A stretch of 64,000 bases of DNA, from contig OY727093.1 of NCBI GenBank assembly GCA_963402885.1, positions 27,775,409-27,839,408 on the forward strand, read 5' to 3'. Position numbers and translations under genes: made by a program. How positions within the stretch are numbered: position 1 is the first letter of the stretch; every line of letters starts with the position of its first letter. Below, piece by piece: positions 1 to 64,000 of the stretch. The DNA is from Antedon bifida. Taxonomy: Eukaryota > Echinodermata > Crinoidea > Comatulida > Antedonidae. Below the pieces are notes generated by a model. It saw only the letters and a list, made by a program, of their open reading frames with translations. It was not told the DNA's origin and made no database searches.

Positions 1-587
1 TTAAACCTCAATCGACCACCTTGCTTATCGTCTCCTCCACGTATTTTATCAAAATCCAGTTGTTTTTTAGTCAAAACACAAAGACTGTTGGATTTTTACG
101 AAATATGTTTTTCTTTGTCGGTATACAGTTAACACAAGGGAAATGAAAGGATTTAGAAACTAATAATAACAGATTAAGTATATAAAACCGGAGGAAAAAT
201 ATTTTCATTTATTCGATAACTAGATTAAGCCTTTGACTACATTAGGCGTACACAGAACTGATTTAATTTTTTTTATAATAATATTGTATCGACAGTATAA
301 GAATCAAAATGACATGTACATGTGGTACACCTAACTGTATTAGATAGGCTTATTACTAGGGGCTTGTATCACCTTGTTTTTATTTATTAATTCAAAAAGA
401 ATAAATTAGCATAAGCCTAAACATGGCTCTGAAAAAAAAGTGCCTAATGGAGACTGGTAGACTGACCAAAGGTAAAGCGCCTGCGCATACAAAACGACAT
501 GCGCGGATTTATTTTTATTAAAATGTCTGTTTTCATACCGTTCTTATAATAATCTAGTGGTGACGACATCATAAGACACATGGTGGA

Positions 588-669
588 CGCGCGCGTACAA
601 ATTCCGTACCATTATTATCAGCATTTATGCGCGCGCGTACAAATTCCGTACCATTATTATCAGCATTTG
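588..669. repeat. Direct duplication of ~42 bp
   Basis: GCGCGCGTACAAATTCCGTA followed by CCATTATTATCAGCATTT occurs twice in a row. Confidence 0.85.
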
Positions 670-2997
670 AACACGTTTTTGTTTCTCCATCAATAATATG
701 ACATATTAACTATCAATACATTTTTTTAAAGGCATAATTATTTTCTTCAGACCATGGAGACCAACATTGGAAATTGAAATTTTTAAAAACGTAAAAACAT
801 TTCCACATCAGGGTACAGTAGTATTTCGATTTGATGTCACGTAGTACAATTGAAACACCAGTGATACCACTAATGGATTACGCTCACGCAATAAAACAAT
901 TGATGTGATGTTAATCTCCTATGATTTGACAATTTTCGCATTTAATTAGTAATTATTTGCTTTTCTCTTTAGGTGTGAAGAAATAAATCTCAGGCTCAGC
1001 AAAATGTTTCGTGGGATGAAAGGTGCTAACTTACAGAATTTGCTGTTAAATTTGATTGCACGAGGAATTAGTAAAAATTGCTATTTGTAGGCTTGTCTTG
1101 TGATGCTTGAATCTCTGTGGGGAGGATTAAAGAGAGCTTACGTCAAGCGTTGCAAACGCACATTGTAAGCCAACTGCGCTCGAAAAAAATCGCGTATAAT
1201 ATGAATTAACGCAATAAAAGGTTACCTTGTTGAAGAAAAAAAATGTGTGTAGGCCTATGGTACACAAACATTTTTAGTTAAAGTATATACATACGTATAT
1301 ACACAATTTTAAAGAAGATGTTAATAAAAATGTATAAATAAATAAAACATGGTCTTAATGTTAAGAAAATTATTTATTGAGAAAAAGACAAAGTGTTAAG
1401 AAAAACATTGTGTTGAGAAAAAGCTAAGTAGGCCTACGGTAAATTTCCAGACACGAACAAATCTACGCATAAGTTTGTCGACAACTTTTAGGCAATTTCA
1501 ATTCAGATTGAAATTTAGGTTTAGTATTTATTGATTTCTTTAAAGTTATGTTATAGTCGGTATTTATCTTTATAAGATCATTATTTCTGAAAATGTGCGC
1601 ATAACTACTGTAATAGTTATCTCATTGACGTTATGTGCGCCAGCAAAAAGTTTGTACTATTGCATCAGCAAATGTATAACATTTTCTATGAATCCTGCTT
1701 TTATTCGTCTGATAATATCGTGATATCCTTTAAACAAATCATTGGTACTTAACACCAAATACTATCACCGCGTCAATTTGTCATCTCAACTCGTTTCCAA
1801 CGTGTTTACAAATTAAGAACAAGGTGATATTCGCCATGCCATAATAATATTGCTCTAAGCGCCAAGTAGATCTTTCGGATTTGTTTACTTACCAATCGCG
1901 TTTAATTCGTCCATGAGTTAAGTTCTAAACGCATTGACGTTATTGGATAAACGATTAATAGCCATAGGTAATATAAAATAATATCTGTTAAAGAGCAATG
2001 ATCTTCAATTATTTTCACTAAAGATTGTTTTAAAAAACACCTTCACGGACAAAGAGCTTAATAAACGATTGAGCAAAACAGATATGCATAATGGTAATTT
2101 GGACCAGTCTGGCGGTTCTTACTAATCATATCTAAATTTTAATCATTATTATGTATAAGTATCCATGTTTCAGTAGATTAACTCGGATAATCTAACTCCT
2201 TAATATAATCCTTATGTCGACAAATGTATATTTTTGTAATAGCACTATCAATCAGTCGGCTTTGAATGTCTTCGCCTCCCTCCTTTATACATATTGTATC
2301 GAACGCTTGTTGCCGTTATGGGCTGATTGCAAATATGTTAGGTGTACTATTGTATAGGCCCACGTTTGGCATAAATGTCAAAGTATTGTTCAAACAATAG
2401 ACCTCAAATATAGGTCTGTAAGTATACAAATCCACCGATTGGTTCTAGCAGGGAAGAGTGAACTTTTTCAGATTCTAGTAATTCGTTTTGAAGTTTATAG
2501 GCTGGCTTTAAGAACCTGCAGCGATTCGCGTTTGGAAACAATTTCTAACAAAAACACACAATTGAAACTTGTTTTTGTATTAATCACCTTCTACATAATA
2601 GTTTTCAATCCCTAAAATATTCCAGATTTCAGTTGGGGTTAAATGTATTATTTTCCGTAAAATTCACCCTTTTTGCAACACAAACATAAATAAAACTTAA
2701 TTTAATTCGTCTAAGTTAGGCCTACTCAGAACAACGTGTTAAGGGTGACAATTGAAAATAAAACGAAACGAATTACTCCTTCGACCTATTATACGCACAC
2801 GAAAGTTAGGCCTAAATGTATTCTTTCATATAATACATAAGCCTAGTCCTGATAAAAGCACTATTAAGCAGAAATTCCTAATTCACAATATCTTTTTGTA
2901 AGTTTACATGCTGCAAATTTATTTTAAAAACATTCCTTTGTAATTTAGCTGCCTACTTACTCACACTTTAAATCATGGTTTATCGCTATTTACTATT

Positions 2998-3075
2998 ACT
3001 TATTCCACTACTATTCCAATACTATTCCACTACTATTCGACTAATATTCCACTATACTATTCCACTATTACTCCA
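2998..3075. repeat. Short minisatellite, ~11-bp unit
   Basis: Imperfect CTATTCCACTA units, about seven copies. Confidence 0.8.
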
Positions 3076-5046
3076 TTAACTATACTTTTGATTTGTAATT
3101 GATGATACCGAGATTGTCTACTTTGTATGAGTTGTTGACGTTCTACCGCATTAAAAGGCGATATCACCAAACTCTGTTAAGTTAACTCCAATAACGTTTT
3201 AACATGTTTCAGCATCTACAGATGCCTAGCCCAGAATAAACCAGACATGTAATAATGAACAGGTATTACCGCCATAGCCAACTACCTGAATCCCAACAAA
3301 CCTAAGGACACGACTGGAATGTCTTACCAACAAACTACCTGAAACATCATCTTCAACTTCGAGGAATTGGCAAGAACAATATGATCAACTAAAATGAATT
3401 AAAGCTATTTTTTCCGTTAGTAAAACAACTTGCAGTTAAGCTTATAAGGCTTACAGTAGTAGTTAAGCTCAGACTTACCGTATACCAGTGACATTGTAAA
3501 TTTCACCACTGGGAATAGTACGTTAACACTTTAAAGAATTAACAAAACCTAAAATATTGAAAGATCTAGCATTTTCGATTTTAAAATGTGTTAAAAGTTA
3601 CGTCATAAGTTGATTTGATTTTTAGTAAACCGCATATAATAGACTTTATGGATATTTAATCGGTTATGGTCAGATGACCAGGAATTAATTAAATGGTTGA
3701 CTGCACACACGTTTGTTGGTTTTTAGTCGCGTGCAACGCGATTCTATAGCTCACACTATGTCGGTCGGTCGGTAAACACTAACTCAAATTTGCGCACGCG
3801 ACTGCAGCCATGTATAATGGCCTTGTTTATTAAGGAAATGTATATCTTCCTCTCCTGAAAGAATATAATGCACATTTTTAGTAACTAAGATTCAAATCAT
3901 GGAGGAGACATGATAGAATTCACAAAGTTTCAAGCAACTTATGCACACTTTGTGTTTAGCCTAATACTGTACTGTAATATGGAATAAGTGCAAAATACTC
4001 TGTTTGGGCTATTTGCATATTCTCATTCATAATTATTTGGTGACCACATGAATATTAGAACATAAAGGAAACACTGTAATTATAATAACGAATCAAGTTA
4101 TTAAAATAATCAGACAATCAATAGATCAAGCAATATTCCTAGGAAAAAAAATTGTATATCAACATGTTCATAATTGCAACCAATGTGCTTTCAATATTTT
4201 ATAATTCGTAGGCCTAGGTATTGAGTTGAAAGTTAATTGACTGATGGAATAAATACAGACACACAACTGAAATAAAAGTGGGACGAACCACAAAAGACAA
4301 ACAAAAATATGAAGCTTCGACCAATATCGACAGATTGAAGGAAAATGTGATAGGATATGAATGATGTTCAACTCAATCGAATTTTCATAAATGCGGCAGA
4401 TGATGTTCAAATATATATAGAAATGGCATTGAAAAATGTAATTAAACGTCGCTAGGAGCAAGGAAACGTAGAAGGAAATGATAAGAAAGAGAGGTAGAAT
4501 CGTTCTAATCCAACGATTACTTTATTAACAATCCGAAGGTGATGTTCTATTGTAAATGAATAGATAATCTTATACTGAAAAAAAATATTAGTAACCATCA
4601 GGACAGAACATAATTCTAACAAGATGTCGCCTCTCAGTGATTACAATGATTACCAGGTCCGGAACTAGAGGATAACAAATGTACAGTATTGTTTCTAATG
4701 ATGATAATGCTTTCCGGTGATGTCAAGGTTACATATAATTCCTACATTTTAACAACATAATAATATTGACATTTAAACGTATAAACGTGATGGTTTCCTT
4801 GCGTGGAAGTGTAAATTTAGGACCATTATAATTTATATGAATCGATTGCATAATGGTAGTAATTTCCAATGTATTTATATACTGCTATAAGAGTTACACA
4901 GGTGACAGTCATACAATACTACGCATAGTATAACATCTCCTTCCCCTATTAAGAGGACACTCCTATACAGGGGACACCCATATTAAGGTTGGTACTATCT
5001 CGTGAAACGAACGAAAGAAACTCTACTTCCCAACCAAGACATCTAC

Positions 5047-5209
5047 AAAGCTATGCCTACACTATAAAACTAGTTTGACTAAAAAAAGTGTGATGTGACC
5101 AAATATGGTAGTGATATGCCCAAATATGATAGTGATATGACATCATCATGTCCATATATGCGCACATCACATTTTTTTGTCACATAAAGTGTAGTGTAAA
5201 CAAGGCTTA
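5047..5209. mobile_element. MITE family A copy 1
   Basis: Ends AAAGCTATGCCTACACTATA and GTGTAGTGTAAACAAGGCTT. The interior has GATATGCCCAAATATG repeats. Terminal inverted repeats have diverged. Confidence 0.65.
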
Positions 5210-7490
5210 AGAGCCCATGTTGGATCCAGAAGCCTGTGTCCTCTTAATAGTGGTTATATAAGTATTAATTAAATATTTTAAATAAACACTGCATAGAATA
5301 AGGTTCGCGATGCAATGTTATTCCTAAAAGGGGCAATTTTAGATGTATACGAAACAGAAAAAAACCTTTTGTTATACCATATTTTATTTTATTATTATCC
5401 AATTTCTATTATCTTACTTTTTAATTATCTAATTTGTTTATAATATCTAAATTTGAAATCTTTGTACATTTTGTATTGTATTAACATTTCTATGAGCTCA
5501 TAAACAGCGGCGCTTCACATACTGTCAACATTGGTAAAATAAAAAGCCTTTGAATGTTTTTTAAACTGATAATAGTCATTCAAATGTTTAATGTAACTTG
5601 GTAAATTGTTACAGATTGGTCCAGTAACGGAAACGAGCGATCAGCAAATGTATTTCTTTTATAATAGTCATAAATGTTGTATTTATATTGTTTACATTGA
5701 TTTAGCTTTGTTAACTCATCATATTATGTACCATCACGTCCGCTCGCGATAGAAAGTCTGAGTGAAAAAGTAATAAAAAACTTCAATATGCAAATGAGCA
5801 AACTTTCTTGCAATCTGATTCGTCAATATGCAATCCAAGCAACAAACCGATATGTGCTTATTATATTTCAACTGATAATTGTTTAATTCGTGTGGCCGTC
5901 TCCAGGCACGAATTCAAATTACATAATCTCAGTTTAGAAAAACAGTAATTTACTTGATTTTTATTTAAAGCTTTATGGATACGATGACAAGGTTGTAACA
6001 TAGAGTTCATATTCATTCACAAGTTCCGCATCTGCTATTCTGCAAATGAAAATTGATGTTGAATCGGGTGACATGTTAATTCCGCGAGACACTGTTCCTA
6101 TTTAAATGTCGTTCTGAAGGTGTTTGGTGGTCGAACCAAAATTACGGAACTTTTCAACAGATTAAAAAAAATGAAGACTCATTTTACATCGAATGATTGA
6201 CATGCATTTGTGGAGAATAAATGAATATATGTTGAGTTTAGGTATGTGACAGAAATTAAGTTGCAAGGACATGACGAGTTTTGTTTATTTTTAGCTCCAA
6301 TTTGTATAAAACATTAAAAATATCACGTTGCCGACAAATCTGAATCATAATACAGCGGTATCTTTCTAACAAAACTCATGTTATTGTTAGTTTAGGAACA
6401 TACAAATTAACTTGTAATCCTTACACGTGTCTGCCTATCAATCTAAATGTATCATACACCCTATGAATAAACAGAGAGAAGTAGGGGGTCTATGGGATTG
6501 ATAATACAAACACAAAAACATTAATCTAGGTTCTAGACTGAATTTCAACTTAATATTGGTAAAAAGATAAATATTTTGGCACATATGGCGTTTCATAAGT
6601 ATAATGATTGAGCTCTTCGAAAAGTCAACTGGACAATAAACAAACTTGGGGAAAGTCTAACAAAAACAATGCTTGAATAATTTTGAATAGGTCTATAAAA
6701 ATAATAATAAGACTATTTAAAATTGTCGTCGTACCGTAATCAATATTTTTAACTTCTTAAAATAAATTGTTAGATGTAACAAATTTAAAATATTGATATA
6801 ACTTTACCACGGTGACTTTACTGTGACGGGAAATGGTGCCGGTATACTATTTTTGTTACTGAATATAACATCTTAGTTTTCAGAATTATAAAACATGAAA
6901 ATACGAATCACCTAATATTGACAACGAATAATTGTTTGAACAGTTAATATAATACCTTCAAAATGTAAAGTGTCGAAATAAATTATATTAAATTATATAT
7001 ATTATATAAGCTCTCTCATAGGCTAATTCTTTTTGGTTGTTTTACTTTATCGTTTTGATTTAGCTTCTGTTTATTTTATTTCTATCTGCATCGAAATCCC
7101 GCCACTGATAATGCACAGCATTGTCATTTTGGATTTATAGCCTAATATATAATATAAATGCTTTGATAAAGAATTTTCGCTCAGACGGTTTCAAATTTTA
7201 AAAATGAAATATTCTCTATAAATTTGGTCAAAAATTCATATAAAAAGTGAAACAAGTACACAATCTGTACCTGAATTTGAACTAGTTGAGACCTATATAT
7301 TATTCAGAGGGTATAATTTAAAGTCAAATTTATTATCAGATATTAATTTAAGATGAGGCTTATCTCATCAGCGCATAGCACATTTCATGGTTATCAGTCA
7401 AAAATCTACGTCAATGATAATTTTTAAAAAAATAGTTTTCATAATCATTTCCTCCTCTGATCTCATAACATTTTACATGACGCTGCGAGA
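5210..7490. other. AT-rich noncoding sequence
   Basis: Nothing recognised. No open frame of note on either strand. Confidence 0.6.
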
Positions 7491-7496
7491 AAATCA

Positions 7497-7669
7497 CACT
7501 TTATAGTTTCGAAAGTCCAGGAATATCGATCTGCCAATCTGTGAAAATGGCAGTGAAGAAAGATCATGGACGTCTAGACCATCATCATTTAATAAAATAT
7601 TACTTTTTAGTGTATTAGAATGTTCAAAAAGCTTATTGTTTAATTCAACAGGTTTAACAAAATGTATGT
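7497..7669 (-). CDS. Possible terminal coding exon of an unidentified gene
   Basis: On the minus strand a good acceptor (tatcatttttacag) precedes 58 open codons (NIHFVKPVELNNKLFEH onward) ending in a stop. Composition looks protein-like, but I recognise no family and see no partner exon. A chance frame in AT-rich DNA is equally likely. Confidence 0.2.
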
Positions 7670-7837
7670 TCTGTAAAAATGATAATCGAAAAATCTTTTT
7701 TTTAGTAGTCATATCATAAAATTGAACATAGCAATAAAATACCTTACAGATTCGATTTTGAATCTTTATATATAAGCCTATCCATACACATAAGTCATAA
7801 TCTTTAGCGGACAATACAACGGATACATTCACTGGTT

Positions 7838-8083
7838 GCAAAGGTCCGAGTGGCAAAGGGCCTGGTGGCAAAGGTCCGAGTGGCGCGGGACGGGTGGAAA
7901 AGGTCAAAGTGGCACGGGACGGGTGGCAAAAGGCCTGGTGGCAAAAGGCCTGGTGGCAAAGGTCTGAGTGGCAAAGGTCCGAGTGGCAAGGTCCGAGTGG
8001 CAAGGTCCGAGTGGCAAGGTCCGAGTGGCATAAAGCCTGGTGGCAAAGGTCCGAGTGGCAAGTTTGGGTGGAAACGGGTCTAA
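7838..8083. repeat. GC-rich minisatellite, ~14-15-bp unit
   Basis: About 16 units around GGTCCGAGTGGCAA with variants AAAGGCCTGGTGGC and CACGGGACGGGTGG. A G-rich island in AT-rich DNA. Long open frames in several phases arise because the unit lacks stop codons. Confidence 0.9.
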
Positions 8084-8912
8084 ACCAAAATTCACTCTTT
8101 TCTGTGATTAGATTTATTTAGAAGTGGTTACACGAATAAAATTTTAAAAAAGAAATTAAAGTAGACCTATCACTATTTTTCATGGTACAATAGGTTATAA
8201 GTATGTATGCTGTTAACTTTTATTTTTAAAAAAAGGATTTATAATAAATATACAGGCTTATATAAAAATATAAATGATAACGAATATTTTGTGTAATTTA
8301 GTTGATTTTCATCCCAAAAAGGTAACTTTCAGAAATTAATAACTAGTACAAAAAAATAAATCTTAATTTTATAGGAGTACTGCGTGTTTTACAATATTAT
8401 TGGTGTCTCTTTATTTATTAATATCATTAGCCTACATAGACCTAATTTAAGCCATTCCGTTAGTTGAATATATATGTTTTAATTCTATCATTACATACAT
8501 ATAAATATTATGTATTTTACAAACTTGTGATGAGGCAAAAATTAAATTTTCTGTTTCTTTCTTAAATAAAAAAAAATTGGTATAATCAAGAAAATGAGAG
8601 AAACAATTAAATAACGCATATTCATAACTTATAATAGTTTTATTATAACTTATAAACATTTTACTTTTAGCTGTCTGTGAGGGCTATAACGGCCTTACCC
8701 GTTTGAGTATTATAAATATTGATATAGGCCTACCTACTTCATGTAGGCCTATGAGTGATTTAAACGTGTATCATAATTTTGTACTGTTAACGAAATCAAA
8801 ATAATCATTTGTTTACGGATAATTATTAAATAAATTAACGCAACTAATTTAATAAGTTAGAAATGATTCATTGTAAGAATTAGTTTATTAACACGATTAT
8901 TAACACGTTTAA

Positions 8913-9258
8913 TTAAAGATATATTGTCCCCCTAAAAAATATTTTTTTACATTTTTTTGGTTGTATATGCCATTTTAATATCACATAATAGTTATTCACT
9001 ATAACTTGATCCAAAAAAAAAACATTTTCCATCAAAAAATGTAATTTAAAGCAAAATATACCTAAATTGTCTGGAAGACAATGGTTTTTGGTTGAAATTA
9101 ACCATTTCTTTTGTCTTTTTATAAGTGAAATAATTATTTTTGATGATTTTTTTTCTACAGAAGTGAATAACTTTATTAAAACTGTGAAATTGCCTATTCA
9201 AAATCTGATTTTATTAATCTTTATTTTTTCATGTTTTTGGGGGACAATACATCTTTAA
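8913..9258. mobile_element. MITE family B copy 1, full length
   Basis: Ends TTAAAGATATATTGTCCCCC and GGGGGACAATACATCTTTAA form the inverted repeat. Length 346 bp, AT-rich interior with no gene. The 63-codon open frame inside is a by-product. Confidence 0.75.
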
Positions 9259-9491
9259 CACAATAAAACAATCAAATATCTATTCTTCTCTTATTGATAC
9301 CATGGTATTACTAGAATGAATGCGTATTATCCAGAAACTTATTAAATACTCCATCGTGTTATATAAAATATAAATATTTATTATTTATATTATTTTGTGC
9401 ATGTTTTTTATTAAGTTTATTTAGTATCATATTATTGTTAATATCGAATGTTATAGGCCTACTAAACAAACTTATCATTTATCATATTTTT

Positions 9492-9594
9492 TTAAAAAAG
9501 TCTTTTTAATAATTAAAAACGTTTTATTCGATAATTATTTTTCAATAATTATCGGAATAAAACGTTTTGAATTAATGAAAAGACTTTTTAAAAT
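9492..9594. mobile_element. Snap-back palindrome, ~103 bp
   Basis: AAAAAGTCTTTTTAATAATT and AAAACGTTTTATTCGATAAT reappear in inverted order at the other side of a ~6-nt loop. This gives a nearly perfect ~48-bp stem. Probably a foldback MITE. Confidence 0.65.
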
Positions 9595-11300
9595 CTTTGT
9601 GTGTTCTTAATTTAATGAACATTTCAATATAAAATGGCTCTTCTATTAAGTTGGACTGGAAAACACTAAACCTAAGTTCCACAATGAATTAAACGTTGTT
9701 GCTTTATCTTGCGCCTTTATATTTCAATAACACTACGAAGAAAGTCTACTTTCAGGACAAACAGTTTGACAATTTAGCGTCGACGACGTAAAATACGAGA
9801 AACTATTATTAGTTGGCCGTAATAAAGTATTACGTTCTTCAACAAAGTAATCTATAATGTAAATATTGTTTTCTAATTGTAAGTTGCTGGAAGGAAAACA
9901 GTTCTACAAATAAAAGTCATTATTGTTCAACTTCTATTGCAAATTGTAAAAACTTTTGAGCTATACTTTTGTGTTGATACTGTAAATTCGTCTGGTAAAT
10001 AGACGTACATTTTAACTATTTATTTGTATTTTTTTTTTTTTTTATTCGGTATATAAAAATATATTACAAAAAGACAGTCAAGGACTGAAATGAATTGTAT
10101 TACAAATAAATAAAAATTAGTTAAAATTGCTTATTTATTGATTGATTTCTGTCCTTTAGATAACACAGCCTATCACAGTGTTGATTTTTAAAATGGATCA
10201 TCGATTAAAATACTGTATATTGTATACAAAACAATAAGGGGTACAAAGACAATAAGAAAAATACAAAGTAATACAGAACATTAACAATTAAAAAGCTCCA
10301 AAAAATGAAAAAGTGGAGAAAGAAACATTTTTTAAATGTTTGGTTTTTTTCAATAAAAATTCATTGATTATGGTACAAAATAGGTCACAAAACTATAAAA
10401 AAAACTTTTTTAAATACACACTCAATAATTTATTGATTACGATACGAATTTACCCGTATACATAACACATTTAAAATCAATTAATTGAACCGCATTAAGT
10501 GTGCATGTACTAAATAGTGTCTAAAACAAAGTTTAAGTGCGGATTTCTTATTGTATTTGTTAAGTACAGCATAGTCCTTATTTCGTTATAACAAAAATAA
10601 GTAAGTGGTCATTTCTTCAGGAAAACACACCGTCACGAAGACAAATTTTACGGATTTTTTTTTATAATACATGTGTTCGAATGTCAAGGTAATCTAAGGC
10701 ACTGGTCGCGGCCCTTTTTGAGAAACGATCACAATAACGGTCTTAGGCCGACACATGCTCCGTGTTGGTACTAAGGCCTACTTGATCCTATGCCTAAGCG
10801 AATTAATTCCCACACAGATGCCGCCGACAATAAAAGTATTTTCTCAAGTAAAGTAAAACGAAGAGTATAATAAAGTAGTAAACACACAATTACCAATTAA
10901 ATCTAATAATTTACAGTTTTTCGGGACTAAGTGTCACAACAAAGATATTTTCCAGATGATTTGGCGCGGTAGTTATGCTTCGTGGGATAATAATTCATAA
11001 CCAAACTAATTTATAAAAACAAATATTACTAAAATACAATAAGTGGCTTGCCTACCCAAAACATTAATCGAATCGGTTTAACTTTGATACGTTTATGGGT
11101 TACGCAATTACATGGGAAATAGCACAAAATGGTGTAGTGTGTTTTCTTTGATATCGTCTTGAAATTCACAGATGAATTGCTATAGGCTATCCATCCAAAT
11201 TAGGTCTAAGTATATCCTATCATTATTATTAATTGGTCAGAATAAATATAAAAAAATACTTATTATAGGCCTACCATATCACTAATCGTTCAGAAAAAAA
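9595..11300. other. AT-rich noncoding sequence
   Basis: Homopolymer-rich; nothing recognised apart from TAGGCCTA octamers near its end. Confidence 0.6.
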
Positions 11301-11318
11301 CAAGATGTTAGACTCACC

Positions 11319-12010
11319 TCACAAACAGAACTCCTCATTTTTTTGGAAAACGTTCTTGAAAGTCCAGGAAGAGGGAAGTGATATAAATGAGTTTTCTCTC
11401 GTCTGCTGGAGAGGAGATAGTTGGCTGCAGTCTTTGGCGCTTATTTTCGTCAATCCGAATCTGTGGCCTAAGATATCACAAAGTCGAGTTTCTATGCGTA
11501 GAGACACGGACAAGTGACCACTTCAAAAGACATTAGACATTGAATGGATATAGTTTCTACGAGGAGTTTGTAACTATGGACTCCGCCTTTGCTCGCCTAC
11601 TATTACTTTGAGGAGACCGCTGTTCGGCTGATCTTTCAATCGAACCCAACCCCTCGGCAAGGTTCTTTTCCATACGTGACCGCTAGAATGCTACATTCGA
11701 AGACTGGTTAATCCACAGCTTCCTTGTGATTGGATGCGTGGTAGAAGAATTCTAAATCCCTATACACAATTGACTTTAAAGCAATGAAACGAATAACAGA
11801 CAAAAGCGTATACGTAATGTAAATGTTTCTTTATACGTGATGTTGCTCGTTCTAAATTTGGTTTCCATAACTCTTCGTATTCAAATATAAACACCTTTAA
11901 CTTTCAACTTCAATTTTAATTTAAAGCGGTTGATGGCAATATTTATTCAGCATTGGTTCGAAGTGACGTCATTGTACGATGAGCAGCTTTATAAATAACG
12001 TATTTTTAAA
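11319..12010. promoter_or_regulatory. Candidate promoter region (possibly bidirectional)
   Basis: 11319-11740 is richer in GC and CpG than its surroundings. It ends on the minus strand with TTTGTGAG before a strong donor GTGAGT at 11318, as a noncoding first exon would. On the plus side a CRE palindrome TGACGTCA (11964-11971) precedes TTTATAAATA (about 11989-11998) at promoter-like spacing. No gene product is recognised on either side. Confidence 0.3.
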
Positions 12011-12389
12011 GACCACACATCAATTATAAATCAAGTTCTCATTGTTTTTCACTTAGCCGAAGTATGATGGTCATGTTTGCTCAAATGCTCGTTTTGAGTG
12101 ATGTCTATGTCTAATCACAACAACTCTTATAGGCCTACTATATCTATACTTCAACTATTAGGCCTCGTACCGTAGAAGATAGATTATAAAAATATAAATA
12201 GTATACTGGTAGGCTTATGAGTATTCAATGACATAATGTTCGCTTAGGCCTATACATTATAAATGTATCTTGTAAAAATGTTGGAGGCCTACCCAAATTT
12301 CATAAAATTTTGGAGAGAAAAAAAGCACACATTTGACAAATGCTGATTTTATTTGGTCCGTCGTCCCCTCCTCAGTTCATATCGGAACG

Positions 12390-12745
12390 AAATTTGCATA
12401 AAAAAATGATTTAATCATAACATTTACACTTATCATGCTCAAAAAGCGCTAAGTCACCAATTACAAAAAAAAATTCCATAAACTAAAGGTGCTTTGTCAT
12501 AAAATGTACACTTGTCATGCGCAATAAACACAGATCACCAAAATCTGCATACTAAATGTGCGTTTATCATAAAACGTTGTCATGCGCAATAAGTAGAGAT
12601 CACCCAAAATTTGCATAAAATAAAAGTGCGCAAACTGAAAAAGTACATTTTATCATGCAGAATAACACCGGTATCAAAAATTCGCATAATCTAAAAGATA
12701 CATTAATTATAAGCGTGCACATGCGCAATAAGCACAGATTACCAG
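12390..12745. repeat. Degenerate tandem repeat, ~75-bp unit, about five copies
   Basis: Recurring TTATCATAAAA, CATGCGCAATAAGCACAGAT and CACCAAAATTTGCATAA blocks, clearly diverged between copies. Confidence 0.7.
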
Positions 12746-13149
12746 CAAGCGTTTAAAAAAAAACGTTTGACTATTGGCCATCGTCTAGGCTCCACTAGTG
12801 CCCGGGTACGAAGGAGGATGGTACAGAGAAACACGTTTAATTACCGATCGCCCACCACCTGACATTTCCTTTATAAATACGAGAGTGTTAATATTAGCAA
12901 ATAACACATTTAATTGTCACTGACAAAGACAGTGAAATACGGTTTGATCTGCTAAAATTAATGTTTTCTTATTTTACACTAGTTTAATGCGATATTTGCG
13001 TGTCATCACTGGAATGAGGATTTATTGAAATAAACCATGAAGAAGCATTAAGTAAAACATACGTGACGTGGTGCGTACAATTTCGTGATGTTATTTATGT
13101 TTAATGAATAAATTAATTACAACATTAAAAACTAAAATTTATACTTTTT

Positions 13150-13295
13150 TAAACATTGAATGATATTTTTTCTTGTTTTGTGCAGTGCACATTATGTTTT
13201 TTCCTGTTTTCTATTTCTAGATATGAGCATTTTCTTTTTAACCATCTGAACATTGATTGATGTTTTTATTTTAACGAAATGTTTTTTACATCTTT
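13150..13295. repeat. Dispersed repeat shared with 15478-15592
   Basis: TTCTATTTCTAGATATGAGC and CTGAACATTGATTGATGTTT occur at both places in the same order and orientation, with about 110 bp in common. Confidence 0.7.
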
Positions 13296-13419
13296 TTAAT
13301 CTGGTGGCCATGACTTAAAGTTTGTTTCCAAACTTATTTTGGCCCACTTTGGCACACTTTTTTTTAACTAGTTTTTTTTCAATGTTAAGTGTGTGTGTGC
13401 AGAGAAACAATAAAAAAAA

Positions 13420-13553
13420 AAAACTTAAATCATTATTTTGGGGTTTTTTTACGGAAGTGAATAACTTATTACAACTGCAAAATGGCCTAAATATTCAAAG
13501 TCTGATTTTATTAATCTTCATTTTTCATGTTTTAGAGGGACAATACATCTTTA
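13420..13553. mobile_element. MITE family B copy 2, truncated
   Basis: The right two-fifths of the element (CGGAAGTGAATAACTTATTA onward) ending GGGACAATACATCTTTAA. The left inverted repeat is missing. Confidence 0.6.
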
Positions 13554-14703
13554 ATCAAAACTACTTTTAATTAGGAATAAAGATTAACAATCGACAATAG
13601 GTCATAGTAATATTATTGTGACTAAGGATATAGAAGAGAACAACCTCTGATTAATTTGTAACCACCTCGTTTAACATGGTCAGGAGTAATTTGTAATGAT
13701 TACGTTAGCGCCATGAAAGTCTGCAAATCGCGTCTCCTCGGACACTTTAGGTAAAAATCCATTATAAATATTTTCGTTTCTAATAATTTGATAATTAGAA
13801 ATAATAAATGTTAACACCTCGGATCCGCCGTAAAAATGGAACACCTTTCGTTATTAATCTAAGTAGTTTGTTTTACAGATTTGCTAAGTTGTATAGTAAT
13901 TACGATCTTCTATATTATTTATACATATTTTATTTTATTACTTACTGAAGCTCAGATTTTGGAATCAGACTCGTAAGAATGGGGTCGGCCTTAAAAAAAA
14001 AGGGTTCTTTTTTATTTTTTTCACCTTGCAAAATGGAGACTAGGAGGCCCCCATTTCCATCCAGGCTCTGAGTTAGGATACACACGTGAACTGCAACATT
14101 GTTTTAGATTTTTAAAAAATAGAAATTGATTCGATTTGTTTAGCATCACTATTGGTGGTAGAATTGTCTACGATTTTCGTAAAATATAAAATTCTGCAAC
14201 TGTCACAAAATAGATTCTAACTGACTACCGCAAGTCATCTGGAAACGAGTCTAGGTGTATTAACTACTTTTAATATGCTCCGTCAGTCGGTTTGTGACAT
14301 CTGCCGAATCGGGTGAAATATCCAATATACTAAAACTCCCAACAATCCCAATTATCCCAGAACAGAAAGTTAAATGTAAATTCTTTTTTGATAATTATTT
14401 TTTTAAAAAGTCTAGGCCTATTGATAATAATTTTGACTTACCATAGCTTTCCTGTTGTTCTTGATATTGACCATTATCAGTACATTCTCTGTAAAAAGTA
14501 ATATAATTCTACGCTATTATTTACTAAGCTTATTAAGCTGTCATATTTATTATTTTATATTAATATTATCATATTGTATCATTTACGCCTTCACAAACAT
14601 AATATATATGAGCAACAAGACAAATGCATGCGTAAATCAATGAGACGGGAATATGCCTACCTACCTACTAAAAAAAATAACATGCCAAACTATATATACA
14701 GAT

Positions 14704-14806
14704 TAACATGGTAAAAACGTAAAACTGAAAATATGGAATAACCTACCAACTGAAATTAAATATTCTCCAACATTTGCTTCAAATAAAACTAAAATTAATA
14801 AATAAA
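14704..14806 (+). pseudogene. Retroelement RT C-terminal remnant
   Basis: The plus strand reads VKLKIWNNLPTEIKYSPTFA then a stop, the WN-LP-x-I pattern at the end of many non-LTR reverse transcriptases. Only about 30 residues remain. Confidence 0.35.
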
Positions 14807-15214
14807 AATACAATAATAAACAAATTTCAAATGTGAAATCTGGTTTCGATTTAGTAATAACAACAAATCGTTATCGAAAGAAGTTAAACATTTAGAAAAA
14901 CACTTTTTTAATAATTGAGAAGTTCTTGTTTAAATAACTGTGAACATCACTCACTTCAGCAAAACAAGTGAACGATTGTAAGTGATAATCTTGCCTCTTT
15001 TTCTATAACGACTCGAGGAACATTCAATCCAGTATTAAATCCAGATAATACCTTTCAACACAGCGAAGGAAACATTTAGTGATAGTGGCTTTTCATTTTA
15101 ATTAGTCTGATCAAAATCTGTTTGACTGATTACTGTGCATATCCAACGTTTGTTTAATTAATTCTAGAAAAGAGTAATATTGTGTAATGATTGAGATTAA
15201 GAGTTTATCTGTAC

Positions 15215-15400
15215 TGTGTTAAGTGTTACTAAAATGGTTGTTGATTGCTGCCGAATCGTCTTATTACATGACGTAAAATTTTGCATAATGAAGAAAAATG
15301 TTTACAAAGCGCAAATGGTTGTTGAATGCTGACGAATCGTCTTATTATATAACGTAAAAGTAGAGCACAATACTAAAAAATGTTCAAAGTGCAAAAAGGT
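15215..15400. repeat. Two to three diverged ~87-bp tandem copies
   Basis: AATGGTTGTTGATTGCTGCC, GAATCGTCTTATTA and AAAAATGTTTACAAAGCGCA recur with a partial third unit. Confidence 0.65.
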
Positions 15401-15477
15401 TATTGATTACATGATAAGTTGTAAGTTCTGGAATTAAAAAAATCTATTCTATTTTATTATCAGAATTATCTTCAATC

Positions 15478-15592
15478 TTTGAACATTGAATGATGTTTTT
15501 TCCTGTTTTCTATTTCTAGATATGAGCATTTTCTTTTTAACAATCTGAACATTGATTGATGTTTTTATTTTAACGAAATAATGTTTTTTACA
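15478..15592. repeat. Dispersed repeat, second copy of 13150-13295
   Basis: Nearly identical to the first copy across about 110 bp; flanking sequence differs. Confidence 0.7.
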
Positions 15593-16844
15593 TGTTGATT
15601 TTCTCGATGTCATCATATCAGGTGATAGATCATTATGTATTTTCTTGCAAGGAAAGCAAAGTATTAAACGAATATCCCCTTGAGAAAACGGAGACCCTTT
15701 TTATCTTATTTTTCTTATAGTTTAAACCAATTTATGCTTGAGAAAAAAAATTAAATCATGCGTGATCAGTAAAATCAGTTCATTGACTTTCATTTCAATC
15801 ATTCTGATTATATACCGATTATTATCTAGACCCATAGAGTACTAGGTCTAATTTCTCTCTTCTAGAACTAAGGACATCGCATCAAGAAAGTTGATATGGT
15901 GGCATTGCGTCATCCTTATGCAAGTGTTCTTATCTGGTGACGCTCTCATCTTTAGCATCTCCCTACTTCTATTCGTCTGTAGTTTTTTTCACCGACAACC
16001 GTACAGTCACGTGCATATATTTAATAAATGACATGTAATCCATTATGATCGGCACCTTTCATGGTAAGAGATAACATCCAAGTTTATACTTCAGTCTTTG
16101 CCTGTATACTTAGCATAGATACTTAAGTGTATCTTTTGGTTATCCTACATGTCAAACTACTCGACACCGTGCGCCTTCATCAGTCAAATTTACATAAACT
16201 GAAAATCAGCTTAACAAAGTCGTAATGCTAAGTGAGTTCTGACCAGAAATGTGTGCTTCAGGCCTGTTACATACAAATCCTCTCATAGGAAGACGAATCG
16301 GATATTTTAACAGATTTTTGTCTTTCAAGATCCCAGATTATTTCTAAAATGTACTTTGAATATTAAGGACCGTATTAGATACTGTAAAAAACGTTTAAAT
16401 GTTGCCAAGTTATTACTAATACAGATATTGAAGAATAGATCATGAACTACGACAAAATAAAACAGAATACAATTTGTTTAGATACAATATCATATAATAT
16501 TCTGTTTCAAAAAGAAACATTTTGATTGTATTTGGTTGATGATTTTATTTTACAAGACCAAAGTTTGTCATTGTATATATTGCATTTTTATTGTTTTTGT
16601 ATTGATTTTATTGTTTTCCTTCCCCTTCTCTCCATTTCTAAGGCCTTTTAAATAAGTTGAAAATGGAACAAAACTTGAATCAGGCTCAATATTGTGTGTT
16701 AGCATAATCGAAAGAAACCCATCAATTGACAACCAACATATTAATAACTAACAAACTTAACCCTAAATGTAGGTGTTTCTAATGTTCTTTCTAAAATTGT
16801 TTTGTCAATGTTTGCACTGAATATTCTTTTGTTTTTTTACATTG

Positions 16845-17505
16845 AATTTATTGGGGTTTTTTCACTTTATCTCCATATTTGGAGGCTTTTTGAATAAACT
16901 TAAATTTACTAAAACGTAATACTCCAAATATTGCTTCTTCCTAATACTCCAAATATTGCTCTTTTTATTTTATTGGGATTTTTTCACTTTATCTCCATAT
17001 TTGGAGGCTTTTTGAATAAACTTAAATTTACTAAAATTTCTTCTTAATACTTCAAATATTGTTTCTTCTTAATACTCCAAATATTGCTCTTTTTAATTTT
17101 ATTGGGGGTTTTTTCACTTTATTTCCATATTTGGAGGCTTTTTGAATAAACTTGAATTGACTAAAGTGTCTTCTTAATACTCCAAATATTGCTCTTTTTT
17201 ATTTTATTGGGGTTTTTTCACTTTATCTCCATATTTGAAGGTTTTTTTAATAAACTTGAATTGACTAAAGTGTCTTCTTAAAACTCCAAATATTGCTCTT
17301 TCTTATTTTATTGGAATTTTTTCACTTTATCTCCATATTTGGAGGCTTTTTGAAAAAACTTGAATTGACTAAAGTGTCTTCTTAAAACTCCAAATATTGC
17401 TCTTTCTTATTTTATTGGGGTTTTTTCACTTTATCTCCATATTTAGAGGCTTTTTGAATAAACTTGAATTGACTTAAGTGTCTTCTTGATACTGCAAATA
17501 TTGCT
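16845..17505. repeat. Tandem repeat, ~105-125-bp unit, six copies
   Basis: Each copy carries GGTTTTTTCACTTTATCTCC, then ATATTTGGAGGCTTTTTGAA and ACTCCAAATATTGCTC. Copies differ at a few positions and in the spacer. Confidence 0.9.
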
Positions 17506-18206
17506 TACACATTGTGGCTGTGTACGCAACAGGATACGGTTTAACAACAATTATTATTTTCAACGTTTTTGTACATCGGCTTCTTAAATTGTTTGATCAG
17601 TGATTGCTAGATTCTCATTTCCTTCCAACGTTTATTGATTTAAATTAAACTTCTTTTTCGGTGGAAAATTCCCCCTCGATTTTAGTCATCGGGGAGTACC
17701 TACCGCCGCCACTGGTACCAAACCCCCCGTGTACTATTTCTACATTTTAAATTCAAAGAAATTAATTTAATATGTTCAATTTAATTTCCGGTAAATAATA
17801 TTCAAGTAGAGTTCAAACTTGTGATATCTTCAAAGATAATCTTTGTTTTCCCCATTTCAAGAGATCTACTTTTATGGTTATTAACCCAGAGACCCGTGTT
17901 ACTGACACACTAACTTGTTTTTACCGTGTTGTCTTTCCGTAGGCACTCAGTTTAATTACATATTGAAAACTACGGTATATCTTATAATATAAGTTGATAT
18001 CTGTTTTTATTAATTCTTATCTAATTTTTTATACTATACGGTAAATAATTATTATTATCAATTAAAATGTGTATTTTAAATTAAAACTTATTTAATATTA
18101 TTATTATTTAAATGTTCATCCAGAAAAGAGTTTAATGACTTTTCACTCTTCCCAGGTTTATCTTATTTTTATCTTTGTCATGCTATTCATAATTATTTAA
18201 ATTTAA

Positions 18207-18540
18207 TTAAAGATATATTGTCCTCCTGAAAACCCCCATTTTTCAGATGTTTCCGTTGAATGCCATAATAATAGTCATTCACTTTGACCAAAAATTGAAT
18301 CGAAAACAAAATTATTTACTTGAAAAACAGTAATTAAAGAAAACATAGTTAAATTGGCTTCCAGTCAGTGGGTTTTCGATTGAATTTAAAGATTTGTTTT
18401 GTCTTTTTATAACTGAAAACTTTTTTTTCTGCAGAAGTAATTAGGCCTAACTTAATTAAAACTGCAAAATGACCTATTCAAAATACGATTTTTATTAATC
18501 TTCATTTTTCATGTTTTTGGGATACAATACATCTTTTTTA
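18207..18540. mobile_element. MITE family B copy 3
   Basis: Starts TTAAAGATATATTGTCCTCC and ends GATACAATACATCTTT; the interior matches copies 1 and 2 through the TTAATTAAAACTGCAAAATG segment. Confidence 0.7.
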
Positions 18541-21500
18541 AAAAGTGTGAATTTTTTTAAATTAATTTTTGCTTATTTATTATACTATATAATGTCTAGC
18601 AATGATTTAAGTTCGTTTTGACAATCTTTGTCTATTCCTGTACTTTTTTCTGAAATGTCTGTTGATCCGAATTTTGAAATCAAAATCAAATAGATTGATC
18701 TTTCTCGTGGTCATGAAGACATTTCTGGACGACTCACTAGTAAAGTTGACAGTCATTTAAACTGTAGGCCTAGTACTTTCATTTTAAACATTTTCATACA
18801 AAGTTGAGACCACAAGCATGGGCCGCTTTAATTCCTTGTACAGAGTACCTCCTTGAGTAAACTACTTTTCACCATAACATATCTTGTTTGGTAGTTTCGA
18901 TCCTTTATTTAGAATCACTTAATAAGTAATTTCAATTGGAAACATAAATCTTAAATTTTAAGGAAACTATTTTTTTTCAATGGATTGACAATATTTAATC
19001 ATTTATTTGATATTTTCCTTTTATTCAATTACACAATGGTGGTTTATTTGTTTGTACCGACTCGGTTTTGTTTTTAATATTTGAATGTTTGTATTCCATT
19101 TAACAATTATGCTATAAGAAACGATAAACACAGTTGAAAAACTATTAGAAATGACACTACAGTGTAGCGCGCGCGTTATATAATAATGTCTCGACATGTA
19201 GATATTAGTTAACAATGTCTGTCTTTGCTTTGAATTGGTGAACGGACAGTTTCTAATGATCTAAACTGATTTAATATTAATAAGCTGCGTTGCGATGAAA
19301 CCACAACTAAGGTTGTTAGGAGTCGAAATATGGATTATTAAATGGACCTTTATTTATGAAAATATGGATTTAAACAACAATCGCAAGGTAATCATATCAT
19401 TATCCGCTGAGTGGAATTAGCGTTTAATTCACTTTTTTTACATCTTTGCCGACTTAAAGCACTATTAAATTTCTACCAGTAAATCCCTTAAACTCCCATA
19501 CAATGGCAAACCATCCCATGTGGTCACTTGGGACTAGTGTCTTTCCGCTACTAAAACTTAAAGCATCATATTGTATTAATAACTCATGGATGCGAAATAT
19601 GAAAGTTTCGGTTATTTGTTTCCGATTAAGCTATACGACGACACGATCAAGGCGCCTGGAGTTTGTGTTGGTAGACCTTTCCAACTTCCGCGTTAGTGCG
19701 TAGTTTTAAGCGCGAAGGTTGGAGACGTTAACATAAGATAAAGGCGTGTAAGTAATCGGTCGCGTCGTAGAACGTGCCACTTGCACGCACTTTACTCTTC
19801 TGTTAATCCGGCTATGAGAAGTTCACAGAGTTCATAGTTATATATAGGCTAATGATTTTGCATTACTGTAAAAATATTAATTGAGAATGTATTATTACTG
19901 ATTAAAGTTGTACCAATCAGTTGTGTTTGTTTGTGCGATTGGTAACGGAAGAATAGATATTAGTAGCACTTTACAGATCGTTAGATAGTGTTCCTATTAA
20001 TTTAATACCGGTATAAATAAGTTCGTATTATTACTGGATAAAACTAATGAACTGTGCGGAAAAAAATTGTTACCAAAAGGCTTACAGATGGGAGTGATCG
20101 CCACCACTTTTTGTCATACATAAAATAATCTATACCATCTATTACCGTATGCAGTTACTGACATAAACAATTGCCATAGGAATTTTAGTCAGAAATATAT
20201 GCAACTTACTATGACCAGAAGGCCTATTATTTTCTTTATAAAACAATCCAATGGGTTACTAAATCTAAGTAGGCCCAGTCCGCTTACCAAAGATACAAAA
20301 CCCGTCATAGAATCGTTTTGAAACATTGGCTTTGAAATTAGAAATGTTCATACTTTCGAGCCTAGGCCAATACAAAGTTGCGAATCTATCTACCAGAAAA
20401 TGTCTCTTACTGTAAATAGCAGCAGATGATCTGAAGAGCTATTTCATATCGTTTTAAATCTTCATAAAGATGTCGTGCATTTTTTTCTTGAAGTCTCACA
20501 TCACATTTGTTTTACTATGAAAAAGAAATACATTGTTTAGGTTCTTTTATTTATCATGTAGGCCTACTACAAAGTATTGTAACTTGATGTTAATGTTTAA
20601 TATTATTCATTATCATCAACATCATTCTTTTTTTTAATTTTTGCTAGGCGCTGTTTGTCATTTTTTTTCCCAAAATTGATCGATTTATTCTGAATTCTTT
20701 TATCCTTTTTATCTTCGATTGCTACTCTATCTCACCATTTAATGTCATGTTTGTTTAAACTGTTAATAAAAAAATATTGATACATTTAGTCTATAGTTAC
20801 TAAGATAATGAAAACTCCCTTGTAAGTTTTATGAAAAGATTAATACTATTTATATTTATTTATTAATATTCAATTCTCTGTTATTTTTACAAGACATTTG
20901 ATTAAGTACAACATGATGTTTTTTGAACAGATGTTTAAATACTGTGCGAGGTATGAATAAGCAAAAAACAGGAAATAGACGGATTAGACTAGGTACGAAA
21001 AAATGTTTTAAGAATTGTATAAAACTTGTACAAAATGTAATAAAATCAATGATGACATTTCCTTATTTGGTAAAAATGACATTTTATTTCAATAATTGAA
21101 ATAGTAAAAAAAAATGACATTTTTAAAATCCTTTGCCAAACTCTTATTTAACTGTCGATATATTTGGTTTAAGTTTTTGTGTAAATATAATTACTTCAAT
21201 GTTAATTGAATGCTAAAATTATGATAAATAATTATGATGTGATACATTTAAGACTCAAGTTCAAGCTTTGTTTGGTTTGACAATAAATAAATGATATATT
21301 ATATGACAGTGATATATAGGCCTATATGATATAAGTATTGTTCTTCTTTAATAATAAAACGTTTGACGTATTTAAGTACAACGAAGAAATACCAATATTT
21401 TTGTTTGGTGATATATCACATACATTAGCCTAACCTCACATGATACAGGCATCATATGATACACAGTATAACCTACTTTTTCAAAGATACAGGACAAAAT

Positions 21501-23354
21501 ATTTTCATATGAGGAGATACAGCACTGAGAATCGAGTGTTCTAATGTTCTCACTGTGGTTCTTAGGTAAATGTTCTTAATCTAACAAAAATTACATTACT
21601 GTCACAATTAAAAGAGGATGTAGACGTAAAATGTTTTTAATTAGATAATTTAGAGGATCTATACAAATTAAGATCATTATCTAAAAACAAGAAGTATTTG
21701 AATGGTTGATCGATCGATTAATGTAGTAGTAGTAGTAGTAGTGGTGCTCGAGTTTTGTAGGCATAGGCCTAGACGGTTTTAAGATCTACTACTTTTAAAA
21801 AGTATTTATTTCTTGTTGCTATTTATAATAAAGTCCGATGCATAATTACGAAGTAAAATACTTAACAATTATTGTGTGATATTGGCCAATTATTTTTACT
21901 GGTACCAAAATAAAAACACTTTAGTTCAGAATGTTTTATTGGTTGGTTCCACTTATATGAACAAACAATACAACTGTGAAGTAGGCCTACATAATATTTT
22001 TATATTCTTTTTGTGCGGACAGTTCATATTAATTTAAGTGTTACTATAATAGCATATTAAGTTATTTTTCTTCTCCTCTTTTTTTGTAGTATAATATTTA
22101 AACAGATATATAGCTTACTTCAACTTTTTGAAACAAATAGATAAATAGAAATAGATCAGACATTTAGATTACCTCGTTTTGTTTCTATTTCAAAACTTGA
22201 CTATTTTTTAACAATGATTCATCAAAAATAACAGCGGCTTAGACGGTTCAAGTTCAGCCAGAATTATTCTGAAAGCAAGCAATTTACAATTACAAAGTTT
22301 ATCTAACGATTTAGCCCAATTTCCTGCTTGCCGTTTCAAGTAGGCTGGCTTGTCGAGTCAGGCTCCCTACAGGTCATAATTCGCTTACCCATACTCTCAT
22401 AGACTGGGCTTAAGTCACGTTACGTAGCCAGCTACATATTAGTGTACACGAGAAAAGGGGCAAAATTAGTCGTACATGTCGTGCTAAGCACACCTCCGGG
22501 AATTACTGCTATCGATGAGTTTTCATTTCTCTAAATCTTGCTAAGATAAATGTTGTTTTTTGCGAAAACCGTTAACTTGTCTTAAAAGTGTATTTAGAAT
22601 GAAGGTCGCGGGGTCAAGTCGACACTACATCCATCAAATTCACAAAAACATGACTATGTGTTTTTGATATTTTATGATTAATATTAAATGAATAAACATA
22701 AGTACACGTTTTTATTTTATTCCATTAAAAAAAGCTTTTTTTAAATACTGAAAATAAGCAAATACGCACGGAATTACATTGGCACCCGGGCTAATCCACT
22801 CAGAGATCTGTTGATATATTTTAAATTAAGAAATTAGTTAAGTTGATAGAATATTCATGACAGAATAAAAATTCAATGCCAAAAAAATGTCCTTGTTTTA
22901 AGTAGGAATGACAGATTGTCCCAGACAATCAATTATTAACTTTTAAATTATTCGTATTTTAACCAGATTTACTTGGATTTCTCACTTTCATTGTTTGAAT
23001 TCATAAAACGACCTCGGTGTGATCGACATTAAACGAATTTTTACCGAAAAATAGCAATCATAAACCAACAATACTAAAGTATACATACGGTAAAAGAAAA
23101 ACAACACATTTATTTATTGTAAAGAACGTAAACAAGAAATTAAACAACACAATTGTGGTGGTTGTATTATAAATAATGGAAAATTATTAGCAGAAGGCTA
23201 ACGAGTAAATATACCACCTGATTTAACAAGAACCTAATTATCTTTTTAAATTTAAAAAAAAACGTAATATACTTTTTAAAATGTATACGTATCACCAAAA
23301 ATAATAAAATATGGATATAAATATAATAATTACAGATTAAATTTTATTATTTAT
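18541..23354. other. Noncoding sequence without recognised features
   Basis: Contains many TAGGCCTA octamers and a (GTA)n run. A slightly GC-richer patch at 22240-22640 carries no recognisable coding signal. Open frames at 19021-19215 and 19503-19703 have no family resemblance. Confidence 0.55.
21724..21746. repeat. (GTA)n microsatellite
   Basis: About seven GTA units. Confidence 0.9.
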
Positions 23355-23690
23355 AGATATAGGCCTATATTGTCCCCCTGAAAAATATTAATAATTTTTG
23401 TTGGATAGGCTATTATAATGTTACATAATAGTTATTCACTTTGATCTCAACATTGTTTACCTGTAATAATGATTATTATTACCGTACTCCGTGCTTTGAC
23501 AAAAATTGGATCAAAAAAATGATAATTATTTGATAAACAAAAAATATTTTTAAACCGGAAACACATTTTCAGACAATGGGTTTCAAGTTAAAAGTAACCG
23601 TTTTTCTCTAATCGAAATCATTACTTTTTGACGAAATTGAGTGACAATATAAAACTACAAAATGGAATCTGGAACATATAAAGTTAGATT
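23355..23690. mobile_element. MITE family B copy 4, degraded right end
   Basis: The left inverted repeat TATTGTCCCCCTGAAAAAT is clear and the interior matches (TTATTCACTTTGATC). The right end has decayed. Confidence 0.55.
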
Positions 23691-24333
23691 TTCAGAGGAG
23701 GATTTGTAGCGTAGTAAATGGAGGGAGTTGAGGTGCAAAGTAGTTCTTTTAAATCTGTTAGGCCTATGCGATAGTAGAAAACAAACACAGTTAATTACTA
23801 AACTAAAGTCAATTAGTACACGGCTGACACTATGATATCATTATTAAGTCTTTCAATTGGCGTCGAATCTATAAAGTTATACCCTATCGCCAACCCCTAA
23901 TTGACTGCTTTACCAGTAACTACATGCCGCTTTGTAAAGAAGACTTAAACATAACAATTAGAATCTAAAAAGTTAACAGAGAAAAGCTGGGAAGATTATA
24001 GCAGACGGGACAGCCTTTCAAATGGCCATCCTTTTGTGTGAATCCACAATTATCTACTTTCAATAGAACCCACTTTCCAAAATTATCTCAATACATGCAG
24101 CCGTATTTGTCCTTTTTAAAACCTGGTGTCCTGGAGTTAAGTCATTATAACCGCCCACAAACACAACCTTTCTGATCTCGTTGGTAATTTAATCAATTAA
24201 ACAACATTATCATTAAATGGTATTGTTTGGGTTGTGCATTTTCCTTTTGTTCTTTTACAATAATTGTGAATGTTACTGCTAAAGTTTGGTTTACATTAGA
24301 ACACAAAGCAATTCAGGTAATTTAACCAATCAA

Positions 24334-24722
24334 ACCGATAAATCATCCAAATTGTCGCTTGGTTCAAACTATTTGCGTTGCGCATATTCTTGTGTGAGTA
24401 ATTAAGATTCATATACTATGACGCAACGTAAGCGCAACAAAAGTAACTTCACCAATCACAAATTACACAAATTGTCAACTGTGATTGGTCAAACTACTTG
24501 CGTTGCGCGTACGTCCTTGTGTTGCGCCCAAGTGCGAGTTAAACTTTAACGTTAGTTCTTATGGGATGCAACGCAACATAAACGCAACACAATTATTAGC
24601 AACGAATTAAAGCGGATTCTTCAAATGGTCGCTTGTGATTGGTCAGATTACAGCGTTGCGCGTACACCCCATGTGTTGCGTCCAATGATGTGAAGGCGTT
24701 TGTGGGATGCATACCAATCTAT
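24334..24722. repeat. CpG-rich foldback repeat family E, 2-3 units
   Basis: Units pair ACCAATCACA with TGTGATTGGT and CGCAACG with CGTTGCG, so each folds on itself. CpG content is far higher than in surrounding sequence. Three GCGTTGCGC-type arms are present. Confidence 0.6.
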
Positions 24723-25267
24723 TGAAAAATCGCGTGAAGCATGTACAATTATGATTTAATTGTTTTTGAAACTTTTGAAAAATTAAGTTCAATTATTAGT
24801 AATACTACTCAATCACGAAGGTTTTAATGTATTTATTTTTTTGCAATCAAGAACACCAAGGGTCTTCATTATTGATCCCGATGACCATTGAGGACCCATC
24901 TTGATAGTAGCCACTTCTACCGTCCTACATCCGTTTTCAAGTCACAAAGTTACAACCAATACGTACGTAATTGAAATTCCACAATACTCGCCAATACTAC
25001 AAACTTCCAAAAATAGTAAAAAGAAGAAAAACGTGCGTAAAGTGAAAAAGAATTGAAGATCAATAGACACCGGTCTTTATAAAAACACACAATAACAGAT
25101 TAAGAAACAAAAACCACACAAATGAAAATAATTTCTTTAAAAAGTACTTTGAATATTAAAATTGTTTGAACTTTTCAACTTACATGAAATCAACGACGGG
25201 TGTGTATTTAAAATAGTGTTATTTACTTTTAAAATACAGAACGTACTATTAATTATGCTTACGGCAC

Positions 25268-25390
25268 ATTTCTTGTTTCTGCCTCTATATGTATTCGTCT
25301 TTTCCCAATATTATATCAGTACCTGATGATGACCTATGGTCGAAAGTACTAGTATAATAAATATTTTATTTTGAGGCAGAAACAAGAAAT
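25268..25390. repeat. Inverted repeat enclosing a hammerhead-like core
   Basis: A perfect 18-bp pair: ATTTCTTGTTTCTGCCTC at 25268-25285 and its complement at 25373-25390. Between them CTGATGA (25323-25329), a GACC-TAT-GGTC mini-stem and GAAA (25342-25345) match hammerhead core spacing. A cleavage site and stem III are not convincing. Confidence 0.4.
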
Positions 25391-28311
25391 TTGTCTGTTT
25401 TATTAATAGGCCTATATGTGTTAGGCCTACTATAATATAGAATACATGTAGTCATAATCCATATTGCAATGGTTTCCTTCAATTTTAACGTAGTATTTGA
25501 AAAGGCATGTAGTAGGCCTACTGTATGTATTGTACAGTATATTTATATTTATATTCAAGAAATTATTCTTAACGATCTCGTATTAACAAATAAACAATGA
25601 TAATTAAAACCGATATAGCAACGTATTTATTGTTTGAAGGTCTGCATGGCGAAATCAAATATTGATAGAAACTTTCTATCAATTTATTTATTGATATAAA
25701 TGTCTTATTTATAACGAAATATTTAAAAATGCTTCTACGCATAAATAATAAATAAATCTACTGATGATATAAATAATTTATATTTAAATAACAAATTGAT
25801 TTAACTTGTCAAAGTAAACCTCAGTTTTGTGTTGCTATTCTAAAAACAACACAGTTAACATCCAGTTTATACTGACTCGATTACTACAATTAAATGTTTT
25901 GTTTTGTACAGTGTGATAGGTTATAACAAAGTATACAGAACGAATAATCGCCTACTTAAAAGAACAAACAATTAAAGAAATGCTAACTGTTTTTTTAATC
26001 ATAGACAAATATCCGTGCTTTTAACTCCTACAAAGTTTTCTTTGCCATTCCATCTGCTTTCCGCACCCCCTCCTGTTATTGTACTTTGCTGTATGTACAT
26101 TAACCATGATATGGAGGTATACATATTAAGTAACCAATGAAAACAGTTTCATTTTATTCCAATGCGATTGGTTTTCGACGTTGATAATAACAAACACTAA
26201 CAACTACTGAACTATATGCATATGCGGCTTTTCTAATTTCTTAATTTTTTGTTAAACTTTGCGTTCCACATATTTTATTTATTGGGGTTTTTTATGTTTT
26301 AAACATTTTCATAATTTTTTTTATTTAAAATAATATTATCAGATTTTTAATTTATGTCAACATCAGAAATACAAATTTTAAAATCTTTAAATATAAAAAA
26401 AAATATTTTTAGAGGTTTATGGTACAAAATTATTTTTTCAAATTATGTTTCATGCCAAACAGATATTAATAAAGAGTTATTTCTACTGTAGGTTTCTACT
26501 GGATATCGTTATTTATCACAATTGAGAGGAATGTGGTTATTCGTTTAGGCCCTCAGAGCGAAATAGTACACAATGAGTCGAACGTATTTTAGGATAGACT
26601 GGGAGTACACGATTCTTGGTACAGAACGAAATAGTAGACAAAGACGGACATATTTTAGGATAGAATGGGAGTATACGACTTCTTCATTATTCAATCAAAG
26701 TCATGTTATTCACTAAACAAATCAGATTATTGTTAAAAACATCTTGTACCATCGATCCAACAATACTTAGAAGTTACCCTATCAATAGAGGGCGCGGTAA
26801 TTACTCGAACTTACAACCGTTAGTCAAAAAACATGAAAAGCCTAATAACATAATGACTTAATCACTTAATATGGTGCAGTACAAAGTCATCCCAATTACA
26901 ATCAACCAGATTGTGTTAAGGACCGTAATTCCTTTAAGTCGCCTAACATTAGGCCTGTTAATTCTGTCCAATTGTGGTAACAACAATGACTTTATTCATT
27001 CATTGGCACTTATACAAATCCTACATCTAATAACATTATTTACTACTCAATGGAGTCAGTCTACAACGTTTATTCTACTTCACTACTATTGCGTATTCAA
27101 TTTTATTTATTCTACGCTTCCATGAACGCTTTAATTTTTTGGAAAATGGGTGACAAATTTGAATTTTTTACTGTGGTTCGGGCTCGATAAAACGACAAAT
27201 TTGCGAGTGAAATAGGCAAAGTTAAAAACGATTGATTCCAATAACATTTCACAGAGATACACGCTTTTACTCTAGACGTATTACTCTGATAAGTGTGGTT
27301 TAAACACTTTTGTTACCTTATTGTTTGTTTCATATGTGAATGAAACCCGGAATAAATAAATTGAATTGAAATTCATTGAAATATCAGGATTTTTGTGTGA
27401 ATAATTAAACTTATTCATCACTTATTTTATAGTTTTATTTTGAACTTGTAACACTTCTATATATTTTTTTATATTGGTTCTTTTGTTTGGAAGCTTCCTG
27501 TATTTTTGATCATTAAAATAATCAATACAAAACAACTTCAACTGATTTGTGTATTACTATGAGGTCAAAACCAAGTTATATGTCAATGACTTTTTATATA
27601 ATGATTGTTCCATAGTAGTTTATCTGACCTGTGTCATTATTATCCAACGAGAATCTTGCTGATAATTAATTAATTCTTTTTTTTTTGTCTCTCTTTTTTT
27701 TTTTTTGTCAAAATCATTCCAACTGAAGCATTATAATATATCATTATATCATAGTCTCTAAACCCAAATTAAAAAAACAATTAAATATGGCACTTCCTAC
27801 AAACACCAACAAAAGAATGTGACCGGTCGCTATACCGGGTATGTGTAATAATGGAATACTACGGTAAATAATCATCTATTAGGGTTAATACAATAGTGTT
27901 TTTCGATATTTCAAACGAAAAATAAACACCAAGTTTTTCATAAAAGCGTCACTCAGGGACGGTCAACGCTGGCCTTCGTAGACACAGGTCAACCCCCTCC
28001 TCTCAATAAACATAATTGTCAACAACAACGGAAAAAATAACTTTAAGGCGAACGGCTGTAGCCCCAGGCTACACGTACGTGTTAGGGTTTAGTTGTCTAG
28101 TAGGCCAACGAACTTATGACACCGCCCATATACACGCTACCGACTATAAATTCTATTGTTAGAATCGACTAAAATAACTCCTTTTGACTAGAAGATAAAA
28201 TCAATAGGCGATAATAATAGGAATAAAGGGGTTATGAAATGACCTTAACATTGCTTAATATACACACGTACGCACACATGTGAAAAGGAATTATTATTTA
28301 TATTGTTGTCA
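25391..28311. other. Noncoding sequence, mostly unrecognised
   Basis: Holds the duplication at 26545-26680 and a LINE-like ending (GGAATAAATAAATTGAATTG) near 27350. An 84-codon frame at 26871-27125 is not like any protein I know. Confidence 0.5.
26545..26680. repeat. Tandem duplication, ~65-75-bp unit
   Basis: GAACGTATTTTAGGATAGAC / GGACATATTTTAGGATAGAA followed by TGGGAGTA, and GAACGAAATAGTA, recur twice. Confidence 0.65.
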
Positions 28312-28610
28312 TTAAGCTTGGTTCCCAATTTGACTTCGGCACAACGCAATTGAGTTGACCAATCACAAACGACAGTTCTGGTAAACCATTGCGTCGTGAT
28401 TGGTCAAATTACTTGTGGTGCGCTTACGTCTTTGCGTTGCGCCTTCTTCGTATATACTTGCGCTACGTCGACCAACGCAAGGACGTAAACGCAACGTAAT
28501 GCTTGGTTCCCACTAGAGACGCAACGAAAGGATGTAACGAAACGTAAGTGATTTGACCAATCACAAGCGATGGATTATTTGACTTACTTTTAAGCTGGAA
28601 CCACGCTTAA
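28312..28610. repeat. CpG-rich foldback repeat family E
   Basis: TTAAGCTTGGTTCCCA at the left end is inverted as TGGAACCACGCTTAA at the right. Inside are ACCAATCACA, GTGATTGGTC and several GCGTTGCGC-like arms, as at 24.3-24.7 kb. A second GCTTGGTTCCCA occurs at about 28500. Confidence 0.6.
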
Positions 28611-28681
28611 TAGTGGGACGCAACGCAACGTGCTCGCGCTGACTCTCTATATCTCCGTGTTACGTGTTACTCCTATGTACC

Positions 28682-28788
28682 TGCGACAAAACTCTAATGT
28701 TACGTCCGATAAAACTCTAATGTTACGTCCGATAAAACTCTAATGTTACGTCCGATAAAACTCTAATGTTACGTCCGATAAAAATCCG
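28682..28788. repeat. Tandem repeat, 23-bp unit, ~4.5 copies
   Basis: The unit ACGTCCGATAAAACTCTAAT plus GTT is repeated with almost no change, suggesting recent expansion. Confidence 0.9.
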
Positions 28789-28984
28789 GTGTACGATACA
28801 TTTCCGATACGCTTCAGAGGTACCTCCGATGTACGGTAACGTTATACAGCATTTTTTAGAAATTTAAACCGATTGATTGACTGAATTTAACTATCTTCTT
28901 CGATAGAGAAAAAACATGTAATGTTATGATATGTTTTCTTTCTGGATCAAATAAACAAAGACTTTTGTAAGCATGTCACAAATT

Positions 28985-29055
28985 GTGGCACTGAAGTGTA
29001 GCTTGTTGGTTTACATACCTTAAAACTCCGGGTTCAGTTCCTATTCGTAAGTTAA
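28985..29055 (+). mobile_element. Possible tRNA-derived SINE head
   Basis: Box A-like TAGCTTGTTGG and box B-like GGGTTCAGTTCCTA, with about 35 nt between them. No clear 3' end is seen and the match to the other SINEs is limited. Confidence 0.4.
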
Positions 29056-29459
29056 TAAATTGATTTTGAATCTGTACTGAAAAGAAATGATTACGTTATG
29101 TTAGAAATATAATGAAAATACATTGACAGATCACAATGCAATGATAATTACAACTTCTCTGTACTGTCTGTAATATTGTATAGTATCATAGGCAAAGTCT
29201 AAGAAACAGTGTCTGGACGGCTATACGCCTAACTTAGCTTTGTTTTTTTTTATTTATTTAATATCATCTTTAATGAGGGTGCACCTATCCAGTTTAAAAT
29301 CTTTAAAATTGTTGATGGATAAAAAGTAAACTTATCTAGCAATAAATCGTTTGAGTTGAAGTTTAAAAGAGTTGGTATCAGCAGTATTCTGTTATTAGCA
29401 TGATACCCCGTCACATGTGATAGTAACTCTGTATTACAGAATTTGTTTATGACACTAGA

Positions 29460-29835
29460 CATAATGCCATGTGGAGATCAGGTGTAAATAAAAAAAAACA
29501 ATATCTGGTAAAAGGTGTATTAAAATAGTAACCAGAATATGATGAATATGATTCATACACGTCACTTATTACATTAAAATAATTTGAAAGTTCAAGAGAT
29601 CCATATGTGTGGATCAGGTGTAAATGAAAGAAAAACATGGCTTTTAAATCTTCTGGTAAAAAGATAGTGACCAGAATATGATAATCATACAAATTTATTA
29701 CATACAAATAATTTGGGAGTTCAAGAGATTCATATGTGTGGATCGGGTGTAAATGAAACAAAAAATGGCTTTTGAATCTGGTAAAAGGTGTATTAAGATA
29801 GTAAGATACAAATTTATTACATAAATAAAAATAAT
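29460..29835. repeat. Tandem repeat, ~120-135-bp unit, three copies
   Basis: Units share CATATGTGTGGATCAGGTGT, AAATGAAA, TCTGGTAAAAGGTGTATTA and CAAATTTATTACAT. The 161-codon open frame across them on the minus strand is a by-product. Confidence 0.85.
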
Positions 29836-29935
29836 TTAGTACAGGATAAGCATCGAGAAAATCGTTAAAAAGATTGCTAATAGCAATAACCCAGTGCGAC
29901 CTTCGGTGGCAAATTGATATAAAACGACTCAATTC

Positions 29936-32900
29936 GCTAGATCAGTAAATAACGTTGTTAACAAACGTTTACATTATCAACTAATTGTGCCATTTACTGT
30001 AGTAATTATTATGTCACTTTGAAAGACCTCAATTGAAGAATAGAGATAAAGGGAGAACAGTCAGTGCACTATAGAGCGAAACTATAGCCATATAGTTATA
30101 TTATTATGAATTAATTGAAAGTCAGACGACTAATGGCTACAAATTCAATATTTTAAGGCCTTGGGTTGTGGTTAGAGAAAAAAAGCTGTGCTTTGAAAAT
30201 ATAATATCATTAATAATTATTAATAGTAAAATGAACTACACTTTTGTAAAGCTCAAATAATAAAACATTTTGAGATATGCAATGCTGTGTAGCAGTGGAG
30301 AAAACAATTATGAAGATGTTGAACTATCAAATATTATGGATTAAATTATATTGATCATGATCTTCCAAATGAATAAACAAAATTGGTGTTTGACTCCACA
30401 AAAGAAAATAAAGTTTAGGTTCGTACCTTGCTTAAAAGAGGCAATAAAAACATCATCTATCTGAATATTTAAACATCAACATTGATCTAGCGAATTTCTG
30501 CAAAAAAAAGAAATCAAGAAAGTTACATAAAACCATTTAAAAAAATCAATGTTCCTTATTTCGGTATTGTAATTTTTAAAACCCCAGTTTGGAAACATGT
30601 ACATCATATCATTAACTATCTAATTATGGATTATAATTATAACGGAAATGTCAAAAATTTTAAATAATTGTTGGGATATCAAAGACTCTCCAATTCAACA
30701 AATTGTTACTTGTTACATACTAAAAAATGAAACCAATTGTTAGTAATTAGTAGTAAAATTAAAGTAAAAATGTATGTACATGGAATTACTGCAATTTTGA
30801 CATAGTAAGACAACATTTCAGAATAAACAAAATTTGAAAGTCGAAATTTCGATATAGTAATGTTGACTTCACTAAAAAGAGGCAAACATTAAATAATCTA
30901 AATTGTCACAAATAGTCAAAAAAATTGTCTATTCCTAATTTTTTTTTTCTTGTTGACAAATTCATCAAAATATTGAACAATATATTAAATTATTTTATTT
31001 AACACGTACTGATGATCATTACTGTACTACCGTAAAGTGTCATTGTATTGTTTCTCAAAATGGCGGACAGGTAATAATAAACAGCTTTTAATTTTAAATT
31101 GGAAATGGAAAATTCGAACGCAATAATTGCGATGCATTAACATTTTGTCTCGTTCAATACAACCACACACTGCGCAATTAGGATCATTATACCCTTCGAT
31201 CCAAAACTATTTAATTTCATGCGCAAACAATAATCGACTATAATCATCATTATTCAATAATTATCTTGTTTTCAATTATCAATTCTTATTGAAATGCAGT
31301 TAATTTAAGCCACCAATCAGACAGACTGTACAATACACTTATCCTAGCATGCGTTAAGATACTAGATCGTCTGCCGTGGAGAAAACGCGCGGTATTTTTC
31401 AAACTTTGTCATTGAATATAAAATTACCGCTATGGCAAAGAGCACTTAGGCTATACCAATGCATTAACCGTAACTCAACTTGTATTCTTGTACCACGAAT
31501 TAAAAAATCCCATGGCGAGTTTACACAAAGGTTAAATTACTGGCGATATATTGAGACAATTTTAACGCCACCGGAATCGTAATTAACCGGGCAAAACTAT
31601 AGGATGACGTCATTAACATTTCCAGAACTTTTGTTAAAACTCGAGAGGGCGTTCAATGTTATGCCTACAGAAAAAAAAAAGTCAGTTCGTTAGCAGAATG
31701 ATGGTACTGTATATGTATACTCGTTCCAAAACGATCGACCTTTTTTCAATAGGTGAAAAAGATTATTTAAAGGGTTAGGCCTATAGGTTATTATGTTTAG
31801 CTACATTTAGGAAGTATCATCTTTTCTGCAATCTCTCGGATTTTCAGAGACTTTGGGAAAAAGTTTCGCAAATGGGAGAAACATTGAAGAGTATTAAATG
31901 CTGGTATCTCTCTGACGGAGAAGAAAGAGACTCAACTCTCTGTCCCTCAGTGAATTTACAATTTAAGTAAAGTAACTTTCCATTCTCAAGAAAAAAATCA
32001 TTGCAAATGATACAAATACCCTCAACTTCTGAAACGCATGCTTCTTCTCAATACACTCCGATCCTCCTAACCTCCTGTTGCTTCAATCGGAGTGTTTTTC
32101 AATTCTTCCAATGTCCACTTCTAGGCTGTTTGATCCGAAGTTTGTTTTGTAAAGCTTGTTATATTAATATGCCAAATGTTTGAGTTATTGTGAAAATAAT
32201 TTAACATTGAATAAAAATCGTGAACCATAATGAGAAACTATGATTTAAAGTGAATTATGAAAAGTTATGTTAGGCAATGTGTTAACATAAAAACGGTGCA
32301 AAAACAAAGAAAAGGTGAATAGAAAATGTCAAAAAATCAAAGGATTTAATATTGAACATGTAATATAACTAGTGTTTCAAATTAGTAAGACATACAAAGT
32401 AAACTTAAAATTGGTCCCAACGAATGATAAACAAAGTACAAATCACATACAACACTCCAATAGCCTACAGAATAATAAATCTTTTTTAACAATATAACTT
32501 TATATTCATTATTTGATTATTATAAATGTTTTAGTACAAAAAAAGGTTGCTTTACGGTTTTTCCAACAGCAAATGGTATAATAGATTCAGTTTTCGCAAA
32601 AATAACATTAACATATCCACAATATAGATTGTCTTAAACTATTTTGATTTATTATTTGTACTATAATTAGTATTACCATGCTACAAACTGAATACATAAT
32701 ACCGTATCATAATAATATTTCCTCCACTTAGTCAGAAACGTACCGATGGTGGTGCTATTTCAAACAAGACACATTACAACTAGTACTGTACGATGTATAC
32801 ACATCCTCCAAACCAATTATAGTTCACTACGCCTATAATATCTCTATGTGGTCCCTTCGGACTTGGTTTCTTACCCTGGTAAGTTGCTTCCTACTAACCA

Positions 32901-33373
32901 AAGTTAGCGATTAAATGTGCCCATGAAACTTACACGGGTAAATACTGTAACAAGTCCGAACAGACGTTATGATCAAATACGGCTAAATGAGATAAACAGT
33001 ACCTTTTGTTTATTATTTATACAGGCATTTTTGACAATATTTACTTGTATTACGTAATCGTATTGTTTTAAGTATGGACCCCTCTAATTATAGGGCCATG
33101 TTTTAAGTACAAAAACACAATTCATTTATTTTCAAATGTTTAATCATTGAGTTACTTATAAAATAGTTGTAATAGATGATACAATATTAAAACATTATCA
33201 AGATGAAGTTAAAATTGTGAGGACACGGAATATTTTTGTTTGTAAAAAGGTAGATTATTTTGTTAAATGTCAAGGTAATTTAGTTCAAGTTTAAAATACA
33301 TCAAGATGTAACAGTAATATTTTACATTGTATTTTTAAAAGAGAAAAATAAAATCGAAATTCTAATGAATTAG
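29936..33373. other. Noncoding sequence without recognised features
   Basis: Open frames at 31376-31582 and 32001-32183 show no family resemblance. One CRE palindrome at 31605-31612. A perfect 10-bp hairpin (ACACTCCGAT) near 32055-32096. Confidence 0.5.
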
Positions 33374-33615
33374 AATAAAACCACTTTAAAATCGTAATAA
33401 AACTAGAAAGATTGAATAGAGCACAACTAATAAGGATTGATTTTCAATCAGAAAAAAATTGGAAACAGTGTCCATTAGAAAGATTAATAGATATAGTCTA
33501 ATATGATTGATTTTAAATCCAACTACATTGAAAACAGTGATAAAAGGTTTACCTCTTTCGGGGGGTATTATTTTTGGAAGAATCAAATCGATTTTCAATA
33601 TTAAGTGGTTTTATT
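33374..33615. mobile_element. MITE family D, 242 bp
   Basis: AATAAAACCACTT at the left end is inverted as AAGTGGTTTTATT at the right, and AAAATCG / CGATTTT continue the pairing. The interior has two TTGATTTT-type inverted pieces. No coding content. Confidence 0.6.
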
Positions 33616-34284
33616 TGTTTTCAAAATGGTTAAGAATTATATTTTAATTTTGAACATTGTGTTGTTATTAAAAGTGCCGTAAACTCAAATTATAAACAAA
33701 AACAATAATGTATTAGTAAAATAATAATAAAATGTGTAATTTTTTAGTAACTACTGTAAGAAAAAATATATATAGAAAACTTAACAATATAACTTTGCAT
33801 AACAAATATTATTTTATATGAGGAAGAAATGTTTTCTTAACTACATTATCATCATCTTATCTGATGCACGTACAGTACATCCATTTTTGTAATTAAAAAG
33901 TGAAAAAAAAAGGTTTTTCATTCTATACAATATTTCACCTCCCACTTCTTATAATATCAAGGTATTATTATGGTTATTTGGTTTTATACAATATATTCAG
34001 GAATGTCAATAGTAGTGAAAAACGTCTATCAAAAAAACAAAAACATCCCTAAAATACCAACACATGCTTAATGAGTAAAAACAAACAATTATGATTTTAT
34101 ATATTATACAGATATATAAAATATGCTTTTAACTTTGAATACAAAGAGATTTATGCATTGTATATAAAAATATTCTCCTATACAGATTAAAAATACAAAC
34201 AATAAGAGACTCCTCAATTCGTCTTAATTCTATTGCAATATAATTAAAATCATATTATTTCACCAGAGCTTTGGATATCGTCAT

Positions 34285-34389
34285 TGACGTCATCAGTGAC
34301 ATCAGCATAAAATGTATATATACTGTACTATGAATTTTGTACCCAATCGTAAGTTTTGTGCATCTTCATGACGTCACTCAATGACGTCA
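34285..34389. promoter_or_regulatory. Cluster of three CRE palindromes
   Basis: TGACGTCA at 34285-34292, 34369-34376 and 34382-34389, plus a TGACATCA variant near 34297. This is the canonical CREB/ATF site. About 1.8 kb past the LRP2-like stop codon. Confidence 0.45.
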
Positions 34390-34459
34390 TTTATTGTGCG
34401 TTTCTTAACATAATGTTGTACAACCCTGGGCAGTAATTGATGATTTCATGTCTTAATGT

Positions 34460-34488
34460 GTAATTAATTAATTAATTAATTAATTTAC
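34460..34488. repeat. (TTAA)n microsatellite
   Basis: Run of TAAT units, about seven copies. Confidence 0.9.
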
Positions 34489-35824
34489 TAATTGGATACT
34501 CTTACAAAATCAGATTCCTACAAGAGTCAAACCTCCATGCAATAGTAATTTTATATTGACATTATACTAACAATATATTTTTTGTGTCAATCAAATATAA
34601 TGCCATTATTCTATGGAACAAATTAACATATTAATTTCTGTTAATAAAGCTCCCGTTCTAATGCACATTTAAACTTTAATTTGATAATAAATATACATAT
34701 ATTTATACACATATGTAAATTGATTACAAATATGATCTAAAAACACAACACTGCACAAATTCAATGTCCAATTTAAGAGATCCACTTTAAAAACCTAATT
34801 CGCTTAAAATCATATCAATTTAACAGATGAAAATGTTATTCATTGTTCTTTTGGCCAACTCTGACGTAATTGCATCAAAATTGTTCACAAGTTGTTTTTG
34901 GATGAGACTCAAAAACCTTTTTTTCTCTCTCTTTGGAGTAACATCCACCAACATCAATCATGCAAGTACAGTCATCTTTCCCAATACTGGACACCCTTGA
35001 GCTGGCCCTATATATGTCTGGTTTTTTGTGTGTGGAAAGTTTTAATGTGTTTTTAATGGTGAAAAAATATGGGACCTTTTAGACTTCAAGAAAAGTCTGG
35101 TTTTGTGAGATTTTCCGGTTTTTAGAGATTCCGGTATTTGGAGAGTTGAGACTGTACTACAGTCTGATATTGAGACACAACAAACTTATTTTTCTTTACA
35201 ATTACAAATATTTTTTATAATATCTTAATTTTCCACCAAAACTAAAATGATACACGATAATAAGTTACTTAGGCTTGTAAACAATTGCAATTACAATACA
35301 ATAATTATCAAACGTTTTCATTTGACTTTCCTCCAAAGGTTACAATTCTACCAGGGAATCACTCACAATTCCCTGTAATATACTGTATACAATGGTTTAC
35401 ACAGCACCTTCACAGGTATAGTAATAAGCTATCTACTATTATGAGGATATACACTGCAACGCTGTTCTTGGTATATCTACATCTTTACATATACCATGAC
35501 CTCATAACAATAATCATTTGGCATATTTGATTGGGTAGCATTTGTGCTTAACAGAAAATAAAGAACTTTTTTTTATCTAATTTGTAAACATTAATTAATG
35601 TTAAATTACACAAGTTTGTTTTTCGTTGGGTACTATCATTCGAAATACTCATCGGAAAAACAATACTCAAATTTAAAGCCCAATCGAATACGCCAGAGAG
35701 AATACCTGTAAGCCGTTCAGTGTCAAAAATATTGTATATTGTGACAATGTCATACAGTAATATTGTTTGCATTAGATAAAGATTTCAATGCCCATAAATG
35801 GAGTACTTTTTATCGTCATCATTG

Positions 35825-35846
35825 TTTATTTAGATAACTATTTATT
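35825..35846 (-). terminator. Candidate polyadenylation signals of the LRP2-like gene
   Basis: Two AATAAA hexamers on the sense strand, about 320-340 nt after the stop codon. Many similar hexamers occur in AT-rich DNA, so use of these is unproven. Confidence 0.3.
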
Positions 35847-36163
35847 TTAAACAAACTCCCATTTTGTCTAATGTGTTTTAGGAATGTTTACACAAAATTT
35901 ATCAAGAAGTATTCAGTTGTAAGAGTTTGATTAAAATTTTACTAAGTTATATAAAATATGTAAAATAATTTTTTTTTAAATGCATGAGCAGACTCAAGGG
36001 GGACCGGCAATCCACGTCCCCTCCCCATTCACTTTTTAGAATATTTTTGTATTTTTTATATAAAATAACTATTGTTCTACATAACCAGATCAGATGCTAA
36101 GTTTGTCTCTTAAAACATTTGAACTGTAATGTGCGGTGGGTATTAAACGACATTCAAAAGAAA

Positions 36164-36478
36164 TTACATGTCAGATTTTTGTACTAAATTCCTTTCGTCA
36201 TTATCGTCGTCTGCTTCTGTCGGGGAGTACGCTGGCGGCGGACCTGCCGGTACAGAATCAGTTGTTGGCGGTTGAAGCACAACACTTCCAATAACATCAT
36301 CTGGTAGCGGCACTTTGTCTGGGAGTGCTTCCGCTTGACCTTCTGGTAACCCTGTCTTTTCGGGTGCGTTGTTCTGTGTGTTGCCGTTTCCAACCGCGTA
36401 TAAATTTGGTGTAGCGATTTCATATCCGGGGTTTTCAAAGTTGTTACCAGTTTCAGTTTTGATAGAAAATGAACCAGG
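36164..36478 (-). CDS. LRP2: LRP2-like exon w35: C-terminal tail and stop
   Basis: Final coding exon, 104 residues. It carries FENPGYE, an FxNPxY internalisation motif for PTB adaptors such as Dab2/ARH. A proline-rich PPPAYSPTE has a PPxY WW-ligand, and the chain ends QKSDM, which fits a class I PDZ ligand (S at -2, hydrophobic at 0). The total tail is about 140 residues, shorter than the roughly 200 of vertebrate megalin, and I see one NPxY where vertebrates have two. Acceptor ctttctcag sets the start. Confidence 0.88.
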   Translation of the reverse strand, partial: PGSFSIKTETGNNFENPGYEIATPNLYAVGNGNTQNNAPEKTGLPEGQAEALPDKVPLPDDVIGSVVLQPPTTDSVPAGPPPAYSPTEADDDNDERNLVQKSDM

Positions 36479-39400
36479 CTGAGAAAGAAAAAATGACAAA
36501 GAATATTTTTAAATAGAATAAAAAAGAGAAAGAAAACAAAAAACTTGACAACTATACTAGATTCTCATGACTCAAATTACTAGAACTACACAAATTAAAG
36601 TAGACCCTCTCATTTAAGACACTCACTATTGAGGGACACCCTTATTCAGGGACACTTTTTTAAATGGCAGCCCTGTTTAGTGGGCATCTATAGTAATTTT
36701 TACATGAAACAAACGTTATTATAATATTAACAATGTTAACACTACTGTACGGCCAACCCCTATTCAAGGAACACCTCTATAAAGGGGACTCTTTGTTAAT
36801 AGGAGTTCTACTGAATCACTTTTCATCAAATCTCAACCTTGGTAATATTAAAAATGTTAACACTACGGCCAACCCCTATTCAAGGAACACCTCTATAAAG
36901 GGGACTCTTTGTTAATAGGAGTTCTACTGAATCACTTTTTATCAAATCTCAACCTTGGTAATATTAAAAATGTTAACACTACGGCCAACCCCTATTCAAC
37001 GAACACCTCTATAAAGGGGACTCTTAGTTGGGTCCAAGGTGTCCCATTAATGTGGATTCTACTGTATCACTTTTTATCAAATCTCAACCATGGTAATTTA
37101 AAAAACATGGCCTTAAAAATAAAATTTACAAGCTTCTATACTCTTCACTTGAATGTTTATTTGATTAGTATTTGACTACTAAATTTGGAACTGCCAACTT
37201 AAAAAATTGAAGGCACTTACTGGGGGCATACTTCCGTTGGTTTCTTGCTGCATAGGGAAGTCAACATTGGTTCCGCCTCGAAAAGTAACCGGGCCTTCAG
37301 GTGTAAACTTAGATCTGTATTCAAATCAAAATAATAATTTAGTGCAGGCTATTGTGGGTGACTGGTATGAACCAACAAGTTTTTCCTCTAAAGGTATTAT
37401 TCTATTTTACTTTATTTTATCCAAAATGGCAAATTATAGGTTTTTCTTAAATTACAGGTTAGTCTGAAAAGTATTTTAAACAGTAGGAATGATCATGACA
37501 AGATTAACACTATTGAACTTGGATAATGTTCTATTATACTAATGAGGTATCTTGTTGCATAAAAGTTGGGTCAATAAGGATGTGTATCATATCTTATGTG
37601 GAAATGGGAAACAATTTTAAATAATGGGAAGAAGTTTATAGTTTACAGTTTGACAACTTTAAAAATAACTTACGATCTCCGCTTTTTGGATATAAAAACG
37701 ATCAAAACTAGAATAATAAGAACAATTAATGCGATGATAACCACTACCACGGCAACGACTGCATTTTTTTCCGATTCTGAAAGATAAAACATGACAAAAT
37801 TACTCACATGTTTACTATAAGAAAATGGTCCAGGGCCCAAGCTGTTAAGCCACAGGACCGCAAGCCACAAATCTAGAGGTCCAGTATACAGATCTCGCTT
37901 GTGCATACTTTAAAGAATCCAGTACATCTTTTGTAAAACCTTGTATACACTACAGCTATCAAACTTTATGTGACAAAAAATGTGATGTGACCATATATGG
38001 ACATGATGATGTTATATCACTACCATATTTGGACACATCACACTTTTTTTGTCAAATTAGTTTGATAGTGTAGACAGTAGGGGGTAACCCCAATGTACTG
38101 GTCCTTCTCAGCCCTGTCATTGTGGACAGACAAATGAGTATTGTAAATACATTATTATATTATATAATATATACATACATTATTATACCAATATATATAG
38201 TATTTCATACACACCTGATGTTTGTGATGCTGGAGTTGCTTTATCTTTGGTTTCACTATAAGAATAAATTATAGAATATAGTATGTTCAGTAAGTTGTTT
38301 ATGTGATTGTTTGGGAATATATCAAAGTGGTGAAGTTATCAAGAAGTTAAAAAACCAAAAATAATTAAAAATCTAAAGAATTATTATATGAAATAAGAAA
38401 GTACCATACTGGTGCAGGTATAACCACAGACTTTGACATATGGCTCCTTCCAATAAAATAATGTTTTAAAAAACTGATTTGGGCTTAAATAAACTATTTA
38501 GAAAATACTTACTCGCAATTAGAAACACACGGTGCAGGAGGCAGGGTAGTTTCCTCTTCCATAGCTTAAATTTTAAAAAAAGTAAAATGATAATTAGATA
38601 AAATGTATTAAAGAAACAGTTGTTTTTGCCTTCTCAATATGGTATTCATTGAGGCCTATTAACAAGATAGAATATGCATTTAGAATTTTCTTACCACTTT
38701 AGATAAGCATATATATAAATCTTTATGTTATTCATAGTTTATACTGGCAAGTGTGTAGTTCCATAGGCATTGTAGAATTACACATCATTCGTGCATGTAT
38801 TTTATTTATTACATTAATAAGTAATGATTATAATGATGATTTAAAATTGTTTTGTTTTTTTTTTAAAACTTTTTACTGAATGCTTTTTTAACCATATTTT
38901 GTAAATTTAATAGTGGTATTAACCCCTGGGCTATTTTACTATATTTTTTTGGCAATAAACACATAATGTATATAGAACTTTCGTACGTTTTAGACACAAT
39001 CAAACTTTTTAACCAAATATAATATAGTAAACTTATAGAAAGACTTGAGATACTGGCTTGGGAGTGAAGATTTGAATACAGGACATTGAGAACTCATCTT
39101 AATTATCCCATCATCGTTAATGATCTATTTATTATCTGTTATTCAGTGAAGCAACAGGATCTTTACCTGATATACAGTAGGTATTGCTACCAGGTATAAA
39201 AGAATCACCATCAGGGCACTCGCATTTGTAACCAGCTGTTGCTTTATTATCAAACGTTGGTGGTATCTGGATACACAGATGACTGCACTTGCTATTCTCG
39301 CATGCGTTTACTATAAAAAAAACAAAGGATTTAATAATATTAATAATAATATTATCTTTCTGATATTCTAAAGCTTTGTCTACACTATCAAACTAGTTTG

Positions 39401-42400
39401 ATAATCTGACATCATCGTGTCCATATATGGGCACATCACATTTTTTTGTCACATAAAGTTTGATAGTGTACTAAATACAGAAATGCTTTATTTGTCAATT
39501 GTCCATTATCTATCCAGTAGAAATTCATCTTAAAGAATGCCTTCGACCCCACATTTAAAACTATGCTTAGGCCTATGGTGGTTGAAACTGAATATAACAA
39601 TAATGATGTTACACCAGCACAGCACTAATTGGAAAACAGGGTCAGACATATTTTTTAGTTGATTTTGTATTACTAAAATAATACACAATTATTGCTAAAA
39701 ACTTATTACTTGGCTAAAATCTAAGACAAAAATAGGGGGCGCTATTCAAAAAATCACTCATGCATACAATTTCAACCACTGTTTGCATTGAATAGTTGAT
39801 TATTAGAAAAAAATAAATTTCATTTTAAAATAAATACATTTTTAATACATGCCCAATCAAAAATTGTATAAATTGCTTGAACATTAAACAAAACGTATTT
39901 ACTGCAGTAAATGCAGTAGACCAATTTTGAAATGATCTCTAACTGTATTTTCATTTATTTATTTGACCAACAAAACATAATATACAATGTACAAAGATGA
40001 ATTGGGTCAGGGACTGCTAAAGTAATACGATTACTGTAACTACAAGAGTCAGCAGTCCCATGTAGATTTCCAACTCACCAGCAGCGACAGTGTATCTTGC
40101 CGGATGATACATTTTAACGGATGTCGGTCGGTTGATTCCTACCGAGATGGCAATTGGTACTCCGCGACCAAGTTTGTCCAATTTCATTATATTTCCCGAG
40201 GCTCCAACTTCACCAGTAACATAGTAAATGGATGATTCAAACACATCCAATTGGAATGGGTTCCTCAGATCTGAAATATAACAAGAATCAAATATACTAT
40301 ATATATATATACTAAGAAAGATCTATGTAACATGCAACCTCTTAAAATAATTCTATGACTATATTTGGAAATATACTATGGCTATTAACCAATCAGATAT
40401 TGAGAATTGTGATACATAACCCTAATTAGACTCAAATATCAGATGTTGAATTTTCTGTTGCTAGCTTACCATCATATTACTCTTTAACAAAATTCTACTA
40501 ATAAAGCTATCAACCAATCAAATAGCATAAATTGTATACTTACTATCGCCTGATGCCAAAAGCTGTCTGTTACTGCCATCATATGCCATGGATTCAATAG
40601 TGTTCTCCTTAATATCACACCAATATACAGTACCATCGTTGGCAAAATCAATAGCCAATCCAGTTGGCTCAACAATACGGATGTTTTCAACTTGCATTCT
40701 GTTGCTTCCGTCCATCCAGGACCACTCAATTTTTGGAGATGCTGGTGCATAATCGGTCCAATACATCAGTCTGAAAAAATATATGAAAAGCAATTAAGAA
40801 TAGTGCATACTAATTACTGGATGAATCTAAGCTTTATTTGAGGCTTCATTTCATTTTCTTTCGTTAGAAATGAATCACTGTCAAGTGGAATGGAAAGAGA
40901 AAAAAGTGGTGAGTTACAACCCTGGCACTAGGTCAGTATTAAACCCTGGAATTTGGAATGGTATACGTAGTAACAACTAAGTTACAGCTCCAAAAATGTA
41001 TTTGAATCGGCAAACGTCCATATATGTAGTTACTGTATATATGCATGATATTGCTACTATTTTTACCGTCTATCAGGGTTAACCACGATGTCACCAGGAA
41101 GACCAAGCCCAGTGTTGATAATCGATTTGACATAACGTCCATCGACCTTTGACATCATAATTCTAGGTCCAGATTCAGCATCCCGCCTCACTCTTGGTGC
41201 ACCTTCATTTATGCCTTGGTCAGTCCAAAAGATATTCCTAAAAAGATGTCATTAGATTAAACATTTGAATTTTTCAAACTGTGTACAAAGTTTATGTGAC
41301 AAAAAAATGTGATATATGGACATGGTGATGTTATATCACTACCATATTTGGGCATATCACTGCCATATTTGGGCATATCACTGCCATATTTTGGCATATC
41401 ACTGCTATATTTGGGCATATCACTGCCATAGGCACATCAAACTTTTTTTGCCAAACTTGTTTGATAGTACACAGAGCTTTAGATTCACCATGCAGTGATG
41501 GCAGGGAACCATAAACCATTGCCATCAATTGGCACATTTCCAATGCAATGAGTCTATTAACAAAGAAACGCAACATAAATACTTACTGCCCAATCCAGTC
41601 AACAGCAATTGAATATGGATTCTGTAAATTATCAATTTCAAGATTTTCTGGAGTAATTAACAAGTTGTCGTAATTACGCCCTCTATTGATTGTTTGATAA
41701 CCGGCATCTATCCAATAAGTAATATCTGCAATATAATAGGTAAAAATAAGTTTATTTCAGATATCAAATTAATGTATAGGTTCACTTACTTTTACAAGGA
41801 AATGTAATTACCCAATAACCAAACATATAAAGTAAATTATATCTGAGATATAATAGGTGAATAAATTATTTAAGTAGGCTTGTTATGGATTAAAAACGCA
41901 TTAAATAAAAAAAGATTCTTCATAACCAAACTTGTCCAAGAATCTATATATATAAAAAATATAAAGAACATTATGCTTGGGAAGCAGACCTCCCAACATA
42001 CACCTACACGTAGTAGACTACCATTTATAATACCAAAACGGCAAATAACATTGCGACTATAACGGTAAGCAGGGTTGTTTAATCCCAACCATGTTTCCAA
42101 TACTAAGAGGATGGATAGAAAGTTTTTTTTTCATACCCATTGTACTATAGTAGACACTAATGAAAGACTCTATAGCTATTCAGGCCGGTCACACCCATAT
42201 TAGGTAAACAAGACATCATTACTTACTTGTTGTGGTGTCATAATCCACTGATTGCAGTTTGGCTTGGTAGCCAATCAGCTGAAAGTATTCATTTTTTTCT
42301 GGGTCAAATTGTCTAATTGTGTTTCCATCACCGTAAACAATCTGTGGTCTTCCACCTAAAATTATATATATATATTTTAATTACAATATCAGAATATTTA

Positions 42401-45400
42401 CATACTTTACTAATTAACCTTAAAAAGATAATAATTTGATGGGCTTGTCAATGTTTAAAATTACATTTTTAAATGTTCTTAGTTATTGTGCCCTAGACAA
42501 GAAACCTGTTTAAGGTCAATATGGAAATTGTGTGCGCAACATTTTCTCCTTTTTCCAAAACTTTTTATTTAACAGGCTTTAAACAACTTTATATATGATT
42601 TATTTATATATGATTTGATTTGAATTAATTCGGGAACATTAATATAAACAAGAAATATTTCTTACAAAAAACCCTGCTCGACATTTTAAAATTAATCATT
42701 GTTCTTTCTTCAGATATATTTATGATTAATTATTAAAAGATGTCCTTTAATCCCAAAAATACATACAAATCAAAGATAGTTCTTTAATTATGAATCACAT
42801 GCCCATTTAAGAATGGTCAATTTTGAACTTTAATGTGCTGTGTGTGTGACCTCAAGGCATGCAACTGAATACCCTCTAGAGACAACATGACTTCAAGCAA
42901 AGAGTGATATATTATAGAGTGAGAAAATTCTTTCCAGTCTGTTGATTCGCGTCAACCAATCAAAGGGCGAGAATCCAAAATCGTTCAACCATGAGCCCTC
43001 ATAGACTCTCTTTTTCCAGACGTTTTTTGGGTCCAGCAGCTGGGATCTATAAATTATAGTCGAGTTTACAAAGTCACAAAACTGTCAACCTTAGATACTA
43101 TAACTGATACTTGCTTTATATCTGAATGAGTAGTCCTCATGGGACGTAGCTGGCTAGAGCAGCAGCGTGAAAATACCTACAGTATATAGTGATAACATTA
43201 ACTACTAACATTACACAGAAATACATTGATAGAAGATTTACCAGAATAGTCCAAAAAGCTTAGTATAAATAGTTTCAACTTACCATTTGCTTTACAGTCC
43301 GGTTGATTTTTATCTGTATCTGTTTTTCCAGAGTCGGTATAGCCAGGAGCACATGAACAGGTGTAACTTCCTTTTGTGTTGGTGCATTTTTGAAAACATG
43401 GATTATCAAGACATTCATTATAATCTATAAAAGAAAAGGAGAATACATTAATGTTGACATTGATATGACAACAGTCGCGCATCACTGAACCCTAGTCGAA
43501 AATTACCCTGCGGATGGAATAGATAGACTTATATAAAGTCATGCATTGTTACACAATGCCTACAGCTTTTAATATAGGGTTACAGGAAATGAATGATCAA
43601 TCATATTACTTCACTCCCTGTACGCCCTATTTACCCTTATATTGAAAGGACTACAACTCCTCTATCTAAAACATCCCTAGGTGATTATCAATCAGATTTG
43701 ACAATAATCACATTCCTATTTCACATTTTATTTGGAGACAATCAATCAAAGAAGGATCGATATTATAAATAATCATAATCTTAAATTTAGGTTAATGGGC
43801 TATTTCTTTTTAATAATACAGATCAGGTGAGAACCCATGATAGAGGACTAACATATAATATTAATAGCCAGTCAAAAATTGATATCAAAAAGTAGTTAAT
43901 ATTTTCCCCCAGATCTGCCCTTGAAGATTAAGGTGAGGTTGTCATCAGTTTGGGTATGAAAGAGCTACATTGCCTCATCTTTCAGATAGAAGGTAAAGTC
44001 GTTGGTCATGTGCATGGTAAAGAATTTGTTACACTATTTTAAAAAGAGTAGGGTATAGGGGATTGTCTCCCAGGGTGATAATCAGGATCGTGTACCGCAG
44101 GGTGCTTTGGTTAACAGTCTTGTACTGAAGAGGTCGTCACAAAGAATAAAGTTTGATTAAAGATGTATTGTCCACCAAAAACATGAAAAATGAAGATTGA
44201 TAAAAAGACTATTTGACAGTTTTAATAAAGTTAATCACTTCTGTAGAAAAAAAACCTAAACAAATTATGTTTTCACTTATAAAAAGACAAAACTTCCAGT
44301 CAATTTGAAAATTGTTTGCTTTAAATTATAGTTTTTTCAGGTAAATAATTTTTTGTCAATCCAATTTTTGGTCAAAGTGAATACCTATTATGTGACATTA
44401 AAATGGCATATTCAACAAAAACATTAAACAAATTTATTTTTTCAAGGGGACAATATATCTTTAATTAATAATAAATATTCTTACCTTCGCATGATTTTCC
44501 ATCAGTTTGAGATACAATGTAACCATCATTGCAACTGCAAGCATAGCCTCGATCTAGATCAACACACACTTGTTCACATTTACCATTACCATCTGAATCA
44601 CAATTACCAGTTGCTGGGGGAAAAGAATACAAAAGATATTGTATAATATTGTATATTATATATTATATTGTATAAATAAACTTTGAACAAGCACTAAGAA
44701 TGAATGAATGTGAAATTTGCTCTCTGTACACTACATATCATATCATAACATATTACACATATTAAAAAAAAACACATTATAAAAATTTATAAATAAAAAA
44801 TAAAATATAAATTGAGATAACTGGAGATTAATAATGACAATGCTAACACTACTACTACCAATATAAAAAAATGTTCATATTCATCACCATCCCCTAGTTT
44901 TATTGTAATAGTAGAATAAGTTCAACCAAAATAAAAATAACAATTTTAAAAGACAACCAACCCCAACAAATAATATTTGATAGAGGGCTCTATATAAATT
45001 AAAATCTATATAATAATTTATTGTCACCATCTAAATAAACAAACAGGACATTTCTTGGAAAACAATTTAAACGTAGAAACAAAAATCAAACTTCATTACA
45101 ACAAACCATTTAAAAAACTAGATTTACAGGTATACATTATCAACCATATACGACCAACTACACAAAAACAATATTAAATGTGTTCACACATGTTAAACAT
45201 GCATAGAATGAAGTTAAGCTGATCCGAATTTTATTCAAGTGCTTGTGTGATCAGTTAACTCTCTTATTTCAGAATGTTAACTCCGATTGATACAACAAAC
45301 CATATAAAAAACTAGATTTACAGGTATACATTACAACCATCTACGACCAACTACACAAAAACAATATTAGATGTGTTCACACATGTTAAACATGCATAGA

Positions 45401-48400
45401 ATGAAGTTAAGCCGATCCGAATTTTATTCAAGTGCTTGTGTGATCAGTTAACTCTCTTATTTCAGAATGTTAACTCCGATTGATTTCACAATGTAACATT
45501 AGAGATAGAAATAACTTCACACCAGACAACATGAGATATTAAATGTAATTTTTGGGTTTGAATTTGAAAGCACAACAGCGATAGAACTCTGATAGACATA
45601 GCTTAAGCTGGTTTAAGTTACCCCACAACAGACTTACCACATCCTTGCTCATCAGACATGTCTGCACAGTTGATTACACCATTACATACTTGAGTCAGTG
45701 GAATACAATCTTTATTTGCACATTTAAACTCACTTTCTGTGCAAATTTCTACAGGATCTACAAAAAATACAAGGTTTGTATATATTTTTTTTAAACAATC
45801 GCCTGCATGACATTCAAATTGTGTTTATGCTCAAAAGGAAGAGAGAGTCACCCAAACCAACTGAAGTCTTTCAAGGTGTGTTTCAAAATGCAATAGTAAA
45901 TCTTCTCCTAATGTGCTGTGGTGGTTAAAAAAACACATTCCCATCATATATTCACAGGAGGATTTTGTTTAGGCACACTCTTATGCGTCTAATTTTTTTG
46001 GTCTCAGCAATTTGTTGGGGACTAGGCTTTGTATTTTGTAATTTGTACATACCAAATGGTATTCTACAGGACTCATTTACATTGATCCTTAATAATCCTG
46101 CATCCATACAGATCACAGAATAAACAAATTTATATTAGAATATCTCTCTAAAATCCCAACTTACTACATAGATCATGGTCATTTTCATCACTACTATTCG
46201 GGCAATCTACAATCCCATCACATTGCTTTCTTTTTGATAGACATGCTGAACTGGGTCCATCACATCTGAAATATTCATCTTCATTGCAGTCAACATTTAC
46301 TAAAAATAAAAGAATAATAAGAAATTATGGATATCAAAATGCAAAACTTTCTATTACAGCTTGAACAAATACAAACAAAACGAATAGTTAATAGGTAATC
46401 TTAGATCTTTACACAATCATGAATAAACAAACTCCTCTTTCAGGAATACCCTTATCAAACTAGAAACTGCAGAAGTGATGGTAAAAGCCTAACAAGTCCA
46501 AACAAATCCTGCTACGGGTTTGATTGACTTATTGATCAAGAGCAGCTCATGATAGGGGAGACTCCTTTCAACCCATTGATCAAGAGCAGCTCATGATAGA
46601 AACATGTGTGTAAACTTACAGCAGGCCTCACTGGATTCATCACTGCCATCTGTACAGTCGTCCTCTCCATCACAAACCCATTCCTTAAAAGTACAGAGCT
46701 TATTGGCACAGGTGAATTCTGTTGTCAGACAATAATGGCCACCTGGATACCGTGTTGCTATCATAAACAAAAATTACAATTTGTTAATATATAAAGATTA
46801 TATTTTATAATTTTATATAAATATATAAACACAAATTATAGATAATTCTAAAGAAAAATATAATTGTACTTACAAGAAGGTAAATGAAGCAGTTATAAAT
46901 AAATATTCAAAAATGTTTATATAATTAAATGATGTATGTAAAGAGTTGCAAAACAGGGTGACAATTATATATATATATATTATATATTACAAAAATTAAC
47001 TTAAATTTATTTTTAAACCTATGTTTGATATCTTAAAAAACAAAAGGTAAATTCAACAATTTTGTAACAAACAAATAAATATGGTATCAACTTTGACATA
47101 AATAAAACGACATACTTTTTTTATATAGCTACAGTTGCTATGTAATGGTGGTTACCTTGCTTATTAATTCAAGTGTCCTGAGTTAAAATGTTGCCTTTTT
47201 ATGGCCCAACGGTTGTATTGCCACTTATATAGTGTAATGTATTTGCCGTTATATTTTTTTTTAAAAGATTTTTAAAACTTACGACAATTTATTTCATCAG
47301 ATATGTCTTGACAGTCAGGATCTCCATCGCACTGATAGTCTTTTGAAATACAATGTCCACTAGTACACTGAAATTGGTCAAAATTGCATGACCGATCAAC
47401 TGTAGATAGAACAAACATTAACTTTAGTATTATTATGATAACCCCTGTCAAGAAAAATGTTTTTTTTTGTACATTTGTCAGTTTGGTATATTTTTTTATT
47501 TCATATTTATTTATACTGAGTGACCTCTTCAGTCAAAGACTGGTCTCCCAGAGGGCCCAGTTATGATCAATGGCTGTGAGTGACAGTGACTGTGTGTGTA
47601 CTAGCACACCATGGTAACCTTCTACTCATCTCGAAAGATGTACTAGGTTCCTTAAAGTGCATATGAGATAGATGTGTACACTGGACCTATGGTTTATAGT
47701 CCTTATCCGAGAAGATTTGTTCTACCACCAGAACCATGAAACGAATAAGCCTCAAATCCTACGTAATTACGGTCCCACTGTCTAAACTGCTTGGCCACTC
47801 ACTCGAGCTAAAAACACTCCACATCAATTTGCTTCACCATAGTTTTTGTAACTCTTCCACAGATCTTGATATATACACTCTTCTTTTTTTTCGGGAATAT
47901 CGTAATTACTTCGTAATTACGGTTCCACTGTCTTAACCGCTTGGACACTCACTCGCTCTATTATTATGATATATGATTATCAATACTTACGACAAGCGTA
48001 TTCATCTGAATTGTCGCCACAATCATCTTCATGATCACAGACCCATTTACTTGGAATGCATGTGCTCGTGCCAACACATGTAAATTCACTTTCAGAACAT
48101 TCGCGAGGCGCTAAATAAAACAAATATTAATAATTTAGTATTTAAGCTGGAAAAGAAGGTAATTCCCAAATGATTGTAAAAATCAAAGGATAGAGTTCCA
48201 ACAAGTTTAAAGTCTTTTCATATTCTTTCATTATTCAGATTCAGATTCGATTTATTACGTCATTCATACATAGTATAATGATGATTGTTTTCTTGGCAGA
48301 AAAACACAAGCAAAACAATACACACATAATATTCACATTAGTGATCAACTTGGAACTAACAACAACAACAACAACTGATCAAGCAATATAAAATACAACA

Positions 48401-51400
48401 GACCTAATGACCTATCTTTGAAACTTCATTGTTGTGTAATCTAATAGCGCTAGGTAAGAATGAAAATGTATGTCTATTTGTTTTAACTGGGATTGTTGTT
48501 AATCTTCCAGATCTGGTAACTACTAACTTATTGTTGAGAATATGAGATTCATCAGCTAAAATACTATTTAATTTAGAATTAGAATCAAAGGGAAAAAACC
48601 TGATCTCATTCGTCCCTTTGTGATGAGCTAGCAACATCAACGTTATGTTAATAACCAAATTCAAATATTAAAGATAAATGCAATCCAATTCAATTATTTT
48701 CCATAAAGACATATAATACAAAATATATATTTAATACAAAAATGTTGGGAACATCAGTAAGTCTGCCGGATTGTAGAAAAGTGATCAAATTACTATATGT
48801 ATATACTCTTCTTCTGATGCAGAACAATTTAAAAAACAATTTAACAATTTTAAAAAGGGGGCAGGGAAATACAAAAAAACATATAAAACCTGTGACTTGG
48901 AAAGGTAATACAACAAGGAAATGAAATAAAAATAGAGATGCGATGGTACGGAAAGCTAATTTATTATTTCTATGAGAAACTAGACTACTTACCACAACCA
49001 ACTTCATCTTCACCATTGTCACAGTCCTCATCGCCATCACACTGCCAGCGTAGAGGTATACAAGAGGAATCGCTACATTGGAACTCGCCTACACCATCAC
49101 ACTGTTGGTTACCTAATTTAAAATAAACAGTAATCAAACGTAAGTACAGTAATTTCAAAATTGATAAATGTACAGTATACTACATAGAAACACCAAATTG
49201 GCATTCAGTTTGCCTGACTGGCATTATTTTTTTCCTATGAGGTTAAGGCAGAAATCATGAATAATGCATTACCTAATACATTATTTTCTATAATAAAACC
49301 AAGATAGCTGATCTACTTCCTAAATATACTTAACCTAACCCTCTAAATAATCTTGATTATGGAATACAAATGTGTTAAGGTTAGGTTATTGACTTACTAC
49401 AATAATCTGGATTTTCATCACTGTTATCTCTGCAGTTGTCATAGCCATTGCAGAAAGCATATGAAGGTATGCATCGGTAGTTAGTGGTACAAGGCTGCCA
49501 TCCCGGTTGACAAGTTGCAGACTCTGCAAACAAGAAAATTAAGAAGAAATCCATTTTAATTTACAAAAAGATATTTTGTAGGTGATATTATTTGATATGG
49601 TTTTAACATTTAGCGCTTAGATTTTTATATTAATTATTCATTCTGAAGGTCAAATTAAAACATTCAAGAATAAAAACAAAGTTATTTCTACTGTGGTATA
49701 TTTCCTAATGTGTATCCTTTTTTATCTTAATCATATCGAAAATTTGTCCTCTCATAACAAGAAATAGTGTTTGGCTGTGTTATACATTAGTGGTTTTATT
49801 TTTCATTTCTCTATTTAGTAGAGTAGAACTAATGAAAAAAAGGGGCCAACCTCAAAAAAATTGCAACAAAAGGTTTTTCAACGGATTTTGGTAGTATTGG
49901 GTGTACTAAATAACAGAAAAAAAGTCTCAAGAATTTTGACCACCGGAAAGTGTTTTTTTTTCAAGATGGCCGCCAAAATAGATAAAACGTTAAAATGTCA
50001 ATACCTCCTAAACTACTTGGTCTATTGATATGATTTTGGTACCAAAATACTCAGAACATACATATTTATATTTGCCCTAATAGAACATTTTGGCCAAAAA
50101 TGACCGGAAATGCTATTTCTTGCATGTTTGACCTTTGACCTTGATATGTTGTATCTTGGTAACAACTGACCGTAGGGAAACAAATTGTGACTCAAATTGT
50201 TCAGAATGTACATATTTACATTTATTGTAATGAGACATTTTGTCAAAAAATGGTTAGAAGTAAAGGTTATTGACCTTTAACCTTTATCTATGTAGAATGT
50301 CCATATCTCGGCAACTATGTGTGGTAGAGATTTAAAATTGGGCTCTAAATACTGAGCATATGCTTATTTATATTTACTCTAATGAAACAGTTTGACAAAA
50401 AATGACCAGAAACGACATTTTTTGATGATTGACCTTGATATGCTATATTTCGATAATGACTGACTAAGACATACTATTTATGGCTCAATTTGTTCAGAAT
50501 ATAATTATTTTTATTTCGTATAATGGTCTAATCTACCCATGGAATTAAGAGCTTTCCTGGGTAACTGTAATATTTATAAAGACTTTTAGAATATGAGTTC
50601 AAGTTCAAATTGTTCAGAACATACTGTATACATTCTTAATAATAATAGTGAATAAAAAACCCGAAAAGTAAACAAAAACAAATATAATAATAATTTTTAA
50701 TTTCTAATTACGGTATAGCAGCAGTTGATTGGATATTGTGCATGTATTTAGTACGGCTTCCTAAACAACTTTTTTAACTTCGTCTTCATCATCGTCATCA
50801 ATCTCTCTATCTACGTTGTTCCATTCTTCTAGTTGACACACTCCCCAAACTGAAGTACATGCCAATCCATAGCATCTACAACTGCAACATACAGTTTTAC
50901 ATCCAGTAGTACAGTTACAATGGATGATTTTCAAAAGTTCTTCTGAAGCAGCAGTTTCAATCGTCATTATTGGCACAAATGTTTTATTAAAAACTTCCCC
51001 GACTTGGTAGCATCCATGGTATTATCTTTCTTTATCCATTGCATGATTTGATAGTATACTCTAAGACTGTGACATTTTGTAGCAGATGAGGTTGGTGGTA
51101 GTAGTTGTTGAGGTTTGATAAATTATTTACCCTCAGCAACTTTCTTATTAAACAGCTTGCATCTGTAGCTATTTGGGAAATCCAGTGACTTGGCTCCAAA
51201 ACGAATAGACATGGCCTTTAATCCAAACTCCTCGATAGTTTGAAATTTCTGATGCGGTTGAGTGAAACTATCGGCACACATCAGTGTCATATTCTAGGTT
51301 ACTTTCTATCAATTTATTGATTTATTTGCCTTCCTAAAGATGTCTTTAGGCTTTGAAGAGTGAGGGTGGAAACGGACTTGATATTTCATTACATCGTCTA

Positions 51401-54400
51401 GAGAGATTTGTCCTAACTGAATTTGATGGAAAGAAAGAAGAATTCCTGTCAAGGCATGAGAACAAACACAAATTTATCAACATGCTTTCATATGAGCTAT
51501 AGAAAAAAGAGTGGAGTTGTGGCTTGATGGTTATGATGCTTGGCTACCACTCCAAGGGTCCTGAGTTCAAGTCCCGTCACATGTCAGGATTTTTTCTAAG
51601 GACCAAATTACTCCACTCCCAAAGACTTGTAATAAGACTTTGTTTACGTAGAGCATCTTGTGTATATGTTTGTCTTGTGAACCTCTGAGGGTCCCTAATG
51701 ATCAGCAATAGCTGGATGGATCACCCTCATTAAATATGGTTTTAAAAAAAACAAAAAAAACGATGTTGACATTGCTCTGGCAACAGTTGAAGTCTCTGAA
51801 CATAATACAGTAACTTTGATTGGAGAAGACACGGACTTACTGGTACTTTTACTGTATCATGTAAATACAACAAACCGAGAAATGTACTTCAGATTAGACA
51901 AAGGAAAAGATGGGCCTACTAGAGTGATTAATGTAACCAGATTGAAATCTGTTTTAGGATATAAAATCATCCATTGTAACTACTGGATGTATGTTGCAGT
52001 TGTAGAAGCTATGGATTGGCATGTACTTCAGTTTGGGGAGTGTGTCAACTAGAAGAATGGAACAACGTAGATAGAGAGATTGATGACGATGATGAAGACG
52101 AAGTTGGAACAGTTGTTTAAGATGCCGTACTAAATACATGCACAATATCTAATCAATTGCTGCTATACCATAATTAGAAATTTAAAAGTTATTATTATAT
52201 TTGTTTTTGTTTACTTTTCGGTTTTTTATTTACTATTATTATTAAGATTGTATACAGTATGTTCTGAACAATTTGAACTTGAACTCATATTCTGAAGGTC
52301 TTTATAAATATTACAGTTATTTGATTCCCAGGAAAGCTCTCTATTTCATAAGTAGATTAGACCATTATACGAAATAAAAAATAATTATATTCTGAACAAA
52401 TTGAGCCATAAAAGGTGTATCTCAGTCAGTCATTATCGAAATGTAGCATATCAAGGTCAATGGTCAAACATGTCGTTTCTGGTCATTTTTTGTCAAACTG
52501 TTTCATTAGAGTAAATATAAATAAGTATATTCTCAGTATTTAGAGCCCAATTTTAAATCTCTACCACACATAGTTGCCGAGATATGGAAATTATACACAG
52601 ATAAAGTTAAAGGTCAATAACCTTTACTTCCAACCATTTTTTGACAAAATGTCTCATTACAATAAATGTAAATATGTACATTCTGAACAATTTGAGCCAT
52701 CATTTGTTTCCCTACGGTCAGTTGTTACCAAGATACAACATATCAAGGTCAAAGGTCAAATTGTCAGAAATGGTATTTCCGGTCATTTTTGGCCAAAATG
52801 TTCTATTATAGCGAATATAAATATGTATGTTCTGAGTATGTTGGTACCAAAATCATATCAATAGACCAAGTAGTTTAGGAGGTATGGACATTTTAACTTT
52901 TTATCTATTTTGGCGGCCATCTTGAAAAAAAACACTTTCCGGTGGTCGAAATTCTTGAGACTTTTTTTCTGTTATTTAGTACACTCAATACTACCAAAAT
53001 CCGTTGAAAAACCTTTTGTTGCAATTTTTTTGAGGTGAAACCTTATTTCTACTCTACTAATTGAAATACAGTCAATGATACCCACAACATTATCATTTTC
53101 AGTTGCCTTTGGAATAATACAAATAATAAATTTTGAGATCAAATTAAATTAATAGGTTTAATATGGCCTTGGCATCTCTGTGTATTATTTTCAAATGAAT
53201 TGTCACACTTACGACAAGTACTGTGCGGTTCATCACTTCGGTCGCCACAATCATCATCAAGATCACAAACCCAAGAGTCAGGAATGCAGAAGCCATTATC
53301 ACACGTAAAATATCCATCTTGACATTCTCGACCTAACAGACAAATACATTTTTTATTATTAATTAAAGAGAGGAAAGCTGTGAGAGTGAAAATGTTTCCA
53401 CTAACCGAGAAACAAATAATTTTAGTTTATACCACATACATAGATTCCAGTGGCTGTATTCACCATTCACGCTTAGGCTAAGGGAAACACCTTAAAATTA
53501 AACAAATCTCCTATCTAAATCAATACAATTTATGGGAAATACTTATTTATTGAGTTAAGTGAAACTTAAGTGTGACTGGTGAATACAGCCACTGGCCTCT
53601 GATTTGTATGATAATTACAACCATAATTATCTCCAGTAAAAAAAAAATTCCCCATTTTCTAGGCCTAAAGAATTAACTGCTGCCTTTACAGCGCGAGAAA
53701 GGTTAAACAAAAAATGGTTATACTATGGACGAAAACAGTACTGCTTATAATTATACAGTGTAAGACTATTTTTGGAAAATTAGCAGGTGAGATTTATACT
53801 CCGATTGCATGGATGTATTTACCTAAGTCTTGTAACTAAATTCAGCATAAATTAGGATGTATGATTATATCCGAGCATGGAATACAGCAGTATTTTTCAC
53901 AATAGATTACTTGAATAACAAATTACTCACCCATACATACTGAAGAAGCCTCGTCTGATCCATCAGTACAATCATTAGTCTGATCACAAACATTTCTCTG
54001 TTCAATACAATTACCTGTGCTACATCTGAACTCCCATGGACTACATTCAGATGCGTCTAAAAATATAAACAATGACATTTGAACTAGATGAAGATGTTTT
54101 AATGTATGGAAGCTCTGATAACGGGATGGACATAAATAGAAGAAAAAAAATTGGAGGGTACTGTGTATATATTTATTTATAGTTTTGTTTGCATCTAATG
54201 CCAAAAAGGATTGAATCCAACAATGGGGCTGATCTTAATCTAAAGTCCTATCTTTTGTATTATAATTTCCAAAGTTTAGGGGGGAAGGCTAGCTGGGCAT
54301 GCCTATGCCAAAAAATCCCTAAAAGAGTGTCATTGACTATGACCCTACCAGAATAAACCCCACATCAGCTTAAACTGCAATTATTGTTCCCACAACTCCC

Positions 54401-57400
54401 ATATCATTCCTTTGCATCATCTTTTTTTTTGGTTATCCTAAGATATTTCATGAACAGTTTTGTGTGCAAAGCGCTTTGTATAATGCGCTGTAAAAGACAA
54501 TCATTATTATTATTATTATCTTACCACAGCCAGTTTCATCGCTACCATCTGTACAGTCATCCTCTCCATCACAAACATACGTGGGAAAAGTGCATTCTTT
54601 ATTGGCGCAGGTGTACAGACCAGGAGAGCAGGAAGGCGGTGCTGAAAACAAAAAGAAAAACTTAAATGCCATAGAAGTAATATTAAACTAGAGAGTCAAC
54701 TAATCAGTGGCTATAACTCAGGGGCCCCTGAGTGTCCATAGCACAAGTTTTGAATAAAATAATAATGATCAATTTGTCAACTGATCCAGTGAGTTAAAAA
54801 CTTACGACATGTGGCCGGTTCATCTGATCCGTCCTTGCAGTCTCGCTCACCATCGCACTTCCAGTAGCTGGGTATACATTTTGTGGCATCATTGCAATGG
54901 AATTGTTGGTTTGTACAATTTTCAAGACAGGTTTTTCCATCGGCTTTCAGTACAAAGTTATCTGGACAAGCACAGGTGAAACTCATAGCTCCATTAACGC
55001 CAATGGCAGAAATCAAACACAGATGAGTGCATCCACCATTATTATTACCACAGGGATTAATTATACCTACAAATAAAATTATGATTACACAAATAAGTTT
55101 AAAAATAGAGAAAAAACAACCTGCATGAAAAGTTTGGGGATGGGCTTATACCAGAGTTAGTTACTGTTACTGGTTACTGGTCCTGTGAACAGGTGTGGTC
55201 GTACGTAGGTCGCTTTATAATTGAACATTCCACCAGAGTTAGTACAGTACAGTACTATATTTTTTTTTAGTAAAATGGTCATCATAATATATACTGTAAT
55301 AACAATAGGTGTGAGGTATAACTTTCTTTGGTACTGTAATTATATATATAAATATAAATCCAAAGGCAAATTACTGAAAAAATGACAATGCTGTGGGTAT
55401 CAGTGGCTGGATCTCAATGGAGATACAAAAAAAAAGCGAAAAGCTAAATCAAAATGATAAAGTAAAACAGCCAGAAAAGTTAGCAGAGCTTTCGGGAAAC
55501 TATATATATATACTTTGTTTTTAAAATGTTGAACTAAAGACAGTATTGCTACATACACTTTTTTTTTCATCAACAACTGGTTTGATTATAACATTTTCCC
55601 TCACTCACCCAATTTTTTTGTGTCTTATTGAATTTTTGATTTTATAAATATTTATTTGAAGCGACTTACTTGGATCTTGTCTTAATTCATGAACAATGTG
55701 AATGTCCATTGGACGATGTATGGTACCCCCGACCTGAGTGTAGTTTCCGCCAAGCAGTTTATCAACTTTGTTAATAGTTTTTGTGTTCCAATCGGTCCAA
55801 TAAAGTGTTTCTTCAAAAACAGTTATGGCAAATGGATGACTTACGAACGTTGACAGGAATCTAATGTCGGTTCCATCCATGTTTGAGTAACTGCAAGAAT
55901 TATTTTTTAACAACAAAATTAATAATTATGATAACTTGTTTTAAAGACTTGCATTAAACGGAATACATGATCCACTATTTTATCTGTTTCATTATGGTTT
56001 TTTTTATTTAAAAAAAGTTAATACATTTCCAACAACAAGCTACATTAATGAATGGATAAACATATCATATCTACAAACTATGTCATACTTGAGGCATAAA
56101 TTAAGGAGTGGGGTAGTTTAACAGTCAGGAGTAATACAACACTAGGTCAGGATTGAACCCTGGGCATTGGGATTGGAATACACATAGTACCCACCAAGTT
56201 ACCACATTTCAAAACACACAGCAAACTTAAGATAAGAACTTAATTTATAGGCAAAATCTTGTATTAGACTAATAAGGACTAATTTGATTGCTAGAGAAAA
56301 TCCTGGTAGTGAATATAGCTAAGGAATTAATCCAAGCATCTTAAAACTGTTAAAACTAGTGACTTACCCAATATGGTTAAGATGGGCATCGACCCAGTAG
56401 AGCTTATTAGTTGTGTAGCAGATGGTGAGACCATTAGGCCACACAAGCTTGTCAGAGTGGATTTCAGTTGCGTTGCTACCATCCATACCTATTTTACCAA
56501 TGTAACTGCTTAACCCCCAATCTGTCCAGTAAACGTGTCTGAAATACAATAATATATAAATAATGAATGAGGAGTGAATAGAAAATAACATTTTTCAACA
56601 AATTAAAACAGTCTTACCATTCATTCAGAAATAATGTATCTTGTATTGCCAACAAAAACAACAATAATTGACAAATGGTGATATAATAAGGGTCTATAGC
56701 TATTTAGCTAATTAAATCTTAATACAAATGAAAATAAGTTTATTAATTGTTTTATAACACACCTACTACAGAGGCGGATACATGATCTTTTAAATAGCCG
56801 GGGAGTGCTTACATAATAATTATTATTCTGTCTGTCAATAAATAGTTCATAGTGTAGCTATCAAAGGGGGTAGGCGCTTAAGTTGTGCGTCTCTCTCTCT
56901 CTCCTATAAATAAATAAATCCTTTAAACACAGTTTCCTTTTGTCTTAGATGTAGGTACAGTTCTATGTGGGGTAAAGCGCATATCTATTTATATCCCTGG
57001 ACAGAATAGCTAAATGAATCTTACCCATTCTTTGGATCAACAACAACAGCTCTGGGTGAAAAGAGGCCTTCTCTTCGTAGTGTTTTCCTTATCGAACCAT
57101 CCAATTCTGCAACCTCTAATACGTCTTGAGCATGATCCACCCAGTAAACTTTCCTTCCAACCCAGTCAATTGCTAAGCCTTCTACGTTACCTACGTATTG
57201 ATCCAAAATAGTCTCAATTTCACCACTACCATCCATATTCATACGATACATCCTGTCTGCTGAAATGTCGGCAAAGTAAATCCTGCCCTCTGTCAAATCA
57301 TAATCTAAGGCCACTAAATTTTCAAAGCCATCTCTTACAAGACTTTCCACATGTGCATCCACTGTGATGTTACGAATATAGTAACGGTTGCTAAACAATA

Positions 57401-60400
57401 AGTATGGGTCACCACCTGAAATGACAAGTATATGATACATGCACTAATAAAACATTTTTCAGTTCAGTATACCTGTATGTAAATTTAGCTTAACTTATGT
57501 AAATGAAGTTTACCTGTATGTAAATTAAGTTTACCTGTATGTCAATGAAGTTTACGTGTATATAAATTCAGTTTACCCGGATGTAAATTAGTTAACCTGT
57601 ATGTAAATTCAGTTTACCTGTATGTAAATTCAGTTTACCTATATGTAAATTCAGTTTACCCATATGTAAATTCAATTTACCCATATGTAAATTCAGTTCA
57701 CCTGTATGTAAATTCAGTTTACGTGTATGTAAATTCAGTTTACTCATATGTAAATTAGTTTACCTGTATGTAAATTAGTTTACCTGTATGTAAATTCAAT
57801 TTACCCATATGTAAATTCAGTTCACCTGTATGTAAATTCAGTTTACGTGTATGTAAATTCAGTTTACTCATATGTAAATTCAGTTTACCTGTATGTAAAT
57901 TAGTATACCTGTATGTAAATTCAGTTTACCTGTATGTAAATTAGTTTACCTGTATGTAAATTAGTTTACCTGTATGTAAATTCAGTTTACCTGTATGTAA
58001 ATTCAGTTTACCTGTATGTAAATTCAGTTTACTTGTTGTTCAATACTACAACCAACACTTACCAGTTATGTGTTTACATTTAGCACCATTCTCTTCTGAT
58101 GCATATCCATTGACACACCCGCAAATGTAACTTCCAATAGCATTGGTACACTCCTGACTACAAACCCAAGGAGTCTCATTACATTCATTAATATCTGTAA
58201 ATAAACAAGTCACTATAGATTTGAACATATGTATGTCAAATTAGGTATTTCTTAAATATGTTCCCTATGAGAATTGTCAATACAATTGTCAATATTTTCA
58301 TGTTCAATTAATTAATAAGGACTAATAAGCACATAGTTAAATATCACCCACCGCATTGCAGACACTTGTTGGGGTGTGAAAGTGTCCCATTAATAGGTAT
58401 TCTACTTATTTTAAAGGATGCTTTCTTGAAAATGAAAGAGAGTGGGGGGTCAATATCAATGCTATGTACATATGCTGAATTATTTACCATCGCAAGCCTT
58501 GCCATCGGCTGCAAGTCTGTACCCATCTCTGCACACGCACATGTAACTTGTTGGTAGATCAACGCAGTCTTGTGCACACTGACTGGCAAATGGATTATCA
58601 CACTCATTTATATCTGTAAAATAATATTGTAATTATTATATTATCATGTACTTTTTTCAACCTTTCTCAAATGTTGTCTCCTCCAGGGCCAAAGCATGAG
58701 GCAGACAAAGGGCTCGCCTTATCTGAAATTGTTAATTTTCACTACCCTCTCTAATTCCCCAGCAGAGATCGTCCTATTTTATATTAATAATTATATTTAA
58801 AGCAGCTTGGCCTCGTCTGTTTTTAACCTCTCGCTACGGCCTTGTCCTCAACAGGCTTCCTTTTAAATACAATTCATTTTTCAAAGTTACTGATATTGAT
58901 ATTTTTTGTGACAATTTGATTATATAATTAATTTTTTTTGTAAGATGTATGTAGCAATGATTCACTGTTTGTTTTGGTTTTGAATCATAAGTCATCAAAT
59001 TATTGATCATATTACAATCAAGCTCTCTATAAACATTTTTCTGTCCTGATTTCATAAAAGAAGATATTTATTTACTCACCACAATGTGCTTCATCTGATT
59101 GGTCAAGACAATCGTAAAGCCTGTTGCAAACTAATACATCATTGATACAGGTCAGATCAGTGCATAAGAACTGTCCAGATGGACAACTTGGTGCAGCAGT
59201 AGCTGAGGATAACAACAATAATAATTGCAGATTGTTTCACTTAAAGTTTACATTATTCCATGTAGAATGCTTATTATAGTGGGTGCCATATTTATAGTAG
59301 TAGGGGTGGCAACAATGAGAATCTAGTTGACCTTTAGGTTAAATGAATATTGGACGCCATCGTTTAGCTTTATCAAATAAACTTGATTCTATGGGTAAAT
59401 TATAAGGACTTCATATCATGTTAAGTTAAAACATTAGAGACATTTTTTTGCAGCTAAACCTGTATCTGTATGCTTATTTTAAAAAACACATAGGTAATGC
59501 ATTTTCTCCATTTTCTATGATGGGCAAGGGTATCTAAGCTGTGATAATTTCAATATTTTAATTGGTGTTTATTATTTCTAAAGCTCTGTCTACACTATCA
59601 AACTAGTTTGACAAAAAAGGTATAATGTGCCCATATATGGTAGTGATATGCCCAAATATGGTAGTGATATGGGTACATTACATTTTTTGTCACATAAAGT
59701 TTGATAGTGTAGACAGAGCTTTAGCTATCAATTAACAATATTCTGTGAAAGTGGAGCGGGGCACGAGGCACATAGCCTTGTGCTACTCGCCTGGATCTTC
59801 CCCTAGGTTTTTAATATATTAAATATTGGTTCCTTACTACAATCAGATTCATCACTTCCATCTCTACAGTCATCATATCCATCACACTTCCAAATTTGAG
59901 TAATGCAGCGACCATTATTACACGTAAACTCACTACTTCCACATGTTCCATAATCTAGGTAGTAAAAATAATTTTTGTTATTCATAAATTCGCAATTTAA
60001 TTTAATATTTAATAATAATTATTATTAAAATAATTACTAAAACTATCAATATACTGGTCTAGAGGAAAATAAATTCTTTTACATACAAATATAAAACAAA
60101 ATTGATTGGTCCTAAGGATTGGTCCTATCATTGATAAAGTGTTTCTCTCGTCCAGTGTCCACCTTAATCAGAGGAGAGGCATAAGACAATATATCTGAGG
60201 CAGATACTAGATGCAGGGGCTGCCATAAGAGTCAACAGATGCCTAATAGGACCCTAGCTCCATATATACAGCATATATACAAATATCTCCAAAAATTTAG
60301 GCTATATTTACTGAATACTGAATACTGAAATGCTTTATTTGTCCATCATCATCATAAAATAACAACAGAAATTCTTCTTGAAGATTGACAATTATTAGTA

Positions 60401-63400
60401 AAATAATGATATACAATAAAATATATTATGTACACACACATAATTGCACAAAAAAAAATATAAGTTATGAAACACGGTGTAAAAATGACAAGGTATTAAA
60501 ATTGAATAGGATTCAGGAGATTAAAATAGTTTAAAACAGCTTTAAAAGGATTAAAAACAGCCTATTATTTAATATAGTTACATAAGAAAAATTACATACC
60601 ACAACTAGCTGATTCATCTGACTCGTCTCCACAGTCATTGTCATGATCACACTGCCAAACATTTGGTATGCAAAGTCCATTGTCACATGCAAATTCTCCT
60701 GCATTGCAAGTTCCTCTCACTACAAGCATATAACAATACAACATGAAAACATTATGTTATAGGCATATTCCGTGGTGTAACGCAGGGGGAAAAGACCTCT
60801 GTTTTAGCACTCCTAAAGGGGGTTTCAACGCTAATTGCATTGGGCTGCTCATACTCTGGGCCCCTTAAGATCTTCGGTCCCTGGGTGTAGCCAGTGAGCG
60901 ATAATAGCCATTACACCACTTTTGGTTTCTCTTGGATGCAATGCAGGAACATGATCATTCACTGAGCTCAGGTATCTTTCCATCTTCACTCAAACATGCC
61001 TGCATAACACCATTGTTAAAGAAGCCATCTTTGGATGTTGAGGAATTTGCAAGTTACAGACCCATTTCCAATCTTCCATTCCTTGGAAAAATTATTGAGA
61101 GGGTTGTGTCCAGTCAGCTGCAATCATATCTGAATAGAAATGGGTTATTTGCCACTAGACAATCCGCCTATCGTCCAAACCATAGTGTAGAATCTGCACT
61201 TCTTCTTGTGCATAATGATATTAGCATTGCACTTGACAACCATAATGAGGTTCTTATGGTCCTTTTAGACTTCAGTGCTGCTTTTGACACCATCAACCAT
61301 AAGCAGTTATTACATCGTCTATCATCACGTTACGGTATCTCTGGAATTGGTCATAATTGGTTTGCATCATATCTAAATGATAGGTCCCAGTCCATTGTCA
61401 TCAAGGATGTTTTGTCGAACCCGACTCTGCTTACAGTTGGTGTTCCACAAGGGTCTGTGGTTGGTCCTCTTCTGTTTATTTTATTTACCGCCCCACTACT
61501 TGACCTTATTGAATCTCACAATGTGAAGTGTATGGCGTACGCTGATGACACTCAGCTTTATGTCACTTTCAACCCTAATCAGCGTAATTCTGCTGTCAGT
61601 AAACTTGAATCCTGTATTGCCGAAGTCAGAGCATGGTGTCAATCTAACAACCTGGTTATGAATGATGCTAAAACAGAACTTATTCATTTTTCTTCTCGTT
61701 TTAAGCCTGCGTGTTGGACTGCCTCTGTTAAGATTGGTAATTCTTTCATTCAACCATCGTCATCCTGTAGAAACCTTGGAGTTGTCATGGATTCAACGCT
61801 TTGTATGTCCAATCAGGTACATAACATCTGCAAAGCTGGGCTTCACGCTATTCGTAAAATTGGAAGCATTCGGAAGTACCTGGATTCAAGATCAACTGAG
61901 ATTCTTGTTCACGCCTTTGTTACATCAAGGCTAGACTGTTGTAACTCATTACTTTATGGCTTACCAGCAAAGGATATCTCTAAAATTCAGCGAGTCCAGA
62001 ACACAGCTGCCCGATTGGTCGTTCAAAGCCCCATAAGGCAACATATCACACCTGTGCTGAGACAGCTTCACTGGCTTCCGGTAACACAAAGAATTACATT
62101 CAAGATCCTGCTCTTTGTTTTCAAAGCTCTTCATAATTCTTCATCTAAGTTCATTTCTGAACTTATTCAACCTTATGTTCCTAAGCGGTCTCTGAGATCT
62201 CGATCTGAGTCTCTTCTTGCCCATATATTTCATCCCTCCACTAAGTTTTATGGAAATCGTTCATTTTCTTCGGCATCCGTTTCTCTATGGAATGCGTTGC
62301 CTATTGAAATCCGTCAGGCTACTTCCACCAGTGTCTTCAAATCTCTCCTCAAAACCCACCTTTTTAATTTGTAATTTTTCAAAATTTTCTGTCTTTGTAA
62401 AGCGCATTGAGGCTTTCAGCATAATGCGCTATATCAAGTACCAGTTATTATTATTATTATTATTATATTTGCACACGGGTTAAAGAGTAAACAAGTTGTA
62501 GTTGCTGCAGTAACTGCAGTGGAATAATATTGACATAGTCCCTTCAGTAAAACCTACCACAGGTATGCTCATCTTCAGCATCTTCACAATCACTTTGACC
62601 ATCGCACACCCAACGATCAGGGATGCAACGACTGAAGCCTGGCTTAGGTGTCGTACAGGTGAAGTAGCCTGCAGAACAGGTAGCTGAGGCTAAAAATAAA
62701 ACAAAATCACAACATTTAACAATTTAAAAAAAAATTAGATAGATAGAAAACAAATTTAGATAGGAAACATAATAAAAGATAAGAGTTCACAAACTGCTGA
62801 TTCTAAATTTAAACAATTACAATAACAAACATTTTTATGTGATTTACTGTATTTAAGGTCAATTATAAATCTATTACAGGATATTGTATGTAAATACTGT
62901 AGTAACATGCTAAAAGTTCTCTAGTTGAGAGAGACAAAGGACCACAAATAAACATTTATTCCGAAGAGATTGCCTAGTTCTTGCCTTCTGGTTTCACCTC
63001 TCTTTTCTTTTTCCTTACTCTACTGTTTGTCTGTATGACCAACGAAAATGTATTATTACTTACAGCAATCGCCAGCAGTGTCATCTTCATCAGAACCATC
63101 TCCACAATCATCTTCTGCATCGCACACCCAACTTAATGGGATACAACGATTATTCTGGCAAGTGTAATACCCCGTATGACAAGTAAAGTCAGGTGAATCT
63201 ATAGCAATAAATATCAATATTTTAAATTAAATAGTCATTGACTGACAAAACCACTTATGGCAACAAATGAACAGTGGTTTATCATTCCTTCTAGGTGATA
63301 AAGTACCAGGTAAAACAGGTAATTTATTACAAAGTTTTTACAAAGATTCCCATGAGGAATAAGCACAATAGAGTATCGCAAACCTAACTTTACTATAGGG

Positions 63401-63912
63401 CCTGTTCAGACCAGAGTTGTGCTTTCGTAACGTAAGCGGCTTACAACTCCGTAGTAGAACCAGATTAGTGGAAGACATTTCTTACGACAGTGCGTTAGTT
63501 AAGCGATTCTGAACACTTTGCTGTTATGACGCTAATTATAATATGACCTTGCTTGTGATATGAAGCGATAACTCCATGGATCTGAAAATACCTATAAAGT
63601 GACCGACACATGTCTTTCTAGGCCAAATGGCAAAAAACGAATGAGAGCAAACCGACAGGGGTCTATCATTCCTTCTAGGAATTCTTCCCATTAAAGTAAA
63701 ACAGGCATTTGTTATTCTATAGAAATATACTGATGCGAGTATAAGCCCACTCTAGGATATAACAAAAGCAAAACATGAAATCGTACCACAAATATCAGCT
63801 GGTTCATCAGTACTATCTTCACAGTCAGCCTCACCATCACAGTACCAGCTACCTGGGTAACATCGCTGTGAATCATCACAGCGGCGGTACGTTTCAGGGC
63901 ACTCATTTGAAC
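36164..63912 (-). CDS. LRP2: LRP2/megalin-like endocytic receptor, 3' half of gene (35 exons, 5' end outside window)
   Basis: A giant type I membrane receptor of the LDL-receptor family, which in animals binds and internalises many extracellular ligands at apical absorptive surfaces. Seen: 35 exons with GT-AG borders; their summed length, 5171 nt, equals the last 2 nt of a split codon plus 1722 codons plus a stop, and every junction I checked keeps frame. Module order is LDLa x6 or more, cbEGF x2, YWTD propeller, EGF, LDLa x11, EGF x2, YWTD propeller, EGF, stalk, TM helix, tail. Single-LDLa exons are all phase 1-1, as expected for shuffled modules. Known of the family: LRP1 has several EGFs after its last propeller, whereas LRP2 has one; the tail here also carries NPxY, a proline-rich PPPAY and a C-terminal stretch resembling the megalin end. 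LRP2 is therefore favoured. The signal peptide and N-terminal clusters lie beyond position 64000. Confidence 0.9.
36732..37095. repeat. Tandem repeat, ~117-121-bp unit, three copies
   Basis: Each unit starts ATGTTAACACTACGGCCAAC and carries ACCTCTATAAAGGGGACTCT and CAAATCTCAACCTTGGTAAT. The third copy is diverged. It lies in the last intron (w34-w35). Confidence 0.9.
37221..37314 (-). CDS. LRP2: LRP2-like exon w34: juxtamembrane tail
   Basis: Encodes [19 protein letters not shown] and the following [11 protein letters not shown]. The VTFRGG stretch resembles the juxtamembrane part of vertebrate megalin. Acceptor atacag, donor GTAAGT. Confidence 0.82.
37674..37776 (-). CDS. LRP2: LRP2-like exon w33: transmembrane helix
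   Basis: Encodes about 25 hydrophobic residues ([16 protein letters not shown] onward) followed by the basic stop-transfer KKRR. Acceptor ctttcag, donor GTAAGT. Confidence 0.9.
37941..38078. mobile_element. MITE family A copy 2
   Basis: TATACACTACAGCTATCAAA at one end and TTTGATAGTGTAGACAGTA at the other, with the family interior (TGTGATGTGACCATATATGG). Intron between w32 and w33. Confidence 0.65.
38215..38255 (-). CDS. LRP2: LRP2-like exon w32: stalk
   Basis: A 41-nt exon encoding a Thr/Ser-rich stretch ([13 protein letters not shown]) just outside the membrane, plausible for O-glycosylation. Acceptor cttatag, donor GTGTGT; the frame links w31 to the TM exon. Confidence 0.72.
38513..38564 (-). 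CDS. LRP2: LRP2-like exon w31: stalk
   Basis: Short exon encoding about 17 residues ([16 protein letters not shown]). Supported by acceptor aatttaag, donor GTAAGT and exact frame continuity on both sides, not by homology. Confidence 0.75.
39035..39095 (-). mobile_element. Possible degenerate SINE fragment
   Basis: The minus strand reads TCCTGTATTCAAATCTTCAC then TCCCAAG, similar to the body downstream of box B in the 51505 copy. Short and weak. Confidence 0.25.
39167..39310 (-). CDS. LRP2: LRP2-like exon w30: membrane-proximal EGF
   Basis: A single EGF ([12 protein letters not shown] start, KCECPDG core) caps the last propeller. The presence of only one EGF here is the LRP2-type layout. Confidence 0.88.
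39369..39471. mobile_element. MITE family A copy 3
   Basis: AAAGCTTTGTCTACACTATC and AAAGTTTGATAGTGTA ends; the interior is shortened and lacks the GCCCAAATATGG repeats. Intron w29-w30. Confidence 0.65.
39474..39545 (-). mobile_element. LINE-like 3' end fragment (second copy)
   Basis: Shares GAAATGCTTTATTTGTC and a GAAATTCATCTT segment with 60305-60400. It directly follows a family A MITE. Confidence 0.35.
40079..40270 (-). CDS. LRP2: LRP2-like exon w29: second YWTD propeller, last part
   Basis: Ends the propeller with [17 protein letters not shown] and [13 protein letters not shown]. Its last split codon gives V-NAC at the EGF start in w30. Confidence 0.88.
40544..40770 (-). CDS. LRP2: LRP2-like exon w28: second YWTD propeller
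   Basis: Two blade motifs, MYWTDYA and VYWCDI, with EPTGLAIDF between them. The second motif has C where T is usual. Confidence 0.9.
40860..40990 (-). mobile_element. tRNA-derived SINE copy, degenerate
   Basis: On the minus strand, GTAACTTAGTTGTTACTACG then CCAGGGTTTAATACTGACCT, closely related to the copy at 56085-56216. Intron between w27 and w28. Confidence 0.55.
41067..41237 (-). CDS. LRP2: LRP2-like exon w27: second YWTD propeller, with RVRR loop
   Basis: Starts with blade motif NIFWTDQ and ends [10 protein letters not shown]. Between them is an enlarged loop containing RVRRD at 41183-41194, a match to the furin-type R-X-R-R pattern. Normal blades have a shorter loop here. Confidence 0.87.
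41278..41482. mobile_element. MITE family A copy 4, expanded interior
   Basis: TTTGATAGTACACAGAGCTT at the right end. The interior has five units of about 20 bp (ATATCACTGCCATATTTGGG), an expansion compared with other copies. Intron w26-w27. Confidence 0.65.
41587..41725 (-). CDS. LRP2: LRP2-like exon w26: second YWTD propeller
   Basis: Blade motif TYWIDA followed by [12 protein letters not shown], the usual lead into the next blade. The split codon joins to NIFWTDQ in w27. Confidence 0.88.
42227..42355 (-). CDS. LRP2: LRP2-like exon w25: second YWTD propeller, first part
   Basis: Propeller entry strand: [17 protein letters not shown], then the segment into the first blade. Joins to NITYWIDA in w26. 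Confidence 0.85.
42356..43283. other. Intron w24-w25
   Basis: No repeat family or hidden exon recognised in these 928 bases. Confidence 0.5.
43284..43424 (-). CDS. LRP2: LRP2-like exon w24: calcium-binding EGF
   Basis: After splicing it starts DYNEC, a calcium-binding EGF signature, with core [12 protein letters not shown]. It precedes the membrane-proximal propeller. Confidence 0.87.
43960..44110 (+). repeat. Dispersed repeat, degenerate copy 1
   Basis: CATCTTTCAGATAGAAGGT, then CATGGTAAAGAATTTGTTAC and AAAAAGAGTAGGG. The same series of blocks occurs on the minus strand at 47620-47740. Looks like a SINE/LINE body segment; class unknown. Confidence 0.4.
44157..44464. mobile_element. MITE family B copy 5 (inverted orientation)
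   Basis: TTAAAGATGTATTGTCCACC to GGGGACAATATATCTTTAA, with the interior in the opposite order to copies 1-3. Intron between w23 and w24. Confidence 0.7.
44485..44613 (-). CDS. LRP2: LRP2-like exon w23: EGF
   Basis: First EGF after the eleven-repeat cluster: six cysteines, core CSCNDGY, ending DGKSCE. Phase 1-1. Confidence 0.87.
45098..45483. repeat. Direct tandem duplication of ~194 bp
   Basis: ACAACAAACCAT to ACTCCGATTGAT occurs twice, differing at only a few bases. Intron between w22 and w23. Confidence 0.9.
45638..45757 (-). CDS. LRP2: LRP2-like exon w22: LDLa repeat, degenerate calcium site
   Basis: Eleventh and last LDLa of the membrane-proximal cluster. The motif is [15 protein letters not shown] replaces D twice and the aromatic is lost, so ligand affinity is probably low. 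Six cysteines intact. Confidence 0.86.
46165..46299 (-). CDS. LRP2: LRP2-like exon w21: LDLa repeat
   Basis: LDLa module with motif [14 protein letters not shown]. The middle acidic residue is N and the loop before the last cysteine is long. Acceptor tttttag, donor GTAAGT. Confidence 0.86.
46532..46600. repeat. Short direct duplication
   Basis: TTGATCAAGAGCAGCTCATG plus ATAG occurs twice, about 45 bp apart. Confidence 0.85.
46620..46757 (-). CDS. LRP2: LRP2-like exon w20: LDLa repeat
   Basis: LDLa module with calcium motif [15 protein letters not shown], a near match to w13, which hints at module duplication within the cluster. Acceptor atgatag, donor GTAAGT. Confidence 0.88.
46966..46989. 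repeat. (TA)n microsatellite
   Basis: Run of alternating TA in the w19-w20 intron. Confidence 0.85.
47140..47220 (+). mobile_element. Possible degenerate SINE head
   Basis: GGTGGTTACCTTGCTTATTA then GTCCTGAGTTAAAATG resembles the box A and box B order of the local SINE family on the plus strand, with several mismatches. Confidence 0.35.
47283..47399 (-). CDS. LRP2: LRP2-like exon w19: LDLa repeat
   Basis: LDLa module with calcium motif [15 protein letters not shown] precedes Q where W is common. Acceptor ctacag, donor GTAAGT. Confidence 0.88.
47620..47740 (-). repeat. Dispersed repeat, degenerate copy 2
   Basis: The minus strand reads TTCTCGGATAAGGACTATAA, GCACTTTAAGGAACCTAGTA and GATGAGTAGAAGGTTACC, in the same block order as 43960-44110. 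Confidence 0.4.
47760..47962. repeat. Pair of ~49-bp direct repeats
   Basis: CGTAATTACGGTCCCACTGT plus CTAAACTGCTTGGCCACTCA at about 47761-47810 recurs at about 47911-47960 with few changes. Confidence 0.8.
47991..48110 (-). CDS. LRP2: LRP2-like exon w18: LDLa repeat
   Basis: LDLa module with calcium motif [15 protein letters not shown]. Acceptor tatttag, donor GTAAGT. Confidence 0.88.
48232..48664 (-). mobile_element. Non-LTR retroelement fragment (RT C-terminus plus 3' end)
   Basis: The minus strand encodes [18 protein letters not shown] then [13 protein letters not shown], a pattern (TNR..SF.PSAIRL.N) seen at the C-terminus of non-LTR reverse transcriptases. A noncoding 3' part follows, ending AATAAATCGAATCTGAATCT with a short hexamer repeat. 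Class is uncertain. Confidence 0.5.
48993..49112 (-). CDS. LRP2: LRP2-like exon w17: LDLa repeat
   Basis: LDLa module with calcium motif [15 protein letters not shown], where E replaces S near the end. Phase 1-1, donor GTAAGT. Confidence 0.88.
49398..49523 (-). CDS. LRP2: LRP2-like exon w16: LDLa repeat, altered calcium site
   Basis: Six cysteines, but the conserved CDG is CNG and the aromatic position is F ([14 protein letters not shown]), so one calcium ligand is changed. Acceptor tttgcag, donor GTAAGT. Confidence 0.86.
50129..50141. promoter_or_regulatory. DR1 nuclear-receptor motif in foldback arm
   Basis: TGACCTTTGACCT, whose complement AGGTCAAAGGTCA is the consensus DR1 element. The mirror copy is at 52746-52758. 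Confidence 0.35.
50761..51290 (-). pseudogene. Broken C-terminal part of a multi-copy uncharacterised protein gene (left half of foldback)
   Basis: Minus-strand translation in pieces: [16 protein letters not shown], then a stop, then [18 protein letters not shown], then a frameshift into [20 protein letters not shown] followed by a Cys-rich [15 protein letters not shown] and an acidic end. I recall this order (PPTS...HSLRVY...QEW, then EELL..I.CNC, then a Cys cluster) from large families of uncharacterised proteins repeated in cnidarian, echinoderm and arthropod genomes. That link is memory-based and no function is known to me. Internal stop and frameshift make this copy dead. Confidence 0.6.
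51380..52110 (+). pseudogene. Broken FEN1/PIN-like part of the same gene family (right half of foldback), interrupted by a SINE
   Basis: Plus strand: [20 protein letters not shown], then a SINE insertion, then [34 protein letters not shown] and a segment ending RLKSVLG. After that the frame runs abruptly into the Cys-rich tail [10 protein letters not shown], which is shared with the left arm but damaged by a small deletion. The DVD...GEDTDLL pattern suggests a PIN/flap-endonuclease-like fold; this is inference. The portion normally between SVLG and the tail is missing here and lies partly on the opposite strand at 50970-51290. Confidence 0.6.
51505..51760 (+). mobile_element. tRNA-derived SINE nested in the foldback element
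   Basis: Pol III box A-like TGGCTTGATGG at 51520-51530 and box B-like GAGTTCAAGTCCC at 51563-51575, with tRNA-like spacing. It ends in an A-rich run at about 51744-51760. It splits the FEN1/PIN-like reading frame and so is younger than that gene copy. Confidence 0.7.
53213..53332 (-). CDS. LRP2: LRP2-like exon w15: LDLa repeat
   Basis: LDLa module with calcium motif [15 protein letters not shown]. It lies just upstream of the 3.7-kb intron that contains the foldback element; the split codon joins correctly to w16. Confidence 0.88.
53457..53595. mobile_element. MITE family C, 139 bp
   Basis: Perfect 19-bp terminal inverted repeat CCAGTGGCTGTATTCACCA at both ends. The inner regions are also partly complementary (CTTAGGCT / AACTTAAG). 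No convincing target duplication. Intron w14-w15. Confidence 0.75.
53931..54056 (-). CDS. LRP2: LRP2-like exon w14: LDLa repeat
   Basis: LDLa module with motif [14 protein letters not shown]; the usual G of CDG is Q. Donor GTGAGT, acceptor tttttag. Confidence 0.87.
54455..54520 (+). mobile_element. LINE 3' tail fragment next to exon w13
   Basis: AAAGCGCTTTGTATAATGCG then CTGTAAAAGACAATC and (ATT)n, matching the 3' end of the LINE at 62396-62466. Very short, 5'-truncated, plus strand. The (ATT)n run abuts the splice donor of w13. Confidence 0.65.
54525..54641 (-). CDS. LRP2: LRP2-like exon w13: LDLa repeat
   Basis: LDLa module with motif [14 protein letters not shown], very close to w20. Donor GTAAGA is followed from intron position +6 by a (TAA)n run that is the tail of an antisense LINE. 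Confidence 0.88.
54806..55066 (-). CDS. LRP2: LRP2-like exon w12: EGF plus LDLa in one exon
   Basis: One exon encodes both the propeller-capping EGF (starts [14 protein letters not shown]) and the first LDLa of the eleven-repeat cluster (calcium motif [15 protein letters not shown]). All other LDLa modules here have their own exon, so an intron was probably lost or never gained at this border. Confidence 0.9.
55067..55669. other. Intron w11-w12
   Basis: Nothing recognised beyond short AT runs. Confidence 0.5.
55670..55890 (-). CDS. LRP2: LRP2-like exon w11: YWTD propeller, last part
   Basis: Closes the propeller with TLYWTDWN and the [16 protein letters not shown] segment that normally leads into the capping EGF. 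About 260 residues across w9-w11, the size of a single six-bladed propeller. Confidence 0.9.
56085..56216 (-). mobile_element. tRNA-derived SINE copy
   Basis: On the minus strand, TGGTAACTTGGTGGGT (box A-like) is followed by GGGTTCAATCCTGA (box B-like), then a CTCC..ACTCC stretch also seen in the 51505 copy. Lies in the intron between w10 and w11. Confidence 0.6.
56368..56538 (-). CDS. LRP2: LRP2-like exon w10: YWTD propeller, middle part
   Basis: Two blade motifs, HVYWTDWG and KLYWVDA, separated by WPNGLTICY. Phase 2 at both ends, so it joins w9 and w11 in frame. Confidence 0.9.
56539..57024. other. Intron w9-w10
   Basis: Nothing recognised beyond a short CT microsatellite near 56890. Confidence 0.5.
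57025..57415 (-). CDS. LRP2: LRP2-like exon w9: YWTD propeller, first part
   Basis: Largest exon, about 130 residues. It carries the propeller start and blades with IYFADI and VYWVDH, plus the [16 protein letters not shown] pattern typical of LDLR-type propellers. It ends DPKN with a codon split to G-HVYW in exon w10. Confidence 0.9.
57470..58032. repeat. Minisatellite, ~27 units of ~20-21 bp
   Basis: The unit is ACCTGTATGTAAATTCAGTT with a 1-2-nt shorter ATTAG variant. A ~125-bp higher-order block is repeated (the CCCATATG, TTCACCTG, TTTACGTG series appears twice). On the gene's sense strand most units read CAGGTAAAC. Intron between w8 and w9. Confidence 0.95.
58063..58194 (-). CDS. LRP2: LRP2-like exon w8: calcium-binding EGF
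   Basis: Second EGF of the pair, again with DINEC at its start and the core CGCVNGY. Its donor (GTAAGT) lies about 30 nt before the donor-like minisatellite at 57470-58032. Confidence 0.88.
58488..58613 (-). CDS. LRP2: LRP2-like exon w7: calcium-binding EGF
   Basis: After splicing the module starts DINEC, the calcium-binding EGF signature, and contains six cysteines (CVCRDGY core). It begins the EGF pair that follows the ligand cluster. Donor GTAAAT is weaker than its neighbours. Confidence 0.88.
58614..59079. other. Intron w6-w7
   Basis: Nothing recognised. A 73-codon frame on the minus strand lacks any family pattern. Confidence 0.5.
59080..59202 (-). CDS. LRP2: LRP2-like exon w6: LDLa repeat, degenerate calcium site
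   Basis: Last LDLa of this cluster before the EGF pair. Six cysteines are kept, but the ligand-binding aromatic is missing (L for W) and the usual CDG is CNR, so lysine-ligand binding is probably weak. Donor GTGAGT. Confidence 0.86.
59578..59724. mobile_element. MITE family A copy 5, best preserved
   Basis: Near-perfect terminal inverted repeat of about 26 bp starting CTAAAGCTCTGTCTACACTA. Ends read TA-AAGCTCTG and CAGAGCTT-TA, consistent with a TA target duplication as in Tc1/mariner-like elements. Interior with two GATATGCCCAAATATGG-type units. Confidence 0.8.
59838..59954 (-). CDS. LRP2: LRP2-like exon w5: LDLa repeat
   Basis: Standard LDLa module with calcium motif [15 protein letters not shown]. 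Donor GTAAGG, acceptor ctacctag, phase 1-1. Confidence 0.88.
60305..60400 (-). mobile_element. LINE-like 3' end fragment
   Basis: The minus strand ends ACAAATAAAGCATTTCAGTA with TATTCAG repeats. It shares AGCATTTC and AAGAATTTCT segments with 39474-39545, suggesting the same dispersed element. Confidence 0.4.
60600..60719 (-). CDS. LRP2: LRP2-like exon w4: LDLa repeat
   Basis: Standard LDLa module with calcium motif [15 protein letters not shown]. Donor GTATGT, acceptor cttgtag, phase 1-1. Confidence 0.88.
60771..60918. repeat. Short inverted-repeat element beside the LINE
   Basis: GTGGTGTAA near the left is inverted as TTACACCAC at about 60910. About 150 bp, higher GC than its surroundings. 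Possibly a small MITE directly upstream of the LINE. Confidence 0.3.
60932..62374 (+). CDS. Reverse transcriptase of CR1/L2-type LINE (C-terminal part of ORF2)
   Basis: A 480-codon open frame without internal stops. RT motifs in order: [11 protein letters not shown] (43-53), [11 protein letters not shown] (111-121), [14 protein letters not shown] (171-184) and the catalytic YADD (203-206). The C-terminal region has [14 protein letters not shown] and [13 protein letters not shown], typical of CR1/L2/Crack-like elements. The first Met is not necessarily the element's start: homology begins around [10 protein letters not shown] and the N-terminal apurinic endonuclease is missing, so the copy cannot move alone. 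The undamaged frame suggests recent insertion. CR1 versus L2 clade is not resolved by eye. Confidence 0.88.
   Translation: MDAMQEHDHSLSSGIFPSSLKHACITPLLKKPSLDVEEFASYRPISNLPFLGKIIERVVSSQLQSYLNRNGLFATRQSAYRPNHSVESALLLVHNDISIALDNHNEVLMVLLDFSAAFDTINHKQLLHRLSSRYGISGIGHNWFASYLNDRSQSIVIKDVLSNPTLLTVGVPQGSVVGPLLFILFTAPLLDLIESHNVKCMAYADDTQLYVTFNPNQRNSAVSKLESCIAEVRAWCQSNNLVMNDAKTELIHFSSRFKPACWTASVKIGNSFIQPSSSCRNLGVVMDSTLCMSNQVHNICKAGLHAIRKIGSIRKYLDSRSTEILVHAFVTSRLDCCNSLLYGLPAKDISKIQRVQNTAARLVVQSPIRQHITPVLRQLHWLPVTQRITFKILLFVFKALHNSSSKFISELIQPYVPKRSLRSRSESLLAHIFHPSTKFYGNRSFSSASVSLWNALPIEIRQATSTSVFKSLLKTHLFNL
60940..62466 (+). mobile_element. 5'-truncated CR1/L2-type non-LTR retrotransposon
   Basis: Contains the reverse transcriptase reading frame at 60932-62374 and a short 3' region (AAGCGCATTGAGGC, then ATGCGCTATATCAAG) ending in a (TTA)n run at 62446-62466. 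The 5' half with the endonuclease is absent. It is antisense to the LRP2-like gene in the w3-w4 intron. Confidence 0.85.
62558..62689 (-). CDS. LRP2: LRP2-like exon w3: LDLa repeat
   Basis: One LDLa module with a longer loop between cysteines 2 and 3 (TTPKPGFSR). The calcium motif is altered to CEDAEDE, with E replacing the conserved S. Donor GTAGGT. The intron that follows holds the LINE at 60940-62466. Confidence 0.86.
63064..63198 (-). CDS. LRP2: LRP2-like exon w2: LDLa repeat
   Basis: One LDLa module with six cysteines and the calcium motif [16 protein letters not shown] slightly long spacer (DDTAG) precedes the last cysteine. Donor GTAAGT, acceptor ctatag, phase 1-1. Confidence 0.88.
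63199..63786. other. Intron w1-w2
   Basis: No repeat match found. A GC-richer stretch at 63400-63560 has no coding signal. Confidence 0.5.
63787..63912 (-). CDS. LRP2: LRP2-like exon w1: LDLa repeat
   Basis: First exon of the gene complete in the window. It encodes one six-cysteine LDLa module ending [15 protein letters not shown], a calcium cage with T in place of the usual S. Acceptor ttttttag, donor GTACGA, phase 1-1. Confidence 0.85.
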
Positions 63913-64000
63913 CTAAAAAAGAAACGTAAAGAAGTTAAGACATTGTGTATATTGTCTTTTTAAACTTGCAGGTGTGTTGCAAATTACACTTTTAGAGATG

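Follow-up and report, generated by a model that had tools for sequence, protein, structure and literature searches.

A recently mobile foldback transposon of probable Academ type in an LRP2-like intron of Antedon bifida

Here we characterize a foldback element in a 64,000-nucleotide stretch of the Antedon bifida genome (contig OY727093.1; hereafter, the window) and show that it is a transposon copied to 44 dispersed places, some of the copies being very recent. We consider it likely that the element is a non-autonomous foldback DNA transposon with recent mobility, probably of the Academ (AcademX) type, and that it was made by a template switch at an inner inverted repeat. An earlier note on the window had correctly read the foldback, its intronic position, the length of its arms, the lack of a transposase and the predicted duplex; it had missed that the element belongs to a recently mobile family of 44 copies and that it is built from the 3′-terminal part of a transposase-like gene, inverted.

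The element spans 49816-53059 (3,244 bp), within a base of the 49815..53060 given in the earlier note, with ATT directly outside both ends and the 13-bp sequence TAGTAGAGTAGAA as its outer terminal inverted repeat (Table 1). One blastn alignment pairs the arms at 92.9% identity over 1,092 columns, well above the floor of 70% that the note had set for its own reading, and a core of 1,031 bp separates them, in agreement with the description of two ~1.1-kb inverted arms around a ~1-kb core. The arms contain sub-repeats with a period of ~150 bp, 61-78% alike across at least 53 nt, which are absent from the output of Tandem Repeats Finder. The claim that no intact transposase is present also holds, as the gene is represented by broken fragments only, with no intact frame. 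By tblastn, the minus-strand remnant corresponds to residues ~1386-1531 of the protein of a distant relative, L052/L053 (numbered from the first methionine), and the SINE-less counterpart in foldback L051 of the next gene fragment aligns from residue 1230 of the same protein. The sense-oriented gene end was delimited from two frames (51702-52052 and 51980-52120), with tblastn spanning 51771-51890 only and the Cys-rich tail read by eye. Pfam searches with the gene fragments of the element produced nothing above cut-off, ARAGORN found no tRNA in the window, Rfam returned three matches to the window up to E = 1 (best 0.18), all far below gathering scores, and a search of a phage collection gave no match. 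A sortase match to a single fragment in a PDB search (E 0.29) was taken as chance.

Table 1. Features of the foldback element and its host intron (positions in the window)
Feature	Position	Strand	Basis
Host intron, LRP2-like gene (GTAAGT...TTTGCAG)	49524..53212	-	Splice sites by eye
Target-site duplication, left copy (ATT)	49813..49815	.	Flank reading; ATT single in unoccupied copies of surrounding older repeat
Outer terminal inverted repeat, 5′ end (TAGTAGAGTAGAA)	49816..49828	+	Flank reading; genome pattern search
5′ spacer, without counterpart in other arm; resembles L052/L053 5′ spacer	49829..49848	+	End-to-end comparison scores
Left arm (inner inverted repeat)	49849..50931	+	blastn, 92.9% to right arm
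Diverged sub-repeats of left arm, ~150-bp period, 64-78% alike	49991..50525	+	Self-comparison of window
Broken 3′ end of transposase-like gene, with stop; inside left arm only up to 50931	50815..51242	-	tblastn
Gene fragment	51350..51502	+	Open frames, tblastn, comparison with L051
SINE-like insertion, bounds approximate	51508..51760	+	Boxes resembling those of tRNAs (by eye) and an A-rich tail; foldback L051 lacks the insertion
Broken gene 3′ end, sense-oriented, with DTDLLVLL motif followed in a different frame by a Cys-rich tail	51762..52120	+	Frames and tblastn
Right arm (inner inverted repeat)	51963..53036	+	blastn
Right-arm counterparts of left-arm ~150-bp sub-repeats	52379..52895	+	Self-comparison of window
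3′ spacer	53037..53046	+	tblastn-based layout, end comparison
Outer terminal inverted repeat, 3′ end	53047..53059	-	Flank reading, genome pattern search
Target-site duplication, right copy (ATT)	53060..53062	.	Flank reading

Copies were counted by searching the genome for the element ends. A 28-base pattern for the 5′ end, with up to three mismatches, matched 46 places and a pattern for the 3′ end matched 48; these paired within 12 kb at 44 places, so that two 5′ and four 3′ ends stand alone. Control patterns read backwards gave no matches. All 44 two-ended copies are 2,480-3,685 bp long and 19 of them are exactly 3,244 bp. With its arms of ~1.1 kb the window element is, as previously suggested, too long for a usual MITE, a class described as short and usually under 600 bp (PMC3573991), and all 44 copies exceed that length. 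A 3-bp target duplication was present in every two-ended copy examined (22/22; 23 copies were read in all, L047 being without a 3′ end), and empty sites with a single target copy were found for two insertions. Testing of lengths up to 8 bp detected no longer duplication in any of 21 copies, nor was one found at L062. A TA target duplication, first read from the flanks, was dropped as the 3 bp outside the TA are repeated; the TA is part of the element and the duplication is thus not that of Tc1/mariner elements.

Recent movement is indicated by comparison of the copies. Of 40 copies scored from 1,460 candidates, 20 were fetched, namely the top 17 by score and three from the low end of the ranking, a choice that biases identities upward, and 17 were aligned, leaving out L047 and two copies of a rearranged form (L048 and L049). 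Six of the 17 aligned copies, all located elsewhere, are identical to the window copy in all 3,244 letters, which argues that the window element moved recently and that it is not the assembly error raised as a possibility in the earlier note. The flanks of different copies have no mutual match longer than 150 bp, and in the 40 bp adjoining the element no more than 18 positions agree. Kilobase arms, arm-internal repeats, duplicated targets at dispersed copies and the absence of an intact transposase together place the family among the foldback or long-TIR non-autonomous elements.

We show by sequence comparison that the inner part of each arm corresponds to the 3′-terminal part of a transposase-like gene, with the two arms carrying it in opposite orientations (tblastn), and that the outer part contains sub-repeats like those past the stop codon of the relative. 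L052/L053 is 6,023 bp long with an open frame of 1,552 aa and a 3-bp target duplication (CAA on one strand), and its matches to the arm sub-repeats lie only 3′ of its gene, after the stop codon. In the window element, L048, L051, L062 and L052/L053 alike, 33 bp separate the inner repeat from the 5′ terminus and 23 bp from the 3′ terminus. Comparison of the foldback ends with those of L052/L053 scored 30 for 5′ with 5′ and 32 for 3′ with 3′, against 14 and 11 for the cross comparisons, these scores being without a shuffled control. As L052/L053 is only 35-42% identical to the foldback gene remnant and differs in its terminal letters, it is a cousin of the foldback and not its parent. The gene around L052/L053 is, by its motifs, at most a candidate Helitron: in a Pfam search three upstream frames all scored below cut-off (PHAF1 being best, at E = 0.014), and those on the opposite side are broken.

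The nuclease of Academ elements is of the XPG type. In the C-terminal family of the transposase-like protein a CXC tail is clear, and likeness to Exonuclease 1 (E = 0.19-0.21, two motifs in matching order) is weak and individually non-significant. Pfam matches of this family to XPG_N (0.14) and 5_3_exonuc_N (0.02) each occurred in one of nine members, and matches to plainly unrelated families were as strong or stronger (Elong-fact-P_C 0.0052, Peptidase_C2 0.015). A Pfam search with 1,479 aa of the L052/L053 protein gave nothing above cut-off and no transposase family, and peptide patterns from this protein had no match in viral contigs. AcademX elements are described as having 3- or 4-bp target duplications and a transposon-encoded nuclease (PMC10045372), a range that includes both the duplications of the 22 foldback copies and the CAA of L052/L053, and the 6,023 bp of the relative compare with a bivalve mean of 5,565 bp (PMC10045372, PMC10294476). 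Support for the Academ assignment comes from the lengths of the duplication and of the element, along with a nuclease likeness in the relative that is weak; the CXC tail and weak XPG-type likeness fit Academ (AcademX) without proving it. The foldback differs from Academ elements in encoding no working protein.

The common terminal offsets suggest how the inner inverted repeat may have been stretched while the termini were kept. The ancestor would have been an autonomous element of ~6 kb with a short inner inverted repeat set in from the 5′ and 3′ termini by 33 and 23 bp, respectively. Repair after excision may have switched template at this repeat and, proceeding inward from the 5′ end, copied the 3′ end of the element; the inner repeat would thereby have grown from ~0.1 kb to 1.1-1.5 kb, with loss of most of the gene and retention of both true termini. 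Transposase provided in trans would have allowed the resulting element to spread. Deletions and the insertion of a SINE-like sequence would have led to the 3,244-bp form, the putative latest form to spread, and one copy would have inserted into the LRP2-like intron; RNA transcribed from this copy is predicted to fold into a long hairpin.

A close full-length parent was not found in the assembly in searches with the L051 C-terminal piece and the end patterns. The former gave 125 matches with 150 of 212 candidates scored; foldback loci matched at 68% or more, and non-foldback matches reached at most 57% (28 residues), 49% (59 residues) or 45% (80 residues or more). The bare 13-base end occurs at 165 places against 35 for its backward control, and inspection by eye of the first 100 places listed found, apart from the known foldbacks, no pair of facing ends within 12 kb of each other. 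Of two lone 3′ ends read among the four, L063 is a 120-bp scrap and L064 is a probable chance match.

The location of the window element within an intron of an LRP2-like gene agrees with the earlier note. This predicted intron runs from 53212 to 49524 on the minus strand (3,689 nt, GT..AG ends by eye); the element accounts for 88% of it and without the insertion it would measure ~442 nt. The gene is termed LRP2-like because its exons, strung together, match LRP2 best among the 60 PDB rows listed, none of which was a full-length LRP1, so that LRP1 was not fairly compared. A transcript of this intron should fold into a long hairpin, as had been proposed: the predicted structure has 1,044 arm-to-arm pairs, a longest unbroken helix of 98 bp and an MFE of -1856 kcal/mol, whereas three mononucleotide-shuffled sequences gave values from -632 to -666 kcal/mol. 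In cells, such a hairpin might be edited by ADAR or feed siRNA, the effects that the note had thought plausible. In the window form, the duplex would take in no more of the gene than its final stretch, plus the sequence that follows; in L048 and L051 it includes ~0.37 kb more.

The closest known systems appear, by analogy, to be Galileo and Tetris in structure and maize Mu killer in possible effect. Galileo, a Drosophila element of the P superfamily, has TIRs of 18-1,250 bp that were lengthened by recruited internal sequence, with internal tandem repeats in some copies; its available description records several subfamilies, recent activity and chimeric copies with 7-bp flanks, and reports that no functional transposase was found (PMC3573991). 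Its two-TIR copies are, like the window element, non-autonomous and almost all long TIR, but the present family has a 3-bp duplication, and what it recruited takes in the 3′-terminal part of a transposase-like gene. Tetris, a foldback of Drosophila virilis, shares long TIRs (up to 1,735 bp) with internal repeats (~220 bp) and a variable middle, and its available account likewise reports no transposase and no autonomous partner; however, Tetris has 8-10-bp duplications and was placed in Mutator (PMC4079207). Mu killer is an inverted partial duplication of a transposase gene, giving a kilobase hairpin for which transcription from a flanking gene was proposed (PMC3440606). It resembles the window element in having part of such a gene in an inverted duplication, but is a MuDR-silencing locus with both ends derived from one side of the parent, whereas each of the 44 copies in the family described here has a 5′ and a 3′ terminus of its own, and the outermost 33 bp resembles a 5′ end and not a 3′ end.

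The predicted hairpin, the inverted gene end and the intronic position make up a Mu killer-like arrangement, and the family might be a mobile natural counterpart of that locus, in which host read-through of intronic copies yields a diced hairpin whose small RNAs silence the parent transposase, its gene lying partly in the duplex. The failure to find the parent in the assembly is as this reading would have it, but we regard it as unlikely. The window-form duplex holds no more of the gene than its final stretch, other full-length lineages (at most 45% identity across at least 80 residues) are too diverged to be present silencing targets, recent spread means that any silencing was incomplete, and the outermost 33 bp are a true 5′ end, unlike in Mu killer, for which antisense transcripts were favoured over the long hairpin as the main agent (PMC3440606). 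Yet more doubtful is an extended version in which an Academ element mirrored the end of its transposase gene and kept both working termini, making the silencing hairpin itself the transposon; host introns would have given it many promoters, and its small RNAs would have removed the parent, which the hairpin copies outlived.

Derivation from another superfamily (Mutator, CACTA, Zator or Tc1/mariner) is improbable. Most foldbacks are attributed to Mutator (PMC4079207), and Zator likewise makes 3-bp duplications (PMC10045372), but the 8-10-bp duplications of Mutator foldbacks were found in none of the 21 copies, the duplication at L062 is no longer than 3 bp, the TA is internal to the element, and L052/L053 matched no Pfam transposase family above cut-off. 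We also give little credence to a cis effect of the hairpin on the LRP2-like gene through ADAR editing, altered splicing or intron retention: a long predicted duplex does sit inside the intron, but this copy has no mark of selection, and being one of 44 and letter-identical to others it is a young insertion, which counts against such a role. Finally, an assembly artefact or local inverted segmental duplication, for which no supporting point was found, is next to impossible given letter-identical copies at unrelated loci, target duplications and empty sites, and an artefact would need one systematic error repeated at all 44 loci.

We favour a recently mobile foldback, probably derived from Academ. 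Galileo, of the P superfamily, is already an exception to the usual attribution of foldbacks to Mutator (PMC4079207, PMC3573991), and no Academ foldback was named in the titles or abstract openings of the literature searched, which is part of what is in print. The family is young enough to hold letter-identical copies, and its 44 dispersed loci provide material for asking whether long intronic hairpins are edited, diced or tolerated, and a test of whether a parent element is silenced by a hairpin made from its transposase gene.

The foldback inside the LRP2-like intron of A. bifida is a transposon. Window positions 49815-50300, searched against the host genome (27 contigs, 315.6 Mb in all), gave at least 80 matches, with the best 40 of 1,460 candidates scored. 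A 28-base pattern for the 5' end and a 26-base pattern for the 3' end occurred at 46 and 48 genome places respectively, each with 0 control matches, and pair into 44 two-ended elements of 2,480-3,685 bp (19 of exactly 3,244 bp); the copies elsewhere in the genome that the earlier note had proposed looking for were found. We read 20 copies, 8 kb apiece, and aligned 17 with the window element; six of these are letter-identical to it throughout their 3,244 bp. Within this set of 17 plus the window element, identical pairs number 22 out of 153. Flank-against-flank comparison at E 1e-5 gave 27 matches, and every one longer than 150 bp joins the two flanks of a single copy, L033, which is located in a repeat array. 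A 3-bp direct repeat stands at both sides of 21/21 two-ended copies (copy L047 is without its 3' end), and copy L062 is likewise bordered by one, TAT. In empty relatives of two insertion sites the target 3 bp is present once; those of L033 are the surrounding array units (89-92% identical), and those of the window insertion belong to an older dispersed repeat, within the window (77%) and at positions 276-337 of locus L042 (78%). The unoccupied copy within the window lies ~2.3 kb from the occupied one. Contig C8 (35.4 of 315.6 Mb) carries 12 of the 44 paired copies, where length predicts about 5. The L033 copy directly follows a splice-donor-like GTAAGT within a leucine-rich-repeat-like exon array, with exons judged by eye, and may be a second intronic copy.

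The window element is 3,244 bp long with ATT on both sides. Its two long inverted arms lie where the earlier note had placed them and are 92.9% identical over 1,092 columns of a single alignment. On the left they are bordered by a 20-bp spacer and then the 13-bp end TAGTAGAGTAGAA; on the right, by a 10-bp spacer and an inverted copy of that end. Within this element the aligned arms and ends differ by 35 transitions, 21 transversions and 39 gap columns, and the arms contain diverged sub-repeats with a period of ~150 bp. As had also been claimed, the core holds no intact transposase: the gene is present as broken pieces in the core and inner arm part, antisense at left and sense at right. Close to the exon that precedes the intron there is a short inverted pair (34 nt, 88%), perhaps a small MITE-like hairpin, with miRNA matches at chance level only.

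Coordinates of features (window positions unless a contig is named)
Feature	Position	Remark
Foldback element	49816-53059	
Left arm	49849-50931	
Right arm	51963-53036	aligned as reverse complement
SINE-like insertion	51508-51760	A-rich tail; inside foldback core
Second partial SINE-like copy	29242-29292	
Host intron	53212 to 49524	minus strand, 3,689 nt
Short inverted pair	53442-53475 / 53567-53600	
Older dispersed repeat, occupied	around 49800/53080	
Older dispersed repeat, unoccupied	55353-55435	
L033 copy	C12:23352833-23356076	
Tandem array, 37-bp unit	C7:22839362-22840484	unit holds exact TAGTAGAGTAGAA; at least 30 sites among matches listed
Foldback locus without recognised end	C14:9960881-9961990	both gene orientations
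Family open frames, examples	C10:3283645-3287760; C10:16999192-17002623; C8:22178517-22182005	
Stop-ridden family copies	C11 near 12.6 Mb	

At the protein level, a 66-aa piece of the gene remnant gave 53 matches (all 69 candidates scored), 49 of them by our own count at foldback loci. One distant match lies inside a 1,552-aa open frame on contig C10, in a 6,023-bp element (L052/L053) with ends TAGTCTGGTAGTTGAA. Its 3-bp duplication reads TTG on the gene strand and CAA on the other, and the site minus the element and one 3-bp copy forms a single 42-codon open frame across the junction. By its motifs the surrounding sequence, in which L052/L053 is antisense, looks like a decayed Helitron gene, a label for which Pfam gave no confirmation. 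We looked for a parent with a 132-aa C-terminal piece of copy L051, scoring the best 150 of 212 candidates. About 47 loci by our own count matched at 68% or more, namely 44 paired copies, two with the 5' end only and the C14 locus, which has no recognised end. The other matches among these candidates reached at most 45% over 80 or more residues, yielding no full-length parent, and no 5'/3' pair among the 44 exceeds 3,685 bp. The parent may be missing from the assembly, it may have acquired different ends, or the foldbacks may be mobilised by a diverged transposase. Among the best 32 of 571 candidates scored, the transposase-like family has other long open frames with 23-51% identity to that of L052, several of them stop-free, as well as closer but stop-ridden copies on C11.

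Compared end by end without a shuffled control, foldback and L052/L053 score 30 (5'-5') and 32 (3'-3'), against 14 and 11 for the cross comparisons. The inner inverted repeat of L052/L053 (122 bp, 91%) is set in by 33 bp at the 5' end and by 23 bp at the 3' end, offsets common to every foldback read for them (window, L048, L051, L062). Because like ends resemble each other, cross scores are low and offsets are common, the foldback seems to have retained both true termini. Stretches 3' of the L052/L053 stop codon are 70-80% identical to the arm sub-repeats, and another part of the arm has a 44-bp match close to the 5' end of L052/L053. In the foldback, sub-repeats occur in both arms, adjoining two copies of the gene 3' end (L051 has residues 1230-1531 in one orientation and 1427-1531 in the other). 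The plainest account we infer has the 3' end duplicated inward, with the 5' inner repeat as the starting point. Galileo, with TIRs lengthened through internal sequence, offers a precedent (PMC3573991).

Later history may be read from three forms. The SINE-like insert is absent from L051 (3,455 bp, arms 95.2%). It is present in L048 (3,680 bp, arms 92.0%), with its 5' flank intact, and in the window form, where that flank is deleted. These differences suggest that the mirror duplication predates the insertion and that the last form to spread was the one of 3,244 bp. A 51-column tail stretch of the insert matches the second partial copy at 82%. The cores of L048 and L049 are oriented oppositely to that of the window element, as if flipped by recombination between arms.

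Scanning 1,479 aa of the L052/L053 frame, Pfam gave nothing above cut-off (only DUF1441, E = 0.049), and the same sequence had no PDB match. A profile of nine C-terminal family pieces, all from the A. bifida genome, hit five PDB sequences, namely lin-54, a CXC protein (E = 0.0006), three of Exonuclease 1 (E 0.19-0.21; VFDG..S.KE..RR and GCD..S...G....K, order conserved) and one designed protein (E 0.9). In Pfam, three of the nine single members matched TCR/CXC (best E = 0.0007). Academ proteins have been described with an XPG nuclease domain. The single-member nuclease hits (5_3_exonuc_N 0.02, XPG_N 0.14) are within the range of chance, because the unrelated Elong-fact-P_C (0.0052) and Peptidase_C2 (0.015) also occur. 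AcademX reportedly makes duplications of 3 or 4 bp and encodes a nuclease (PMC10045372), and both the foldback and L052/L053 have 3-bp duplications; L052/L053, at 6,023 bp, is near the mean of 5,565 bp reported for bivalve Academ elements (PMC10294476). L052/L053 is probably an Academ element, and the foldback probably its non-autonomous cousin, of Academ origin.

The exons of the host gene have LRP2 as best PDB match among those listed, and the intron encloses the whole element, in agreement with the earlier note. The long pre-mRNA duplex that it envisaged is also favoured by folding: the LRP2-sense strand has a predicted -1856 kcal/mol and 1,044 arm-to-arm pairs, with longest unbroken helices of 98 and 94 bp, versus -632 to -666 kcal/mol for three mononucleotide shuffles. 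Mu killer, in which a transposase gene is duplicated in inverted form, is comparable to the inverted gene end of this intronic foldback; the paper on it proposes read-through from a neighbouring gene and prefers antisense transcripts to a long hairpin (PMC3440606). That the foldback is a mobile Mu-killer-like hairpin surviving past its parent is a reading we consider unlikely. The likeness to Mu killer, in itself no evidence of silencing, gives grounds for testing hairpin silencing.
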